Shown here one piece after another: positions 1 through 64,000 of a stretch of DNA of 64,000 bases. The notes below the pieces were generated by a model. It worked only from the letters and a program-made list of their open reading frames with translations, was not told the DNA's origin and did no database searches. Position numbers and translations under genes: made by a program. Where the stretch lies: positions 1 to 64,000 of the forward strand of contig CAUJIH010000101.1 of assembly GCA_963205275.1 (NCBI GenBank). Direction: 5' to 3'. The DNA comes from Verrucomicrobiota bacterium (GTDB lineage Bacteria; Verrucomicrobiota; Verrucomicrobiia; Verrucomicrobiales; DEV007). How positions within the stretch are numbered: the first letter of the stretch is position 1; each line of letters begins with the position of its first letter.

Positions 1-89
1 TGCCTCTTCCCCCGGCCATGCTTTTGGAAACATAAGAAGCAATAGAGGCTCCCCCTCACTCCCACGGGCTTGTTCAACAAGGGGCGCAG

Positions 90-470
90 TCAAAGCCTCC
101 GCTTCACTACGGCTTTGCTACACCCTTTAGTGTTCGGCCTGTCTTCTTGCTCACGACGTAAGACATATGTTTGGCGATTGTCCACCGGAAATAAAATCTC
201 TTGGTCTTCGTATCCATCCGCACTAAGCGTATAAAGTTGCCCTGGTTTCGTATCGTAAACAACAAGTCTGCCTTTGGAATTAGTCGAGTTCGTCGATGGC
301 GCATCTCGAGGGATAGGTATAGTCCACATGTGAATTGGATAGGGAGCTCGCAACCCGGCTCCGCGAATAGGATCACCACTTTCGTCGGTGACTGTAATTC
401 TTTTATGTGGAATCGAGCTGCAGCCTGGTAGAAGTAGCAGCAGGAAAATCGATGCTAGTAGCTTGATCAT
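90..470 (-). CDS. Small lipoprotein with a carboxypeptidase-regulatory-like fold
   Basis: The 126-residue product starts with a lipoprotein signal peptide: a charged start, the hydrophobic run LLASIFLLLLL and the lipobox LPGC, which places the acylated Cys near residue 17. The mature part (ITVTDESGDPIRGAGLRAP, then GRLVVYDTKPGQLYTLSADGYED) has the pattern of a small CarboxypepD_reg-like beta-sandwich, where a 'DxxGxPIxGA' strand is followed by a Gly-Tyr-rich second half. It is probably anchored to a membrane facing the periplasm. No enzyme motif is visible and the specific role is unknown. A small possible ORF ends 18 nt upstream on the same strand and could be co-transcribed. The C-terminal 25 residues are basic and less fold-like. 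The lipobox makes the start and export prediction fairly secure; the domain call is weaker. Confidence 0.6.
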   Translation of the reverse strand: MIKLLASIFLLLLLPGCSSIPHKRITVTDESGDPIRGAGLRAPYPIHMWTIPIPRDAPSTNSTNSKGRLVVYDTKPGQLYTLSADGYEDQEILFPVDNRQTYVLRREQEDRPNTKGCSKAVVKRRL

Positions 471-488
471 TTCTTTTCAGCCGAAGAG

Positions 489-719
489 TTATTCTGCGAC
501 TGGTCGCAATGCAAAGCGACCAGTCGCTCTTGATTGGGAGATTTGGCGACTCATGAACGGATCGTACGCAATTTCACGATTCCGATAAAGGAATTTTTCA
601 GTTTTCTGCGCCAAGCCCTCTTTCGTCGTGTCGCGGTCTGCTTGGGAGACTCGAGGCGGTGGGTGATACTGATTGAAAATAGCCTCTCTCTTAAAATCCG
701 AAATATCTTCCTGGCGCAT
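489..719 (-). CDS. Possible small hypothetical protein (76 aa)
   Basis: An open frame that could start at ATG 719 (MRQEDISDFKR...) or at a TTG further upstream, inside the REP-like hairpin at 742-753. It is polar and charged, with no signal peptide, membrane segment or recognisable motif. It lies 18 nt upstream of the lipoprotein gene on the same strand. That spacing, and the lack of a better candidate on either strand, are the only support. It could be non-coding sequence. Confidence 0.3.
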   Translation of the reverse strand: MRQEDISDFKREAIFNQYHPPPRVSQADRDTTKEGLAQKTEKFLYRNREIAYDPFMSRQISQSRATGRFALRPVAE

Positions 720-741
720 GCCAGTTATATTAAAAGCCGCC

Positions 742-958
742 GACAAGAATGTCCGCGCTCCTTTCTTCCTCCACTAGCCCAGCACTTCTGCATTCTGACT
801 TTAACCTAGCCCGGCCTAGAATGACATACACAGACAGGATTGTCTGCGCCACTTTCTTCCTCCACTAGCCCAGCACTTCTGCATTCTGACTTTAACCTAG
901 CCCGGCCTAGAATGACATACACAGACAGGATTGTCTGTGCCACTCTTCTCCACTAGCC
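742..958. repeat. 91-bp tandem repeat carrying REP hairpins
   Basis: This stretch fills most of the gene-free interval 720-1064. The block that starts ctttcttcctccactagccc at 761 recurs at 852 and, shortened, near 943, so the period is 91 bp and there are about 2.3 copies. Each period carries one hairpin of the window-wide REP family: a decayed gacaagaatgtc at 742-753, then cagacaggattgtctg at 831-846 and again at 922-937. The two intact copies are followed by g(c/t)gccac, which in the reverse complement is the GTGG foot of the REP. Each unit also holds a short inverted repeat, cctagcccggcctag. Bases 960-1064 show nothing recognisable. Confidence 0.85.
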
Positions 959-1064
959 CGACACTTTTGCATTCTTATCAGGGCTTTTCTCTAGGAGGCG
1001 CACTTCGCGCTGGGTTCCGGAGGTGCCCTTCAGCAATTCTTCTTCATCCCAGGAAAAAGGAGTT

Positions 1065-1418
1065 TTACGAAAAAAACGCCATCCATTCTGGCTCTCGGAA
1101 TCCCACCAGTCCGCGACCGTCATCTTCCAGCAGAAATGGTCGCTTGATCAGCCTTCCATCGGAGGCCAGCAGGGCCAAAGCTTCCTCATCGTCCAGTTCA
1201 GGCAACAACTGCGCCAGATTTCTCTCCCGATACTGAATCCCCGAGGTATTAAACAAGCGACGGATATTGCCATCGTAGTTTTTCAGCATTCGACGGAGAT
1301 CCGCGAGAGACGGCGGCTGCTCGATGATGGAAACTTCCTCAAAGACGATTCCGTGATCATGCAGCCATTGCGCCGCCTTCCGGCAGGTGGAACATCGGGA
1401 ATAGAGGGAAACACGCAT
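1065..1418 (-). CDS. ArsC/Spx-family thioredoxin-fold protein
   Basis: The 117 residues match the length and fold pattern of the ArsC/Spx/YffB family. An N-terminal beta strand (VSLYSRC) leads into the motif CSTCRKA around residues 9-15, followed by an alternating alpha/beta region and the family-typical C-terminal segment containing LIKRPFLL. In this family the N-terminal Cys is the redox or arsenate-attacking residue, and the RP in 'KRP' contacts the substrate. A CxxC pair is more typical of Spx/YffB-like members than of plasmid ArsC, so a general thiol-reductase role is as likely as arsenate reduction. There are no ars genes nearby and the gene appears to be transcribed alone. Family assignment is secure; substrate is not. 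Confidence 0.85.
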   Translation of the reverse strand: MRVSLYSRCSTCRKAAQWLHDHGIVFEEVSIIEQPPSLADLRRMLKNYDGNIRRLFNTSGIQYRERNLAQLLPELDDEEALALLASDGRLIKRPFLLEDDGRGLVGFREPEWMAFFS

Positions 1419-1596
1419 GAGTCGATTTTATCCCATGAACGAGCCTTGTCTCAGAAAATCCCCGTACCCCGAGAGCATACTTCGGATATCTTAAATAATT
1501 CTAAGGAAAATCCATTGCGAATCGTATTGGAGGAAACGCGGTTACAGACTTCGGCTTAGCGAAGTACCGGGACTCCTCTAAGAACTTTTTTGTGTC

Positions 1597-1995
1597 ATGA
1601 ATTCTCCCTCAAATTTTTCCTTTCGATCTCTAGGCACTGAGTTTCACTCTCATTCTGAAAGGCTCAGTTCAGAGCCATCGTCAGAGTCTGGAAATCCTTA
1701 TCCCCAGAAAAACCCCGTTCGGAGCGGACTCCTCCTTCTCTGCCACGAAATCGCCTTTGAACTGCTGCGACGTTCCAGTGAAACACGAGATCCGATATCA
1801 GCCAAGCGCAGCATGATCCGAGAACTGATGCAATTTCTTCCCGACTGCGATGAACATCGTGCTCGGAGCCTGATGGAGCTGGCGATCGAGTTGATTCATG
1901 TCAAAGTCCACGGTCGATTCGAACGAAATCTCCTCGATCTGAGCGAACTCATCATGCGGGCAGACAATCGCCTGCGGGAGGTCTCGAATAACTAA
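1597..1995 (+). CDS. Hypothetical cytosolic protein (132 aa)
   Basis: Not recognised. The first 45 residues are Ser-rich and probably unstructured. The rest (about residues 48-130) looks like an all-helical domain with regular hydrophobic spacing (LLLLCHEIAFELLRR, MIRELMQFLPD, ARSLMELAIELIHVK). There is no signal peptide or membrane segment. The ATG follows an A/T-rich stretch without an obvious Shine-Dalgarno sequence. The neighbours on both sides are on the minus strand, so it would be monocistronic. The clear amphipathic helices argue for a real gene. Confidence 0.55.
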   Translation: MNSPSNFSFRSLGTEFHSHSERLSSEPSSESGNPYPQKNPVRSGLLLLCHEIAFELLRRSSETRDPISAKRSMIRELMQFLPDCDEHRARSLMELAIELIHVKVHGRFERNLLDLSELIMRADNRLREVSNN

Positions 1996-2065
1996 GGCGG
2001 CGACTCTGGCAGCGCAGACGCCTCAGCTCACCGCGACAGATGGGCCAGAGGAGAGGCAGCCTTCC

Positions 2066-2809
2066 TCACATCGCTTTTTCGTCCGTCGTTTCCTCCGGGG
2101 TCGCCTGTGATTCCGGAGTCGTCGCATCGTCAAGCACGATGCCTGCTTCAGCAGCGAAATCTGCGAGAGCCAATTCCTCAAGTGCCGACTGCTCCGTCTC
2201 CAGCCGATTCACCTCTCCGGAATCGATGCTATCGCGTGCGACCCGAGCGCGACCTTTCGCCTTATCTTTTTCCTCGCGGACCATTTGCTCCAGTCGATTC
2301 AGCGTATCCCCTGATCCGCCGATCTTTCCTATCATGCCCGCGGCCATCTCATTCAATTCCGCCGTGGCTTTCGCGATGCGAGTTTGGTCAATGTCACGCG
2401 ACAGAGCTTCGATCTTTTCCTGCGCTGCTTTGACTGCTACCTGCTGGGCATTCTTCAACTCCGTATAGGTTTTCTCAGCATCGGTCAGTGCTGTACTATT
2501 TTCCTCTTGTTCCTCCTTCAGCTTTTGGAGTTGCAAGGCATATTCTCCCGCCAATTTTCGATTTCCCGCCTTGATATGTGCTGTGATTTTCGCGGTCAGT
2601 TCACGCATTTCCTTTTCTGCATTCGTCACCTGCGACATTAGACGCTCACAAAGTGCCGCGTGAGCAGCCAGTCCCTGATTGTACTCTGAAATCTGCTTCC
2701 GCAGATTCTCTTTCTCCAGTTCGAGAAGAACTTCTGGATTTTTCTTTTCCAAGCCCGAAACAAAAAGGCCGAAAAAACCGCGAATGAGATTGGCAAGACG
2801 AGTGAACAT
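2066..2809 (-). CDS. pspA: PspA/IM30 (ESCRT-III-like) membrane-stress protein
   Basis: A 247-residue, almost entirely helical protein. It begins with the short amphipathic membrane-binding helix typical of PspA/Vipp1 (MFTRLANLIRGFFGLFVSGL) and continues with long charged coiled-coil helices from about residue 25 to 215, then an acidic disordered tail. This is the layout of PspA/IM30, which forms oligomers on stressed inner membranes and limits proton leakage. No PspF, PspB or PspC gene is nearby, so regulation is likely different from the enterobacterial psp operon. The tail (TTPESQATPEETTDEKAM) is longer and more acidic than in E. coli PspA. The family call rests on the N-terminal helix and length and is good; the stress role is inferred from the family. 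Confidence 0.8.
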   Translation of the reverse strand: MFTRLANLIRGFFGLFVSGLEKKNPEVLLELEKENLRKQISEYNQGLAAHAALCERLMSQVTNAEKEMRELTAKITAHIKAGNRKLAGEYALQLQKLKEEQEENSTALTDAEKTYTELKNAQQVAVKAAQEKIEALSRDIDQTRIAKATAELNEMAAGMIGKIGGSGDTLNRLEQMVREEKDKAKGRARVARDSIDSGEVNRLETEQSALEELALADFAAEAGIVLDDATTPESQATPEETTDEKAM

Positions 2810-2937
2810 AAGGCGATCTTCGCATGAAGCTGTCGGAATGTAAAATCAGATTTGAAGAGGCTTTACCCGAATCAGTCGATCAAGATCACGCGAACGCGAC
2901 TTGCGATTTTCCCAGAAATCTGCGATGATCAGCGGGA

Positions 2938-4383
2938 ATGAAGTCTGCCGTATCCACCACGCTCACCATCCTCGCTCTTTTCGTTACTCCGATCTTTGCT
3001 CGGACTTGGACAGAAGCTGGTTCTGGAAAGACCATCGAAGCTGATCTAGTGAAGATAGAAGACGGCAAGGCACACCTGAAATTGGCGAATGGTCGGATCG
3101 CACCGGTTCCGATTCCGGCTCTCAGTCCAGACGACCAAGCTTATATTGCGACACAGGAGAAGCAGATGGCCACTACGACGGGTTCTGCATCACAGTGGCC
3201 CAGCTTTCGCGGACCCAAGGCAGACGATATTTCCCCGGATACGGGCCTTCTCAAGAAATGGCCAGACGGCGGGCCCAAGAAGCTCTGGGTTTATGAGCAG
3301 GCTGGAATGGGGTATTCTGGATTCAGCATCGTCGATGGGAAGCTCTACACTCAGGGAACGCGAGGCGATGATGTCACCGTGATCTGCATTGATGCCTCGA
3401 CAGGCAAGGAAAAATGGGCGACCAAGGTCTCCAAGGATGATGGAGAAGGCTACAATTCTGGTTGGGGGAATGGCCCGCGCGGCACTCCGACATACTCCGA
3501 CGAGCGCGTTTACACGCTCGATCCGAAGGGAGTCGTGAGTTGTCTCGATGCGAATGACGGGAAAGTCGTTTGGCAAAAGAATTTAGTCACTGATTTTGGC
3601 GGAGAAATGGGCGGCTGGGGATATGCCGAATCGCCCTTGGTTGATGGATCGCATGTAATCCTCGCTCCCGGCGGAAAGAAGGCGGGCATGGTAGCACTGG
3701 ACAAGGTGACCGGTGCCACGGTTTGGGAAGCGAAGGAACTGACTCCTGGAAAGGCCGAGTACGCATCGATCCTCGTCGCGGAGATCAATGGAGTGCGGCA
3801 ATATGTGAAATTATTCGAACAGCAGCTTGTCGGTGTGGCGGCTGATGATGGACGCGTCGTATGGTCTTCTCCTTGGGAAGGGAAGGTGGCGGTGATTCCG
3901 ACGCCTATTGTTCGGGGCAACGAAGTCTATATTTCCTCGGGTTATGGAATCGGATGCAAGCTGATCAAAATTGACGCGGACAACAAGCCATCGGATGTAT
4001 GGCAAAATAAAACGATGGTCAATCACCACGGCGGCGTCGTTTTGGTGGACGATCATCTCTATGGCTTCTCCGACGCTAAGGGGCTGATTTGTCAGAACTG
4101 GAAAGATGGGGAGATGGTATGGAATGAAAAAGGTCAATACACTCTGAAGGGCGCTGTTCACGTCGCCGACGGACACCTTTATGCACTGAATGAAGACGAT
4201 GGTACCGTAACTCTCGTGGAGATCGATCCGAAGGAATACAAACAGGATGGCCAATTCAAGCTGGAGCCGCAGAGTGCCAATCGCCATCCTAAAGGAAAGA
4301 TTTGGACGCATCCGGTCGTGCTCAATGGCAAACTCTATCTGCGGGATCAGGAATACATCGTCTGTTACGACGTAAAGGGCTGA
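2938..4383 (+). CDS. Secreted PQQ-type beta-propeller with N-terminal SHD1 domain
   Basis: An Ala/Leu-rich signal peptide (about residues 1-21) is followed by an SHD1 (SLA1 homology 1-like) segment, about residues 22-70: TWTEAGSGKTIEADLVKI ... PIPALSPDDQAYI. This small module is common in secreted PVC-group proteins. From about residue 85 the sequence is a PQQ/WD-like propeller with repeated 'V-DG-LY---G----V-CIDA-TGK--W' blades, introduced by WPSFRGP, a signature of Planctomycetes/Verrucomicrobia propellers. It probably acts in the periplasm or at the surface, either as a scaffold or as a relative of quinoprotein dehydrogenases. No PQQ-ligand set or haem motif was identified, so enzymatic activity is doubtful. 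It starts 130 nt from the divergent pspA. Confidence 0.8.
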   Translation: MKSAVSTTLTILALFVTPIFARTWTEAGSGKTIEADLVKIEDGKAHLKLANGRIAPVPIPALSPDDQAYIATQEKQMATTTGSASQWPSFRGPKADDISPDTGLLKKWPDGGPKKLWVYEQAGMGYSGFSIVDGKLYTQGTRGDDVTVICIDASTGKEKWATKVSKDDGEGYNSGWGNGPRGTPTYSDERVYTLDPKGVVSCLDANDGKVVWQKNLVTDFGGEMGGWGYAESPLVDGSHVILAPGGKKAGMVALDKVTGATVWEAKELTPGKAEYASILVAEINGVRQYVKLFEQQLVGVAADDGRVVWSSPWEGKVAVIPTPIVRGNEVYISSGYGIGCKLIKIDADNKPSDVWQNKTMVNHHGGVVLVDDHLYGFSDAKGLICQNWKDGEMVWNEKGQYTLKGAVHVADGHLYALNEDDGTVTLVEIDPKEYKQDGQFKLEPQSANRHPKGKIWTHPVVLNGKLYLRDQEYIVCYDVKG

Positions 4384-4460
4384 GAATCGCCTAATTCGCC
4401 TTTTCCGAAGCCGAAAGGTCTCTGGGAGACACTTGGCGTAACAATTCTTTCCCCCAAGAG

Positions 4461-5852
4461 ATGGAAGCCGATGAGTGGGGAGAGAATCTTCCGCGAGTAA
4501 TTCTATTGCGAAAAAGGAGACCCGCTTGGTGGGCTTGGCCACTGATTCTGCTGGCGCTTATCCCTCTCGACGTCCTGTGGGAACCGTTCACCGGAAATGC
4601 CGAGACAGATCAGAAATCTGAGTCGATTCAGGACGAACGAGCCTCCTTGCTGCTACTGAAGCTACAGTCTCAGGTGCTGATCGCTACAGGGCAACTCGAC
4701 GAATCACTCACACGAGAGCATCTGGAGAGTCTCGCAGAAAACGCAAAAGGCGAAAATGAGGTCGCCGCAATCGTCCTTCTGGAGAACTTTCTCCTACCTT
4801 CGCTCGATCATTCTCCGGCCATTGAAAAGTGGATTCGAGAACATCCCAGAGGATTTGCAGCCGATGTAGCCGAATCAGTGAAGCAAGGGATCTCTGCCAA
4901 GATGAGAGCCGAGTGGGCGAAAAAGCTCGGTTGGTTCGTCGATCTGGCCCCTGATGCGGTTCTGTCTTCTTCACTCCGGACGACTGAGATCCGGCTGAGG
5001 GCAGTGATGATCACTGGAATGATGGGGCTTCTCTTCTTCGCTGTCTGCGCCGGGGTTCTCACCGGATGCATCCTGCTCGTCATCCATCGGCGATTCCTTC
5101 GTAGCGGACGACGGAGAAACTCCTTTGTACCCAGTCAAGAATTCTCGGGCATACTCCTCGAGAGTTTTTCTCTCTATCTCCTTTTCATGACTTTGGGTCC
5201 AGTGTTCTCCATCTGGATCGGATTCTGGGGAACGGTCGCCGGTTTTCTCGCCTCTGTGTTCATTCCCATCCTCTGGGCATCGTGGCGGGGACTTCGGTGG
5301 CGAGAGTTCCGTGTCCTCACCGGACTGAATCGTGGTCAAGGGGTCTGGCGAGAAGTGCTGGCGGGCGGGATTGGCTACCTCGGCGTCATGGCTATTGCAA
5401 CGATAGGCATCGGGATGACTCTTCTTCTCTCCTGGGTCGGTGAATCTGCGGTTCAGGGATTTCATCATATCGTCGGCGGAGAAGCCAGTGGAGAACCTCC
5501 AGGGCCAGAGATTCACCCCATTGTAGGCTGGCTCTACGACAGTAATTTTTGGATGAAATCCGTGCTTCTACTTCTCGCCGCAGGATATGCTCCCTTGGTG
5601 GAAGAAACATTTTTTCGAGGGGCTCTACAGGGCTATTTCCGCAGCCGCTTCTCCTTTCTTCCTGCCGCTCTCCTCACAGGACTTATCTTCGCAGCCCTCC
5701 ATCCTCAAGGCTTTTACGCAATTCCTGCTCTCGCTGCGATCGGATTCGGCCTGTCGCTCCTCCGCGAGTGGCGTGATTCCCTGATCGCCTCCATGACGGC
5801 TCACGCAATTAATAACGGAATTCTAGTTGTCATACTCTGGAGTTTTGCTTAA
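4461..5852 (+). CDS. CPBP-family intramembrane (CAAX-like) metalloprotease
   Basis: A 463-residue integral membrane protein. One N-terminal membrane helix (about residues 20-36) precedes a soluble region of about 150 residues, then at least six hydrophobic segments. The C-terminal half carries the CPBP/Abi signature: EETFFRGALQG near residue 380 (motif 1, EExxxR), a His in the next helices (AALHPQGFY), and HAINN near the end (HxxxN). These are the glutamates, His and Asn that bind the catalytic metal in Rce1-like proteases. Bacterial members process peptides or act in immunity and protein sorting; the substrate here is unknown. The extra soluble N-terminal region is unusual for the family. 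The gene follows the propeller gene by 77 nt. Confidence 0.85.
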   Translation: MEADEWGENLPRVILLRKRRPAWWAWPLILLALIPLDVLWEPFTGNAETDQKSESIQDERASLLLLKLQSQVLIATGQLDESLTREHLESLAENAKGENEVAAIVLLENFLLPSLDHSPAIEKWIREHPRGFAADVAESVKQGISAKMRAEWAKKLGWFVDLAPDAVLSSSLRTTEIRLRAVMITGMMGLLFFAVCAGVLTGCILLVIHRRFLRSGRRRNSFVPSQEFSGILLESFSLYLLFMTLGPVFSIWIGFWGTVAGFLASVFIPILWASWRGLRWREFRVLTGLNRGQGVWREVLAGGIGYLGVMAIATIGIGMTLLLSWVGESAVQGFHHIVGGEASGEPPGPEIHPIVGWLYDSNFWMKSVLLLLAAGYAPLVEETFFRGALQGYFRSRFSFLPAALLTGLIFAALHPQGFYAIPALAAIGFGLSLLREWRDSLIASMTAHAINNGILVVILWSFA

Positions 5853-6040
5853 AAACTTCAGACTTCAGGAACGAATCGACTTTTTAGCAATCTAATTTAT
5901 GAAAAATCATTGATTATTTAAAACGACAAGGCATAATATCTTTTCTATAATATTTAGAATTTTCACTCCCTCCTTCTCCAGGGATTCCCTGTTGAAAGAT
6001 CGGCGTCTGACACTGAATCCCATTGATAGAAACGATCGTT
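5853..6040 (+). promoter_or_regulatory. AT-rich intergenic region, likely promoter of the GTPase/roadblock operon
   Basis: After the protease stop, bases 5880-5965 are markedly AT-rich compared with the surrounding coding DNA (for example attatttaaaacgacaaggc and ataatatcttttctataata). The three genes that follow are all on the plus strand and tightly spaced, so a promoter here is expected. No specific -35/-10 pair can be assigned with confidence. Confidence 0.4.
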
Positions 6041-8401
6041 ATGTCCTTCTCGTTCCGAAACATTTTCTCTCCCGACGACCAAAATCCCAATCTCAGTGCT
6101 GATAGCGGCGAGTCTTCGGAATTCCCTTCATCACTGGAGCGAGGGAATCCCTCTCCTCAACCAGCTCCGATCAAAACCGAGGTGCGCACTTTTCTTGTCA
6201 GCGAACTCTTACCCTATATTCCGAAGGCAATCGCCGCGCAAAGCGGGATTCCGATGGATAAGGAAATCGCTGTGCCGCTTCCTCTGGATGGAACGCTCGA
6301 TGTCCGACTCTCTTCGATTTTCGGTGCGTGTCCTGAGTTGTTTGCTGCAGAAATTACTCCTTGGAATGACTCGGTGGTGACGCTGCCACCGCGCTTGGGT
6401 CCGAGCGTTGAGTCCGAAACGGCTCCGCAGTCAGAAAAGTCGGGTTTTGCAAACAGCTTCTCTCAGAGCGGGGGAGAGGGTGGTGCGGCTTTCTGGTCTC
6501 CGGTGACTCCAAGCTCTGATGCGAATGCCTTTCAAGGAAAGCCTTCCGAGAAAATATCCGATTCGAAGCAGGAGAATCAATCCTGGTCGGGAGGAAACTG
6601 GTCTAGCGGCAGCCAGTCTGGCACGCCTTCCTCCTCGAAAGATCAATCGACGGCACAGTTCCCCGGCTTTTCGGGAGGTGCGACTGCCTCTGGTGATGCT
6701 TTTCAGACTACTTCCGAAAATACTCCCGTCTCTTCGCTTTTCGGCCATAGCTTCGCAGCACCGACTCCCGCGCAGGAGTCAAAAAGTGAAGCCAATCCGA
6801 AAGAAAATGAAACTGCGAGTGTGTCTGGAAATCCATTTCAGGCAGCGGAAGGCTTTTCGACCCTGTTCTCCAAGCAGCGAGTGGAAGACCAATCCATCCC
6901 GTTTCCCAATACCGAGATCCAGCCTGAGAATCACCCGCAGGAAGTAGAGGAGGAACCTGAAGGTGTCTGGGGTGCGATGTTCCGTGGGATTGATTCGCAA
7001 ACAGAAAGCGCTGCCGCAAAGGATGCGAATCCTCCCTACGCCAGCATTGGAAATCTTCTCAAGCAAACCACTACAGCCGAGAGCAGTGAAGCAAATCAGC
7101 CAGCAACTCCCACGTCAGAAACTAAATTTGTCGGCTTCACTGCCCCCTCATCGATTCCATCGACTCCGGAGAGCTCGCTCTCCGCTCCCAATGACGCGAA
7201 GGACTCTCAGAAGTTCGATCCGTTCTCCTCTGGCAACGATTCAGTCCCCAGCTCCTTTCGCTCAATCCCATCCACGGCTACAGAGCCTAATCCCATCCCT
7301 GCGAATCCGTTTCAGGCGGCACCAGCGACTCCGCCGACTTTGCCTCCTGACAGCGAATGGACAACTCCCGCAGCGACTCCTCTAGAAAAGGCCAATCCCT
7401 TCGAGGTGTTTGGCAATGCTTCGGATTCTTGGGCAATGCCTGCTGCGAACACGCCTCCTCCGCTGCCCGTCGCGTCCGAAACCCCTTCAACCGATCAGAC
7501 GCCTGTCTTTCACGGATTTGAACCATCAGGAACTACTTCCATCCCGGAGGCCAAGCCAACCACTCTATCAGCGCCCTTCGCGAAGACTGAGGAATCTAAA
7601 GAGAAATCTTTCACTTCACTCGACTCCGAAGGCAAGTCCTCTGTAACGAACGAGAACCCTGTTTTCTCCGGCTTTTCACAGCCCCTGAAGCAAGCTTTCC
7701 TCCCCCCAGCAGAGGAGCAGGTTCCTTCGGCACCAGAGCCGGAAGAAACGACCCCATCGTCAGCCATTGCTACTGTCGCGAATGGATTTACGGCGCAGGA
7801 ACCAACATTCACTTCAGAAACCCCGGTCGCATCCGTGGAAGCCTCCCTTCAACCTCGCACGTCTGTGGTCACCTCCGCAGCGCAAAAGCAGGAAGAATCA
7901 AGCTTTGCAATCGAGAATTCATCGGTCGTCTCCGACAGTCGACCCGTAGCGAAGGCTGAGACTCATCACCCGTCCTCCTCTGCATCGCCTCGAGTCAGGC
8001 TGAACGCAGACGATCCAGATCGCGATCTCGAATTGTGTGCGATTTTCTCGACCAGCGAGCGATTTACTCTGGCGAAAGTCGCCAGAAAGGTGGTCAGTCT
8101 TCAGGGGATCGAGAGCTGTTCCCTGTCCATCCCTGGCCAATTCGTGCAGGCATCGCGAAAAGAGGAAAGTCGCTCCAGTCAGGAAGCCCGAGAGATGGTC
8201 GCCTCTCTGCGGAATTTTGCCAAATTTGCGGGGCTAAAAGACGCACATACCTTCACCATGCAGACGGATCAGGGTGTTGTCAGCGTCTTTCTCGACGGTG
8301 AATCCTGTCTCACCGTTCAGCATTCTTCCACGAGCTTCGCTCCTGGAGTGCGGGAAAAGCTGATCTTAGCCTCTCGCTGTATCGCCCGACTTCAGGATTA
8401 A
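6041..8401 (+). CDS. Large disordered protein with a C-terminal roadblock-like domain
   Basis: Start chosen at ATG 6041 (MSFSFRNIF); an in-frame TTG at 6023 is less likely. Three parts are visible. Residues about 50-115 form a compact segment (VRTFLVSELLPYIPKAIAA ... DVRLSSIFGACPELF). Residues about 120-650 are Ser/Pro/Thr-rich and disordered, with recurring short motifs of type xFxGF (FPGFSGG, FVGFTAP, FHGFEPS, FSGFSQP) and NPF (GNPFQAA, ANPFQAA, ANPFEVF). The last 125 residues (DPDRDLELCAIF ... ASRCIARLQD) look like a roadblock/LC7 fold. The gene ends 14 nt before the MglA-like GTPase, so it is probably a partner of that GTPase. The roadblock call is by pattern only. Confidence 0.65.
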   Translation: MSFSFRNIFSPDDQNPNLSADSGESSEFPSSLERGNPSPQPAPIKTEVRTFLVSELLPYIPKAIAAQSGIPMDKEIAVPLPLDGTLDVRLSSIFGACPELFAAEITPWNDSVVTLPPRLGPSVESETAPQSEKSGFANSFSQSGGEGGAAFWSPVTPSSDANAFQGKPSEKISDSKQENQSWSGGNWSSGSQSGTPSSSKDQSTAQFPGFSGGATASGDAFQTTSENTPVSSLFGHSFAAPTPAQESKSEANPKENETASVSGNPFQAAEGFSTLFSKQRVEDQSIPFPNTEIQPENHPQEVEEEPEGVWGAMFRGIDSQTESAAAKDANPPYASIGNLLKQTTTAESSEANQPATPTSETKFVGFTAPSSIPSTPESSLSAPNDAKDSQKFDPFSSGNDSVPSSFRSIPSTATEPNPIPANPFQAAPATPPTLPPDSEWTTPAATPLEKANPFEVFGNASDSWAMPAANTPPPLPVASETPSTDQTPVFHGFEPSGTTSIPEAKPTTLSAPFAKTEESKEKSFTSLDSEGKSSVTNENPVFSGFSQPLKQAFLPPAEEQVPSAPEPEETTPSSAIATVANGFTAQEPTFTSETPVASVEASLQPRTSVVTSAAQKQEESSFAIENSSVVSDSRPVAKAETHHPSSSASPRVRLNADDPDRDLELCAIFSTSERFTLAKVARKVVSLQGIESCSLSIPGQFVQASRKEESRSSQEAREMVASLRNFAKFAGLKDAHTFTMQTDQGVVSVFLDGESCLTVQHSSTSFAPGVREKLILASRCIARLQD

Positions 8402-8415
8402 TCCATCTCCTGACC

Positions 8416-9075
8416 ATGGCTCTCGTTCGAAAAGACCGACGCGAAGTCCAATTCAAGATCGTGTACTGTGGTGCTCCGGGAGGCGGAAAGACTACTAATT
8501 TAGAATACATCCGCCACCGTCTCGATCCGGCGTTGCGCGGCGACTTGATATCGATTTCCACCGAAGGCAGTCGCACGATCTGCTTCGACTTCTTGCCCAT
8601 TCACGAAACTCTGATTGCCGGCTATCGTACCCGATTCCAGCTCTATACGGTACCGGGACAGCGAGTACTCGCTCAAACCCGGCGCTCCGTGCTGTCGGGA
8701 GTGGATGGAATCGTTTTTGTCGTGGACTCGATCCGTGATCGCTGGGAGGCGAATCTGGAGGCTTGGCATGGGTGTCGTCAGGCACTGGAGGAAAATGGAA
8801 TTCATCCCGAGACCGTCCCTATCGTCTATCAATACAACAAGCGCGATCAGCCAAATTCGCTCCCTCCCGAGGAGCTAGACGAGCGCTTTGGTGTGCGAGG
8901 GCCTGCCTTTCTCGGATGCGCTGCTACCGGTTATCAGGTCTTCGCAACACTCGACTGGATCACGGGAGAAGTTTTACGGCGATTCCATGCTTCCCTTTCT
9001 CCTGAAATTCCCGATACTAGGGAAGAAGAATCGAAACGATCCACTGCGAACGCTGAAGGAATCGCCTGCGTGTAA
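8416..9075 (+). CDS. MglA-like small Ras-type GTPase
   Basis: A 219-residue GTPase with the full G-motif set of the MglA/Arf-like bacterial family: P-loop GAPGGGKTT at about residues 19-27, switch/G2 region with the Thr of 'ISTEGSRTI', G3 as TVPGQR (the MglA form of DxxGQ, with Pro-Gly-Gln), and G4 NKRD near residue 142. MglA-type GTPases set cell polarity and direct motility or secretion machines, and they are switched off by MglB-type roadblock proteins. Both flanking genes encode roadblock-type domains, which fits a self-contained GTPase/GAP module. The last 25 residues are charged and disordered. Family assignment is firm; the cellular process controlled is unknown. Confidence 0.9.
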   Translation: MALVRKDRREVQFKIVYCGAPGGGKTTNLEYIRHRLDPALRGDLISISTEGSRTICFDFLPIHETLIAGYRTRFQLYTVPGQRVLAQTRRSVLSGVDGIVFVVDSIRDRWEANLEAWHGCRQALEENGIHPETVPIVYQYNKRDQPNSLPPEELDERFGVRGPAFLGCAATGYQVFATLDWITGEVLRRFHASLSPEIPDTREEESKRSTANAEGIACV

Positions 9076-9149
9076 GGACAATCTTTCGCCCAGGCCAGCC
9101 ACTCTGCCTTCATTATCGGAACGCTTTGGGGAAAGAACTACTACGCGAC

Positions 9150-10793
9150 ATGGAAGAAACAGAACCCTATCCTTCAGGTGGAATCGACCACTCCACAGCG
9201 ATGCCCTTGGAGATCGATGAGCAAACTGCCGTTGCTGCGGACGATAGATTGCGAGAATTCGCTCAGGACGCAGATCTGGACATCTCTCTGATCGTTGATC
9301 GCAGTGGCGCGTTGGTCGCCGGGATCGCCAGCGACGCGAATCTCCCCGTTGATGTGATCTCCGCGCTCGTCGCTGGGGCCAACGGGGCCATGCGCGCCCT
9401 GAACTCTCAGGTGGGGGGGAATGGATCGATGGAGAGCCTCCACTTCGGCGGCAATCGACTCATCTACCTGCGAGAAGTCGCAGAACGCTTCGTTCTGGTC
9501 GCAGTTGCCGAATCGACTCATCCGGCAGGCTTGATTCGCGAGAAAGCCCTGTCATTGGACTCCGTCCTTTCCGATCTGCTCGCGAAAGTCGTCCCCAAAG
9601 CCCCGCCCACATCGGGAATCACGATGAGGTCGACGCGAAAGCCGATCAAAGCAGAGGATCGCGAATCAGAAATTTACGTTTCATCCGAGTCGCTTCCCGA
9701 GGAAGCGAGCTCCTTGTCATCTGAGGAAGTGGTAGAAACGCATCCTGAACTGACGATTGATACGTTGCAACAGGATCAGCTCGATCCCTCCGAAGTAGAT
9801 TCAGCACCGGACGCGACGGACGAAATTCCTAGCGCAATTCCTAGCGCAATTCCTACCGAAATTCCTACCGAGAAAGGCGACATTCCTCCTCTTCCGGAAC
9901 TCACAGCACCGGATGAGCCAAAGGAAATTCTCGAATCCCTCGATTTCGGCGAACCTGAAATCATCGTCGAGACTACCTTTCTTCCGATTGGGAGCGGTCA
10001 TGCAACTGACTTTCCATTGAATAGAGATTCTGATTCCGAGGAGCCATCCCATCCACTGGCAGCGACTCCTATCCCGCACGAGGAGGACACTTCGATCACA
10101 GCATTTCCGGAGGATTGTTCGCCGACTGAATCTCACGATTCTATCCCGGAAATGGCGCTGCCCTCCACCTTTCCTCCGATGATTTCTCCAGAGCCGGAGG
10201 CTTCTGTTTCGGAGACGCTTCCTCCGGAGGAGTCCATTTCGAGACCAATTCCTTCTGTTGGTGACGTATTCCATGAAGCAGGAGTCTTCGAAATTGCTGA
10301 CGAAGACTCTAACGAGGATGACGAGGATGACGAGGAGGCATGGGATAGACCGGTCGACGAAGAATCTCAACCGTCATCAGTTCTCCCGACCACCGATCCA
10401 CCAGTGATCGCGGAAACACTCATTCCCCAGACGGAATCGCTTCTCGAATCTCCTGAAATTTCGATTCCTTCACCTGAACTGATTGCAGCAGTTCCCCCGA
10501 TTCTTCCCTTGGTGGAAGCAGCTCCACAGATGCCCACTTCGGCCCCGGTACCGCCTATTTCATCGCCTCCCTCTCTCCCGACTCAATTCGAGATCGACGA
10601 TAGCCCTGACGATGCGGACGAACCTAAATCCCCCGATCTTCCAGCTCAGGAAGAAGCCCTAATTATCGTCACCGAGGAGGATCTCAGGAGCGGGGAAATC
10701 GAACAGACTCGAGAATCAGAGTCCGAACCGCATTCGGTTCAAGAACCAGAACCAGAACCCGAGGTTCGCATTTCCGGCCCCTTTTACTTTTGA
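9150..10793 (+). CDS. MglB-like roadblock/LC7 protein with a long acidic disordered tail
   Basis: Start set at ATG 9150, which has GGGGAAAG about 13 nt upstream; an in-frame TTG at 9126 is an alternative. Residues about 20-145 form a roadblock/LC7 domain (LDISLIVDRSGALVAGIAS, then NRLIYLREVAERFVLVAVAE), the fold of MglB-type GTPase-activating partners. The remaining 400 residues are disordered and strongly acidic, rich in Glu, Asp, Pro and Ser, with a run of acidic residues (EDSNEDDEDDEEAWD) and Pro-rich stretches. It lies 75 nt downstream of the GTPase and is almost certainly in the same operon. The tail is far longer than in classical MglB (about 150 residues in total) and may recruit other proteins; that role is inference. 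Confidence 0.75.
   Translation: MEETEPYPSGGIDHSTAMPLEIDEQTAVAADDRLREFAQDADLDISLIVDRSGALVAGIASDANLPVDVISALVAGANGAMRALNSQVGGNGSMESLHFGGNRLIYLREVAERFVLVAVAESTHPAGLIREKALSLDSVLSDLLAKVVPKAPPTSGITMRSTRKPIKAEDRESEIYVSSESLPEEASSLSSEEVVETHPELTIDTLQQDQLDPSEVDSAPDATDEIPSAIPSAIPTEIPTEKGDIPPLPELTAPDEPKEILESLDFGEPEIIVETTFLPIGSGHATDFPLNRDSDSEEPSHPLAATPIPHEEDTSITAFPEDCSPTESHDSIPEMALPSTFPPMISPEPEASVSETLPPEESISRPIPSVGDVFHEAGVFEIADEDSNEDDEDDEEAWDRPVDEESQPSSVLPTTDPPVIAETLIPQTESLLESPEISIPSPELIAAVPPILPLVEAAPQMPTSAPVPPISSPPSLPTQFEIDDSPDDADEPKSPDLPAQEEALIIVTEEDLRSGEIEQTRESESEPHSVQEPEPEPEVRISGPFYF
9825..9872 (+). repeat. Four 12-bp tandem repeats inside the roadblock gene
   Basis: Four consecutive 12-mers of the form attccta(g/c)cg(c/a)(a/g) begin at 9825, encoding IPSA-IPSA-IPTE-IPTE. 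The unit is a multiple of three, so copy-number changes would keep the reading frame. It lies in the disordered tail, where length change should be tolerated. Confidence 0.85.
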
Positions 10794-10869
10794 TATTCTC
10801 TGGTGAAGTGCTGGTGGCGAAAGCATTGTACGGAGGATTCTTATTTTCGCTTTTCCCAGAACCTGCCTC

Positions 10870-11631
10870 TCATCCTCCTCGGGTGCGATAGCGGGCCGGA
10901 GTGGTGCCGGTTTCTGCGCGAAAGGCTCTGGTGAATGCGCTCTGGTCGTAGAAACCTAGTTCGGCGGCGATGGTTCCGACGGTCAAGTCCGTCGTCAGCA
11001 ACTCGTGACGAGCGACGCGCAGCCGCTGACGAATCAGATAGCGCATGGGGGATTCTCCTAAATGATGGCGAAAGACTCGGGTAAATTGCCGTTCGGAGAG
11101 GTGACACAGCGCCGCGAGTTCCACTGTTGTCACTGGCTCGCGAAAATTGATGTGCAGATGTCTCAACGCGGGTTCGAGTTGGGAAAAGGGGCGAGCCATA
11201 CCGCCGACTTCGTGCACGTCGTAGAGCGTCATCGCCACGCCGCAAATCGTCGCTTGCTGATCGCGGAGTGGAGCGACGGAGACGACGTACCAGTTCAGTG
11301 TTCCAGCGATATCGGGCACCATTTGTGAGTAATAGGTGTGAGGTTCGCCACTCTTCATTACTCGCTGGTCTTCCTCGACGAAACTCTCCGCTAGAGGCCG
11401 AGTGAAAAAGTCGGCGTCCGTTTTTCCCAGCATTTGCCATTCGTGTTCGAGATTGAATATCCGCAGTGTTCTCGCATTGGCGCGGACGAAGCGGCTTTGC
11501 TTGTCTTTTGCTAAAAAGGCAATGTGCGGTAGTGCAGACAACAAGGTCGATAACTGCAGGCCCTGTCCGATTCGAACAAGAAATTCGTGTTGAAAGGCGA
11601 GGGCTTTCGATTTTTCCGCATTTGCGCTCAT
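10870..11631 (-). CDS. AraC-family transcriptional regulator with N-terminal PAS sensor
   Basis: Start chosen at ATG 11631 (MSANAEKSKAL); a frame extension upstream is hydrophobic and unlike the family. Residues about 25-145 form a PAS domain (LPHIAFLAKDKQSRFVRANAR ... GVAMTLYDVHEV), presumably sensing a small ligand or redox state. Residues about 155-253 hold the two helix-turn-helix motifs of AraC regulators (TTVELAALCHLSERQFTRVF and TVGTIAAELGFYDQSAFTRA), ending with the usual ARYR. It is transcribed divergently from the NmrA-like oxidoreductase, 72 nt away, and may control that gene cluster. Family assignment is strong; ligand and targets are unknown. Confidence 0.88.
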   Translation of the reverse strand: MSANAEKSKALAFQHEFLVRIGQGLQLSTLLSALPHIAFLAKDKQSRFVRANARTLRIFNLEHEWQMLGKTDADFFTRPLAESFVEEDQRVMKSGEPHTYYSQMVPDIAGTLNWYVVSVAPLRDQQATICGVAMTLYDVHEVGGMARPFSQLEPALRHLHINFREPVTTVELAALCHLSERQFTRVFRHHLGESPMRYLIRQRLRVARHELLTTDLTVGTIAAELGFYDQSAFTRAFRAETGTTPARYRTRGG

Positions 11632-11703
11632 GGCTGAAAAATACCAAAGAATGACGCTGACCGCCAAGCCGTCTTTCGAGAATCGCGTCTATCCTGTCAA
11701 GCG
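11632..11703. promoter_or_regulatory. Divergent promoter region between the AraC regulator and the oxidoreductase
   Basis: A 72-bp space separates the divergent starts at 11631 (minus) and 11704 (plus). Both genes must be read from here or from close by, which makes it the likely binding site of the AraC/PAS regulator. No direct or inverted repeat stands out. Confidence 0.35.
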
Positions 11704-12645
11704 ATGAGCAAAACTGTGGCGATCTTTGGAGCAAGCGGGAAGCTGGGGCGACGTGCGATCTCGTTGTTGACGGACCGTGGCTACTCTGTTCGCGCTCTGG
11801 TGCATCGCACTCCGATCGAAGATGAGAGCGTGACTTCGATCTCGGGCAGTATTACCGATCTTGCCGCAGTGTCCGAGACAGTGCGCGGCGCTGACATCGT
11901 GGTCCAGATGGCGACGACGAAGGAAGATCCGACGACTTTTTTCGATGTGAGCGTGAAGGGCACCTTCCATGTGCTGGAAGCCTGTCGTGAGGCGAAGATT
12001 TCCCAATTTCTTCTGCTCGGCGGCGATGCAGCCTACGGCATTTGGTTTTATCCCCAGCCCATTCCCATCTCGGAATCTCATCCGCTGACGGCGTATCCCG
12101 GCTACTATGCCTTTTCGAAGGTGATGGAGGAAACGATGACCTGGCAATACGCGACGCAATATGACCTTCCTGTCACGGTGTTGCGGTCTTCTTGGGTTTT
12201 TCAGGACGATGACCTCCTGCATCATTTTTCGCTGCTGCGCAATGTCGATCCCTCCGAACCAGGGCACGGATTTGGAGAGATCGACGAACATCTTTTATCA
12301 TTGGTCCGGGAGAAAAAGGAGCACATCCCGCTGCTGCTGGATGCTCAGGGTGCTCCGCTGCGTCGCCACATCGTCCACATTGATGACGTGATGCAGGGCT
12401 TCGGTCTGATGCTCGACAATCCGTCCGCGATGGGGCAAGCTTTCAATATCGCCGCGCCCGCTGCCTTCGATTATCGAGTGGCCGCCGAATACCTATCCAA
12501 ACAACTCGATCTGCCGATCGCCGAAATTCGCTGCCCCAACTATCATCCTTTCGAAATCGATATCTCCCGCGCTCGCACTCTCCTCGGCTACGCTCCTGAA
12601 AACGACTTCTTCCGCATGGCTGACCGAGCGATCCAATTCCTTTGA
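11704..12645 (+). CDS. NAD(P)-dependent epimerase/dehydratase-family oxidoreductase
   Basis: A 313-residue extended SDR. The dinucleotide-binding motif GASGKLGRRA lies at residues about 8-17, and the catalytic YxxxK appears as YYAFSKVMEE near residues 137-146. The loop 'DIVVQMATT' corresponds to the conserved NAG/AA region. The sequence has the general form of nucleoside-sugar epimerase-like proteins, but it lacks features that would name a substrate. It opens a plus-strand run of oxidoreductase genes that may be a catabolic cluster and is divergent from an AraC/PAS regulator, its likely controller. Fold and cofactor binding are secure; substrate is unknown. Confidence 0.82.
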   Translation: MSKTVAIFGASGKLGRRAISLLTDRGYSVRALVHRTPIEDESVTSISGSITDLAAVSETVRGADIVVQMATTKEDPTTFFDVSVKGTFHVLEACREAKISQFLLLGGDAAYGIWFYPQPIPISESHPLTAYPGYYAFSKVMEETMTWQYATQYDLPVTVLRSSWVFQDDDLLHHFSLLRNVDPSEPGHGFGEIDEHLLSLVREKKEHIPLLLDAQGAPLRRHIVHIDDVMQGFGLMLDNPSAMGQAFNIAAPAAFDYRVAAEYLSKQLDLPIAEIRCPNYHPFEIDISRARTLLGYAPENDFFRMADRAIQFL

Positions 12646-12694
12646 AATCATTCTTCTCACCTCAACTGCATTTAGCTAACTTATTCCTTCCCTC

Positions 12695-13030
12695 ATGCGC
12701 ACGTTCCATCATATCGGACTCCCCACAGATCAAAGCCAGCCTGGCGAATTCTTTGTCGAAGCGACCCGGGTCTGGGTCACAGACCCTCGCAAGCACCCCT
12801 ACAGCGTCGAGTTTCTCCGCTTCGAAGCGGACAGTCCCGTCACGGGGCCCGTGCGGGATATGCCACATGTCGCCTACCGCGTGGATGATATCCACAAGGC
12901 CATCGAGGGCCAGGATGTGATCCTACCACCTTTTGAGCCATCGCCGAATTTCGTCGTCGCTTTCCTGAGAATCGATGGAGCTGTCGTAGAATACATGCAG
13001 TTTGAACGCGAAGAGGATCTGCCCTGGTGA
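12695..13030 (+). CDS. VOC/glyoxalase-fold protein
   Basis: A 111-residue single-domain protein beginning MRTFHHIGLPTD, the first strand of a vicinal oxygen chelate (glyoxalase/bleomycin resistance) module, with the metal-ligand-type His of 'HHIGL' and a second His in 'MPHVAYRVDDIHKA'. The final strand contains VVEYMQFE, where the Glu could complete a metal site. Such proteins act on a wide range of small molecules. It lies between two dehydrogenase genes on the same strand and may act in the same pathway. The fold call is good; the reaction is not predictable. Confidence 0.75.
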   Translation: MRTFHHIGLPTDQSQPGEFFVEATRVWVTDPRKHPYSVEFLRFEADSPVTGPVRDMPHVAYRVDDIHKAIEGQDVILPPFEPSPNFVVAFLRIDGAVVEYMQFEREEDLPW

Positions 13031-13057
13031 TCGCCTGTTTTACACTCAATTCATTCC

Positions 13058-13828
13058 ATGAATCTCAACGGAAAAACTATCCTCGTCACCGGCGGCACTT
13101 CTGGTATCGGAGAGGCCTGCGTTCGACATTTTGCCAGTCTCGGCGCGAAGGTTGTGGCGGCATCGAACCAGCGCGAGCGCGGCGAGGAGCTGGAACGAGA
13201 AATGCAGGCCCTCGGACAAAAACTGACCTTCGCCTATACGGATGTGGCCGACGAGGCCAGCGTGAAGGGGGCTGTCGATCTGGCGCTATCGGCCTACGGA
13301 CGCCTCGATGGGGTTCACTGCAACGCCGGAGTCTGGGGCAAAGGCAAGGCCACAGACTTCGATGAAGCTGCTTGGGAAAAGTTGATGGGCGTGAACGTGA
13401 AGGGTGTCTTTTGGACGGCCAAACACGCGATCCCCGCGCTGGAAGCCAGCGGAAATGGCGTTTTTCTCGTCACGACCTCCGTTGCCGCCTTCGTCGGGTT
13501 TCCCGCTCATGCGCTCTATTGTGCCTCGAAGGGAGCGCTGGAATCTCTGGTGCGCTGTCTCGCTGTTGATCACGCAGGAAAAGTGCGCGTCGTGGGGATC
13601 TGTCCGGGCACCATCGACACGCCCATGCTCGCAGCCACCTGCGATGGCTGGGACAAGCCAGTGGAAGAACTCTACGCCGAAGTCGCCCGCCGCATTCCCG
13701 TCCGCCGTCTGGGACAGCCCGAGGACATCGCCCGCACCGCCGCGTTTCTCTTTACCGATGACGCAGGTTACATCAACGCCACGTCCATCGTGCTCGATGG
13801 AGGAACCATGGCTCTGCCCCCTTGGTGA
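13058..13828 (+). CDS. Short-chain dehydrogenase/reductase
   Basis: A 256-residue classical SDR. It shows the TGGTSGIGEA nucleotide-binding motif at residues about 11-20, the NAG motif (HCNAGVWG) near residue 90, catalytic Ser in 'LVTTSVAAF', and YCASK (Tyr and Lys of the active site) near residue 153. The C-terminus ends with the common 'GYINATSIVLDGG' strand. It sits 27 nt after the VOC gene and 57 nt before a Gfo/Idh gene, so co-transcription is likely. The substrate could be a sugar or other secondary alcohol; nothing in the sequence decides it. Confidence 0.9.
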   Translation: MNLNGKTILVTGGTSGIGEACVRHFASLGAKVVAASNQRERGEELEREMQALGQKLTFAYTDVADEASVKGAVDLALSAYGRLDGVHCNAGVWGKGKATDFDEAAWEKLMGVNVKGVFWTAKHAIPALEASGNGVFLVTTSVAAFVGFPAHALYCASKGALESLVRCLAVDHAGKVRVVGICPGTIDTPMLAATCDGWDKPVEELYAEVARRIPVRRLGQPEDIARTAAFLFTDDAGYINATSIVLDGGTMALPPW

Positions 13829-13885
13829 GCGAGTGTTTTTGCCCTGCTCTGTTCGATCATTTCAAAAGAAAGCTCTGTTGATCAA

Positions 13886-14884
13886 ATGAAAAAAGTAAAA
13901 CATGCCATCCTCGGTCTCGGCTGGTTCGGAGAGAAGCACTGCGAGGCTCTCTCTGCGATTCCCAATGTCGAGATTGCCGCCCTTTGCACTCGGAATGACA
14001 AGCGGCTCGCGGAAGTCGCCTCGCGCTTTGGCGTCGCGAAGACCTACACCGACTATCATGCCATGTTGGCCGATCCGGAGATCGAGTCCGTCAGTATTAC
14101 GACGATGTGGGATCAGCATGTCGATCCAACCGTCGCGGCGCTGAAGGCGGGTAAGCATGTGTTTTTGGAAAAGCCCATGGCGTCCACCGTCGAGGACTGT
14201 GATCGGATCGTCGAAGCTGCGAACGCCGCCAGTTCTCACTTCATGGTCGGTCATATCTGCCGCTTCAATCCGCGCTATGCAGCAGCGAAGGAGGCTGTGG
14301 ACGCGGGACGCATCGGGCGCATCGTCTCGATGTATGCTCGACGGAATCTTCCCGCCTGGGTGGGCGCAACCGTCCTCGACAAGATCGGCCCCATCATCGG
14401 CGATGGCGTCCATGACACGGATCTGATGTTCTGGATCAGCGGATCCCGAGCCGTCAGCGCCTACGCTCAGACCGTTCAGTGGCGCGACCACGTGTATCCC
14501 GATCTCGGTCAGGTCATGTATCGTCTGGAAAATGGAGCTTCGTGCATTCTCGAATCCGTCTGGTGCCTACCGGACACCACTCCCTTCCAGATCGACGAGA
14601 GACTGGAAATCGTCGGAACAGAGGGTTCGATCTCCATTCACGACACTCACCCGAACCTGATGATCGTTGACAGAGATGGTGCTCGCTGTCCGGACACGAC
14701 ATACTGGCCGATGCAGCATGGGCAATTGCGCGGAGCGCTGCGCGACGAATTGGCCTATTTCATTCAAGGAATCGCCGACAGCGTACCGCCTGTGGTCATC
14801 AGTCCGGAAGAATCTCGGGAGGCGGTTCGCGCCTGCCTCGCCGCCGAGGAATCGGCCCGCACAGGTCAGGTGGTAAAAATCTGA
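13886..14884 (+). CDS. Gfo/Idh/MocA-family oxidoreductase (cytosolic)
   Basis: A 332-residue protein with an N-terminal Rossmann fold (AILGLGWFGEKH at residues about 7-18) and the diagnostic EKPMA motif (VFLEKPMASTVEDC) that holds the catalytic Lys, followed by the alpha/beta C-terminal substrate domain (about residues 125-330) containing GDGVHDTDLMFW, the region with the family's usual active-site Asp/His. There is no signal peptide, unlike the Gfo/Idh proteins at 19.7 and 31.2 kb. The family oxidises or reduces sugar and inositol derivatives with NAD(P). Its stop lies 1 nt before the next start, so it is in an operon with the FGE-like gene. Confidence 0.9.
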   Translation: MKKVKHAILGLGWFGEKHCEALSAIPNVEIAALCTRNDKRLAEVASRFGVAKTYTDYHAMLADPEIESVSITTMWDQHVDPTVAALKAGKHVFLEKPMASTVEDCDRIVEAANAASSHFMVGHICRFNPRYAAAKEAVDAGRIGRIVSMYARRNLPAWVGATVLDKIGPIIGDGVHDTDLMFWISGSRAVSAYAQTVQWRDHVYPDLGQVMYRLENGASCILESVWCLPDTTPFQIDERLEIVGTEGSISIHDTHPNLMIVDRDGARCPDTTYWPMQHGQLRGALRDELAYFIQGIADSVPPVVISPEESREAVRACLAAEESARTGQVVKI

Positions 14885-14885
14885 A

Positions 14886-16061
14886 ATGCTAAAACAACAC
14901 ATGAAAACACCATTCTCGATGCACCGTATTGGCTTTCTCTCACTCGCAGTTTCCTTCTCCATGACGTCAGCTTGGGGACAGGAAGAGCAGAAGGAGAAGC
15001 CCGCACCGAAGCAGGGCGACACTCATCAGGCAGATCTCGGCTCCTCTGTTTCGCTGGAGGTCGTCTGGATTCCGGCGGGAGAGTTTCTCATGGGTAGCTC
15101 GCCCAAGGAAAAGGCTTGGGCCACGGGAATCGAGGGAGGAGCGACTCCTGGCACCTCTCGGGAGTCCTACGAGGGCGAAGCTCCGAGGAAAACGCGAGTC
15201 GCTCAGGATTTCTGGATGGGACGCACCGAAGTCAGCGTGGGTCAATTCCGACGTTTCGTCGAAGCGACTGGTTATGTGACCGACGCCGAACAGCCGGGCG
15301 GACAGACGCAGTGCTTCGATGAGGCCTGGGATGGCTATCATCTTACCACGGAAGTCACTCATCCATGGAAGTCCATGTCGGGAAAGAGTTGGCGCGATCC
15401 GAACTGGGCTTTTCCCAACGATGATTCGTATCCCGTCGTCTGTGTCAGCTACCGAGATATGTGGGCCTTTTGCCATTGGCTGACCGAGCACGAGCGTACG
15501 GCGAAGCGCCTACCAGAGGGCTTCGAATACCGTTTGCCGACGGAGGCGGAATGGGAATACGCCTGTCGCGGGGGTAGCCAGGAGAGTCAGGCCTTCTGGT
15601 GGGGGAATGAACTCGAAGAAGGTCAGGGAAGACTGAATATTTCCGGCCTCGATCTACTGCCAGGCCGGACGAAATCTTGGCCCTTGGCGAAGGCTCCTTG
15701 GCTCGATGGCTATCCCTTTGTCTCCCCCGTGGATCACTACGGCGAGCGCGGACGCAACGGCTTCGGCCTCGCCGATACCTGTGGCGGAGTCTGGGAGTTC
15801 GTCGTCGATCATTTCGACCCCACGGGAGGACATGAGGAGATCTACTACGAGGATTCCGCACAGCGCATCGTCTCCCGTCCCGTTTGCAAAGGTGGCAACT
15901 ACTTCGATGTGCCCGGCAATGCCCGCAGTGCGGTGAGACTGGGCATCAGGAACATCACCTATTCTGATTCTCGCGATGGATTTCGCGTCTGCCTCGGTCG
16001 TCCCTTGCCAAACGGAGGCCCTGATCTAAAAGCCTCGTATCAGAAGCTGATTTCTCAATGA
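14886..16061 (+). CDS. Secreted formylglycine-generating-enzyme-like (SUMF1-type) protein
   Basis: A signal peptide ends near 'SMTSAWGQ' (starts at 14886 or, 15 nt later, at 14901 are both possible). The mature protein has the FGE-sulfatase domain throughout: VVWIPAGEFLMGSS, FWMGRTEVSVGQFRRFVEAT, the PVVCVSYRDMWAFCHWL block, RLPTEAEWEYACRGG and a terminal DGFRVC. In true FGEs a Cys pair and bound copper convert a sulfatase Cys to formylglycine. Here the usual 'GNVWEW' is 'GGVWEFV', so it may be a noncatalytic or C-type-lectin-like relative. No sulfatase gene is in the window. It overlaps the next gene by 4 nt (ATGA), showing translational coupling to the PVC-type dehydrogenase. Confidence 0.85.
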   Translation: MLKQHMKTPFSMHRIGFLSLAVSFSMTSAWGQEEQKEKPAPKQGDTHQADLGSSVSLEVVWIPAGEFLMGSSPKEKAWATGIEGGATPGTSRESYEGEAPRKTRVAQDFWMGRTEVSVGQFRRFVEATGYVTDAEQPGGQTQCFDEAWDGYHLTTEVTHPWKSMSGKSWRDPNWAFPNDDSYPVVCVSYRDMWAFCHWLTEHERTAKRLPEGFEYRLPTEAEWEYACRGGSQESQAFWWGNELEEGQGRLNISGLDLLPGRTKSWPLAKAPWLDGYPFVSPVDHYGERGRNGFGLADTCGGVWEFVVDHFDPTGGHEEIYYEDSAQRIVSRPVCKGGNYFDVPGNARSAVRLGIRNITYSDSRDGFRVCLGRPLPNGGPDLKASYQKLISQ

Positions 16062-19000
16062 TTCCCTTTATGAAAAATACCCTGCACTCTCTTCTCGCTT
16101 TGCGAACGCGCTGCGTTGGTCTTCGAGCCATTTTTACGCCCTTGACCATCTTGGGACTCGTACTTGCATCCGGCCCCTCAATCAGTCAGGCGGCCGATTG
16201 GGAACCCGTAAAGGTCCCTGGAGCGATCTCCGCCGATGGTCCCGTCTGGCTGCGCTGCTGGATAAAAGCGGACAATAGCTTTTTCAACAAGCACGAGCGG
16301 AATCTCTTTGAGGAGTCGGTTGGCTTCCATTTTAACGCTCTTCCCGGCGCGCATGAGGTCTGGATCAACGGAGTCAAAATCGGCAGCGGAACGGATGCCG
16401 TTTTCCAGCGCTACAAAGTGCCCGTCGGGACGCTGGTGAAAGACGAGTGGAATGAGATCGCCGTGCGCACCGCACCAGTCGAAGGCAAGGTGAGCTTTCG
16501 TGACAAGGCTCCCTTCATGATGACTTACTTCGTTGAATGCGTGTTTGAGGGCGACTGGGAACTTCTGCGCAGTTCGGACTATACCCCTGGCAAGGCTCTT
16601 GCGGAAAAACCGGCCCGAGCCACCTTCGAAGATTTTCGTCAGTCGAATCGTGTTCTCGGTCGTGCCGAGCAGGTTCACGGCCCCAGCCTCCCGCCCGCTG
16701 AAGCAGCCAAAACCTTCACTACCACCGATCATCTGAAAGTTGAGCAGATTCTGCACGAACCGGAAGTAACACAGCCCTTCCATTTCAGCTTCGACGCCCG
16801 TGGTCGACTATGGGTAATGCACTCGAATCAATATCCCTATCCCGCCGGGCTGAAAATGCTCAGTCGCGACCACTTCTACCGCGCTCACTACGATAAAGTG
16901 CCTGCCGCTCCTCCTCACCACGACAAAGGAGCGGATATCGTGAGTATCCACGAGGACACGAATGGCGATGGAAAATTCGATACGCACAAGGTCTTCGTCG
17001 AAGGCCTGAACATGGCCAACGCCGTTCTTCCCGGCAAGGGCGGAACTTGGGTAATGAATGCGCCCTATCTGCTCTTCTATCCAGACGCCGATGGCGACGA
17101 CGTTCCCGACGGCGATCCTGTCGTTCATCTGGCTGGATTCGGCTTTGAAGACAGCCACTCTGCTGCCAACAGCCTCGTCTGGGGACCGGACGGCTGGATC
17201 TATGGAGGTCAGGGAAGCACCGCCTCCTGTCGCGTCGTGCGTCCCGGACTCGACCCCGAGAACGATCCCGGCACCTACTTTGAAGGCTGCATGGTATGGC
17301 GCTATCATCCGACGACTCGTGCCTTCGAAATATTCTCCGAAGGCGGTGGCAATACCTTCGGACTCGAATTTGACTCCCTCGGACGCCTGTATTCCGGTCA
17401 CAATGGAGGCGACACCCGCGGATGGTATTTCATGCAAGGAGGATTTTATCGAATGCAGGGCGTCGATCCTGGTAAATTCGGCCCTCCGCGCAATCCGTAT
17501 GCCTTCGGTGAACTGCCTCACCTAGCGACAGAGGACAAGTTGGTGCGCTTCACTCACTTCGGAGCCTTCGCTGATGGCAGCGCCATGCCTGATCCGCTGA
17601 AAGGAGTTCTGATGGCACTCGATCCTCTGCACAATGAAGTCATCGCCTCGCGCTGGATTCACAGGGGGGCGAACTTCGAGACTCAAGACATCGGGAAAGT
17701 CGTGAAGAGTAGCGATCCCGCCTTCCGTCCTGTTTATGCAGCCAACGCTCCCGATGGTTCGATTTACATATCTGACATGTATGAGTTCTACATCGCTCAC
17801 GGTCAGCATTATCAAAATCAGATCGACCCTACTACAGGCCGAATTTATCGACTCGCCGATCAAACGAAGCCGCTGGAAAAAGATTACTCGCTCGCCACGA
17901 AGACTCCCGCAGAGCTGCTCGACCTACTCGGACATCCGAACAAATGGCATCGCCGAATGGCTGTCCGGCTGCTCGCCGAACGTGCCGATCCCGCCACTAT
18001 ACCGGGATTAAAAGCGCGCATTGCCGGATCCGACGGAACCGTGGCCCTTCACGCTTTGTGGGCACTGTCTCAGATGACGGGGTTGGACAAAGAAACCGCT
18101 CTACACGGCCTCCGTCACAGCGATCCCTCCGTGCGGAACTGGACCGTCCGCCTGCTCGGTGACCAATATGGCATCCAGCGCAATCTGGGGCAGGCACCAG
18201 AGCGAAAACAGGCTCTTCCGCTGGAGCTGGAGACCTTTTCCGCCTTGCTGGATCAGGCAAAATTCGAACCCGACCCCGAAGTTCGTGCACAAATGGCAGC
18301 CACGGCTCGACGGCTCGATATCGCTCAGGGCCTCCCCTTGCTCGGAGTTTTAGTCGGGCACGACGAAGATCTGGAGGATGACTTTATCCCCATGCTCTGC
18401 TGGTGGGTGCTGGAAGCTCACCTACCCGCCTCCGTCGACGAGGTGGTCGCCTTCTTTAAAGATCCCGAGCTATGGAAGAAACCGATTCTGCGCGAGCAAA
18501 TCCTCCCACGCGTCGCTCGTCGTCTCTCGATGGAGGAAAAGCAACAGGATCTAATCCACCTCTCTACCCTCTTTCAGATCGCTCCCGATGCAGAGGCTGC
18601 GAAATTCCTGCTCCAGGGCTTCGAGGAGGCCTATCGCGGACGGACGGTGACCGGTCTGCCGGATGCGCTGATCTCCGCCATGGCTAAGGCGGGAGGCGCT
18701 CCTCTCGGCATTCGTCTGCGCCAGGGTGACCCGGCTGCTGTGAAGGAAGCCCTTATCCTGATCGCCAATCCCAAAGCGGCTCTCGATGAGCGACTCCGTT
18801 TCGTTCGGAGCTTTGGAGAACTCAAAAACAGCGAAGCCGTACCCGTTCTTCTAAAAATCGCCGAGACCAATGGAGATACTGAGCTGCGCCGAGCTGCCTT
18901 CTCCTCCCTTGGCGCTTACGACATGCAAGAGATCGCTGAAAAAGCGCTCACTCTGCTCCCGACGTTGCCTGCGGAGATTCGGCCTGCCGCCTTCACACTG

Positions 19001-19639
19001 CTCAGCAGTCGTCCCGCATGGGCGAGCCAGCTTGTGACAGCCCTAGAGAGCGGGAAACTCTCAAAGGATCTCGTCCCCGGTGACGTAGCCGATCAGTTGC
19101 GATCTCATCCAGTGGAGTCCGTGCGCACCGTGGCTGCCAAGCTCTTCCCGCAGTCTCCCGCCGTCGGTCAGGACTTTAATGCCACCATCGCCCGCGTTGA
19201 AGACGTGCTGAAGAAAAACAGTGGGAATCCCTATGCCGGAGAGAAAATTTTTGACCAGCGCTGCGCCAGTTGTCACACTCTCTTCTTCAAGGGTGGAAAA
19301 ATCGGACCCAATCTGACCAATTATCAGCGTGATAACCTCGGCACTATGCTCATCAGCATCATCAATCCCAACGCTGAGATTCGCGAAGGCTTCCAGTTCG
19401 TCACGCTGAAGACGAAAGACGGTCGAACACTGGGTGGTTTCCTTCTTGACCGAGACAATCAGGTCACACTGCTCAGAGGACTCGACGGACAGGATCTCAC
19501 GCTGCCAGCCTCCGAAATCGAGTCCGTGGATTCCATGGGACGCAGCATTATGCCCGAAGGCCTGCTGGAGGGACTCGACGACCAGGCACTGCGCGATCTT
19601 TTCGCTTATCTGCGAATTTCTCAGCCCATCAGTAAATAA
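16058..19639 (+). CDS. PVC-type membrane-bound dehydrogenase with HEAT repeats and haem c domain
   Basis: A 1193-residue exported protein (signal peptide ending near SISQAAD). In order it has a beta-sandwich (about residues 45-165, including EVWINGVKIGSG); a beta-propeller dehydrogenase-like domain (about 220-600, with DTNGDGKFDTHKVF and LVWGPDGWIYGGQGS); helical HEAT-like repeats (about 615-1000); and a C-terminal cytochrome domain with the haem attachment site CASCH near residue 1068, with NPNAEIREGFQF downstream. This architecture is the PVC-type 'putative membrane-bound dehydrogenase' family abundant in Planctomycetes and Verrucomicrobia, believed to oxidise sugars in the periplasm. It overlaps the upstream gene by 4 nt. 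Family identity is strong; the substrate is unknown. Confidence 0.92.
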   Translation: MIPFMKNTLHSLLALRTRCVGLRAIFTPLTILGLVLASGPSISQAADWEPVKVPGAISADGPVWLRCWIKADNSFFNKHERNLFEESVGFHFNALPGAHEVWINGVKIGSGTDAVFQRYKVPVGTLVKDEWNEIAVRTAPVEGKVSFRDKAPFMMTYFVECVFEGDWELLRSSDYTPGKALAEKPARATFEDFRQSNRVLGRAEQVHGPSLPPAEAAKTFTTTDHLKVEQILHEPEVTQPFHFSFDARGRLWVMHSNQYPYPAGLKMLSRDHFYRAHYDKVPAAPPHHDKGADIVSIHEDTNGDGKFDTHKVFVEGLNMANAVLPGKGGTWVMNAPYLLFYPDADGDDVPDGDPVVHLAGFGFEDSHSAANSLVWGPDGWIYGGQGSTASCRVVRPGLDPENDPGTYFEGCMVWRYHPTTRAFEIFSEGGGNTFGLEFDSLGRLYSGHNGGDTRGWYFMQGGFYRMQGVDPGKFGPPRNPYAFGELPHLATEDKLVRFTHFGAFADGSAMPDPLKGVLMALDPLHNEVIASRWIHRGANFETQDIGKVVKSSDPAFRPVYAANAPDGSIYISDMYEFYIAHGQHYQNQIDPTTGRIYRLADQTKPLEKDYSLATKTPAELLDLLGHPNKWHRRMAVRLLAERADPATIPGLKARIAGSDGTVALHALWALSQMTGLDKETALHGLRHSDPSVRNWTVRLLGDQYGIQRNLGQAPERKQALPLELETFSALLDQAKFEPDPEVRAQMAATARRLDIAQGLPLLGVLVGHDEDLEDDFIPMLCWWVLEAHLPASVDEVVAFFKDPELWKKPILREQILPRVARRLSMEEKQQDLIHLSTLFQIAPDAEAAKFLLQGFEEAYRGRTVTGLPDALISAMAKAGGAPLGIRLRQGDPAAVKEALILIANPKAALDERLRFVRSFGELKNSEAVPVLLKIAETNGDTELRRAAFSSLGAYDMQEIAEKALTLLPTLPAEIRPAAFTLLSSRPAWASQLVTALESGKLSKDLVPGDVADQLRSHPVESVRTVAAKLFPQSPAVGQDFNATIARVEDVLKKNSGNPYAGEKIFDQRCASCHTLFFKGGKIGPNLTNYQRDNLGTMLISIINPNAEIREGFQFVTLKTKDGRTLGGFLLDRDNQVTLLRGLDGQDLTLPASEIESVDSMGRSIMPEGLLEGLDDQALRDLFAYLRISQPISK

Positions 19640-19675
19640 TCCCGTAGTTGTTATTCCCTTCATTTCACCTCTGCT

Positions 19676-20731
19676 ATGAACACCCCCCTTGATCGCCGTC
19701 GCTTCATCTCCCGCGCCATCGTCGCTTCTACCGTCGCCGCGAGCGCATCTTCCGGAATTTCGTTGATCGGCGAGGACAAAAAAACACTGCGCATCGGTCT
19801 GCTTTCCGCAGGAAGTTATGGGGCCTCCTACACCGGTACCCCTCAGCCTCGCACGCGAGGATCACACCACGGGACCGCCTTCGCCACGACCTTTAATGGA
19901 TTCGATGAGGAAAAGGTCAAGGCATTTAAGGGCACTTTCGTCCGTGCCACCAAGCACATCGATGGAGCCAAAGTGGTGAAAGTGTGGGACCCCAATCGCG
20001 ACGATGCCGCCGCACTGGCCGACGTCTGCTCCATCCCCACTGTCGCCGACTCACCCGAAGCCTGCATCCAGGATGTCGATCTGGCCTTGATCGTCGATGA
20101 CGGTAGCGGTGAGCAATGGAAATACGCCGAAGCCGCCCTGCGCGCCGGGGTGCCCACATTCTGCGACAAACCACTCGCCATGAACGCGAAGGACGCGGCC
20201 AAAATTGCATTCATTGCGAAGGAGACAGGAACCAAATTCATGTCCGCCAGCAGTCTGCGTTTCATCCCCGATGTCCTGAAGATGAAAGAGGACATGCAGA
20301 AACTGGGCAAGATTCGCCTTTGCACCGTTACCGGACCTGGTGATCTGATTTACTATGGCATCCACGCTCTCTCCATGGCCTATGCCCTGCTCGGTCCCGG
20401 CGTCATCAGTGCGCACAACGTAGGGCGTGAAAATGGCAACATCGTGCGACTTCGCCATCAATCCGACCTCGATATTTTGCTCATCGTAGGAGCCAGGGAA
20501 TACATGAACGCAGGATTCTCGATCCAGCTTCATGGCGAAAAAGGCAGTCTGCGCGTCGAACCCAGCCTGAAAGATCTCTACACCTACCTTCTAGAAAATT
20601 TCCTCGATCTAGTTCTCCACGACAAGGTCACCGTCCCCATCGACGAAGAAGTCGAAGTCATCGCCGCCTTGGAGGCTGGGAGAGTCTCGCTCGACACGGG
20701 GAAAGAGGTGATGCTGAAGGAAGTGATGTGA
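19676..20731 (+). CDS. Tat-exported Gfo/Idh/MocA-family oxidoreductase
   Basis: The N-terminus has a twin-arginine signal (RRRFISRAIVAS, residues about 7-18), predicting export folded with its nucleotide cofactor. The oxidoreductase domain follows: LRIGLLSAGSYG Rossmann motif, PTFCDKPLAMNAKDA (the 'DKP' form of the EKP motif with catalytic Lys) and a C-terminal alpha/beta domain. The GTPQPRTRGSHHGTAFATTF insert between strand 1 and helix 1 is typical of secreted PVC-group members. It lies 36 nt after the PVC-type cytochrome gene, suggesting both act on the same periplasmic substrate. It is the last gene before the defence operon. Confidence 0.88.
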   Translation: MNTPLDRRRFISRAIVASTVAASASSGISLIGEDKKTLRIGLLSAGSYGASYTGTPQPRTRGSHHGTAFATTFNGFDEEKVKAFKGTFVRATKHIDGAKVVKVWDPNRDDAAALADVCSIPTVADSPEACIQDVDLALIVDDGSGEQWKYAEAALRAGVPTFCDKPLAMNAKDAAKIAFIAKETGTKFMSASSLRFIPDVLKMKEDMQKLGKIRLCTVTGPGDLIYYGIHALSMAYALLGPGVISAHNVGRENGNIVRLRHQSDLDILLIVGAREYMNAGFSIQLHGEKGSLRVEPSLKDLYTYLLENFLDLVLHDKVTVPIDEEVEVIAALEAGRVSLDTGKEVMLKEVM

Positions 20732-20770
20732 TCCAGACATCTCTGTCTCAGCCTCCCTTTGACTGGACTA

Positions 20771-20794
20771 CAGACAGGAATGCTTGTGCCACAC
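20771..20794. repeat. Decayed REP hairpin
   Basis: cagacaggaatgcttgtgcc followed by ac resembles the window's REP family (stem cagaca, loop gga(a/t), returning arm tgtctg, then ccac) but has lost pairing in the second arm. It lies between the Gfo/Idh stop and the helicase start. A TTG inside it opens the longest frame of the helicase, which is why the helicase start was moved to ATG 20811. Confidence 0.6.
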
Positions 20795-20810
20795 GGAGTT
20801 TTGCCACCTC

Positions 20811-23800
20811 ATGCCTTCCTCTAATCATCCCACGCTTCAATCTACCATCTACGACAATCAATCTCGTAGGAAAGCAGGGGATTTTTTAAAGGAGCACATT
20901 CGCTCTGGCAGCGAGCTTTCCTTCGTATCCGCCTATTTCACCGTACACGCTTTCGCCGCACTACAGGACAAGTTAGAAAGTTCAGCCCATCTTCGCTTTC
21001 TCTTCGGTGATCCGACTTCACTTGCCAGTCTCGATAAAGACGGCAAGGAAGCCCGTCGATTCACTTTGGGGCCAGACGGACACGCGCTCACCATCGGCAA
21101 CCAACTGTCCCAAAAGCAAATCGCTCGCGAGTGCGCTGCATGGATTCGCCATCAGGTCGAGATCCGCTCCATGCAGGGATCCTTTCTCCATGGAAAGCTC
21201 TACCATATCCGGAATGGCGAAACCTCTCATGCCCTACTCGGCAGCTCGAATTTCACCGCTCCCGGTCTCGGGCTGGCGGCTGATGGCGGCAATGTTGAGC
21301 TAAACATCGCCATCGATTCGAAACGAGACACGGACGATCTGGAAGCTTGGTTCAACGAACTCTGGCGAGACGACTCCACCACCGTCGATGTCCGCGACAA
21401 AGTGTTGGCGGAGCTAGCACGTCTATACTCTGACAACTCTCCCGAGTTTATCTACCACTTGACCCTTTTCCACATCTTCCGCCACTACTTGGAGAACGCC
21501 GGAAATGTCGATGAGACACTCTCTCGCGTCGCCCTGCCTGACACCCACATCTGGCGCACTCTCTTCACCTTCCAGAAAGACGGAGCCAAGGCCGCCATCA
21601 ACAAGATTCTCTCCACCAACGGCTGCATCCTCGCCGATTCCGTCGGACTCGGAAAAACCTACACCGCCCTCGCCGTCATCAAGTTCTTCGAGCTACGCAA
21701 CGAGCGCGTCCTCGTCCTGTGCCCGAACAAACTCCGTCGCAATTGGACGGTCTACAACTCCAACAGCACCCTCAACCCCTTCGACAAGGACCGCTTCGGA
21801 TACCACGTCCTTTCCCACACCGATCTCTCCCGCGAATGCGGCGAGGCGGGCGGCCACGATCTCTCCACTTTCAATTGGGGTGCCTATGATCTCGTGGTGA
21901 TCGACGAGTCACACAATTTTCGCAACAACCGCATCCGCACCGCCACCGATCCGGACGAGAGCGTCCGCCGCACCCGCTACCAGCGCCTTATGGAGGACAT
22001 CATCCAGAGCGGCCAGAAAACCAAAGTCCTGCTCCTCTCCGCCACCCCGGTGAACAATGAGCTGGCCGATCTCCGCAACCAGATTTCCTTCATCGCAGGT
22101 GGCGATGTGACTCGCGACGAATCCGCCAATGCTGCGTTCGCAACCAGCCTCGGGATCCGTTCCGTGCGTGACACCACCCGCACTGCCCAGACCCATTTTA
22201 CCACCTGGTCGAAAAAGAACCCGGAGCAGCGCACCACCCGCGAACTGTTACAAGCCCTCGGCGGAGATTTTTTCAAACTACTCGATGGCCTCAGCATCGC
22301 CCGCTCGCGCAAGCAGATCGCCACCTACTACAAAGAGGAAATGCAAAAATTAGGCGGCTTCCCTGCACGACCCGCCCCAGTCTCTTTGCACCCGGCCATT
22401 GATTCCGCCAACAAATTCCTCTCCTTCGAGCAGCTCAACGAGGAAATCGACGCCCTCAAGCTCGCCCTCTACCATCCCACCAGCTACCTGCGCGACGATC
22501 TGTCACCCCATCTGCGTGCTGCCTATGAGGACAAAATCCTCGGCGGCTTTACCCAGCAGGGTCGGGAAAAAATCCTCGTCAGCATGATGAAAGTAAATTT
22601 CCTCAAGCGACTGGAAAGCTCGGTGGTCTCCTTCCGTCTCACCTTGGAGCGCACCATAGCCAAGATCGATGAACTCGAGCGCCGCATTGCTGCCTTCGAA
22701 GTACACGCTGACACCCATACCGAGCTAGATTTCGACGCTGTGCTCCCCGAGCAGTTCGAGGATCCCGAACTCGATCCGGACTTAATCAAAGGCTTCACCA
22801 TCGGCGGTCGTCGCCGTCTTCATCTCGCCCACCTGAAACTCGACGAGTGGCTCAAAGACGTGCGCCATGACAGGACTCAGCTCCAGTTTCTCCTTGGAAA
22901 AACCGAGAAAGTCACTCCCGAGCGCGATGCCAAGCTCGCCCGCCTGCGGTCCCTGATCGAGGGCAAAAGCTCTCATCCCTCCACCAACAAAGACGGAAAA
23001 CCTGTCCGAAAAGTCCTCATCTTCACCGCCTTTGCCGATACCGCCCGCTACCTTTACGATCAGCTCACGCCGCATTTTCACGGGCAGCTCGGCCTGCACA
23101 CCGCACTCATCGTCGGCGATGGCGACAACAGGACCACCCTCGGCACCGCCGATTTTGACGACATCCTCACCAACTTCTCCCCTCTTTCCAAGCGCCGCGC
23201 TGCGCAACCGCGCTTTCCGCAGGAGGAGGAAATCGACGTCCTCATCGCCACCGACTGCATCTCCGAGGGCCAGAACCTCCAGGACTGCGACTACTTGGTG
23301 AACTACGACATCCACTGGAACCCCGTCCGCATCATCCAGCGCTTCGGCCGAATCGACCGCATCGGCTCGCGCAATGAGGCCGTCCAACTGGTCAATTTCT
23401 GGCCCACCGAAGACCTCGACCGCTATCTGAAAGTGAAACACCGGGTGGAGGCCCGTATGGCCCTAGCCGACCTCGCCGCCACCCAGACCGACAACCTCTT
23501 GCAGCCGGAGCAGATCGAAGATCTCATCACCGAGGATCTGCTCTTCCGCGACAAGCAGCTCAAACGCCTCCAGCACGAGGTGCTCGACCTAGAAGACCTC
23601 GCGGACTCCCCCAGCCTCACCAGCTTTTCGCTCGATGACTTCCGGCTCGAACTCCTCCGCTTCCTCGAGAGCCGCCGTGCCGAGTTGGAGGAGGCTCCGC
23701 TCGGCCTCTATGCCGTCGTCCCTCCGCCCGATGGCCTCCGTCCCACCGTCCAGCCCGGGGCCATGTTCTGCCTGCGCCGAGCCTCCCAAGCAGAGCAGCG

Positions 23801-24227
23801 CTCCGATACGGGGGAGAAGTTGAACCCTCTCGCCCCCCACTTCCTCCTCTACGTCCACGATGACGGAGTGGTCCGCTACTCCTTCGCCCAGCCCAAGGAA
23901 ACGCTCAACCTGCTCCGCGCACTTACCGCTGGACACCCCCGCGCAATCCAGTCCCTCTGCGAGCAATTCGATGCCGCCACCCAAAACGGCACCGACATGC
24001 AACACTACGACAAACTCGTGCAAAGCGCTCTGCGCACCATCGAAAACACCTTCCAAAAGCGCTCCGCCACCCATCTTTTCTCCGGGCGCGATGCACTCTT
24101 GCCCACCCAAGAAGAATCTGCCCACGCCGACGATGGCGATTGGGAACTCGTCACTTGGATCGTCGTGCAAGCCCCGCAGTCTCCGGACAGTGGCAACTCC
24201 AACAGTGGAAACAAGCGCTCTGCCTGA
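20811..24227 (+). CDS. PLD-type nuclease fused to SNF2-family helicase (defence-type)
   Basis: A protein of about 1138 residues, start at ATG 20811 (MPSSNHPTLQ). The N-terminal 190 residues form a PLD/HKD phosphodiesterase-like domain: HGKLYHI and LGSSNFTAPGL match the HxKxxxx...GSxN catalytic pattern. An SNF2-type ATPase follows: Walker A in ADSVGLGKTYTA, DEAH-box form VVIDESHNF, motif III LLLSATPVNN and motif VI IIQRFGRIDRIGS near residue 840, with a helical insertion between the lobes. PLD-helicase pairs occur in restriction systems such as DISARM, where DrmC and DrmD are separate proteins; here they are one. It heads an operon with VapBC and an adenine methyltransferase. Predicted role: ATP-driven recognition and cutting of unmodified DNA. 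Confidence 0.88.
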   Translation: MPSSNHPTLQSTIYDNQSRRKAGDFLKEHIRSGSELSFVSAYFTVHAFAALQDKLESSAHLRFLFGDPTSLASLDKDGKEARRFTLGPDGHALTIGNQLSQKQIARECAAWIRHQVEIRSMQGSFLHGKLYHIRNGETSHALLGSSNFTAPGLGLAADGGNVELNIAIDSKRDTDDLEAWFNELWRDDSTTVDVRDKVLAELARLYSDNSPEFIYHLTLFHIFRHYLENAGNVDETLSRVALPDTHIWRTLFTFQKDGAKAAINKILSTNGCILADSVGLGKTYTALAVIKFFELRNERVLVLCPNKLRRNWTVYNSNSTLNPFDKDRFGYHVLSHTDLSRECGEAGGHDLSTFNWGAYDLVVIDESHNFRNNRIRTATDPDESVRRTRYQRLMEDIIQSGQKTKVLLLSATPVNNELADLRNQISFIAGGDVTRDESANAAFATSLGIRSVRDTTRTAQTHFTTWSKKNPEQRTTRELLQALGGDFFKLLDGLSIARSRKQIATYYKEEMQKLGGFPARPAPVSLHPAIDSANKFLSFEQLNEEIDALKLALYHPTSYLRDDLSPHLRAAYEDKILGGFTQQGREKILVSMMKVNFLKRLESSVVSFRLTLERTIAKIDELERRIAAFEVHADTHTELDFDAVLPEQFEDPELDPDLIKGFTIGGRRRLHLAHLKLDEWLKDVRHDRTQLQFLLGKTEKVTPERDAKLARLRSLIEGKSSHPSTNKDGKPVRKVLIFTAFADTARYLYDQLTPHFHGQLGLHTALIVGDGDNRTTLGTADFDDILTNFSPLSKRRAAQPRFPQEEEIDVLIATDCISEGQNLQDCDYLVNYDIHWNPVRIIQRFGRIDRIGSRNEAVQLVNFWPTEDLDRYLKVKHRVEARMALADLAATQTDNLLQPEQIEDLITEDLLFRDKQLKRLQHEVLDLEDLADSPSLTSFSLDDFRLELLRFLESRRAELEEAPLGLYAVVPPPDGLRPTVQPGAMFCLRRASQAEQRSDTGEKLNPLAPHFLLYVHDDGVVRYSFAQPKETLNLLRALTAGHPRAIQSLCEQFDAATQNGTDMQHYDKLVQSALRTIENTFQKRSATHLFSGRDALLPTQEESAHADDGDWELVTWIVVQAPQSPDSGNSNSGNKRSA

Positions 24228-24234
24228 TCCAATA

Positions 24235-24262
24235 GTAGAGCAGGCATCTCGCCCGCCTCTAC
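24235..24262. repeat. GTAG-footed inverted repeat (second REP-like type)
   Basis: The 28-bp inverted repeat begins GTAGAG and ends CTCTAC, with inner arms CAGGC/GCCCG and a 5-nt centre (atctc). It starts 7 nt after the helicase stop and lies upstream of vapB. The GTAG foot fits a REP, but the stem differs from the ACAATCCTGT family, so it may belong to another RAYT subfamily. It lacks a T-run and is not a typical terminator. Confidence 0.65.
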
Positions 24263-24323
24263 GAAACCCACCACTCTTCATCAGAACATTGACAAAAACC
24301 CATAAATATGGGAAACTTCCTCG

Positions 24324-24578
24324 GTGAAAACAACTCTCGAACTCCCTGACTCACTCTTCCGCGAGATCAAGGCCACCGCAGCTCTCAACGGAATGAAAAT
24401 TAAAGACTTCGTGGCTGAAGCTCTGATGGAAAAGCTCAAATCCACCTCCGCAAGCCCACTCCAGAAGCCTTGGATGCGAGGCTTCGGCGCGCTCGCCGAT
24501 CTTCGGGAGGAAACACGATCCATCGTGGCGGACATCGAGGAAACCTTCGGCCAGATCGATGAAGAACATCGCTCATGA
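24324..24578 (+). CDS. vapB: VapB-like ribbon-helix-helix antitoxin
   Basis: An 84-residue protein starting with a ribbon-helix-helix segment (KTTLELPDSLFREIKATAAL, then GMKIKDFVAEALMEKL), the DNA-binding fold of many VapB antitoxins, followed by a C-terminal segment with Trp/Gly (KPWMRGFGALADL) likely to wrap around the toxin. Its stop overlaps the vapC start by 4 nt (ATGA), the standard coupled arrangement. The start is a GTG at 24324. It should neutralise VapC and repress the local promoter. The pair lies between the helicase and methyltransferase genes on the same strand, so it may also stabilise the whole defence operon. Confidence 0.85.
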   Translation: MKTTLELPDSLFREIKATAALNGMKIKDFVAEALMEKLKSTSASPLQKPWMRGFGALADLREETRSIVADIEETFGQIDEEHRS

Positions 24579-24952
24579 TCCTAGATACCAATGCCCTTTC
24601 CGCCTGGGCCGATGGTAACCCCGCCTGCCGTCCGGCCTTTCTTGAGGCGACACGATTGGTGGTTCCTGCCATCGTGCTGGGCGAATACCTCTACGGCATC
24701 CGCCAATCTCGTCACCGCATGCGCTATGAGGAATGGCTGGCTGAAAATCTTCCCTGTGCGGAACTCAGGCCGATCCACGGCTCCACTGCTGGCTATTACG
24801 CCGACCTCCGCATTCATCTCAAAGCCCGTGGGACACCCATTCCGGCGAACGACCTGTGGATCGCCGCCATGGCCGTGGAACTCCAGCTTCCTCTTCTCAG
24901 CAACGACAGCCATTTTGACCTGATTCCCAGCCTAATCCGCCTTTCCTTCTGA
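24575..24952 (+). CDS. vapC: VapC-like PIN-domain toxin
   Basis: A 125-residue PIN-domain ribonuclease. The conserved acidic residues are visible: Asp in MILDTNALSAW (residue 4), Glu in IVLGEYLYGI (near 35), Asp in IPANDLWIAA (near 93) and Asp in LLSNDSHFDLI (near 112). VapC toxins cut tRNA or rRNA when free of VapB. It overlaps vapB by 4 nt, and its TGA stop is followed at once by the ATG of the methyltransferase (TGAATG), so translation of toxin and methyltransferase is probably coupled. All four catalytic positions are intact, suggesting an active toxin. Confidence 0.9.
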   Translation: MILDTNALSAWADGNPACRPAFLEATRLVVPAIVLGEYLYGIRQSRHRMRYEEWLAENLPCAELRPIHGSTAGYYADLRIHLKARGTPIPANDLWIAAMAVELQLPLLSNDSHFDLIPSLIRLSF

Positions 24953-27900
24953 ATGATCCTTTTCCCTAGGTCGGACCTCCGCGCCGACCTCCAAGCTGCT
25001 CTTACCACCTTCACGGAAAAACCTTTCCGCGAGGCTGCCATCGCTCTGCTCGCCACCCTCGGCTATCGCAGTGATCGGACACTGGCCCTGTCGGACTCAT
25101 CCCCACAAACCTTCCTCCACTTCCTGCAGGAACATGACAAAGGCGGCATTTTCGGTGCCGAAAAGGCCCTCTTCTCCGATTGGGTCTCGGCAGACCTTCT
25201 CTTTCAGTTCACTGACTCGGAACTGACCCGGCAAGCCGATTTCTTTCCGGATTCGGATTTCAAACCGTCCTTCCTCCAGTCGTACCTCTTCTTCGCCGTG
25301 GAGTTGAACGGTAACTCGGCGGTCAACGGTCATTACGCCCGTGGCAAGCTCAGCACCATCGCCCGCCAGATCAACCGGGTCTTTCCCATGCCCGTCATGC
25401 TGCTGTTAAAACACGGTGGCTCCCTCTCTATCGCCGTCATCAACCGCCGCCTACACAAGCGCGATGCCTCCAAAGACGTGCTGCAGAAGGTCACGCTCAT
25501 CCGCGACATTGCCCTGCAAAATCCGCATCGCGGCCACCTCGACATCCTCGATTCCTTCGCACTTCCCAACCTCGAAAACCCCGAAAACCGGAAACAGCCC
25601 ATCCTCACCTTCGACCAGCTCCACGCCGCCTGGGAGCAAATCTTCAATGTCGAGCTGCTCAACAAGCGATTTTACAAGGATCTCGCCAATTGGTATTTCT
25701 GGGCGCTGCCTCAAGTGGAGTTCCCCGATGATGTGGAAAAGAACTCGGAGAAACGCCGCGCCACCGGCCTCATCCGCCTGCTCACCCGACTCATCTTCTG
25801 CTGGTTTCTCAAGCAAAAGGACGAACTCATCCCCGAAACGCTCTTCGACTCACGAGAACTGACCGGTATTCTCAAGGACTTTGATCCCCAGAGTGATTCT
25901 GACTCCAATTACTACCACGCCATCCTGCAAAACCTCTTCTTCGCCACGCTCAACCAGCGCATGGGCAAAGATGGTCGTAGCCAGTCCTATCGGGCCTTTG
26001 CGCTCGATCAAGGCTTTGTCAAGAACCGCGATACTCACGACGTCAATAATCTCTACCGCTACGAGCAGCTCTTTTCCATCTCTCCCGATGAGGTGATCGA
26101 GTTGTTCTCCACCATCCCTTTCCTCAATGGCGGCCTCTTCGAATGCCTTGATCGCACGGAAGCTAGTACCGACAATCTTGTTAGTGATTTACGAAAAACG
26201 GACAAGAGTGTCCGTTCCACCTTCAAAAAGCGCTATCTCGACGGCTTCTCCCGAAATCCCAAAAAGCGTCCCACGGTCCCCAATCACCTTTTTTTCTCTG
26301 AGGAAATCCGCGAGAATCTCGCTGATGCCTATGGTGATACCAATAGGAAACACGAGAAGGTATCGGGACTCATCCGCATCCTGAACCGCTACAAATTCAC
26401 CATCGTCGAAAACACCCCCATCGATCAGGAAATCGCGCTTGATCCCGAGCTGCTGGGCCAGGTCTTTGAGAACCTCCTCGCTTCGTACAACGAGGAAACA
26501 AAAACCACGGCCCGCAAGCAAACCGGATCATTCTACACGCCACGCGTCATCGTCGACTACATGGTAGACGAGTCCCTCAAGGCACATTTAGAGCAAAAGG
26601 TAGCCGAGACAATCCTGTCTCGGTCTTCAAATAATCTGTCTCGGTCTTCAAATAACCTGTCTCGGTCTTCCAATCAAAAATTAAGTGCACCTGAGACGAT
26701 CCCGTCTCAGGTGCTGCTTTCTCGAATGACCGAGACAGGATTGTCTCGGCTACCCTATTTCGACCCGAACGCGCCTATAGAAAAGAAACAGGCGAATTTG
26801 CCTCACTGGACGCAGTCTGGGACCACCTACTGGATCACCTTTCGTCTGGCCGATTCTCTTCCGCAAGACAAGCTAGCTGCATGGAAGGAGGAACGAGACG
26901 ACTGGATCCAAGATCACCCCGAACCTTGGGACGAAGCCCAGTGGAAGGAATACGATGAACGCTTCGGATTACGCCTCGAAAATTGGCTCGACGCCGGATC
27001 TGGTGAGTGTCATCTGCGCCGTCCAGAGATTCGCGCCATCGTTGAGAACTGCCTGAGGCGCTTCCACGGCATCCGCTACGATCTCGGCCCGTGGGTGATC
27101 ATGCCCAACCACGTTCATCTTCTACTCCGTCCCCGAGAAGGGCAATCGCTCTCAAAAATTCTACAAGGAATCAAAGGCGTTAGCGCAAAAGAGAGCAATG
27201 CCCTGCTCGGTCGTACCGGTCAGCCATTCTGGCAGGAAGAGTCCTTCGACCACATCGTTCGCAGTCAGGCGCAATGGGAGCGCTTCGTACGCTACATCGC
27301 AGCGAACCCAGTGAAGGCAAAACTCAGAAAAGAAGAATACAGCATAGAGCTGGCTCAGCGTGACTCCGACAATCAGAGTAGCTCCGACAATCAGAGTAGC
27401 TCCGACAATCTTGTCGGAGTCCCACATAATCACGAGACAGGATTGTCTCGTCTACCCTCCCGCCTCGACCACCTCTTTTCCTACACCGAGGAATCCCATC
27501 AATTCTCCGACTCCGAAGTCGCTGCCCTCATCAACGCCATCGACGAGGTGAAAATCCTCGATCCTGCTTGTGGCTCTGGGGCCTTTCCCATGGGCGTCCT
27601 TCACAAGCTCGTCTATATCCTCGGCAAGCTCGACCCCGATAACGAACGCTGGAAGCAAACCCAATTACAAAAGCTCGACTCCGCTCCCATGCGTGAAGCT
27701 CTGGAAGCAGCCTTTGCCGACAACAACGACGACTACGGGCGCAAGCTCTACCTCATCGAGAACTGTCTCTATGGAGTCGATATCCAGCCCATCGCCATCC
27801 AGATCACCAAGCTCCGCTTCTTTATCTCCCTCATTGCCGATCAAAAGACCAACCGCGACAAATCCAAAAATTACGGCATCCGGCCACTACCGAATCTGGA

Positions 27901-29821
27901 GACGAAATTCGTGGCTGCAGATACCCTCATCGGCCTGCCGGAAATGGAGCACGACCTCCTCATCAACCCCCGCATTGCCCAAATTGAAAAGGAAATCGAA
28001 GTTCTCTACCACGCCCACTTTTCCGAACAAAATCGCACCCGCAAACTCGCCAGCCAGCGCAAGGTCAAAGCCCTGCGCCAAGAAATGGCGACCCTTTTGG
28101 CCGAAAGCCTTCTCTCTCCCGCCAAAGCGCGACACCTCGCCGAGTGGGATCCCTTCGATCCTCAATCCCAGGCTGACTTCTTCGATCCCTATTGGATGTT
28201 TGGCATCCACGCGGGCAAAATGACCCGCACGAACCCTACCACACTTACGGGGGGATTTACTGCCTTGCTCGTTGACGAACTCGCCCCGAAAATTACGGAA
28301 GAATCTGGCTTCGACATCGTCATCGGAAATCCGCCCTACATCCAGATTCAAAAATTCCCCGCAGCCCAGAAGGCGAAATGGGAAGCACAAAAGTTCTCCA
28401 CCTACGCCGCCACCGCCGATATCTACTGTCTCTTTTACGAGCGTGGTGCGAAGCTCCTGCGTTCTGGAGGCCACCTCTGCTTCATCACTTCGAACAAATG
28501 GATGCGTGCGGGCTACGGCGAAGCCTTGCGCCGGTATCTGACATCGCAGGTGGACACCCGTGCCGTGCTCGATTTCGGCATGGCACAGAATTTCGGAGCC
28601 GCCACCACCTACACCTGCATCACCTCGCTGACCCGCGAGCCCTCACGGCACCGCACACTCTGCGCTTATGCCAGCGACACCGCCGCCGCGATGAATGATC
28701 CGGCGGACTACATGGCGGCCCACGCCGTCCCGCTCACCTCGCTGAGCAGCGATGCATGGGTCATCCTTTCTCCCGAACGCCACGCCATCAAAGCTGCCGT
28801 CGAGAAACAGGGGATTCCTTTGGGAAAGTGGGACATTCAGATCAATTATGGCATCAAGACCGGCTTCAACCAGGCCTTCTACATCACCCGAGAGCAGCGC
28901 GACGCCTTCATCGCCGAAGATCCGCGTTGTGAACCCTACCTGGTGCCGCTCCTGCGCGGACGATTTGTCGAGCGCTACGGGCATTCGTGGGATGGGACTT
29001 GGATGATCGCCACATTTCCAGCATTCGATTACAAGCTTTCGCAGCTACCGAAACCCATTGTCACACATTTGGAGTCTTTTCGTGTCTCATTAGAACCCAA
29101 GCCTCGTGATTGGAAAGCCCCCAAATGGGACGGGCGCAAGGCAGGCTCCTATAAGTGGTTCGAGACCCAGGATGTCATCGGTTATCATCAGGAGTTTCAG
29201 AAGCCGAAGATCATTTATCAAGAAATAGCGATCAGCCTTCCCTTCTTCTTTGATGATTCATGTCAGATGTTTATGGATACGACTTGCTTTATGATTTCTT
29301 CAGATAAAGAAAGCTTGCCTTATCTCACGGCAATTTTGAATTCATCGCTATTTCGATGCTGTTTTCGAGGAAACTTTCCAGAGTATTCAGGCAATGCCAG
29401 CCGTGTGAAAAAAATCTTCATGGACAAAATCCCCGTGAAGAAGCCCACCACTGCGGAAGCCGCACTTTTTGAGAAGCTCGTCCCCCTCATCCAGTTCGCC
29501 CAGGGTGGCGCAGACAATCCTGTCTGCGATCCTTCCGAGATGAACCTGGACAAGATTGTCCAGGCTACCTTCCTCGAAGACCTCATCGACGCCTGTGTGA
29601 TGGAGTGCTACTTCCGTGAACACATGGCCGAACGCGATCTGCTCTTCCACGACAGCGTTGCACGAGCAATCCTGTCCGCGTCCACCAGCGACCCGCAAAC
29701 AGAATTGTCTGCGCTACTCTCCCTCAACGCCCCCTTCCACCCCATCCGCAAACGCCTCGATCACCTCACCACCACCAGCCCCGATTTGCTGGCGGTCATC
29801 AAGGCGGAAGGCAAAGTATAA
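24953..29821 (+). CDS. Eco57I-like adenine methyltransferase with an in-frame RAYT transposase insertion
   Basis: A 1622-residue open frame. The N-terminal 545 residues are the restriction-associated helical region, including YEQLFSISPDEVIELFSTIP and GSFYTPRVIVDYMVDESLK, the usual lead-in to the methyltransferase. The SAM motif I DPACGSGAFPMG appears only near residue 870, and the catalytic motif IV IGNPPYIQ near 1125, followed by the target-recognition region. Between about 550 and 835 lies an inserted REP-associated transposase with translated REP arms. Relatives run directly from the DESLKAHL segment to RLDHLFSYTEE, so the host protein would be about 1340 residues. Further short REP-derived insertions are translated near residues 405-422, 1518-1539 and 1569-1589. 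Both motifs I and IV are intact, so methylation activity may survive. Start directly abuts vapC. Confidence 0.88.
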   Translation: MILFPRSDLRADLQAALTTFTEKPFREAAIALLATLGYRSDRTLALSDSSPQTFLHFLQEHDKGGIFGAEKALFSDWVSADLLFQFTDSELTRQADFFPDSDFKPSFLQSYLFFAVELNGNSAVNGHYARGKLSTIARQINRVFPMPVMLLLKHGGSLSIAVINRRLHKRDASKDVLQKVTLIRDIALQNPHRGHLDILDSFALPNLENPENRKQPILTFDQLHAAWEQIFNVELLNKRFYKDLANWYFWALPQVEFPDDVEKNSEKRRATGLIRLLTRLIFCWFLKQKDELIPETLFDSRELTGILKDFDPQSDSDSNYYHAILQNLFFATLNQRMGKDGRSQSYRAFALDQGFVKNRDTHDVNNLYRYEQLFSISPDEVIELFSTIPFLNGGLFECLDRTEASTDNLVSDLRKTDKSVRSTFKKRYLDGFSRNPKKRPTVPNHLFFSEEIRENLADAYGDTNRKHEKVSGLIRILNRYKFTIVENTPIDQEIALDPELLGQVFENLLASYNEETKTTARKQTGSFYTPRVIVDYMVDESLKAHLEQKVAETILSRSSNNLSRSSNNLSRSSNQKLSAPETIPSQVLLSRMTETGLSRLPYFDPNAPIEKKQANLPHWTQSGTTYWITFRLADSLPQDKLAAWKEERDDWIQDHPEPWDEAQWKEYDERFGLRLENWLDAGSGECHLRRPEIRAIVENCLRRFHGIRYDLGPWVIMPNHVHLLLRPREGQSLSKILQGIKGVSAKESNALLGRTGQPFWQEESFDHIVRSQAQWERFVRYIAANPVKAKLRKEEYSIELAQRDSDNQSSSDNQSSSDNLVGVPHNHETGLSRLPSRLDHLFSYTEESHQFSDSEVAALINAIDEVKILDPACGSGAFPMGVLHKLVYILGKLDPDNERWKQTQLQKLDSAPMREALEAAFADNNDDYGRKLYLIENCLYGVDIQPIAIQITKLRFFISLIADQKTNRDKSKNYGIRPLPNLETKFVAADTLIGLPEMEHDLLINPRIAQIEKEIEVLYHAHFSEQNRTRKLASQRKVKALRQEMATLLAESLLSPAKARHLAEWDPFDPQSQADFFDPYWMFGIHAGKMTRTNPTTLTGGFTALLVDELAPKITEESGFDIVIGNPPYIQIQKFPAAQKAKWEAQKFSTYAATADIYCLFYERGAKLLRSGGHLCFITSNKWMRAGYGEALRRYLTSQVDTRAVLDFGMAQNFGAATTYTCITSLTREPSRHRTLCAYASDTAAAMNDPADYMAAHAVPLTSLSSDAWVILSPERHAIKAAVEKQGIPLGKWDIQINYGIKTGFNQAFYITREQRDAFIAEDPRCEPYLVPLLRGRFVERYGHSWDGTWMIATFPAFDYKLSQLPKPIVTHLESFRVSLEPKPRDWKAPKWDGRKAGSYKWFETQDVIGYHQEFQKPKIIYQEIAISLPFFFDDSCQMFMDTTCFMISSDKESLPYLTAILNSSLFRCCFRGNFPEYSGNASRVKKIFMDKIPVKKPTTAEAALFEKLVPLIQFAQGGADNPVCDPSEMNLDKIVQATFLEDLIDACVMECYFREHMAERDLLFHDSVARAILSASTSDPQTELSALLSLNAPFHPIRKRLDHLTTTSPDLLAVIKAEGKV
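26166..26220. repeat. Translated REP pair (BIME) A in the methyltransferase gene
   Basis: A decayed copy at about 26167-26186 (ccgacaatcttgttag) is followed by a perfect inverted-orientation hairpin at 26197-26216: arms aacggaca and tgtccgtt, 8 bp, loop agag. The hairpin is trailed by ccac, the reverse complement of the GTGG foot. The pair is read through in frame (residues about 405-422, EASTDNLVSDLRKTDKSVRS). Confidence 0.75.
26604..26753. repeat. Left BIME of the RAYT element
   Basis: Three complete hairpins: 26604-26623 (ccgagaca, loop atcc, tgtctcgg), about 26690-26711 (cctgagacg, loop atcc, cgtctcagg, 9 bp) and 26730-26749 (ccgagaca, loop ggat, tgtctcgg), the last in inverted orientation and followed by CTAC at 26750-26753. 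Partial 21-bp copies lie between the first two. All are translated. Confidence 0.88.
26615..26677 (+). repeat. Three 21-bp tandem repeats (half-REP units)
   Basis: The unit ctgtctcggtcttcaaataa plus one base starts at 26615, 26636 and 26657. It consists of the right arm of the first REP hairpin plus its spacer. At 21 bp it preserves frame and encodes LSRSSNN, LSRSSNN, LSRSSNQ. Confidence 0.9.
27365..27455. repeat. Right BIME with 18-bp half-REP repeats
   Basis: The unit tccgacaatcagagtagc starts at 27365 and 27383, and a third start at 27401 runs into a complete hairpin at 27400-27419 (ctccgaca, loop atct, tgtcggag) preceded by GTAG at 27396-27399. It is followed by the inverted hairpin at 27432-27451 and CTAC. 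The 18-bp unit encodes SDNQSS repeats and keeps the frame. Confidence 0.88.
29505..29568. repeat. Translated REP pair (BIME) C in the methyltransferase gene
   Basis: GTGG at 29505-29508 precedes a perfect hairpin 29509-29528 (cgcagaca, loop atcc, tgtctgcg). An inverted perfect hairpin follows at 29545-29564 (cctggaca, loop agat, tgtccagg) with CTAC at 29565-29568. The two stems differ in sequence but each is fully paired. The pair is read in frame as residues about 1518-1539. Confidence 0.9.
29657..29717. repeat. Translated REP pair (BIME) D, partly decayed
   Basis: The left copy 29661-29680 (cacgagca, loop atcc, tgtccgcg) has three mispaired positions. The right copy 29694-29713 (cgcaaaca, loop gaat, tgtctgcg) has one and is followed by CTAC at 29714-29717. 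It lies near the C-terminus and is read in frame (residues about 1569-1589). Confidence 0.75.
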
Positions 29822-29830
29822 AAATTCTCA

Positions 29831-29944
29831 GGGACAGGTTACTTAGCAATTCGGAAATTCCCTGCAATCGCACGTCGGCTACGATCACTCCGGGATCGAA
29901 TGCGCGATAGATTGAGTTCCAACGATGAAAATGAGCTTGTCCCC
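29831..29944. repeat. MITE-like element with imperfect terminal inverted repeats
   Basis: Ten nt after the methyltransferase stop, gggacaggttactt (29831-29844) faces the complement of gaaaatgagcttgtcccc (29927-29944). Read inward, both ends share GGGACA followed by a similar pyrimidine-rich segment. The 114-bp unit has no credible ORF. It resembles short non-autonomous elements with GGGACA-type ends; the mobilising transposase is not evident. Confidence 0.5.
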
Positions 29945-30019
29945 TTTTTCTACAGCCTGACTGAAGTACGCCGCTCTGTCGGATGAGCAATTCCGGCAAG
30001 GACCGCGAGGAGTGATTGA

Positions 30020-30056
30020 CCTACGACTTTCGTGATCAGATCGTAGGCAGATCACG
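30020..30056. terminator. Inverted repeats between convergent genes, possible terminator
   Basis: cctacga (30020-30026) pairs with tcgtagg (30041-30047), and an alternative pairing joins cgtgatc (30031-30037) with gatcacg (30050-30056). The site lies between the convergent methyltransferase and lactonase genes. There is no T-run, so factor-independent termination is uncertain. Confidence 0.3.
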
Positions 30057-30085
30057 GAGACAGGTTCTCATCACACTAGTATTGC

Positions 30086-31171
30086 TCACGGAAGCTTCAG
30101 TCCCGTCACCCAGACGGGGGTTTTGCCTCCGGCCAGAGTCTGCACCTGCTTCAATCGTCCGCTTTCAGGATCACGCCGATACAGCGCTAAATGATGATCC
30201 CCTTGTCCAGCGGCGATCACAAACTTCTCACCTGGCATTAGATTGAAGGCTCGCGGGGTCTTCACTGTGGGCACTCGTTCCAGTTCGGTCAGAGTTCCCG
30301 TGTCGAGATCGACCGTAAACGACGCGAGACTGTCGTGGCCACGATTCGAGGCATAGACAAAACGGCCATCCTTGCTGATCTGGATCTCGGCGCAGCTCCC
30401 GTTCGCTGGATCCCAGCCGACGGGATGAGTGCTATAAGTCGCCTTACGTGTGAGTTTTCCACTCGTCGCATCGTAATCGCAATGAGTGACGCTTTTTCCT
30501 TCCTCGTTGACCACATAGGCCCATTTCCCACTGGGATGAAACTTGATGTGTCGCGGGCCAGCTCCTTCCGCACCTTCCATTGCGGGCGGCTCATTGCGAG
30601 TCAATTGCCCGGTCTCTACGTCGAATCGAAGCTGATCCACGCAATTCAAGGGGAGCGGATGGGGACTGAAGGCAAAACGATTGGTGGCATCTGTTACGAT
30701 ACAGTGTGCCTTCGGTCCCACATCGAGCGTGCAGATTGGTTCGCCTTCCACGATTCCCTCTGGCCGGATCTGACTGACACTCACGAGGCCCTCGCCGTAA
30801 TAGGCGGCCAGAAGCCACTTTCCGGTCTTGTCCGGCTGCAGGTAAACAGGATTTCCCGCTGCGGGAGCCGTAGCGACTACGGCGAGCTGTCCAGTTCTCG
30901 GATCGATAGTCAGGGTCGCGAATTGTTTCGTACTCCGTACAGCGACGTACAGATGGCGCTGGTCAGCGCTTAGAGCTTGTGCTCCTGGAGCACCCTCCAG
31001 CGCGAGCTCTCCTTTGCGCGTGAGCGTTCCCGCAGATTCGTCTAGCGAATAGATTGCGATTTGTTTCTCTCCGGCTTCGGACACGTAGACCACAGTCTCT
31101 GCGCGGAGATTGATACCACCGACGATGGTGGAAAGTGCGAGCAGCAGAAATCCGGATCGGGACAGTCTCAT
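30086..31171 (-). CDS. Secreted lactonase-family seven-bladed propeller (Pgl-like)
   Basis: Start placed at ATG 31171 (MRLSRSGFLLLALS), which gives a clean signal peptide ending near NLRAET. A GTG at 31198, overlapping the upstream stop, is an alternative and would indicate coupling. The mature 340 residues are a 3-carboxymuconate cyclase/6-phosphogluconolactonase-type propeller, with blade signatures such as GPRHIKFHPSGKWAYVVNEE and EIQISKDGRFVYASNRGHDS. Export is unusual for a pentose-phosphate enzyme, so it more likely hydrolyses an extracytoplasmic sugar lactone. That would fit the neighbouring exported Gfo/Idh dehydrogenase, whose product could be a lactone. Confidence 0.85.
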   Translation of the reverse strand: MRLSRSGFLLLALSTIVGGINLRAETVVYVSEAGEKQIAIYSLDESAGTLTRKGELALEGAPGAQALSADQRHLYVAVRSTKQFATLTIDPRTGQLAVVATAPAAGNPVYLQPDKTGKWLLAAYYGEGLVSVSQIRPEGIVEGEPICTLDVGPKAHCIVTDATNRFAFSPHPLPLNCVDQLRFDVETGQLTRNEPPAMEGAEGAGPRHIKFHPSGKWAYVVNEEGKSVTHCDYDATSGKLTRKATYSTHPVGWDPANGSCAEIQISKDGRFVYASNRGHDSLASFTVDLDTGTLTELERVPTVKTPRAFNLMPGEKFVIAAGQGDHHLALYRRDPESGRLKQVQTLAGGKTPVWVTGLKLP

Positions 31172-31194
31172 GATCACATTTGCGGATGCGTTCC

Positions 31195-32196
31195 TCACTT
31201 CTGGTTCGCCTTCCGAGCGGCATCCATGACTTCTTTTAGCGTGACTTCAGCACCATTTCGATTCTTGCTTTCATCAGCAGCCGCCATGAATGCGAAGATT
31301 TCCAAGGTCTGCTCGGCGGTGACTGGCGGAACTTTGGTTTGGAAAAACTTCACCATCTCCGTCATTAGTTCCGGATAGCCAGCTCCGGCGCTTTCCTCGA
31401 CCACGGCTTTGGTGCCGAATACTTTCACTCCATAGACCTTTTTTGCATCACGTATTCCGAGGACAGTTCCGACTTTCCCACCTTTCCAGACTCCAGTCAC
31501 GACATCTGTGCCCTCTGTGAAAACGCGAGATACCTTCTCACAGCCCGAGCCGATTACCGTGAACAGTGCCTCGGTGGGGTGAATCCCATACCAGGCCAGA
31601 TCCATGTGATGTTCTTCCAGTGAGGCAGGACCATAGCTGAGAACGGCGGCTACCTCGCCTACGTCGGCGCTAGCAGCTTTTTTCACGCCTTCGTTGTAAC
31701 GCAGGTTCGAGCAGCTCCATACGGGAGTCCCGTGTTTTTTTGCCAAATCAAAAATGGCGATCGCATCCTTCAGGTCTGCTGCGACCGGCTTGTCGATGAA
31801 GGTCGGTTTCCCTGCGATGATGGCTGGAGTCGCTTGCGCCAGATGCGGACGACCGTCCACGCTCTCGATCATCACTACGTCCACCTCGGCTACGAGAGCA
31901 TCAATGGAATCTAGCATTTTGACACCGTATTCTTTCTTCAGAGTCTCTACGTAGCCATCTACGCGAGAGAAGCTCGACTCGATATCCGGACTAGAACTCG
32001 GTACGGCAGCGACGACGCGGGCGGGAGAGTTGTTCGCCGGGTCGTTCAGAATCTTCGTAAAAACGGTCGCATGAGAGGTATCGAGACCGATCATCCCCAC
32101 ACGGATGAGCGGGGCGTCAGCCGCTTGTGTCGTGATCGAAATCAGGGAAATCGAAGCGAGCGTGAACGCAGCGAGAGCGAAAGGATGCAATTTCAT
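31195..32196 (-). CDS. Exported Gfo/Idh/MocA-family oxidoreductase
   Basis: A 333-residue protein with a Sec-type signal peptide (LAAFTLASISLISITTQAAD), then the Rossmann region IRVGMIGLDTSHATVF and the motif PTFIDKPVAADLKDA carrying the catalytic-type Lys. The second domain contains DLAWYGIHPTEALF, where the His is in the usual active-site position. The 'GLDTSHA' variant of the Gly motif is seen in secreted PVC-group members. It is followed by the lactonase gene with the stop and a possible GTG start overlapping, so the two likely form an operon for oxidising a sugar and opening the resulting lactone. Substrate unknown. Confidence 0.85.
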   Translation of the reverse strand: MKLHPFALAAFTLASISLISITTQAADAPLIRVGMIGLDTSHATVFTKILNDPANNSPARVVAAVPSSSPDIESSFSRVDGYVETLKKEYGVKMLDSIDALVAEVDVVMIESVDGRPHLAQATPAIIAGKPTFIDKPVAADLKDAIAIFDLAKKHGTPVWSCSNLRYNEGVKKAASADVGEVAAVLSYGPASLEEHHMDLAWYGIHPTEALFTVIGSGCEKVSRVFTEGTDVVTGVWKGGKVGTVLGIRDAKKVYGVKVFGTKAVVEESAGAGYPELMTEMVKFFQTKVPPVTAEQTLEIFAFMAAADESKNRNGAEVTLKEVMDAARKANQK

Positions 32197-32283
32197 GATT
32201 GCTCCCTGTAACCGAGCTTTTCGTTCTGCGACAGTCCGTGATGCTGCCAGTTCTGCGATTTTCCTGAGCGCTTTGCTCTCAGA

Positions 32284-33405
32284 TTACTTGTGGATACCGA
32301 ACATCTGGATCGAATCCTGGTCTCTCATTCGGTAGCCCGTGCCGAAGGGAAGAGGTTTCGCCAAGCCGGGAGTGCTGTACACCTGATGCAGGAAGGGTTG
32401 ATCGAATTCTTTAAACATGTCGATCGGTCCCGCGTATTGCCCATAATAGGTGACATTGAAGTAGGTGGCGAAGAACTCCGCCGGGATACCAGATTCATCC
32501 TGCAGGAGATACTGACAGTTTCCCACGAGAAAGTTGCGGATATTGGTGAACCCGTTCTGGTGCATGAGATAAGAGGCGGCTTTCAGATAGCCCATCCCTC
32601 CTGGACGAGCGTCGAGAAACAGTTTAAAGGGACTGTGCGCTTTGAATCCGCTGTCTGAAAGATCGGTTTTGAAGTAATAGAGGTTCGACTGGGCGGGGAA
32701 ATCGGGCAGTCGGTCGAGTGCGCGGATCTGTAGATGGATTCCCACCGCGTCCGCCGCATTGGCTTCTACCACATTCCCGGCAGCATCCAGTCGGATGAAA
32801 CGGCCTCCTAGGACTTCATGCTTCGTGAGCGCTGCAAAATAAAGTAGCACGGAATAAACGCCGTCGGTACCCTGTTGACCGAAGTCCTCGCGCATTTCGG
32901 TCGTGATAAAAAAGTTTCGCTGTGAGATGCTGCGAAGGCTGTGATTGAGTCGTGAGAGGTAGGCTCCGAGCTGGGCTTCGCCGAAGGTGAGAAAATCGGG
33001 TAGACTGCCCAAAGGCTCCATCCCGGCGAGAACGTAGTCATCTGCCCCTGGAAATAGCGTCACGACGTGAACGAAATCGGGGCCTGAAAATGGATACTTC
33101 ACTACATGGGGACGCGAAATTCGTGGATGGATCTCTCTCTTGGCCCAGTCGCTGATCGCATTCAGTCGGCGCTCATTCCACGTTTTTGCCAATTCCTGAC
33201 TCGATGCATAATGAGCGCGAACAGCAGGATAGCCTTCCAACTGCCGGAGTGGACTCTCGGGTCGCTGAGGCTGTCCGGCGAGGAAGCGTGCAATGTCATC
33301 AAATGATGCCTGTGCTGCGGCATCTCGCGGGAAAAATCCGGCGAGGAGCACTAGGGCGAGGAACATGAGAAGGGTGAAAGCAGAAGAAATGGCTGATCGG
33401 TTCAT
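32284..33405 (-). CDS. Exported protein of unknown function (373 aa)
   Basis: Start set at ATG 33405 (MNRSAISSAFTLLMF), giving a signal peptide that ends near DAAAQA. The mature part has mixed alpha/beta character with several Tyr/Phe-rich segments (NLYYFKTDLSDSG, AEFFATYFNVTYYGQYAGP). The phrases FVHVVTLFPGADDYVLAGMEPLG and NFLVGNCQYLLQDESGIP look conserved-domain-like, but I cannot name a family. It probably acts in the periplasm. It is divergent from the HYDIN-like gene and on the same strand as the Gfo/Idh gene, 87 nt upstream of it. Confidence 0.6.
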   Translation of the reverse strand: MNRSAISSAFTLLMFLALVLLAGFFPRDAAAQASFDDIARFLAGQPQRPESPLRQLEGYPAVRAHYASSQELAKTWNERRLNAISDWAKREIHPRISRPHVVKYPFSGPDFVHVVTLFPGADDYVLAGMEPLGSLPDFLTFGEAQLGAYLSRLNHSLRSISQRNFFITTEMREDFGQQGTDGVYSVLLYFAALTKHEVLGGRFIRLDAAGNVVEANAADAVGIHLQIRALDRLPDFPAQSNLYYFKTDLSDSGFKAHSPFKLFLDARPGGMGYLKAASYLMHQNGFTNIRNFLVGNCQYLLQDESGIPAEFFATYFNVTYYGQYAGPIDMFKEFDQPFLHQVYSTPGLAKPLPFGTGYRMRDQDSIQMFGIHK

Positions 33406-33620
33406 CAGTGTGCAAGAGAAGTTGGCTTTAATACGAGTGGATTCCGACAATCTTGCAAGTATTTCTCTGCTTTTTGGAATTTTCGCGAGAGTTCTGACGG
33501 CTCATTACGGTAATTTCCCGATTCAGGGGTTTTCAGAGTTCCTAATTCGATTTACATTAACCAAATATATCGAGTTGCCGAGTCTACTTTAGGGATCGGA
33601 TTCGAGTCGTAGCGCATAGG
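33406..33620. promoter_or_regulatory. Divergent intergenic region with a decayed REP copy
   Basis: This 215-bp space separates the divergent exported-protein and HYDIN-like genes and must hold both promoters. GTGG at 33437-33440 is followed by attccgacaatcttgcaag, a half-decayed member of the REP family. Bases 33540-33575 are AT-rich (cctaattcgatttacattaa and following). No specific promoter boxes are claimed. Confidence 0.4.
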
Positions 33621-35741
33621 ATGAGTCAGTCAGATCAAGGTTCCCATCGTTCGGGAGGTGTCGCCCGTCTCACGGTAGCGATCATAGGCGTCTGGATATC
33701 TTTCCTCGCTTCGCCTTTTGTTCAGGCTCAGATTTTTGGTGGAGGCGGCCTTTTTAATAAAAAACCGGAAGCACCGCGTGCGCAGACGGAGGATGAAATC
33801 GGCGTCCCCACTCCAGTCAGAGGGCGGGTCGAGGCGCTGAAAGGGCACGAAGTGACCTTCGAGATCCGGGCGGAGACGAAGACTCCCGCCGCGACGGCGG
33901 AATTCCTGATCCGTGTCTTTCCCTCAGCGGGCAAGATCGTGTCGATGGTCAGCAATCCGGGAGAGCGCAATAAGGCGCTGGTCACATACTGGGCCGATCC
34001 TGCCTCTAGTGCGACGAGTGATGCCTTCTCCTTCGCTGTCCGCTATCGCGGAGGACGTTACTCTCCCGAGATGCGCTTTGACATCGATCTGGTCGATCTG
34101 AAAGCGGAAGTCCAGGTTCCCGCAACGGTTGACTTCGGCGAGGTAATGGTGGGGGAGGAAGAGGTGCGAACGATTGCTGTGAAGAATCTGGGGAACGGAT
34201 CCCTAGATCGGCAGATCCTTCTCAATTCTCCTTGGTATCTGATCGAACCGGAAGATGGGAAATTTTCTATCGGCCCCCATGGAAGTCGCGTAATAAAGGT
34301 CGCATTCCGTCCCGAGTTGATGGGGGAAACGAGCTACTATCTCAGCATTAGTCGCACCAGTGGTGGAACGACGAAGCTAGTGGGCAAAGGCGGCGATCCC
34401 TTCCAGCTAGTGACAGAAACAGTGGAGCTAGCCGTTGATCCCGGCAGCGGGGAACGGCGCGGAATCATCGAACTGAAAAATCCCTCTGGAAAGTCCGTCC
34501 TCGTCCAGGCTCGGGCGAGCACGAGACTGGAGGCGAGCTTAGTGCAGGACGGCTATGTAATCCCTGCGGGTGGCTCTGTGGAAGTGCCGGTGCGTCTCGG
34601 TGCGACAGACACTGCTCCCTTTGATGGGCAGGTCGAATTTTTTCTCAAAAACGGCTACGCGAAATCCACCCGAGTCCTAGCACCAGTAATTCCAGCAAAA
34701 CTAGATATTTCTGTGAAGGATTCCCTGACCTCGGAGCTTATTAATTTCGGCAAGGTCGAGGCAGGGCGTTCGCTCGAGCGAGAGTTGACTGTCACCAATC
34801 GCGGTGGAGTCGGGATTCCGCTTTCTTTCCATGTTCCTGAACCATTTCGCCTGCTGACGAATCCCGGCCCACAACTGGCACCGATGTCATCGGTCAGACT
34901 GGTCGTCGGGCTTTTTCCCACCGATACGAGTCGTGGACTGATCGATGTGACCATGAATGTAATCGGCAATGACCAGACGATTCCCGTTCGCCTGCTTGGC
35001 AATGTCATTGCTCCCATGGGAAATGCTGTTTCTCGACCTCAGAATACCCTGCCGAATTTACCGAAAGGATTTCGGATGGGTGGGACTCATCCATCGACTG
35101 ATTCTCCTCCCACTGGGATAGGAACTGCGGGAGGATCGACACAGGTCGCCGACAGCATTCCCGTGACCCCGACGCAGGGTGATTCGACCAGTTCTTCGGT
35201 CGGTCGTCCACTCACTGCGGCAGAGAAGGAGGAAAATCGAACTTCATCGGGTTTCGTCGCCCGCCCCTTGGCGCAGCGAAACATCGACCCCAGCTTGCGA
35301 CGACCAGAGGAACTGGTGGTGCTCCTGTCGGGGAGTGATTTTCTAGAACTCGGGTGGACAGCGCCAAAGGATATCGGGAATGCTCACTTTGAGGTCGAAG
35401 TCAGTGGGATGCTGGTAAATGAGGAGACAGGAGAGCCGGTTTCTGTTTGGGTCCCGTATCCCGAGGTGAAAATACAGATGGTTGACCGCTTGGTGAAAGC
35501 AAAGCTGACGAAGCTGAGTCCAGTGAGGCGATACGACTTGCGAGCTGTTCTGGTGACAGAGGACGGGCGCAGTTCGCCTCCTTCGAATTCCATCATCGCT
35601 GAGACCACTCTTCCGATGGATTGGACTTATATTTATCTCACCCTCGGAATTCTTCTGCTGGCAGGGCTGGGGTATGCGATCTATCGGATCTGGCTCGCGA
35701 GAAGGCCGGATGTGTATCAATCCGAGTTCGTTGATCTCTGA
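33621..35741 (+). CDS. Exported Ig-like (HYDIN/ASPM-type) repeat protein with C-terminal anchor
   Basis: A 706-residue protein. A signal sequence (VAIIGVWISFLASPFVQAQ, about residues 15-37) leads to several beta-sandwich domains: about 50-160; a HYDIN/ASH-type domain about 165-265 (VDFGEVMVGEEEVRTIAVKN); a second about 370-470 (INFGKVEAGRSLERELTVTN); a linker rich in Ser/Thr/Pro; and an FN3-like domain about 565-660. A single transmembrane helix (TYIYLTLGILLLAGLGYAIY) anchors it with a short basic tail. Such proteins are structural or adhesion components of the cell envelope. The C-terminal 25 nt overlap the convergent rhomboid-like gene. Domain calls are by pattern; function is unknown. Confidence 0.75.
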   Translation: MSQSDQGSHRSGGVARLTVAIIGVWISFLASPFVQAQIFGGGGLFNKKPEAPRAQTEDEIGVPTPVRGRVEALKGHEVTFEIRAETKTPAATAEFLIRVFPSAGKIVSMVSNPGERNKALVTYWADPASSATSDAFSFAVRYRGGRYSPEMRFDIDLVDLKAEVQVPATVDFGEVMVGEEEVRTIAVKNLGNGSLDRQILLNSPWYLIEPEDGKFSIGPHGSRVIKVAFRPELMGETSYYLSISRTSGGTTKLVGKGGDPFQLVTETVELAVDPGSGERRGIIELKNPSGKSVLVQARASTRLEASLVQDGYVIPAGGSVEVPVRLGATDTAPFDGQVEFFLKNGYAKSTRVLAPVIPAKLDISVKDSLTSELINFGKVEAGRSLERELTVTNRGGVGIPLSFHVPEPFRLLTNPGPQLAPMSSVRLVVGLFPTDTSRGLIDVTMNVIGNDQTIPVRLLGNVIAPMGNAVSRPQNTLPNLPKGFRMGGTHPSTDSPPTGIGTAGGSTQVADSIPVTPTQGDSTSSSVGRPLTAAEKEENRTSSGFVARPLAQRNIDPSLRRPEELVVLLSGSDFLELGWTAPKDIGNAHFEVEVSGMLVNEETGEPVSVWVPYPEVKIQMVDRLVKAKLTKLSPVRRYDLRAVLVTEDGRSSPPSNSIIAETTLPMDWTYIYLTLGILLLAGLGYAIYRIWLARRPDVYQSEFVDL

Positions 35742-36622
35742 GAGCCATTTGTCGCCGATTTGCGACACTCGCAGCAGTATTCGAAACCGTCCTCGGCGAC
35801 ACGAAATTCGCGATCAGGGAAAGTTTCCTCCGTGGCTCCGCAGCGATGACATTCATGGAAAGTCGGATCGTTCCATGCATCTTCACTCTCGAATCGATGA
35901 CGACGAACGCGAGCCGCTGACTCTGATGTCAGTTTGCGAGCATAGGATGAGCCGAAGACTAGGAAATACGGGATGAATCCGATCAGAATATGACCGGTAG
36001 CGATCCAGGGCGTGGAGAAAACGAGCATCATCAGGATCACTACATTCAGCCATCCCAGCCACTTCGCCCGTATGGGAATGATGCCGAACAGGTAGATTCG
36101 CTCTTCCGGAAACATCGTGGCGAACGCAAGAAATACGGATGAGTAAAAAATCGTGTCAAAAATCACGCCGAAATCCATCAGTGAGGGACCCGTGACTAGG
36201 GCGTCTGTGGTGAGATGAGAGGCAGCGGGGAATGCGGAAAAAAGCCCGGTTACCCAAGGCAGAATCAGTCCACTGAGCGCCAGCATCCCGATCGTGGCTA
36301 CGACATACACATTCAGTCGAAAGGAGCCCCAGGTGGATTCGAGGAAGTCATTGATAAAAAACAGAAAAAACAGCGCGAAGAGGACGAAGATCACGTTCGT
36401 CGCTGCCGGAGAGATCACCCAGGAGAATAGCCTCCATACTTCACCTGAAAGAATCGCGGTCCGATCCCAAGCGATCCACCCGAGGAATTCCTGCGAAAAA
36501 AGCGAGAGCAGCCAAGTCAGAAGCTGAAACCCGGCGATCCAGCGCAGGATTTGTGCAAGTGCGATCCGACCGAAGCGCAGCTCTAGTCGATCTAGTATTC
36601 GATTTCCTGTTTCATGGATCAT
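35717..36622 (-). CDS. Rhomboid-like membrane protein with a C-terminal zinc ribbon
   Basis: Start set at 36622 (MIHETGNRILDRLELRFGRI) because the longer frame would overlap the divergent gcvT start. About six hydrophobic segments lie between residues 20 and 215, with LSGEVWRLFSWVISPA and FLFFINDFLESTWGSFRLNVY resembling the loop-1 and helix region of rhomboids. The catalytic GxSG Ser and the His partner are not evident, so it may be an inactive rhomboid-fold protein. The last 70 residues form a soluble domain with four cysteines (CHRCG ... YCCEC), a zinc-ribbon pattern. This pairing suggests a scaffold or chaperone role. Confidence is moderate for the fold and low for function. Confidence 0.6.
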   Translation of the reverse strand: MIHETGNRILDRLELRFGRIALAQILRWIAGFQLLTWLLSLFSQEFLGWIAWDRTAILSGEVWRLFSWVISPAATNVIFVLFALFFLFFINDFLESTWGSFRLNVYVVATIGMLALSGLILPWVTGLFSAFPAASHLTTDALVTGPSLMDFGVIFDTIFYSSVFLAFATMFPEERIYLFGIIPIRAKWLGWLNVVILMMLVFSTPWIATGHILIGFIPYFLVFGSSYARKLTSESAARVRRHRFESEDAWNDPTFHECHRCGATEETFPDREFRVAEDGFEYCCECRKSATNGSQRSTNSD

Positions 36623-36634
36623 TTCGAGGAAGGT

Positions 36635-36719
36635 GCGGGAGATCGATGCGATTTCAATCACAAACCGCAGAGGCGAAGCCAGAGAATTGACTTCACAGCG
36701 GATTCGTCGAAACTCCCGC
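36635..36719 (+). promoter_or_regulatory. Leader region with an inverted repeat sequestering the gcvT start
   Basis: GCGGGAG at 36635-36641 is perfectly complementary to CTCCCGC at 36713-36719, which ends one base before the gcvT ATG. The enclosed 70 nt contain further G/C-rich short pairings (ccgcagaggcgaagcc). A structured leader before glycine cleavage genes would fit a glycine-responsive RNA, but the standard glycine riboswitch core is not clearly present. Confidence 0.35.
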
Positions 36720-36720
36720 G

Positions 36721-37785
36721 ATGAACCAGACTCCTCTCCATGCTCGACATGTCGCTTTGGGTGCTCGGATGGTCCCATTCGCTGGATGGGACATGCCTGT
36801 GCAGTATGAAGGCATCGCGATGGAACACCGTCAGGTACGTGATCGAGTGGGCATTTTCGACATTTCGCACATGGGCGAATTCGAAGTCGAAGGAGCGGAG
36901 GCTGTCCGCTGGCTCGATGCGCGTCTCAGCAATCGAGCCGCCTCTTTATCCATCGGACAGGGACAATACACTCTGCTGCTGAACGATGCAGGCGGCGTGA
37001 TCGATGATCTTCTCCTCTACAGACTTGGTGAAAATCATTATTTCATGGTAGTCAACGCAGCCCGTGTGGAACGCGATCGCGAGTGCTTGATCGAAGCAAA
37101 ACCGGAGGCTCAGGGAGTGGTGTTTCGGGATCGCAGCAGCGAATACGGGGCTGTGGCGGTACAGGGGCCGGAGAGTCTCGCGCTCTGGGAGAAGATCGGC
37201 GAGGAAGTTCTTCTTCCTCAACGAAACTGTCTGTTGCAGCAGGGGAACGCCCTGATCTGTCGCACGGGGTACACGGGAGAGGATGGATATGAGATTTTCG
37301 CTCCGAATGAGGAAATTGGTTCGTGGTGGGATCGACTGACCGCTGCGGGTGCTGCACCCTGTGGACTCGGTGCTCGGGACACGCTGCGCCTAGAGAAGTG
37401 CTATCCACTGAACGGAAATGATCTCGACGAGGTGCATACCGCGCTGGAGGCCGGACTCGCCCCGTTCGTGAAGCTCGATAAGGGAGATGGTTTCGTGGGT
37501 AGCTCTGCTCTTCTGGCCCAGCGCGATGCGGGGATTCCGACTCGCTTGACGGCTCTGCGTGTGATCGATAAGGCACCGCCTCTGCGTCACGGCTATCCCA
37601 TACTCTCTACCTCCGGTGGCCCTACCCTGTCTGAACTGACCAGCGGCACTCTGTCTCCCAGTCTCAACGTTGGCATTGGCCTAGCCTATCTCCCACTAGC
37701 CTACTCCAAACCCGGTAGAGAGCTTCTAATCTCGATTCGGGGGCGGGAGTTCCGAGCAGAAGTCGTGAAGAAACCCTTTCTTTGA
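36721..37785 (+). CDS. gcvT: Glycine cleavage system T protein (aminomethyltransferase)
   Basis: The 354 residues match GcvT along its length. The N-terminal part reads RMVPFAGWDMPVQYEGIAMEHRQVR and VGIFDISHMGE, the folate-binding half; TGYTGEDGYEIF and the conserved arginine in 'GARDTLRLEKCYPLNG' (with Leu-Asn-Gly) appear in the middle, and a C-terminal beta-barrel follows. GcvT transfers the methylene group from aminomethyl-lipoyl GcvH to tetrahydrofolate, releasing ammonia. It is the first gene of gcvT-gcvH-gcvP. The Asp usually needed for catalysis is present in the central 'ARD' region. Identification is secure. Confidence 0.95.
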   Translation: MNQTPLHARHVALGARMVPFAGWDMPVQYEGIAMEHRQVRDRVGIFDISHMGEFEVEGAEAVRWLDARLSNRAASLSIGQGQYTLLLNDAGGVIDDLLLYRLGENHYFMVVNAARVERDRECLIEAKPEAQGVVFRDRSSEYGAVAVQGPESLALWEKIGEEVLLPQRNCLLQQGNALICRTGYTGEDGYEIFAPNEEIGSWWDRLTAAGAAPCGLGARDTLRLEKCYPLNGNDLDEVHTALEAGLAPFVKLDKGDGFVGSSALLAQRDAGIPTRLTALRVIDKAPPLRHGYPILSTSGGPTLSELTSGTLSPSLNVGIGLAYLPLAYSKPGRELLISIRGREFRAEVVKKPFL

Positions 37786-37862
37786 AAAACTAGTGACTGA
37801 CATGAGAATGTCGGTTGTCACCTCTTCGGAATTTGCTTTGTTCCTCGATCTCTCAACTGCCC

Positions 37863-38243
37863 ATGAATGTGCCTGACCATCTTCTCTTTGCCTCTTCTCA
37901 CGAATGGATCGATCCGACGGATCCCGCCAATGCTCCCGTCGGGATCAGTGATCGTGCCCAAGAGGAATTGACCGATATCGTCTATCTGGAACTGCCGGAA
38001 GTCGGGCGCGTTCTGGAGAAAGGCGAGGCGTTCGCCGTAGTCGAGTCTGTCAAAGCGGCCAATGACATCTACGCTCCCGTTTCTGGAGAGGTCGTGGAGG
38101 TGAATGAGGCCTTGGCCGAATCTCCAGAGTCGGTGAATCAAGATCCCTACGGCATGGGTTGGATGGTGAAAATCCGAGTGTCCAATCCCGACGAACTTTC
38201 CGATCTCCTCAACGCGGACGCTTACCGTGAACAAATTTCCTGA
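37863..38243 (+). CDS. gcvH: Glycine cleavage system H protein (lipoyl carrier)
   Basis: Start placed at ATG 37863 ([16 protein letters not shown]) rather than an upstream in-frame start, since the family begins with 'P..L.ys..HEWv'. The 126-residue product has [17 protein letters not shown] and the lipoylation site [17 protein letters not shown] (Lys near residue 62). It shuttles the aminomethyl intermediate between GcvP, GcvT and the L protein. The 3' end overlaps gcvP by 17 nt in another frame, indicating translational coupling. No lpd gene (L protein) is in the window. Confidence 0.95.
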
Positions 38244-41073
38244 TCCCGCCCCCTTCGCGGATCGTCATCTCGGTCCCTCGGAGGATGATGTTGCCCAGAT
38301 GCTCGAGACGCTCGGGCAGGAGTCGCTCGAATCTCTGATTCGGGAGGTGGTGCCGGACGATCTCTATCGCGATGAGCCTCTGAGTCTTCCGCCCGCACTG
38401 AGCGAAACGGGAGCGCTGGAGCGCCTGCGGGAAATGCTTTCTGTCGATGAGAGTTTTTGTTCCTTCATCGGACGCGGTTATTACGGGACGATCACTCCTG
38501 CGGTGATTCAGCGCTGTGTGCTGGAGAATCCAGGCTGGTACACGTCTTATACCCCGTATCAGGCGGAGATTTCGCAAGGTCGTCTCGAAGCCCTGCTGAA
38601 TTTCCAAACGATGATCTGCGACCTGACGGCTCTGCCGGTGGCGAACGCTTCCTTACTGGACGAGGCAACCGCAGCGGCGGAGGCGATGGCGCTGGCTGCC
38701 GGTGCTCGATCGAAGGCGAAGAGGTTTCTCGTCACCGACGATTGCTTTCCCCAGACCATCGACGTGATGCGCACGCGAGCAGCCGCCGTGGGAATTGAGC
38801 TGGAGGTCGTTTCCTTTTCCGAGCTTGATTTCGCGAAAGTAGGAGCGGATTTGATCGGAGTTCTCCTGCAATATCCGACGCAGAGTGGAGAAATCCGTGA
38901 TCTTCGCCAGATCGTGAGCGATTGTCATGCCGTGGGCGGAGTCGTAGTCGTCGCTGCGGATCTTCTGTCGCTGGTTCTACTGGAGCCACCTGGTTCTTGG
39001 GGGGCGGACCTTGTCATCGGCAGTGCCCAGCGCTTCGGAGTCCCCATGGGCTTCGGCGGACCTCATGCCGCCTACATGGCGTGTCAGGATGCACTCAAGC
39101 GACGCCTGCCTGGACGTCTGATCGGGGTCTCTCGCGATGCGGATGAGCGCCCCGCTTTCCGCCTGTCTCTCCAGACTCGCGAGCAACATATCCGACGGGA
39201 AAAGGCGACATCTAATATTTGCACGGCCCAAGCACTGCTCGCCATCATGGCCGGATTTTATGCGGTTTATCACGGCCCCAGAGGGCTCGAGCGCATTGCG
39301 CGTCGCGTTCATGGCGCAAGCTCGCAGTTGGCGGATGCACTAAAACAGGGTGGGTATGACCTGCTCCATGATACGTGGTTCGATACTCTCACGATTCGCG
39401 TGGAGGACGCGCAGCGTCGGGGTATCCTGATGCGTGCTCAGGCAGCCCGAGTCAATCTCCGCAGCGATCAGCCGGGACATCTGAGTCTCTCGCTCGACGA
39501 AGCCTGTGTGGAAAGTGGAGACTGGAGGCGGTTATTTGAGGTCTTCAGCGTTTCCGAAGCTGATATCGAGAAGGCTGAACACTCGGGAATTCCGGACGCG
39601 CTGTGTCGAACCTCTCCCTTCCTCACGCAGCCCGTTTTCAATCGCTTCCAGACAGAGACCGAGTTGATGCGCTACCTGCGTCGTCTGGAGGGGAAGGATA
39701 TCGCGCTCAACTGGAGCATGATTCCGCTGGGGTCCTGTACCATGAAGCTGAATGCTGCCGCTGAGATGATGCCCTTGAGTTGGAGCGCCATTTCCTCGCC
39801 TCATCCATTCGCACCTTCTGAGCAGACGCGAGGGTATCGAACCATGATTGCTGAGTTGGAATCTTGGCTGTCAGTGATCACTGGACTCGACGCGAGCAGC
39901 GTTCAGCCCAATGCTGGTTCTCAGGGAGAATATGCGGGCTTGCTCGCCATCCGACGTTATCTTGACTCCCGTGGAGAACAAGACAGGCGTGCCTGCCTCA
40001 TTCCAACGTCAGCGCACGGCACCAATCCCGCCAGCGCCGTGATGGCCGGATTCGAAGTCGTCGCCGTTGCGTGTGATTCGGACGGGAATATCGATACTGC
40101 CGATCTCGCAGCGAAGATTGACGCGCACTCTGATCGGCTCGGGGCACTGATGATCACCTATCCCTCGACTCACGGGGTTTTCGAGGAAGGGGTCTCCGCT
40201 CTCTGTGAGACGATCCATCGCCACGGCGGCCAAGTCTATATGGACGGAGCCAATCTCAATGCTCAGGTGGGACTTTGCTCTCCCGGTTCGATTGGAGCGG
40301 ATGTTTGTCATCTCAATCTTCACAAAACCTTCTGTATCCCGCATGGCGGAGGTGGACCCGGCGTCGGACCCATTTGTGTGCGATCTCACCTCGCTCCCTT
40401 CCTGCCTGGACATGGCGAATGGTCGGACCATCCCGATGGTGCGGTCAGCGCGGCACCCTACGGGAGCGCCAGTATCTTAACGATCTCCTGGATGTATCTG
40501 GCGATGATGGGGCCAGCCCTGCGTCGCGCTACGGAAATCGCGATGCTCAATGCGAACTACATTGCAGCACGCCTCGATCCTTATTTCCCCGTGCTCTATC
40601 GCGGGAAAAAAGGGCGTGTGGCGCACGAGTGCATCATCGACCTACGTGGCTTCAAAGAAAGCGCAGGGATCGAGGTGGAAGACGTCGCCAAACGGCTCAT
40701 CGACTTCGGATTCCACGCGCCGACCATGTCGTGGCCTGTCGCTGGAACGCTGATGATCGAGCCGACCGAGAGTGAATCGAGGGAGGAACTCGACCGCTTC
40801 TGTGACGCGATGATCGCCATCTACGATGAAATCGAAAAGATTGCTCAGGGAGAAGCTGATCGCGAAGATAATGCGCTGAAACGCGCCCCTCATCCAGCGG
40901 AAAGCCTGCTCAGTGAAAACTGGAATCGAGCCTACACGCGGGAATCAGCCGCCTATCCTCTACTGTGGGTTCGCGAGCGCAAGTTCTGGCCTCCGGTGAG
41001 TCGCATTGATAACGTATATGGCGACAGGCACTTGGTCTGCACCTGCGACGGTATGGAAAACTATGCTCCCTGA
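38227..41073 (+). CDS. gcvP: Glycine dehydrogenase (decarboxylating), P protein
   Basis: A 948-residue one-chain GcvP, matching the usual 950-960 residue fused form (GcvPA plus GcvPB). The start is GTG at 38227 within gcvH, giving [23 protein letters not shown], the standard N-terminus. Landmarks include [21 protein letters not shown], the PLP-lysine region [20 protein letters not shown] (Lys near residue 702), and [14 protein letters not shown]. It decarboxylates glycine and passes the aminomethyl group to GcvH. Near nt 39971-39998, in the [13 protein letters not shown] part, there is a short REP-like inverted repeat, but alignment with the family suggests no insertion. Identification is secure. 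Confidence 0.96.
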
Positions 41074-41587
41074 GCCACAGCGTCTCGAAAGGCAGTGCTG
41101 GCCTGATGATACCGCACCTTTCCCTGAAGACTGGGTTCCCAACATGCGGGCGAATCTCGTCTTCCTGCTGCGCGGTGATGAAGTTCTTCTGATCCATAAG
41201 AAAACGGGGATCGGAGCTGGGAAAGTCAATGGCCCTGGTGGCAAGCTGGAGCCGGGAGAGACGGCGGAACAGGCTGCCCGGCGTGAGGTCAATGAAGAAT
41301 TACACCTAAGCGTCGGAGCATTGGAGGAAATGGGCGACCTGCATTTCGACTTTGTGGATGGCTTGCGGCTCCACTGCGTCGTCTTTCGTGGCAGTGAGTT
41401 CGAGGGGACGCCGGAGGAAACGCGAGAGGCCAAACCCTTTTGGACTCCGATCAAGAATGTTCCCTATGATCAAATGTGGGCCGATGACCAGTATTGGCTC
41501 CCGCAAGTGCTGAGTGGACAAAAATTCCGTGGGTGGTTTCGCTTTGATCACGAGACCATGCTCTCCCGAGAAGTTCATTTCGGCTGA
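41063..41587 (+). CDS. NUDIX hydrolase (8-oxo-dGTPase-like)
   Basis: The likely start is ATG 41063, inside the last codons of gcvP (11-nt overlap); a later ATG at [11 protein letters not shown] is possible. The Nudix box [20 protein letters not shown] with EEL following is complete (Gx5Ex7REUxEExGU). The lead-in [31 protein letters not shown] resembles MTH1-type purine triphosphatases that remove 8-oxo-dGTP. Placement after gcvP suggests co-transcription but no functional link to glycine metabolism. The substrate is predicted from the MTH1-like sequence only. Confidence 0.88.
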
Positions 41588-41671
41588 TCGAGTAGATGCA
41601 GTAGGTGCGATGATCCGAAAATCGCGGGACTGCGGGCTTGCAGAGAATACGACCCTGAGTTCCCTTGCTGT

Positions 41672-42859
41672 ATGAATCTGAGACATGGCATCCACTTCGG
41701 CTACTGCACGAACATCCATCGCGGCGAGACTTGGGCAGAGGTCTTCGACTCCTTGCGCACTCACACCGACGCAGTGAGGAGGCGAGTCGCTCCGGATCGC
41801 CCCTACGGAATCGGTCTCCGACTCGGAGCGACTGCAGCAGAGGAGTTGTCAGCCAGCACAGAGCAGCGTGATGTCCTGCGTCGATGGCTCGATGAGACGA
41901 ACTCCTACGTCTTCACAATCAACGGATTTCCCTACGGCTCCTTTCATGGAACACGAGTGAAAGAGCAGGTGTTCCAGCCCGATTGGACCACAGAGGAGCG
42001 ACTCATCTACACGAATCGGCTTTTCGATCTACTCGATCAGATCGCTCCCCCTGGGCAGGAGATCAGTGTGAGCACGCTTCCAGCGTCGTTCAAAGAATTC
42101 ATTCGTCCTGAGACCGCGAAAGAGCAACGCGCTGCGATTCGGACCAATCTGAAAGCCTGCTCTGAGCACATCGAAGACCTGCGGGAGCGCAGTGGTCGCG
42201 AGGTGCATTTGGGACTCGAACCCGAGCCGCTGGGACTGGTCGAAAACACGGCAGAAGTCATCGCCTTTTTTCAGGATCTGTTCGATCAGGCCGGTCCGGA
42301 AGAAAGTGAACGCCTCCGCCGCAATTTAGGCGTTAATTACGATACTTGTCACTTGGCGGTCGAGTATGAAAGCCCGGAGACAGCGGTTGGTGCCATTCGT
42401 GACGCCGGAATCCGCGTGAGCAAAATTCACATCAGCTCAGCTTTGCGCCTTCAGCCGACGAGCGAAGCACTTCAGCGACTGCGAGAATTCCAAGAAGGCG
42501 TGTATTTCCATCAAGTGATCGTAGCGCAGGATCGTCAAATCCTGTGTCGATTCAAAGATCTGCACGATGCGCTCGCATGGTCTGCGGAACCCTCTGTCGA
42601 ACTCGGAGATGAATGGCGCGTGCATTTTCACACGCCGCTTCACACGAAGCCGGAAGCCTGTTTCGACGATACTCGGGATCATATTTCGGCGCTGCTCGCG
42701 CTTTATGCTCACGATCCTGGATGGTGCCATCATTTCGAGTTCGAGACCTACACTTGGGAGGTGCTGCCACCGGCCATGCGTTCGCAAAATGTCGTGGATC
42801 AGCTCGTGGCAGAATACGGGTGGTGCCTAGGAGAGTTTGCTCGATACGGACTTGCGTGA
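41672..42859 (+). CDS. eboE: EboE-type sugar isomerase-like (metabolite traffic) protein
   Basis: A 395-residue TIM-barrel protein with the characteristic N-terminus of EboE, HFGYCTNIHRGETWAEVFDSL, followed by SYVFTINGFPYGSFHG and the barrel core with VHLGLEPEPLGLVENTAE and NLGVNYDTCHLAVEYE (metal-ligand-type Glu, Asp and His). EboE belongs to the eboABCDEF gene set linked to export of membrane-associated terpenoid and related compounds (scytonemin, eustigmatophyte symbiont clusters). Here no other ebo gene is adjacent, so this is either an isolated member or the rest lie elsewhere. Its biochemical reaction has not been settled, as far as I know. Confidence 0.8.
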   Translation: MNLRHGIHFGYCTNIHRGETWAEVFDSLRTHTDAVRRRVAPDRPYGIGLRLGATAAEELSASTEQRDVLRRWLDETNSYVFTINGFPYGSFHGTRVKEQVFQPDWTTEERLIYTNRLFDLLDQIAPPGQEISVSTLPASFKEFIRPETAKEQRAAIRTNLKACSEHIEDLRERSGREVHLGLEPEPLGLVENTAEVIAFFQDLFDQAGPEESERLRRNLGVNYDTCHLAVEYESPETAVGAIRDAGIRVSKIHISSALRLQPTSEALQRLREFQEGVYFHQVIVAQDRQILCRFKDLHDALAWSAEPSVELGDEWRVHFHTPLHTKPEACFDDTRDHISALLALYAHDPGWCHHFEFETYTWEVLPPAMRSQNVVDQLVAEYGWCLGEFARYGLA

Positions 42860-42897
42860 CTTCTAGAAAGGAGAATTTCTGTTGTTCACTACATCTT

Positions 42898-44175
42898 ATG
42901 ACGACCTTCGCCAGACTGACTGTTTTTTCGCTTTTTCTCTCTCTCGCTACGGCAGGGATAGGAAAGGCAGAATCGCCATCCAATTCTGTCTTGCTCGAAA
43001 AGGCGAGTAGCGCGGAAGCAGCGTTTATTCGCTCGCTCGAGGAAATGGTGAATATCGAATCAGGCTCCGGTGATTACTCCGGACTGGCGGCGATGACTAC
43101 GTACGTGGAAAATCGGCTGAAGAAATTGGGAGCAGCGACCACCTTGATTCCTCTCGAGCAGGGGGACAAGAGATCCGTCGTGCGTGGAATTTTTCACGGA
43201 AAGGGAAAGCTCCGAGTCCTGATGATCGCTCACATGGATACTGTCTATGCTCGTGGCACTCTGAAAAAGCAACCATTCCAGCGCGTGGGAAATCAGATTC
43301 TCGGACCTGGAATCGCCGACGATAAGGGTGGGATCGCCATGATTCTCCATGCGATGACGATTCTGAAGGAAATCGCTTGGGATCGCTTTGAGACGATCAC
43401 GGTCCTGATTAATCCGAATGAGGAAATTGGCTCTGGCCACTCAGGCCCGATGATCACGGAACATGCGAAGCAGCATGATATGGTGTTGTCATATGAGCCA
43501 GGGGATGTCCGACTGGGGACATCCGGAATCAGCAAGGTCGTGATTACTGTGCATGGCGAATCTGCTCATGCATCGATTCAGCCCGCGATGGCTAAAAATG
43601 CGCTGCTGGAGTTGGTGCATCTGATGGATGCGACGCGCGACGTGGCTGATGATATTCCGGGAGTCCGGCTGAATTGGACGATCGCCAAGGCTGGAAGCGT
43701 ATCGAATCAGATTCCGGATATCGCTGTCGGCAGAGCCGATGTTCGCATCACTGATCCCGCTGATTATCCTAGATTTAAGGAGGCTGTTCGGAGAAGAATC
43801 GAAGAGAATCGTCTCGTGGCAGGCACGACGGTAGAAGTGGAGATGAGCGAGGGATTCCGTCCCATGCTTAATCCAACTCCGGAAGGGCGAAGGCTGGCGA
43901 CTCTCGCTCAATCGATCATGGCCGAGCTACCGCCGACAGAGACGGAAAGGCGGGCGGGCAAGAAGCATCGAACGCTTGAGATTATCGAACGTGGAGGAGG
44001 CGGAACAGATGCTGGGTTTGCCGCCCAAGCGAAGGGAGTCGCCGTAATCGAAGGATTCGGGGCCAAAGGTGGACGTATTCACTCTCCTGAGGAGTATATC
44101 GACATCGAAGAAATCGCCCCTTGGCTGTATCTCAATACCCGAATGCTGGTGGAACTGGGAAAAGGTAAGAATTGA
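42898..44175 (+). CDS. Exported M20-family metallopeptidase (carboxypeptidase G2-like)
   Basis: Start set at ATG 42898 (MTTFARLTVFSLFLSLATAG), giving a signal peptide ending near GKAES; the longer frame upstream overlaps eboE in a different frame and is not real. The 425-residue mature enzyme has M20 metal-binding motifs: MIAHMDTVYARG (His-x-Asp), the PGIADDKGG metal bridge, NPNEEIGSGHS (the catalytic Glu-Glu), and a dimerisation domain about residues 215-320. Carboxypeptidase G2-type enzymes remove C-terminal glutamate or similar residues. Probably periplasmic. The last metal ligand is in RGGGGTDAGF near the C-terminus (usually His), so specificity is unclear. Confidence 0.85.
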   Translation: MTTFARLTVFSLFLSLATAGIGKAESPSNSVLLEKASSAEAAFIRSLEEMVNIESGSGDYSGLAAMTTYVENRLKKLGAATTLIPLEQGDKRSVVRGIFHGKGKLRVLMIAHMDTVYARGTLKKQPFQRVGNQILGPGIADDKGGIAMILHAMTILKEIAWDRFETITVLINPNEEIGSGHSGPMITEHAKQHDMVLSYEPGDVRLGTSGISKVVITVHGESAHASIQPAMAKNALLELVHLMDATRDVADDIPGVRLNWTIAKAGSVSNQIPDIAVGRADVRITDPADYPRFKEAVRRRIEENRLVAGTTVEVEMSEGFRPMLNPTPEGRRLATLAQSIMAELPPTETERRAGKKHRTLEIIERGGGGTDAGFAAQAKGVAVIEGFGAKGGRIHSPEEYIDIEEIAPWLYLNTRMLVELGKGKN

Positions 44176-44182
44176 GCGCGTT

Positions 44183-45259
44183 TCACGAAACGAGTTTCTC
44201 AAATTCCTCTGACTCGATCAGCGGAACTTGACTTGCGTCAGCCATTATAGCGAGCGACTTGCTGTCCTTGAATCCTGAACCTGTCACTAGGCAGATGATC
44301 GTGGAGGCGGCTGAGACTTCCCCAGTCTCTACCGCCTGCAATGCTCCGGCCAGAGCGACGGCACCGGCGGGTTCGCAAAATATGCCCTCTTCGCGTGCGA
44401 GGCGACTCTGAAGATGGTAGATGTGCGCATCTGTGACGAGATGTCCGTTTCCTCCGCTCGCTCGACAGGCAGCGATCGTGGCATTGGCATCGAGCAGGCT
44501 GGGCACTTGCAATCCGCTGATCGTAGTCGTACAGGGATCGGCGATTTGTCCGTGGTCACGACCTTCGCGAAGCGGCCCTGCGATGGTCGCATTGCCCTCC
44601 GGCTGTACGCAATGAATGGCGGGGGCGGGAGAGATCGTGGAGAATCCTCGTGCGACTGCGAGGCAGAGGCCGCCACCACCCGATGGGATGAAGACGTGAT
44701 CTAGGGAATCTCCCATCGCTTCTGCTAGCTCCAGAGAAATCGTCTCCACCCCGCGCATCCCATCCGGACTGACGGAATACGCGCTGACCTCCAGCGCAGA
44801 ACCCGGACGACTTGCGATTTGGCGCAGCAGGGAGAAGGTGGCCGCACTGGTCTCCGGAATGAGTCCAAATCCACGGATTCGAGCCAATCGCGCCCCATAG
44901 GCTAACATCTGGCGGAGCTTGTCATCTGGCGCTGTCTCCACGATGGCGAGCGTCAAAGGCAGTCTCGCGACGGCGCAGGCCGCGGCGAGAGCAGCCCCCG
45001 CGTTGCCACTAGAGGTCGCGATGACTTGTCGAACTCCCCTCGCCAGCAGATGAGAAACTGCCGCTGTGGCGAAACGGTCTTTGTAAGAACCGCTGGGATT
45101 GCAGGATTCAAGCTTGAAATACAGATTCGATAATCCCAGCGCAGGACCGATGTGGCGAGAGCGCACCAGCGGAGTCGATCCTTCGCCGAGAGTGATGCGG
45201 CAATCCTCGGGAGGCACCTCGCCCAAGCGATCAGCGTATTTCCATATTCCCTGATTCAT
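44183..45259 (-). CDS. Threonine-synthase-like PLP-dependent enzyme
   Basis: A 358-residue fold-type II PLP enzyme. LGEGSTPLVRS at the start is the usual threonine synthase opening, and NPSGSYKDRFA contains the lysine that binds PLP. The Gly/Ser-rich SSGNAGAALAAA forms the substrate loop, and IPSGGGGLCLAVARG the phosphate-binding loop. It overlaps the 3' end of the aspartoacylase-like gene by 4 nt (ATGA), so the two are coupled. Threonine synthase, a dehydratase or a beta-replacement enzyme are all possible. The association with an amide hydrolase and an SDR suggests catabolism of an amino compound rather than threonine synthesis. Confidence 0.85.
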   Translation of the reverse strand: MNQGIWKYADRLGEVPPEDCRITLGEGSTPLVRSRHIGPALGLSNLYFKLESCNPSGSYKDRFATAAVSHLLARGVRQVIATSSGNAGAALAAACAVARLPLTLAIVETAPDDKLRQMLAYGARLARIRGFGLIPETSAATFSLLRQIASRPGSALEVSAYSVSPDGMRGVETISLELAEAMGDSLDHVFIPSGGGGLCLAVARGFSTISPAPAIHCVQPEGNATIAGPLREGRDHGQIADPCTTTISGLQVPSLLDANATIAACRASGGNGHLVTDAHIYHLQSRLAREEGIFCEPAGAVALAGALQAVETGEVSAASTIICLVTGSGFKDSKSLAIMADASQVPLIESEEFEKLVS

Positions 45260-46176
45260 TCCATCGGCATTTTCGGCAAATCGTCGGCAAGCACAACTCC
45301 GCAGGAGCTGCCCTCATGCACTCTCGGAAAGGTGCGGAGAACGATTACGCGCCCGCTCTCAGTTGCTGGGATCGGGAGCGTAGATTCGCCGTAAAAGTCG
45401 AGAACTTGTCCGAGCGGCTGATCTTTTTCCACAGGATCGCCCAGCGCGACCAGAGGCTCGAAATAGCCAGCGATCGGGGAAGGGTGGCATACCTGCATGT
45501 GGCCAGCCTGGGGCCGGGAATCCTCGGCCGTTTGCTCGATACGACTCGCCCGTCGCTCATATTCGAGAATTCCCAGATCAGCCATTACGTTGAGCACCCC
45601 CTCGAAGTAGGCATCTGTTCCTTCCATCGAGCAAGTGGCCGATCCGAGATATTCCGCATAGATCGCCGGGACTTTGGCATCTCGTGCCACAGAGAGCGAA
45701 CGTCCCTCCAGTTCCGCCGAGCTGCCCCAAATGAGCGGCAGATTGAAAGCGCGGGCCATGCGTCGCTGTTTTTCGAGGATCTTCAGATCCGATACCAAGC
45801 CGTAGCCCACGAGAGGCTGGACGGCATACTCTGTCCCGCCGGAGTGCAAGTCGATGTAGTAGTCCGCAGCCTCGATCAGTTCCGAGAGAGCAGCGGCTAC
45901 GCGTTCCGTCGGTGATCCGTCCGCACGTCCTGGACAGGTGCGTGCGAGGTCGAGACCATCTTCAGCCGCACAGCGATGACCGCGAGAATAGGCGGCTTCA
46001 TTGACTACGGGAACGAGAGCGACCGATCCACGAAGAAGCCGGACGCCGCTGCTGAGATAGCGAATCAGCCGCCGAATGGCGAGAATGGGTTCGAATTCGT
46101 CTCCGTGGACGCCGCCTGTTACCAGTAGGCGAGGCCCGGGGGAGCAGGTATGAAAGGAACGAGCTTCGAGAATCAT
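45256..46176 (-). CDS. Succinylglutamate desuccinylase/aspartoacylase-family hydrolase
   Basis: A 306-residue zinc-hydrolase. TGGVHGDEFEPILAIRRL carries the His-x-x-Glu zinc motif, and DYYIDLHSGGTEY supplies the third zinc ligand (His) with the substrate-binding Gly. The C-terminal region (GYFEPLVALGDPVEKDQPLG) resembles the beta domain of DoeB/EutE-like members, which deacetylate N-acetyl-diaminobutyrate in ectoine breakdown. The family cleaves N-acyl amino acids. It is between the SDR (34 nt upstream) and the PLP enzyme (4-nt overlap), implying one pathway. Family assignment is strong; the substrate is not known. Confidence 0.85.
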   Translation of the reverse strand: MILEARSFHTCSPGPRLLVTGGVHGDEFEPILAIRRLIRYLSSGVRLLRGSVALVPVVNEAAYSRGHRCAAEDGLDLARTCPGRADGSPTERVAAALSELIEAADYYIDLHSGGTEYAVQPLVGYGLVSDLKILEKQRRMARAFNLPLIWGSSAELEGRSLSVARDAKVPAIYAEYLGSATCSMEGTDAYFEGVLNVMADLGILEYERRASRIEQTAEDSRPQAGHMQVCHPSPIAGYFEPLVALGDPVEKDQPLGQVLDFYGESTLPIPATESGRVIVLRTFPRVHEGSSCGVVLADDLPKMPME

Positions 46177-46210
46177 GCGTGAATCGAATGAGGATGGAAC
46201 GAAAAATGAA

Positions 46211-46987
46211 TTAGGACTGCTGATGATCGAGATAGCCCTTCAGTCGAATTCCTCCATCGACAGTCAGCACTTCACCCGTGACATAATCAGCATCGTCCGA
46301 GCAGAGATAGACAGCGGCTTTCCCAATATCTGCCGGGACGCCGAGACGCCCCCAGGGCAGGTCTGCTGCAGCTGCCGCCATCGCTGCATCCCCAAAGACC
46401 TCGTGCTCACCGGGCGTGTCGATCCAGCCCGGTGCGATGCAGTTGACATTGATCCGATGGCGGATCAGTTCTCCAGCGATGGTCCGCATCATGTGATCCA
46501 GCCCGGCCTTCGCTGCATTATAGGCGACCGCACGCGGAAAGGGAGCGACGCCGTGGACGGAGGAGATAAACACGATTTTCCCCCCACCGCCGCACTCGAT
46601 GAAATGGCGGGCCATGAGTTGACTCATATGAAAGCCACTGGTCAACGTAGCTTGAAGAGTTTTTTCAAACAATTCTGGATCGACATCGACAAAGCTCGCC
46701 CGGCGACTGAAGGCGGGATTGCTCACCAGAATGTCGAGAGGTCCCGCTTCGGCGATGGCCGCAGAGACCAGTTCTTCGCAGCCCTCGCGATGGAAAATAT
46801 TGGCCTCAATGACCCAGCATTTTCGCCCGAGTTCTCGAATTTCATTGGCTGCGAGATCCGCGTCTGGGCTGTCGGGGCGATCATTCAAAACGATATCAGC
46901 TCCGGCCTCGGCTAGGGCAAGAGCGCAGCCTTTGCCAATTCCGCGTCCGGCTCCTGTGACGAGAGCGATTTTTCCGCTGAGTTTCAT
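46211..46987 (-). CDS. SDR-family dehydrogenase (3-oxoacyl reductase-like)
   Basis: A 258-residue classical SDR: TGAGRGIGKGCALALA at residues 11-26 for NAD(P), the motif VSNPAFSRR in place of NAG, catalytic Ser in IVFISSVHG and YNAAK (Tyr, Lys) near residue 160. The C-terminal GEVLTVDGG is typical. It is the first gene of a three-gene minus-strand operon with the aspartoacylase-like hydrolase and a PLP enzyme. Its upstream region to 47193 contains no other gene. The variation N-P in the NAG motif is uncommon but tolerated. Substrate not predictable. Confidence 0.9.
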   Translation of the reverse strand: MKLSGKIALVTGAGRGIGKGCALALAEAGADIVLNDRPDSPDADLAANEIRELGRKCWVIEANIFHREGCEELVSAAIAEAGPLDILVSNPAFSRRASFVDVDPELFEKTLQATLTSGFHMSQLMARHFIECGGGGKIVFISSVHGVAPFPRAVAYNAAKAGLDHMMRTIAGELIRHRINVNCIAPGWIDTPGEHEVFGDAAMAAAAADLPWGRLGVPADIGKAAVYLCSDDADYVTGEVLTVDGGIRLKGYLDHQQS

Positions 46988-47193
46988 ATTCTAATCGATA
47001 AGACAGAGTGAAACTATGAAACCATCCTCGCAGAAAGGGAACAGGTTTTATTCGATCACGATGCAAATCGCTGAATCAATTTTCACGCAAAGTCGCGAAG
47101 AACCTTCTACACTTTTCTCTCCTCCTCCTTCGAGATTTCGCATGAGTCAGCTTTCCTATTTACATGAGTTCTGGCGGACACGGATTGAAATCG

Positions 47194-47604
47194 TCATTCG
47201 AGAAAGGGATTAACGACCTGCACGCCGTCGTAGTTTTGACCGTGGTTGAGGTCTTCAGTGTAGAGCGTGTGGCAACCAGCCTCTTTTGCAGCAGCGAGGA
47301 TGGTTGCGTCCCAATGGGAGATTCCGAAGCGCTGCTTTATGTCCCACGCTTGCCTTACAAGGGGCAGAGTGACAGGAATGACGAGATGAGGGAGTAAGTT
47401 GTTATACAAGTCACGAATATTGGCTTCCCCGAGTCCCAGGGACGGTTTTCTCAGGACGTTCGATATGTATTCCTGAATGACTTGGGTCGAGATGAAAAAA
47501 TCCATCGTAGCGACGAGCTCGGCTGCGACGTTCCGCTTTTCCTTATCCAAGGGATCAAGGGAGCCTGCGTAGAGAAGGATATCTGTGTCAAAGAAAGGCA
47601 ACAT
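47194..47604 (-). CDS. vapC: VapC-like PIN-domain toxin
   Basis: A 136-residue PIN domain. The acidic residues are in MLPFFDTDILLYAGS (Asp near 6 and 8), STQVIQEYISNVL (Glu near 45), ISHWDATILAAA (Asp near 99) and LYTEDLNHGQ (Asp near 117). Such proteins are RNases of VapBC modules. It follows its antitoxin gene with a 9-nt gap. It is unlike the VapC at 24.6 kb in sequence (different active-site spacing), so the two modules are independent. Expected to be active if all acidic ligands are intact, which they appear to be. Confidence 0.88.
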   Translation of the reverse strand: MLPFFDTDILLYAGSLDPLDKEKRNVAAELVATMDFFISTQVIQEYISNVLRKPSLGLGEANIRDLYNNLLPHLVIPVTLPLVRQAWDIKQRFGISHWDATILAAAKEAGCHTLYTEDLNHGQNYDGVQVVNPFLE

Positions 47605-47613
47605 GATCGGTCT

Positions 47614-47844
47614 TTACCGATGATGGATTTCCTCTCGTGTGAGTGGCACCATGGGTTTCGTATTGCTCGCTTGAAGCGCTGCGAGCAAGCGCTTGCGGCG
47701 CATTTGGCTTTCCGTTTCAGATTCCACCGTGAGGATGCGATTCAAGCCAGCAATCACAAGCTCCCGAAGCGAAGTGCGATTTTCTGCAGCGGCCACTTTG
47801 GCACGAATGAGCAGTTCTTCGGGCAGATCAATCGTAGTTTTCAT
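47614..47844 (-). CDS. vapB: Ribbon-helix-helix antitoxin (VapB-like)
   Basis: A 76-residue protein with MKTTIDLPEELLIRAKVAAA followed by RTSLRELVIAGLNRIL, the beta strand and two helices of an RHH repressor, and a C-terminal tail (RLLAALQASNTKPMVPL) of the type that binds the toxin. The gene lies 9 nt upstream of the PIN toxin. It should autoregulate the pair through its own promoter region just upstream (47845-47965). Confidence 0.85.
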   Translation of the reverse strand: MKTTIDLPEELLIRAKVAAAENRTSLRELVIAGLNRILTVESETESQMRRKRLLAALQASNTKPMVPLTREEIHHR

Positions 47845-47965
47845 AAGGAATAAATACAGTGATATGGCTTTATCGTCAATCCAAGGGCTATTTTGTAGAG
47901 ATCTTTCTGCTGGAGAGGAGAGGATTGTTGCAGTTCTTATCTCCGGATTTCGGATGCAGACTCGC

Positions 47966-48697
47966 TCACTTTGTCACGCCAATCATCGGACCTAAATCCA
48001 CGCGGAAATCGTTCCGTTGGAGTGCGGGCGCATACAGGCTGGAAACAGAACCGTCGAAAAAGAGAGCATCGCGGCAGCCGAGCTGATCGCGAAATAAGCG
48101 GGCAAATTCATAGAAGTTCACAGGCTCTTCGCTGATTACGAAGAGTGCGATATCGGGCGAAGGGACTCCGACTCCGTTGCGAAGGAGGCGCGAGACCGAT
48201 TGAGCATTGAATGCGGGGTGGATCTTGTTTGCCTGCACGAGCAGCGGGCCGGATTGCGTGGCGAGGATCACATGTTCTCGCAGCGCGGAATATTCGGACG
48301 TCTCCAGAATCTTCGCTCCGACATCGGTGAGGACGAATATGCCGTTGGGTTTGAGGAAGAAGTTGCCTTCTCCGTCGTCTGTGTTGAGAGGTGTGAATTG
48401 GTGCCCACTGGAGACGAATAGGCCGACGGAAGAGTAGTCCTCGTGATACATTCCCGCGTTCATGGCAAAGACGAGTTTTTGCCCGCGCTTGTCCAGCCAC
48501 GTAGCCAAGCGCTCGAAGCGGCTCAGAGGAATCCCTGATTCGTCGCGATGGAAGAGCTGAAGCTGTTCTTTCTGCACATCGACGCGGCAAACAGTGAAAC
48601 GCTTTCCAGAAAACTCGACGCTTGAGAACTCGACAGCAGAGATTGAGTTGAAGAGAGACAGGGCTAGGAAACCGATGACGATGAGCAGGGACTTCAT
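47966..48697 (-). CDS. Secreted phosphodiester glycosidase-family (DUF2233/NAGPA-like) protein
   Basis: Start at ATG 48697 (MKSLLIVIGFLALSLF) yields a signal peptide ending near NSISA. The mature 220 residues have the NAGPA/DUF2233 core: FAMNAGMYHEDYSSVGLFVS, LKPNGIFVL, ATQSGPLLVQANKIHP and a near C-terminal ALFFDGSVSSLYAP. The family includes the mammalian 'uncovering enzyme' that removes GlcNAc from phosphodiesters, and bacterial exported relatives acting on cell-surface glycans. The Asn, Gly and Asp residues of the family are conserved. It is alone on the minus strand between VapBC and a vWA-like gene. Confidence 0.82.
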   Translation of the reverse strand: MKSLLIVIGFLALSLFNSISAVEFSSVEFSGKRFTVCRVDVQKEQLQLFHRDESGIPLSRFERLATWLDKRGQKLVFAMNAGMYHEDYSSVGLFVSSGHQFTPLNTDDGEGNFFLKPNGIFVLTDVGAKILETSEYSALREHVILATQSGPLLVQANKIHPAFNAQSVSRLLRNGVGVPSPDIALFVISEEPVNFYEFARLFRDQLGCRDALFFDGSVSSLYAPALQRNDFRVDLGPMIGVTK

Positions 48698-48782
48698 GAA
48701 ATGGAGAGAGAAAAAGATTGATCTGCCCGTGTTCGATCTCGCTTGAAGAAGGTGAGACACTGAGGCCTAGCCTAGCTTTTCG

Positions 48783-50978
48783 TCAATTCTGCCCGGAAGG
48801 TTGGGTGACGTTCTGGAGTGCGGCGAGGCCGCGCAGGATCTTGAGTTTTCCCCGGTTCTTGCGGGTTAGATTTTTGAAGTGAGATTCGTCTTCCTCAGAC
48901 ATTTGCTCCTGTTCGCCCAAGAAGAGGACCATGTGCAGACTAGGTTTTTCGATCCCTTTTTCCTTCATTTCTTTACGTACCAAGAGGTCGATCTCACGCT
49001 CGATATCCTCTCGTGTGATGGGAGGAATCGTGACGGGGTTGATCCTAGACGGATCGACGCGCGGTGGGGTAAATCCCGTTACCTCTCTCACCAGAGCCGG
49101 GAGATTCGTCACGACTTTCTGGTCGAGTCCTTTCTCTCGCCTCGCGGTATTTTCACGTGTCAACCAAGCTTGCGTCTTCGCTACCGCTTTCTTCCAATCT
49201 TCGATCGCCTTTTGTTCAGCGGCTGATAATTCGCTTTGAGATTCTCTCGCTTTCTTGATTTTCTCCAGAGTTTTTTCATCGGGTGTTCTCCTCAGGGGGC
49301 GATAGCCGGAAACGATGCAGAAAATAGTGTTGGTCTCCCATTCGAGAGCCTTTGCGATGGCCTTCGAATAGTGTGCCAAGTCGCTCGGTAAGATCGGTAG
49401 GCGATCATTTTCGCTGAGAGTAAGCGACTGCCCATACTCTTTGGTGAGTCCAAGTTGCTTATAATCCCGATTCAGCGGATCGAGCCATTCGATTGCCTCC
49501 CGGAGGTTCGACGGGAGTCCCTGCACTGGCTCAGGCCGAAAGGCGATGAGATTTTTATCCTGATAGAGCAGAATGTTGAAGCGCGTTCCACGATTGAGGT
49601 TGGCAAGCATGATCCCAATCTCGTCTTTCACTTTGTTATAGGCGCTCATCCCACCTTTTTCATCGACGAGCATGTCAGGGGTGGCATCGACGATGAAGAC
49701 GATTCGGTCTCCGCGACCACTGAGGCCGAAGAATGTGACATCCGAACTGGATGGGGCCGCCCCCGTGAAGTCACGTCCCATGCTCGCCGCTCCGACACTG
49801 GGCATGAGCGCGGAGATCATGTCTGTAGACGTCTGAGTTTCGGGGAGGGCGAAAGTGGAAGGTAGCGCGACAGTAGTGATCGCACTGATCGAATCAGACG
49901 AGGCGGCAGCGGATAACTGAAGGTCGGGTCGGGTCTCGCTTATCCGGGTAGGGACGATATCGGCCTCGCGCTGAGGTAATGCGGAGGCGATGAGCTGGGG
50001 CGGCTCAGGTTTCTGAACCTGCACTACGGCGAGACTCAGGAGGATGAAGAAAATGATGTGAAGTAAGACGGAAAGGGAAAGGGAGGAGATTCTGTCTCGA
50101 CGTTGAGAAGCATCTTCTCGCCCTTGATCTACGTCGACTTCTTCGAGATTCAGCTCGCCGTGGTATTGATCCCACTTCTGTGATGAGGAGGCGCGATGGA
50201 GAGTCGGCGGGGGAACGGTGGTCGAGTCAGGCGAACTGGGTTTGCTCGAGGAAGGACGGGCAAGTTTCGTGGCACTTTCTTCCACCAACGCGGCAACGCC
50301 TCCCGCGAACTCTGATGTCTCAGATGGAGACGGAACGTCTGGACTCTCCTGCCGAGCTGGTGGTCGAGATCGTCGTGTCGCGCTAGGGAGAGAGATCTCT
50401 TCCATCACAGCGCGGTAGGCGCTGGAATGAATCGGTGAGGATTGATCAGACGACGGTACATGTTCAGAGTTCCTTTCCTTTTCTGGCCTTTGCCGAAGCA
50501 TGTGTCGTAATCGACGCTGAATGTCGACTGGCGGAGAAACATCATCGGGGGATTCGCGCACGAGACGCTTTGCTGCCGCGACTTCGCCCTGGTTCACGAG
50601 ATGCTCGATCAGAGCGATGCGGAGGTTCCAGTCTTCCGGATGATGCTGGAGCTGCTTTCGCAGTTTCTCTGGATCAATATTTGTCTCATCGAGCAGTGCC
50701 GCATATCCTCCCGAAAGTTCGGTATGAGAAGGGGCCGGTTCAGAGGTAGTCTTTTGCTGTCCCTGCTCAATTTTCGCTCCCTTCTTCAGAATCTCACGTA
50801 GCCGCTTCTGCTGCTCTTTTGAAAAGGGAACCTCATCGGGAGAATCACGCACGAGTGCCTTCGCCTCTGCCGCCTTTCCCTGAACGAAGAGGGAGTCAAT
50901 CAGCGCGAGGCGAGTTTCCCAGTCTCCCGGATCGAGTTTCAGTTGTTCGCGGAGACGCTCTTGCTTGGTCTCGGTCAT
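48783..50978 (-). CDS. TPR-like repeats, one membrane helix and a vWA-like periplasmic domain
   Basis: A 731-residue protein. Two closely related helical repeats occur at about residues 8-60 and 84-140 (LRKQLQHHPEDWNLRIALIE, then ...AAAKRLVRESPDD), TPR-like. A disordered Ser/Pro region follows to about 305, then a single membrane helix (VLLHIIFFILLSLAVVQVQ). The C-terminal part has a vWA-like core: GRGDRIVFIVDATPDMLVDE and NRGTRFNILLYQDKNLIAF. The metal site would be D-A-T-P-D, not the usual DxSxS, so metal binding is uncertain. It probably spans the inner membrane with the vWA side outside. A similar tol/ExbB-type layout is common in Verrucomicrobia. Function unknown. Confidence 0.7.
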   Translation of the reverse strand: MTETKQERLREQLKLDPGDWETRLALIDSLFVQGKAAEAKALVRDSPDEVPFSKEQQKRLREILKKGAKIEQGQQKTTSEPAPSHTELSGGYAALLDETNIDPEKLRKQLQHHPEDWNLRIALIEHLVNQGEVAAAKRLVRESPDDVSPPVDIQRRLRHMLRQRPEKERNSEHVPSSDQSSPIHSSAYRAVMEEISLPSATRRSRPPARQESPDVPSPSETSEFAGGVAALVEESATKLARPSSSKPSSPDSTTVPPPTLHRASSSQKWDQYHGELNLEEVDVDQGREDASQRRDRISSLSLSVLLHIIFFILLSLAVVQVQKPEPPQLIASALPQREADIVPTRISETRPDLQLSAAASSDSISAITTVALPSTFALPETQTSTDMISALMPSVGAASMGRDFTGAAPSSSDVTFFGLSGRGDRIVFIVDATPDMLVDEKGGMSAYNKVKDEIGIMLANLNRGTRFNILLYQDKNLIAFRPEPVQGLPSNLREAIEWLDPLNRDYKQLGLTKEYGQSLTLSENDRLPILPSDLAHYSKAIAKALEWETNTIFCIVSGYRPLRRTPDEKTLEKIKKARESQSELSAAEQKAIEDWKKAVAKTQAWLTRENTARREKGLDQKVVTNLPALVREVTGFTPPRVDPSRINPVTIPPITREDIEREIDLLVRKEMKEKGIEKPSLHMVLFLGEQEQMSEEDESHFKNLTRKNRGKLKILRGLAALQNVTQPSGQN

Positions 50979-51084
50979 GGCGGAAGAGGTGATCGTCTGA
51001 GAAAACTATCACGTCATTCACGCAAAAGCGAGACAAAGGAGATACCGGGATAAGGGGAGTCGCAGTAACAAAGAAGGATGAAAT

Positions 51085-54000
51085 TCAGACTTTCACCAGA
51101 GCTAAGGCTTTTCCTGGGTTCAGTTCTTGTCGTATGGCAGTCGCGATGGCTTCGACATTTTCCTTGTTAAAGAGGTTAATGTGATTCCCCGGCACATCAA
51201 TGATCTGGAGTTCCCCGGCGAGTTCTCTCCACCCATAATCTTCACCGATCTCGAATTTGTCACCGCCGATCATGGCTCGTAGCAGAGTCAGCTTTCCGGG
51301 ATAAGGGGAGGGCATGTAAGTGCTCATCGCTCTCTCGTGCGCTTTTCGCAACTGCACTTGCCGCAACCATCCGGCTCCTTTGGCTTCCGGCAAGGTACGG
51401 GCGATTGTGTCCTCGGCTTCGAAAAACAGGCGATACGCCAGTCCGGAACCAAATCTCATTCCAATGTGCCCAACTTTCTGAAAGACATTCTTTTCCGCGA
51501 GGTGTTTTTTTCGCCAGTTTACAGCGACCCTCTCTCCGATGCTCAGTTTTCTGACCGAGGCCAGGGGGTTTTCCGTATCGATCAGGCCGAGGAACTTTAC
51601 TTCTTCTCCCACGGCCTCGAGCTGGCAGGCCATTTCATACGCGACGAGTCCGCCGAAGGAGTAGCCGATGATGTGATAGGGGCCGTGCGGCTGTACTTTT
51701 CGCATGTCGCGCAGATAGTGAGCCGCCGTTTCTTCAATGGGTTCGTTCGGGATTGGCGAGGTACTCGTCAGAGCTGGAGCTTCAAAGGCGTAGAAAGGCC
51801 GATTCTTATCGAGACGTGTCGCTAGATTTCCGTAGAAGAGAATCCCGCCATCCCCACCGTGAACGGCGAAGAGAGGAGGCAGCACTCCTTCTGCCTGGAT
51901 GGCGACGGTGGTCTCATTCAAGGATTCTGCCGGATTAGGCATTGGATTGGGTGATGAGGCGAGCAGATAGATTCCACGCAGATGGCGAGAGGGAGTCTCA
52001 TCGTGGTCTTCTTCTTTTTCATCCTGGTGCTGGAGACGCTCATCGATCAACAGTGCGAGCTGTCGGATGGTAGGGGCGCGGAAGAGTGCAGCGAGCGGAA
52101 GGGATACTCCGAAGGCTCGCTGGACGCGGGAGAATAGCTTCATACCCAGTAGAGAATGGCCTCCGAGCGTGAAAAAGTCGTCATCCAGCGAGATCGCGGG
52201 AGTTTTCAATAGTTCGATCCACAGTGTACAGAGTTCTTTTTCCGTGGAGGAGGGGATATCGTCTCGCTCGATTCTGAGACTACCCTCTCGCGGGAGACTG
52301 TGTTGATCGATTTTTCCATTGGGATTGAGCGGCAGTCGATCCAGAACTACTACGGAGGATGGGACGAGGTAGGCAGGGAGTTTTGATCGCAAATAGCCGA
52401 TCAGTTCCTCTGGTGTAGGATGGACTCCATTGCGAGGGCTGGCGAATGCAGCGAGCGCTCTCTCTGCGGCTCCTTCTCCTACGGCGATGATCCGGCACTG
52501 ACCAACGTGAGGATGCTGAGAGAGAACCGTTTCGATCTCGCCCGGCTCGACGCGAAAGCCGCGGATTTTCACCTGTTGATCGATGCGTCCGAGGAATTCG
52601 ATTCTGCCGTCGGAGAGGAAACGGCATCGATCACCTGTGCGGTAGATTCGAGCGTCTGGATCAGAACTAAAAGGATCGCGGATGAACTTCTGCTCGCTTA
52701 ACTCAGGCTTCCCGAGATAGCCGAGTGCGAGTCCATCACCACCGGTCCAGAGTTCGCCGGGAATCCCGGGAGGCAGCGGACGCCGTGCCTCGTCGAGGAT
52801 GTAAACCGTAGTATTCGCAATTGGCTTGCCGACCGGGATTGAGCGGCGGAGCAGGTCGGATTTGCAAACTTCGTGGCAAGTCGTGAAGGTCGTATTTTCA
52901 GTAGGGCCGTAGCCGTTCGTCAGACGAATACGAGGATAGACGCTGAAGAGTCTTTGGGCGTGCTTCGCAGACATCACATCTCCCCCGCTGATTACCTGTC
53001 GCAATCCGCTGAAGGCATCCAGACATTCATCGATCATGACTTGAAACAAACCTGCGGTCAGCCAGATTCGAGTGACGCTGTGTTGGGTGATGGTGTCAGA
53101 CAAGGTGTCGAGACTCAGTTTTCCTGCGGGTGGAATCGCGATGGTTCCTCCGTTGAGCAGAGGGCCATGCACCTCCAGCAAGGAGGCATCAAAGCAGACG
53201 CTGGATGCGTGTAAGATCGTCTCTCCAGGCCCGAATTCCATAAAATCTGAATTTCTGACGAGTCGGACGGCGCTGCGGTGAGTTCCCTCAACTCCCTTGG
53301 GCTTGCCGGTGGAACCAGAGGTATAAAGTATGAAGGCGGCGTCTCCTGCCTTCGTGTCACTTTCTGGAATGGTATTTTGCTTCACATGCTTTCTAATGTG
53401 TGCGATGTCGAGAGTGGGAATGTCCTTGGGCAATCGCCGTGCCTCGGACTCACTCGTGACAACAAATGTGGCTTTGCTGTCGTGCAGAATATAGCTCAGT
53501 CTGTCGGAGGGATATTCGGTATCGAGCGGGACATAGGCGGCTCCACACTGCATCACTGCATACAGGGCAGCAATTTGCTCGGGCGAACGATCCAGCAGAA
53601 TGGCGACATTTGTTCCTGCTACTGCTCCCGCTTCTGAAAAGGCCTGCGCATAGCGTGAGATCATCGCAGCGAGTTCAGAGTAACGGATTTCTCCCTGAGA
53701 GTGACGGATGGCGATAGCATCGGGATTTTCCGCTGCCATCTCGACCAAAAGTTGCGGAATGGTCGCCTCATTGGGATAGGGTACAGCAGTCTCGTTCCAT
53801 CGAGTCAGACGCTGACTCTGCGATGTGCTCATGGCAGAGGCGATGGTTTCGAGATCGGCTTCTGGCTGCATGGCTATCGTATCCAGAATCGCACGGTAGG
53901 TTTCCAGCCATTCCCCGATAGTGTCAGAAGAGAAGCGCGAGGAGTGGTAATCCAGTCGGATTTCTAGCCCCTGATCCAGTTCGCTGGTTTTCAGGAAAAG

Positions 54001-57000
54001 TGGATGGGTCGTGAAGCAGCGCTTTGCTTCACTAATTTTCGCTCGTACTGGACCGAAATTTTGTAACTCCGCCATACGCTCAAAATTAAACACGGCATCA
54101 ATGCGCGGGCGCTGATCCGCTGACATGTTTTTAATGATGTGTCCGAATGTGCAGGCACTGTGATCGAGCGCATCCAAGACGTGATTCTGTGTGACTTTGA
54201 GGAAAGCGGAGAGTTGCTCACTCAGATCGACATCGACAGGCAAGGGAAGGAACCTCACGAAATGCCCGACCAGACCAGTCTGCCCGGTCGCATTCTGAGA
54301 TGCTGAAGGGAATGCGACGACGAAGCGCGATTGACCACCGAGGCGATGGAGAAGGAGCTGGTAAGCACCGAACAGAAGTCCGAAGAGAGTCGTTCCCGAT
54401 TTTCCTGCGACACGTTTGAGTTCCCGCGCTGTGTCGGCGTCGATCTCGAATGCAATGGAATCACAATGAAAGTCCGTTTCTGCCGGAGTGGGAAAGTCAC
54501 TGGGCAGATCGAGCGGTGAAACAGGTGTTGCGAACTGGCTCTGCCACCAAGCTTCTGATTCCTGAATCGAGTCTGGTAGGCTCTGAGTGCTCGCGACGAA
54601 GCTCGGAGCAGGGGATAGGTTTGCAGAGTGACCCGTCACCTCAGCTTCATAAAGCGTTCCCAACTCCTGAAGGATGACATTGTATGACCAGCCGTCACAG
54701 GCGAGGTGGTGAGCATTGAGAATCAGGCGGTGATCATCCTGTCCACGGCGAAGCAGCGATGCACGAATCAGTGGACCATGTTCCAGATCGAAGGGCGTGT
54801 TCTGTTCATGGGCGAGAATTTCCTGTTCTGTCCCCTCATTCAAGAGGGTCAGGTCGAAGACTGAGGAGGGTTGAATCCGATAACCTGTGCCGTCGGGTGC
54901 ATAGACAGCACGGAGAGCCTCGTGACGATCCAATAGAGTCTGTAGGGCGCGACGAAGCGCCTCCAGATCGAGTGGACCGCTCAACTCGAGAAGATTAATC
55001 TCGTTAAAAGCCAAGGACGCGGCCTCACTCACCTGCGACGCGAGCCAGACTTCTGCCTGCGAGTCGGAGAGCTGGTGAAGGGGAAGCGAGTCCTGTGTTA
55101 TCGAGGCGGGCGATGCCGTCACGGTTGACTCTGGATTTTCTGCTGAAGAAATCGAGAGGATAGGATCAGGTCCCTGGAGTCTCTCAGCATCCATGCGGAT
55201 TCCGCCGGCGACCGGGATTTCAAAGAAGCCACCTTCCTGCATTTCGGCGATGGATTCACGGAAAGCGCGGATGCAGTAGTCGATGTCCTCGTCCGTGTGC
55301 GCCGCCGTCATGTAACTGGGGAAGCCCTCCAGTAGAAAGACGCCTTTTTGACGCAGATGAAAGAAGAGCAGGTTCGCATATTTGTGCTCTGGATCGACGC
55401 GGAGGAACATCTGCGATCCGAAATTGGGCATGCGAATGGGTGCTCCGCTTTCGACGAACATTTGATCGACTGTCGTGGCGAGGCGGTCCGCCTTTGCCTT
55501 AATATTCTGCCAATATTCCGACCCCTGAGCGCGGAGGAACAGCAGAACCTGCTTCACCGCCGCCATGGCGAGTGGGTGACGCACGAAGGTCCCGGCGAAG
55601 AAAGTCACATCTTTTCCTGGGAAAGAGTCATCGCCATACTGCCACATTCCACCGTCGAAGGTATCCATGTAGGCGGCTTTCCCCGCCACTACTCCGATGG
55701 GCATCCCACCGGCGACGACCTTTCCGTAGGTAGCGATGTCGGCTTCGACTCCATAGTAGCCCTGAGCTCCGTGCGGCCCCGTGCGGAAGCCGGTGATTAC
55801 CTCATCGAAGACGAAGACGGAACCAGATTCGTGCGTGATGCGACGGAGCTCGTGGATGAATTCACGAGGCTGAAACTCGGGACGGCGACTCTGGATCGGT
55901 TCTACGATCACGGCGGCCAATTCGTGAGCATGGGAACGGATAATTTCTAAAGACTCATCGGTGCCATAAGGCAGCATGATCACGTCCTCGACCGCCCGAC
56001 GTGGGATGCCGGGAGCGATCGGCAGAGATCGCAAGGTTTCACCCGATCCCACGCTGCGCACCAACACCTCGTCGAAATTGCCGTGGTAGTCCTTGGAAAA
56101 CATCACGATCTTGTCGCGTCCGGTCACGGTGCGAGCGAGACGGATCGCAGCCTGGACGGCTTCGGAGCCGGTGTTGACGAAGCTCGCTCGCTCGTTGCCC
56201 GTGACTTCACAGAAAAGTCGGGCGGCCTCCATCGCATTCTGGCATTGCGGCCCGACTTCGATCCCCTGATCGAGCTGTTGTTTCAGTGCCTGTGTGATGA
56301 AGTCCGGAGAGTGACCGAGGAAGTTCGGGCCGAAGCCATTGAGCAGATCAATGTACTCATTCCCATCGACATCGAGCAGGCGGGAGCCTTTCGACTTGCG
56401 GACCGCGATCTGGTAGATCATTTCCTTCCACTCGCGGTGGAAGCCAGAAACCGTTCGAGGATCCGCATGCCACTGACGATACTCCGCCGTCAGTTCTTTG
56501 GATCGTCGTGTTTTGGTCGTATAGCTTGCGATCAAGGCATCGAGATGGTGTCGCTGCTGCGGCGTGAGATCCGAGGCGATTTCGCGGTGAATCGAAGTCG
56601 TGGGCGCTGACGAATCGTGGGCGCTGGGAGAAGATGGCTGGGAAAGCGCTGTCACCGGGGCCGGGGCCGTAGCCATCGCTTTCGACGGCGATGAGACGGC
56701 AGGAGGTGGCACAACTGCTGGCGATATGGCGTTGGTGGGGGCGACTCCCTGGAGCAGGGACATCTGCTGTCGCATCAGATCGAATTGCTGGCAGAAAAGA
56801 CGCTCCATCAGACTGGCGTTTTCCGGAACGGGCAGAGAGGGGATGGAGACGGCGGGCATCATCGGTATGGATGCCGGGGAAGAGACTGAGGCCGACACGC
56901 TGCTCGCAGGAGCGATAGAGCGTTCCTCTCCTGTTGCTGATACCGGAGTAGGCGCATTTTCCACCGTTCCTGGCAGAGTCATCACGGGACGGTAGAGCTC

Positions 57001-60000
57001 TGGCGACAGAGTTGCATCCAGCCGATCCGCCAGCAGCCCGATATTGACCAGATCGCCGATTAGATCACGCAGTGTCAGAGGAATGCCGAACTCATTCGAC
57101 AGAGATTTGCTGACTTGTGTGAGAAGCAGGGAATCGAATCCCAATTCCAGATAGGAAACATCTTCCGCCAGTTCCTCTGCGGGCAAGCCAGAAAGATCGG
57201 ATAGCAGAGTGCGTATTGCATCAATGATCGCTGGGCGTCGATGGATGGGTTCGGTAGTGCTCATAGGCGGTTGGGAAAAGGGGTGTTCAGTGCTGTGATC
57301 GGCTTCGTCGCTGGTGGAAAGGGAGGCAGTGATCGCTCCGTGAATTGCCTTCGGATCGATCCAGAATCTCTTGCGTTCAAAAGGATAGGTCGGTAGAGGA
57401 ATTCGATTGCGCGTCTCTCGAGAGTAAAAACTTTGCCAATCGACCTCGACTCCGGTGCTCCAGAGGGCACCGAGCGATTCGAGAGCGTGAGCATAGTCGT
57501 CACCTTCCTCTTTCACATGGAGGCTGGTGGAGAAAATCGCATGACCTGAGGCTCGGCCCAAGGCTTGGCGTGCTAGGCTTGCCAAAGTGTTTCCGGGACC
57601 GACTTCGAGAAAGATCTGCCCCTCTTCCTTTGCTCCAAGCAGGACGACGGATCGATGGAAGCGCACGGTCTCGCGCATATGCTGCCCCCAGTAGCGAGGA
57701 TCAGTCGTCTGGGCCTCGGTCAGCATTTCTCCCGTAATCGTGGAGAGAATGGGCAACTGGGGCGCATAAAGGTCGATATTCGCGAGCTCCTCCGTGAATC
57801 GTTCGACCGCTTCATCCATCATCCTCGAGTGGAAGGCGTGTGATGTATGCAGCTCCTGAGAGACGATGCCATCAGCTTCCAGAGCACTGCGGAAGGCGTT
57901 TAAATCCTCGTGTGAACCCGCCACGACGCAGAGCTGCGGACCATTGGAAGCCGCGAGATCAAGGGACGCGGGCATGCGTGCCAGCAGATCCGCCTCAGAC
58001 AATCGGACGGACAGCATCCCTCCGCCCGGCATTTCGTCCATGATCCGACCACGGGCGGCGAGGAGGCGTAATCCGTCCTCCAGGGAGAAAACTCCTGCAT
58101 GACAGGCGGCGACGAACTCGCCCACGCTGTGCCCCAGCATCACATGCGGCGTGATTCCCCAATGCAACCACAAATCGGCGAGGGCGTATTCGATCGAGAA
58201 TATCGCCGGCTGGGCCAGTAGTGTTCGCGTCAGCCGATGTGTGGCGGCATCCCGATCTGCACCCTCCGGTGGGAAAAGGGCATCGATCAGATTGACGTCC
58301 ATCAGCGGCTGCAGAATCGCGGAACAGCGGTCGAGAGTTTCGCGGAAGCGCGGTTCGCTCTCGTAGAAGGCACGGCCCATCTCCAGATGCTGGGCACCCT
58401 GACCAGGGAAGAGAAAATTTACTGGTGGGTTATTACGCCCGACACTCGGCGTAGAGGTGCTCTTTTGAGCGAGAGTTGAAGCCAGAGTACGGTTATCTCC
58501 TGCCACGATCACTCGTCTGTAGCGGAAGGGCTTGCGTCCTACGGCGAGCGTCCACGCGACGTCCGCCACGTCTTCGGATTTCTCGTCTGCCTTGCCAACA
58601 CGATCTTCCGCATACTTTGCCAAGCGTGCGACCGCCGCATCGAGAGCCTTCTCAGAGCGGGCGGAGAGAAGGAAAATCTGCTGTTTTCGGTGAGAAGGCT
58701 TCGAGGGGATCTTCGGAGCCTCCTCCAGCACGATGTGAGCGTTCGTTCCTCCGACGCCAAAGGAACTCACTCCCGCCCGCCGTGGTTGACCGTTCACGCC
58801 TTGTTCCCAGGGCGAAAGGCTCGCATTGACATAAAAGGGGCTGTTGGCAAAGTCAATTTTCGGATTTGCCTCCCGATAGTGCAGGATGGGTGGCAGCATC
58901 GCATTTTTTAGCGAGAGCGAAGTTTTGATCAATCCGCAGACCCCTGAAGCAACGTCTAGGTGACCGATGTTCGTTTTCAGCGATCCGACGGCACAATATT
59001 GATTCGCTGATGATCCCGAAGACCGGAAGGCTTTCGTCAGAGCCGCAATCTCGATGGGATCGCCGAGAGGAGTCGCCGTGCCGTGAGCCTCGATATAGCC
59101 GATCGAATCCGCTGCGATTCCCGCATCCCGATGAGCCATGCGGATCACATCAGCCTGACCTTCTACGCTTGGCGCTGTGTAGCTGTGCTTCACTCCGCCA
59201 TCATTGTTTAGGCCTATCCCTCGGATCACAGAGTAAATATGGTCCCTGTCTCGGATAGCGTCGCGATAGCGCTTCAGCAGCACCACCCCGGCACCGTTTC
59301 CGAAGACTGTGCCTGAGGCGTCCTTGTCGAAAGCTCGGCAGTGACCGTCGCCGGAGAGCATCCCCTGCTCGGTGTAGAAATACCCACGCTTCAGTGGCAG
59401 CGTCACGGTGACGCCACCAGCCAGCGCCATATCGCAGAGTCCATCGCGAATGGCACGGCAGGCTTCCGCCACTGCCACCAGTGAGGTCGAGCATGCAGAT
59501 TGGAGATTGATCGCCGGGCCTCGCAGGTTCAGCTTGAAGGCTACACGGGTGGCTAGATAATCCTTGTCGTTCCCCAGTTCCGCTTGAAGTGTTCCGACTT
59601 GAATTTGCGGAATCAGTTGGGACAGGAATTCTGAATCTGTGCAGAGATTGGCCAGCAGATAGGTATCGAAATACGCCCCCGCCCAGACTCCGACGCGGTG
59701 ATTTGGCGTGCCAGCTCCATAGCCTCCGCGCTCCATCGCTTCCCACGCCAGTTCGAGGAAGATGCGCTGCTGAGGATCCATGATTTTCGCCTCGTTCGGC
59801 AGCACCCCGAAGAAGGCGGCATCAAAGAGATCGACGTCCTCGATCACACCCTTGGCGGCGATGAACCCCGGCTGTCCAAACTCCTCCGGATACGCGATTT
59901 CTTCCTTTCGAAACTGCGAGATGGACTCGACGCCCTCACGCAAGTTCTTCCAGAAATGTTCCGGATCATTTGCTCCTGGAACGCGCAGCGCCATGCCGAT

Positions 60001-62046
60001 CACGGCCACCGCGTCCTCGTCGTCATCAGATTCTGATTGCGTCGCTTGTCCTTCCGCCGAATCCGTGACTTGAACGAAATTGTGAGCGCTCGTGCGGCAC
60101 CCCTGATCGAGTCGGTCTGCCAGCATCGAAATCGTGGGCAGCTCGAATAGATCCACTAGTTCGAGTTGCGACTCAAAGTCGCGCCGCAGTGCCGCATGGA
60201 GCTGCACGAGCTGGAGTGACGAGCCGCCGAGAGCGGAAAAGGAGTCTTCGATTCCGATGCCCTCGACTCCGAGAATCTCGCCCCATAGAGCGACCAAGCG
60301 GCTCTGGGTCTGTGAACTCGGTGTGACCATAGACGAAGCCAGATCTGGTCGGCGTCGCTTCCTTCGCTTCAGCAGAGCGAGGATCGCCTCGGGGGAATGG
60401 AGTTCGGTGGCGATTCGCCGGGCGAGATCTCCGTCCGATCGATGAAGGGACGCTGGTGTCGATTTTTTCTCGTTCGCTACGACGGATATTGTATCTGCCT
60501 CCACTTCCGGCGGAATCGGGGATAAATTCGCCATTTCCTGAGCATTCAGGGAAAATCCTCCGAGTTGATCGAAGAAGCGTAGGCAGGGTTCATTGCGATC
60601 CGTCTTTGTATGAGCAAAGCTCAAAGACGTAGCACCCGCACTGCACGCTCGGTGTCCGAGTTCCTTCACCATGGCACGCTCGACTCCTTTCCCCATCGCT
60701 CGACAACTGAGGAGGAAAAGATCGACGATCATAGCTCCGTTGAGCACGGGCTTAATGAGCATCGCTCCGACCAGACCATAGTCTCCGAAGCGGTCGCTCA
60801 CGTGTACGCTCAGACAGGTCGCGCCCTCATTGATTCGTTGGGACACTTCAGATTCCGAGAGTCGCAGAGGATTCGCGTTGAACTGATTCGTTCGCTTTGT
60901 GAGCTGTGCGATGCGGGGCACATCGGCCTCTTCTACTTCTCGAATGGTAATCTGAAGTTCTAGACTACGGAGGAATTCGGGGAAACTCAGGGCTGTCTTG
61001 CGCAGGTTTTGACGCTCCACCTCATGACGATAAAACTCGGTTCGGAGAGCGTCCGCTGCAGTGCTGGGGGGTGTGTCCAGAGGCCAGAGATGAGCTAGGA
61101 AATCTGGTATTTTCTCCGGATCTTTCGGCAAGGTCAGCGCGAGCACACTCGGGCAATTCGCTGTGACCTCGGCGGTTTCCACTGGGTTATCATCGAGAAA
61201 AACGAAGCTGTCGAGCCCCAGATTTAACTCCTCTGCCAGCTCATGCAGGCTTTGAGATTTCGCATTCCAGCTCGCCTTCCAGCCAGAGAAATCCTCGCGA
61301 GACAGACCGAGTTCACCAGCGCGCTCGGAGAAAACCGCCGCCACATCCTCCTCACGATTCTTCGAGACCAGAGCCAGCAACATTCCAGAGCGACGTTTCG
61401 CGAGGGCGAATTCGCGTAGAGAGCGCCACGGTCCCCCTAGCTCCAGAGCTGCAGGGACATCCTCTCCGCAGACTCCGCGCCAAAGCGTGTGATCCGCGTC
61501 CAAGGCCAATACCTTCGTCGGTGGACGCAGCCGCACGGCCAGACGGCGGGCGATCAGTGTTGCTAGAGCTGTGAAAAAGACTTCGGTGTAGGGAATGTGA
61601 GCCGCCGCATCCGAAACAGAATCGAAAGGATTTTCCACAGGATAAAGCGTCTCTACTTCCTCCGCTGTGATGAGTTCGAGATTTGAAATTCCTTCGAGGG
61701 CGGTAAATACCCGTTTCGCATCATCGGAATCGGTCGCATCGGGACATAGAATGGCCAGATGCGCCGCCGTAGAGCGGGAAATGAGCACACGGAGAGCTTC
61801 TGCCAACTCATCTGTATAAGCAATCACATCGCTAGGGCGGAGTAGGAAGACATTCATCCCCCCCGCTTCATTTCGGGCGCTCTTGCTCGTCGGATCGAGT
61901 GCCTCCTGGAGTAATTGAGCGTAATCGGAGAAAGTCACACGATACGCCAGTCCGAGAGTTTCTGTCCAGAACTGAAGGGCGGGGCGTAGAGGCTCAGCCA
62001 CGAAGCTGGCCGTGATGCGGAGATGGGCTAGTGCAGTCGTTTTCAG
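51085..62046 (-). CDS. Hybrid PKS/NRPS megasynthase: FkbH-T-KS-AT-T-AMT-C-A-T-TE
   Basis: About 3650 residues (residue numbers count from the first GTG at 62001). Order: FkbH-like HAD/glyceryl-loading domain (about 1-500, DADHTLW near 167); carrier (LGGSSLQL, near 594); ketosynthase (ACSTSL near 837); acyltransferase (GHSVGE near 1290, HAFH near 1387, a malonyl-type signature); carrier (GFDSLLL near 1622); class III aminotransferase (NTGSEA near 1944, PLP Lys in TYGKVVAGG near 2092); condensation (HHLACDG near 2432); adenylation (YTSGSTGKPKG near 2897); carrier (LGGHSLLG near 3282); thioesterase (GYSFGG near 3447). No ketoreductase is present, so a beta-keto intermediate should be transaminated. 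Start probably CTG 62046, because the family's N-terminal strand precedes the GTG at 62001. Confidence 0.93.
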   Translation of the reverse strand: MKTTALAHLRITASFVAEPLRPALQFWTETLGLAYRVTFSDYAQLLQEALDPTSKSARNEAGGMNVFLLRPSDVIAYTDELAEALRVLISRSTAAHLAILCPDATDSDDAKRVFTALEGISNLELITAEEVETLYPVENPFDSVSDAAAHIPYTEVFFTALATLIARRLAVRLRPPTKVLALDADHTLWRGVCGEDVPAALELGGPWRSLREFALAKRRSGMLLALVSKNREEDVAAVFSERAGELGLSREDFSGWKASWNAKSQSLHELAEELNLGLDSFVFLDDNPVETAEVTANCPSVLALTLPKDPEKIPDFLAHLWPLDTPPSTAADALRTEFYRHEVERQNLRKTALSFPEFLRSLELQITIREVEEADVPRIAQLTKRTNQFNANPLRLSESEVSQRINEGATCLSVHVSDRFGDYGLVGAMLIKPVLNGAMIVDLFLLSCRAMGKGVERAMVKELGHRACSAGATSLSFAHTKTDRNEPCLRFFDQLGGFSLNAQEMANLSPIPPEVEADTISVVANEKKSTPASLHRSDGDLARRIATELHSPEAILALLKRRKRRRPDLASSMVTPSSQTQSRLVALWGEILGVEGIGIEDSFSALGGSSLQLVQLHAALRRDFESQLELVDLFELPTISMLADRLDQGCRTSAHNFVQVTDSAEGQATQSESDDDEDAVAVIGMALRVPGANDPEHFWKNLREGVESISQFRKEEIAYPEEFGQPGFIAAKGVIEDVDLFDAAFFGVLPNEAKIMDPQQRIFLELAWEAMERGGYGAGTPNHRVGVWAGAYFDTYLLANLCTDSEFLSQLIPQIQVGTLQAELGNDKDYLATRVAFKLNLRGPAINLQSACSTSLVAVAEACRAIRDGLCDMALAGGVTVTLPLKRGYFYTEQGMLSGDGHCRAFDKDASGTVFGNGAGVVLLKRYRDAIRDRDHIYSVIRGIGLNNDGGVKHSYTAPSVEGQADVIRMAHRDAGIAADSIGYIEAHGTATPLGDPIEIAALTKAFRSSGSSANQYCAVGSLKTNIGHLDVASGVCGLIKTSLSLKNAMLPPILHYREANPKIDFANSPFYVNASLSPWEQGVNGQPRRAGVSSFGVGGTNAHIVLEEAPKIPSKPSHRKQQIFLLSARSEKALDAAVARLAKYAEDRVGKADEKSEDVADVAWTLAVGRKPFRYRRVIVAGDNRTLASTLAQKSTSTPSVGRNNPPVNFLFPGQGAQHLEMGRAFYESEPRFRETLDRCSAILQPLMDVNLIDALFPPEGADRDAATHRLTRTLLAQPAIFSIEYALADLWLHWGITPHVMLGHSVGEFVAACHAGVFSLEDGLRLLAARGRIMDEMPGGGMLSVRLSEADLLARMPASLDLAASNGPQLCVVAGSHEDLNAFRSALEADGIVSQELHTSHAFHSRMMDEAVERFTEELANIDLYAPQLPILSTITGEMLTEAQTTDPRYWGQHMRETVRFHRSVVLLGAKEEGQIFLEVGPGNTLASLARQALGRASGHAIFSTSLHVKEEGDDYAHALESLGALWSTGVEVDWQSFYSRETRNRIPLPTYPFERKRFWIDPKAIHGAITASLSTSDEADHSTEHPFSQPPMSTTEPIHRRPAIIDAIRTLLSDLSGLPAEELAEDVSYLELGFDSLLLTQVSKSLSNEFGIPLTLRDLIGDLVNIGLLADRLDATLSPELYRPVMTLPGTVENAPTPVSATGEERSIAPASSVSASVSSPASIPMMPAVSIPSLPVPENASLMERLFCQQFDLMRQQMSLLQGVAPTNAISPAVVPPPAVSSPSKAMATAPAPVTALSQPSSPSAHDSSAPTTSIHREIASDLTPQQRHHLDALIASYTTKTRRSKELTAEYRQWHADPRTVSGFHREWKEMIYQIAVRKSKGSRLLDVDGNEYIDLLNGFGPNFLGHSPDFITQALKQQLDQGIEVGPQCQNAMEAARLFCEVTGNERASFVNTGSEAVQAAIRLARTVTGRDKIVMFSKDYHGNFDEVLVRSVGSGETLRSLPIAPGIPRRAVEDVIMLPYGTDESLEIIRSHAHELAAVIVEPIQSRRPEFQPREFIHELRRITHESGSVFVFDEVITGFRTGPHGAQGYYGVEADIATYGKVVAGGMPIGVVAGKAAYMDTFDGGMWQYGDDSFPGKDVTFFAGTFVRHPLAMAAVKQVLLFLRAQGSEYWQNIKAKADRLATTVDQMFVESGAPIRMPNFGSQMFLRVDPEHKYANLLFFHLRQKGVFLLEGFPSYMTAAHTDEDIDYCIRAFRESIAEMQEGGFFEIPVAGGIRMDAERLQGPDPILSISSAENPESTVTASPASITQDSLPLHQLSDSQAEVWLASQVSEAASLAFNEINLLELSGPLDLEALRRALQTLLDRHEALRAVYAPDGTGYRIQPSSVFDLTLLNEGTEQEILAHEQNTPFDLEHGPLIRASLLRRGQDDHRLILNAHHLACDGWSYNVILQELGTLYEAEVTGHSANLSPAPSFVASTQSLPDSIQESEAWWQSQFATPVSPLDLPSDFPTPAETDFHCDSIAFEIDADTARELKRVAGKSGTTLFGLLFGAYQLLLHRLGGQSRFVVAFPSASQNATGQTGLVGHFVRFLPLPVDVDLSEQLSAFLKVTQNHVLDALDHSACTFGHIIKNMSADQRPRIDAVFNFERMAELQNFGPVRAKISEAKRCFTTHPLFLKTSELDQGLEIRLDYHSSRFSSDTIGEWLETYRAILDTIAMQPEADLETIASAMSTSQSQRLTRWNETAVPYPNEATIPQLLVEMAAENPDAIAIRHSQGEIRYSELAAMISRYAQAFSEAGAVAGTNVAILLDRSPEQIAALYAVMQCGAAYVPLDTEYPSDRLSYILHDSKATFVVTSESEARRLPKDIPTLDIAHIRKHVKQNTIPESDTKAGDAAFILYTSGSTGKPKGVEGTHRSAVRLVRNSDFMEFGPGETILHASSVCFDASLLEVHGPLLNGGTIAIPPAGKLSLDTLSDTITQHSVTRIWLTAGLFQVMIDECLDAFSGLRQVISGGDVMSAKHAQRLFSVYPRIRLTNGYGPTENTTFTTCHEVCKSDLLRRSIPVGKPIANTTVYILDEARRPLPPGIPGELWTGGDGLALGYLGKPELSEQKFIRDPFSSDPDARIYRTGDRCRFLSDGRIEFLGRIDQQVKIRGFRVEPGEIETVLSQHPHVGQCRIIAVGEGAAERALAAFASPRNGVHPTPEELIGYLRSKLPAYLVPSSVVVLDRLPLNPNGKIDQHSLPREGSLRIERDDIPSSTEKELCTLWIELLKTPAISLDDDFFTLGGHSLLGMKLFSRVQRAFGVSLPLAALFRAPTIRQLALLIDERLQHQDEKEEDHDETPSRHLRGIYLLASSPNPMPNPAESLNETTVAIQAEGVLPPLFAVHGGDGGILFYGNLATRLDKNRPFYAFEAPALTSTSPIPNEPIEETAAHYLRDMRKVQPHGPYHIIGYSFGGLVAYEMACQLEAVGEEVKFLGLIDTENPLASVRKLSIGERVAVNWRKKHLAEKNVFQKVGHIGMRFGSGLAYRLFFEAEDTIARTLPEAKGAGWLRQVQLRKAHERAMSTYMPSPYPGKLTLLRAMIGGDKFEIGEDYGWRELAGELQIIDVPGNHINLFNKENVEAIATAIRQELNPGKALALVKV

Positions 62047-62064
62047 AGTGAGGATTAGATCGAA

Positions 62065-62838
62065 TTAAAGAAAGCGTTTTAGATCGTCGAGAGCTGGGAA
62101 GTCGGAACGCCATTCAAGAAGAGCCGTGCGATCCAGCTCTGCACTCACCAGCGCCGCTTCCGTCCCAGCTTGGGCTAGGACTTCGCCTTTCGGATTGACG
62201 ATAATGCTAGCCCCAGGATAAGGATGATACGGATCGGAACCCGAGCGATTCACTCCCACCACATAGGCCAGATTCTCAATCGCTCGTGCCCGGAGCAGAG
62301 TCGTCCAGTGATCCACGCGCACAGAAGGCCAGTTCGCGATCACGACGAAAACTTCCGCCCCGGCGAGAACTGCCTCGCGGAAAAGCTCGGGAAAGCGTAG
62401 ATCGTAGCAGATCAGAGGTGCGATCTTCCAGTCACCGATCGAAAAGACGACCGTTTCGTTTCCCGCCGAATAGTAATTTCCCTCATCCACCTTCGAGAAG
62501 GGCCGCCTCTTTCGATAACGAGCGACTTCCTGACCATTCGGTGTAAAACAAACTGCTTCGTTTGCTGCTTTTCCATCGCCCAGATCGACAGCGACCCCGC
62601 CGAGAATGTGCATCTCGAACTTCTGTGCCATCTCAGCGAGAAAGTTTTCCGATTCGCCGCCACGGGGCTCTGAGACACCCTCTGCGTTCATCGTAAAGCC
62701 TGCCAGAGCCAGTTCAGGAAGGACGACCAAGGTCTCTGGCGAAAATCTCCCAGCCTTACCGAGCGCGGATTCGATCCTCGCATAGCAGGAACGGCGATCC
62801 TCCCAAGCGATCTCAAACTGCAAGCCGACGATCTTCAT
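62065..62838 (-). CDS. Carbon-nitrogen hydrolase (nitrilase/omega-amidase-like)
   Basis: A 257-residue nitrilase-superfamily enzyme with the full catalytic set: Glu in LVVLPELALAGF (near residue 40), Lys in YRKRRPFSK (near 110) and Cys in APLICYDLRFPELFR (near 147). Short length and the 'CYDLRFPELFR' context resemble omega-amidase/YafV-type enzymes that deaminate alpha-ketoglutaramate or similar amides. It ends 18 nt before the probable start of the megasynthase and is in the same frame, so both are likely in one operon. It could modify the product or a precursor, or be a housekeeping enzyme; the sequence does not decide this. Confidence 0.88.
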   Translation of the reverse strand: MKIVGLQFEIAWEDRRSCYARIESALGKAGRFSPETLVVLPELALAGFTMNAEGVSEPRGGESENFLAEMAQKFEMHILGGVAVDLGDGKAANEAVCFTPNGQEVARYRKRRPFSKVDEGNYYSAGNETVVFSIGDWKIAPLICYDLRFPELFREAVLAGAEVFVVIANWPSVRVDHWTTLLRARAIENLAYVVGVNRSGSDPYHPYPGASIIVNPKGEVLAQAGTEAALVSAELDRTALLEWRSDFPALDDLKRFL

Positions 62839-63240
62839 CTATAAAAAGCAAAATTAAGAAAGTTCACAAAAATAAACCGTAAATTTAATAATTCAATTTA
62901 AAATAAAATTACCATAAAAAGATGAATTTAGAATAGTGGAAATTATGAGAATTACAAGTTATTAAATAATTAAATTCTCGCGATGACCAATTTCTCACAA
63001 GTCGTCATTATTCATCTGACCATGGAGTTGAGAGCGATCCCGCAAGCCTTCAGCGACTGGAATCGGTGTGTCTGCAAATGCCTAGAATTGGGAAATCGAC
63101 TCACACTCTAAGTGAATCCCCACCATTTATGGCGATTCAGCCCATACTTTTTCAGATTTCAAATCTCACAATTTTCAACGTTCAACGGAGCATGCGATGA
63201 CTCAGCTGCTTGCTCTCATCAGAAGACGATTCTCTGAATC
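62839..63240. promoter_or_regulatory. AT-rich 400-bp gap upstream of the biosynthetic operon
   Basis: Bases 62839-62980 are extremely AT-rich, with runs such as taaatttaataattcaattt and aaaataaaattaccataaaa, unlike the rest of the window. The remaining 250 bp to 63240 have average composition and no supported ORF, tRNA or repeat. The AT-rich part is the likely promoter region of the nitrilase-megasynthase operon. Confidence 0.5.
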
Positions 63241-63915
63241 TCACTGCGACGATTTTTTCTGCTCGGCGTAAGCACTTGGATTGAGCATCTTTTTTACGTC
63301 GTCCATGCTCAGCGAGACATTATCCTGATAGCCGATGGAGCGCGGAGTGCCCTTGGGGCGCGGGGCATCTGCTAGGGCTGCGTTTGTCTGATCTTCCCTA
63401 GTTCGAAACTCTTTCCCTGCTTCACGATTATCGGATGTGCCGAAATTACCAAACAAGGGTGCGTCTTTTGCCTTCTTTTCGAAGCCCTTTCCGGCGTCGC
63501 GAAAGGAGGATTCTCCGAAATTTCCCTCTCGTGCGATCTGACTACCATCCCGTGCCGCAGTGACTCCGGTGAATTCCTGACGCTTCAGATATTCCGGTGT
63601 TCGAAATTGTTTTGTTTTCGCCTCCGCTTTGCCCAATCGCGCTTCCTTGGTCTGGAAGTCTCGCGTGAAACTGCGGGAGGTTTTTCCTCGGAACAAGTCG
63701 GGATGATCTGCGACGATGCTTCCTTCGGGAGAAAGCGTGTATCCGCGTTGAGCGAACTTCGCGTCGATCTTCGCCGTGTCGGCACTACCCTGGCCGCCCC
63801 ACATCCGATTATCGAAGGAAATATTTGATCGAGTGGATTTGACAGTCCGTTTCGTCTCGCACTGACAGAAGAGCAGCGGCAAGGTGAGCAGAATACACTG
63901 ACGGAAAGTTACCAT
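63241..63915 (-). CDS. Hypothetical lipoprotein (224 aa)
   Basis: The N-terminus (MVTFRQCILLTLPLLFCQC) is a lipoprotein signal with a lipobox-like LFCQC ending in the acylated Cys near residue 19. The rest is polar, rich in Lys, Gly, Arg and Ala, low in hydrophobic residues, with loosely recurring 'GNFGxSxxRxAGKxF' segments at about residues 133-143 and 155-167 (GNFGESSFRDAGKGF and GNFGTSDNREAGKEF). This suggests a disordered or repeat-like envelope protein. No family recognised. Its ATG overlaps the stop of a truncated upstream frame (63909-63911), so the two genes are probably coupled. Confidence 0.65.
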   Translation of the reverse strand: MVTFRQCILLTLPLLFCQCETKRTVKSTRSNISFDNRMWGGQGSADTAKIDAKFAQRGYTLSPEGSIVADHPDLFRGKTSRSFTRDFQTKEARLGKAEAKTKQFRTPEYLKRQEFTGVTAARDGSQIAREGNFGESSFRDAGKGFEKKAKDAPLFGNFGTSDNREAGKEFRTREDQTNAALADAPRPKGTPRSIGYQDNVSLSMDDVKKMLNPSAYAEQKKSSQ

Positions 63916-64000
63916 GAGTCGCGAACTTCGCGCAACTCTCGCCCTTCAGCAAGTGCGCTGGACCATTCGTTGAGAAGAGCTTCTTGTCCCTGAGTCAGCG
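63909..64000 (-). CDS. C-terminal fragment of a protein continuing beyond the window
   Basis: A minus-strand frame open from the window edge reads LTQGQEALLNEWSSALAEG and ends RELREVRDSW at TAA 63909-63911, overlapping the lipoprotein ATG (ATGGTAA). The helical, charged C-terminus and the overlap fit a real upstream gene, but 30 residues are too few to name it. Confidence 0.45.
   Translation of the reverse strand, partial: LTQGQEALLNEWSSALAEGRELREVRDSW

Follow-up and report, generated by a model that had tools for sequence, protein, structure and literature searches.

The REP-bounded RAYT transposase in our 64-kb window (the whole stretch of DNA analysed) most probably lives as an unspliced internal domain of its host protein, a restriction-type methyltransferase (MTase). 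It appears to be a local case of the lifestyle of a RAYT clade in Verrucomicrobiota, the Planctomycetota group and a few other genomes. We base this reading on the anatomy of the insert, its open frame, empty sites in homologues, recurrence, single-copy hosts, purifying selection, gene-specific lineages and interspersed allele states. Recurrence shows that embedded RAYTs persist, and the trees suggest that they are exchanged between alleles. We infer from the sequences that the fusion protein is made and that both halves work.

A RAYT element inside an open methyltransferase gene

The initial annotation described a 1622-residue frame free of stops, and positions 24953-29821 (+) indeed form one ORF of 1622 amino acids with zero internal stops. 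The features of the locus are as follows.

24953..29821, +, host gene, a type IIG / Eco57I-family restriction-modification MTase of 1622 aa with embedded RAYT (ORF, Pfam, PADLOC REase_MTase_IIG PDLC03596, 348 bits)
26531..26545, +, MTase motif X (FYTPR), left of the insert (alignment with 15 homologues)
26599..27456, +, inserted element, a REP-bounded RAYT, in frame (sequence, repeat search, homologue alignment)
26599..26625, +, left REP, GTAG plus hairpin CCGAGACA-ATCC-TGTCTCGG, with the in-frame reading VAETILSR (repeat search, folding)
26615..26677, +, three 21-bp tandem partial REP units (LSRSSNN) (repeat search)
26728..26754, +, internal inverted REP adjoining the RAYT coding start (repeat search)
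26750..27349, +, RAYT (TnpA-REP) domain, ~200 aa (PF01797; PDB 4er8, sequence E 8e-4; 4er8 also the best Foldseek match of the AF2 model, E 7e-5)
27107..27118, +, HUH motif NHVH, residues 719-722 (sequence)
27293..27295, +, codon of the catalytic-type Tyr (YIAANP), residue 781 (sequence)
27355..27410, +, three 18-20-bp tandem units (SSDNQ) at the right end of the insert (repeat search)
27433..27458, +, right REP, hairpin plus CTAC, inverted relative to the left end (repeat search, folding)
27560..27586, +, MTase SAM-binding motif I (DPACGSGAF), right of the insert (alignment with homologues)
29511..29526, +, extra REP core CAGACAATCCTGTCTG, lying in frame within the C-terminal portion of the MTase gene, read GGADNPVCD (window scan for the REP hairpin)

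Pfam located the Eco57I domain (PF07669) at residues 937-1214 of the host protein, the TaqI_C specificity domain at residues 1392-1495 and Y1_Tnp (PF01797) at residues 710-784 (30 bits, cut-off 23). The host thus carries what defines a type IIG / Eco57I MTase, namely motifs X and I, the Eco57I domain and a specificity domain, and the RAYT insert sits between motifs X and I.

The 856-bp element previously placed at 26600-27455 was correct within 1-2 bases, and a terminal inverted repeat together with folding confirmed its GTAG-hairpin and hairpin-CTAC ends. The two arms of this repeat, GGTAGCCGAGACAATCCTGTCTCG (26599-26622) and CGAGACAGGATTGTCTCGTCTACC (27433-27456), are 96% complementary, and a third copy lies internally at 26728-26754. 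Both ends fold into hairpins (z -3.9 to -5.5), with GTAG on the left and CTAC on the right outside the stem. The extent given for the RAYT held only in part: the element spans 26599-27456, but the RAYT domain proper covers only ~26750-27349, the remainder consisting of REP units and of tandem repeats of 18 and 21 bp. Allowing up to two mismatches, the REP hairpin occurred at 8 sites in the window, against 0.14 expected. Since the insert replaces ~13 codons of the linker found in empty homologues, the insertion was not clean, and we rejected a clean insertion with target duplication, none being seen.

Both the HUH (NHVH) and Tyr (YIAANP) motifs reported for the insert are intact, and PF01797 scored above its cut-off. 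AF2, run with 16 sequences, predicted the whole fragment poorly (mean pLDDT 58.9); the RAYT core reached pLDDT values of mostly 74-91, with disordered linkers on either side. PDB 4er8, a RAYT bound to its REP hairpin, was the top fold match and the sole sequence match of the domain. The RAYT hallmarks present here are the HUH and Tyr motifs, the RAYT fold and flanking GTAG REP hairpins with genomic copies. RAYTs are usually encoded as their own gene, which is not a catalytic criterion; the one at the window locus is instead part of the continuous 1622-aa frame.

The window's own genome contains 39 exact REP cores and 16 with one mismatch, whereas a reversed-pattern control gave 0. In the 20 regions checked, the cores appeared intergenic, and none was clearly inside another gene. 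Their stem is mostly CAGACA, and that of the insert is GAGACA. Among the five Y1 transposase genes of this genome, the embedded RAYT alone is flanked by a REP core, the other four having none within 2 kb, and it is therefore the best candidate for the cognate transposase of the genome's REPs. The same genome has a solo RAYT (L003) with an ORF similar to a group II intron reverse transcriptase after it.

A scan of genome contigs yielded 38 MTase homologues. Most close ones have an empty site, SLKAHL-[~17 residues]-LDLLFAYTEK, between motifs X and I, including L010, whose fragment aligns at 88% identity. Four homologues from different organisms (L006, L007, L008 and L024) carry an in-frame RAYT at this site, each with its own REP sequence, and the site is also occupied in L078, L079, L086, L111 and L250, which rules out a recent single insertion confined to the window genome. 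At least two, and probably three, RAYT lineages are present at the MTase site. The annotation's suggestion that the MTase tolerates a domain insertion gained support from the empty-site homologues (L009-L023), from the intact frame and both MTase halves, and from unrelated enzymes that are likewise interrupted. It had also asked whether close homologues all carry a non-transposase domain at the site; we found both empty and RAYT-bearing homologues. In L012, the linker is filled by an unrelated short repeat, RQKVAGGSPSPGGEGRGEGGRS, with no RAYT. A poly-serine (TCC/TCT) tract lies at the left end of the insert in L007 (9560-9670), and additional REP units lie in frame at other places of the MTase gene in L008 and L024. 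The genome of L008 (G328) also has an in-frame RAYT inside a Mod-type DNA methyltransferase (L244).

Embedded RAYTs in other, often single-copy enzymes

We searched 289 genomes of the phylum (Verrucomicrobiota) for RAYT domains and listed 149 matches. Excluding the window, 48 of the 148 listed matches lay in open frames of at least 480 codons, mostly with host protein on both sides. HMMs identified the hosts as LeuRS, ValRS, CarB, PriA, XseA, IspG, CCA-transferase, HypF, MmeI, HsdR, radical SAM DUF4080, glycosyltransferases and MetH, and, outside the 289-genome survey, AlaRS and FabZ. Host scores were 957-995 bits for LeuRS, 1060 for ValRS, 1694 for CarB and 1117 for MetH, and in most cases the matches fell on both sides of the insert. 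For FabZ, the models matched the part before the insert, and the part after it was recognised by eye. The FabZ RAYTs comprise seven genes (L251, L254, L260, L261, L262, L265, L266) in seven genomes, from the phylum of a Planctomycetaceae genome. FabZ has only ~150 aa, so that the RAYT exceeds its host in size; all seven genomes share one site, and these RAYTs form one clade (98/87). A Ca. Contendobacter genome has a RAYT of this family in an Eco57I-like MTase, again between motifs X and I.

Dozens more embedded RAYT loci were found beyond the 48 of the phylum survey. In about five of the 48 long frames (L088, L115, L117, L121, L123), the RAYT lies near the C-terminal end with little host sequence after it, and these may be ordinary adjacent fusions. 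Motifs are changed in some embedded RAYTs, with THxH in L078, L079 and L111 and an altered Tyr region in L103, L106 and L107, so not every embedded RAYT need be active. The HypF gene that holds the RAYT of L164 has one internal TAG; this copy is apparently decaying within a dispensable gene.

Finding the same RAYT family in tRNA synthetases, PriA, CarB, FabZ and others indicates that the insertion is a trait of the transposase rather than of the defence gene. The same distribution ruled out a defence-specific fusion and left the earlier idea of a self-regulating defence gene unsupported, while its "self-mobilising" counterpart fits the homing-like distribution described below. Plasmid carriage was also rejected, with only two weak records.

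Several interrupted genes are the only copy found in their genome. This was the case, at genome completeness of 92-98%, for leuS (only copy above cut-off in G238, G241, G244 and G278), priA (only copy found in G228, G130, G127, G032 and G029) and carB (only copy found in G269). In model bacteria, leuS, priA and carB are essential or nearly so. The interrupted LeuRS, PriA and CarB should therefore work.

The embedded RAYTs contain no stops and keep the host frame. Comparison of the window RAYT with L008 gave pN 0.15 and pS 0.72, and other pairs gave pN 0.14-0.38 and pS 0.59-0.91; synonymous sites being saturated, dN/dS is qualitative here and we claim just purifying selection. Most embedded copies lack an ATG or Shine-Dalgarno sequence in the REP linker, and some have none of ATG, GTG or TTG within 60 codons before LPHW. 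Nearly all solo RAYT copies have an ATG 12-47 codons before LPHW. An independent nested gene with its own start was rejected: candidates were few (in the window, an ATG in the internal REP, 24 codons before LPHW), with no consistent start or Shine-Dalgarno sequence. The left and right flanks share a repeat of at least 12 nt in 71 of 81 embedded copies, against 7.5% in a mispaired control. These sequence features suggest that the RAYT is translated together with its host and is selected.

Gene-specific lineages and competing explanations

We propose that the RAYT and its REP hairpins entered the MTase linker in the sole orientation and frame that keeps the host ORF open, and that the RAYT would be made as an internal domain of the host protein and not spliced out. 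The host enzyme would tolerate it because the insert sits in a flexible linker. The clade would inhabit other genes, often single-copy and normally essential, at gene-specific sites. In the proposed course of events, a REP-RAYT element would enter a linker, and wrong-frame or stop-bearing insertions would be purged in essential genes; a surviving insert would be expressed by the host gene and be hard to lose harmlessly. Exchange between alleles might then occur via RAYT-mediated strand transfer or recombination, with REP-directed single-strand cleavage and recombination permitting re-entry or spread between alleles of one gene.

A more specific form of this proposal is strict homing: the embedded RAYT would cut or target those alleles of its host gene that are empty, and a copy of the element would be placed there by HUH single-strand chemistry, in the manner of inteins but without splicing. 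We regard this form as possible, though less likely than not. It accords with the tree of 117 RAYTs, which follows the host gene: ten host-gene labels needed 9 changes, the minimum, compared with 45.2 for shuffled labels. In the two families sampled in depth (f18 and f25), PriA has two RAYT alleles, A and B, which are separate RAYT clades and are each present in both families. On the PriA tree, where one long branch (L211) is unreliable, A, B and empty states are interspersed, and well supported branches force at least 4, 4 and 5 changes, respectively. PriA pairs of one family with differing alleles have hosts 86% identical and RAYTs 52% identical; across families, XseA RAYTs are 65-72% identical and their hosts 53-57%. 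Some empty PriAs have clean sites, and others bear REP-only scars, which in G290 resemble allele B and in G160 allele A. Recurrent occupancy of the same site together with empty alleles, an intein-like trait, was found for both PriA and the MTase. However, the linker at the site was replaced, not cleanly interrupted, and homologous recombination of gene segments with loss could yield the same pattern. A REP or REPIN might instead come first into a permissive linker, with any RAYT joining later in repeated independent insertions. This account, which is compatible with an unspliced embedded domain, is possible but somewhat doubtful in our judgement: the separate RAYT lineages at the MTase site, the REP-only scars in PriA and the unrelated repeat in L012 speak for it, yet the RAYTs of one host gene cluster far beyond expectation, which random re-insertion from a genome pool would not produce. 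Overall, the pattern of alleles and lineages resembles homing, or a hot spot with exchange, two readings that the data do not fully separate, and its horizontal component could also reflect independent insertions that recurred at a permissive linker, or an old polymorphism.

We consider it unlikely that the RAYT was recruited to give host enzymes a DNA-binding or regulatory function. Purifying selection on the domain and the several DNA enzymes among the hosts (MTases, PriA, XseA, HsdR) would agree with such domestication, but the same family occurs in LeuRS, CarB, FabZ, AlaRS, IspG and MetH, and its presence varies among close relatives. Removal of the insert from RNA or protein, or ribosomal skipping, is very unlikely, even though the long terminal inverted repeat could draw the insert ends together: a strict host frame and the absence of stops would then be needless. 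Splicing by an intron or intein was ruled out, as Rfam gave no match to group I/II catalytic RNA at E 0.1 and Pfam none to a self-splicing HINT domain in the 1622-aa protein. The genomes with embedded RAYTs are mostly MAGs, but an assembly or binning artefact is extremely improbable given ~100 in-frame loci from independent assemblies, including genomes of few contigs (G029 with 7, G310 with 5). The preferred reading remains an unspliced internal domain. More tentatively still than that reading, these loci may represent homing elements of an unspliced class. Their HUH transposases would move among the alleles of particular host genes and remain as internal domains of essential enzymes present in single copy, and the enzyme itself (LeuRS, PriA, MTase) would serve as transposase for the genome's REPs.

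Relation to known elements

The insert shares with RAYT / TnpA-REP systems and REPtrons (PMC2817692, PMC6006769) the HUH and Tyr motifs, the RAYT fold, GTAG hairpin REPs on both sides and a genomic REP family. Those systems are described as separate genes, whereas here the RAYT is an internal domain of another protein. A RAYT survey of 2018 left out a few members of unexpected length, regarding them as gene fusions or annotation errors (PMC6006769). That short REPs can lie in frame in genes has been described before, and Opitutus terrae is one of the richest genomes (PMC3733652). Like our inserts, these REPs and the Rickettsia palindromic elements are palindromic repeats lying in frame in genes, including uvrA of O. 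terrae (Verrucomicrobia), and are thought to be tolerated in linkers; they are short, those of the largest clusters measuring 43 to 82 codons, and lack a transposase (PMC3733652).

Inteins with homing endonucleases likewise sit in frame in conserved, often essential genes, at the same sites across species, with allele-specific lineages and empty alleles. RAYT inserts differ from them in having no splicing domain, in an HUH transposase that replaces the homing endonuclease and in that the insert would stay in the protein. The ShiLan insertion in a phage methylase (PMC11855218) is also a stop-free read-through thought to home unspliced, but its HNH endonuclease is read in another frame and has a start and a stop of its own. 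In yeast, WHO elements (PMC7282813) home much as inteins do in FBA1, a gene of central metabolism, and no protein splicing is involved; unlike RAYT inserts, they replace the 3' end of the gene and derive from an intein-type endonuclease.

In the literature searched, which left out most subscription papers and preprints, we found no whole RAYTs inside essential enzymes. If our reading is true, an autonomous transposase can inhabit a conserved, normally essential enzyme as an unspliced domain, a niche hitherto tied to inteins. It would also suggest an answer to the long-term persistence of single-copy RAYTs, in that the host gene guarantees expression and penalises imprecise loss. The loci would further offer a large natural collection of essential proteins that tolerate insertions of ~200 residues. 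Annotation would change as well: in Verrucomicrobiota and the Planctomycetota group, many genes now called "fusion" or "transposase" are probably intact housekeeping genes.

The host itself shares its MTase motifs and TaqI_C specificity domain with type IIG Eco57I-family restriction-modification enzymes, which themselves lack a transposase; in empty homologues the site holds a linker of 17 residues. Its neighbours are an HKD+Snf2 helicase at 20784-24227 (PADLOC C3a139, 384 bits) and a small PIN-like ORF at 24575-24952, and the three genes together probably form a defence island.
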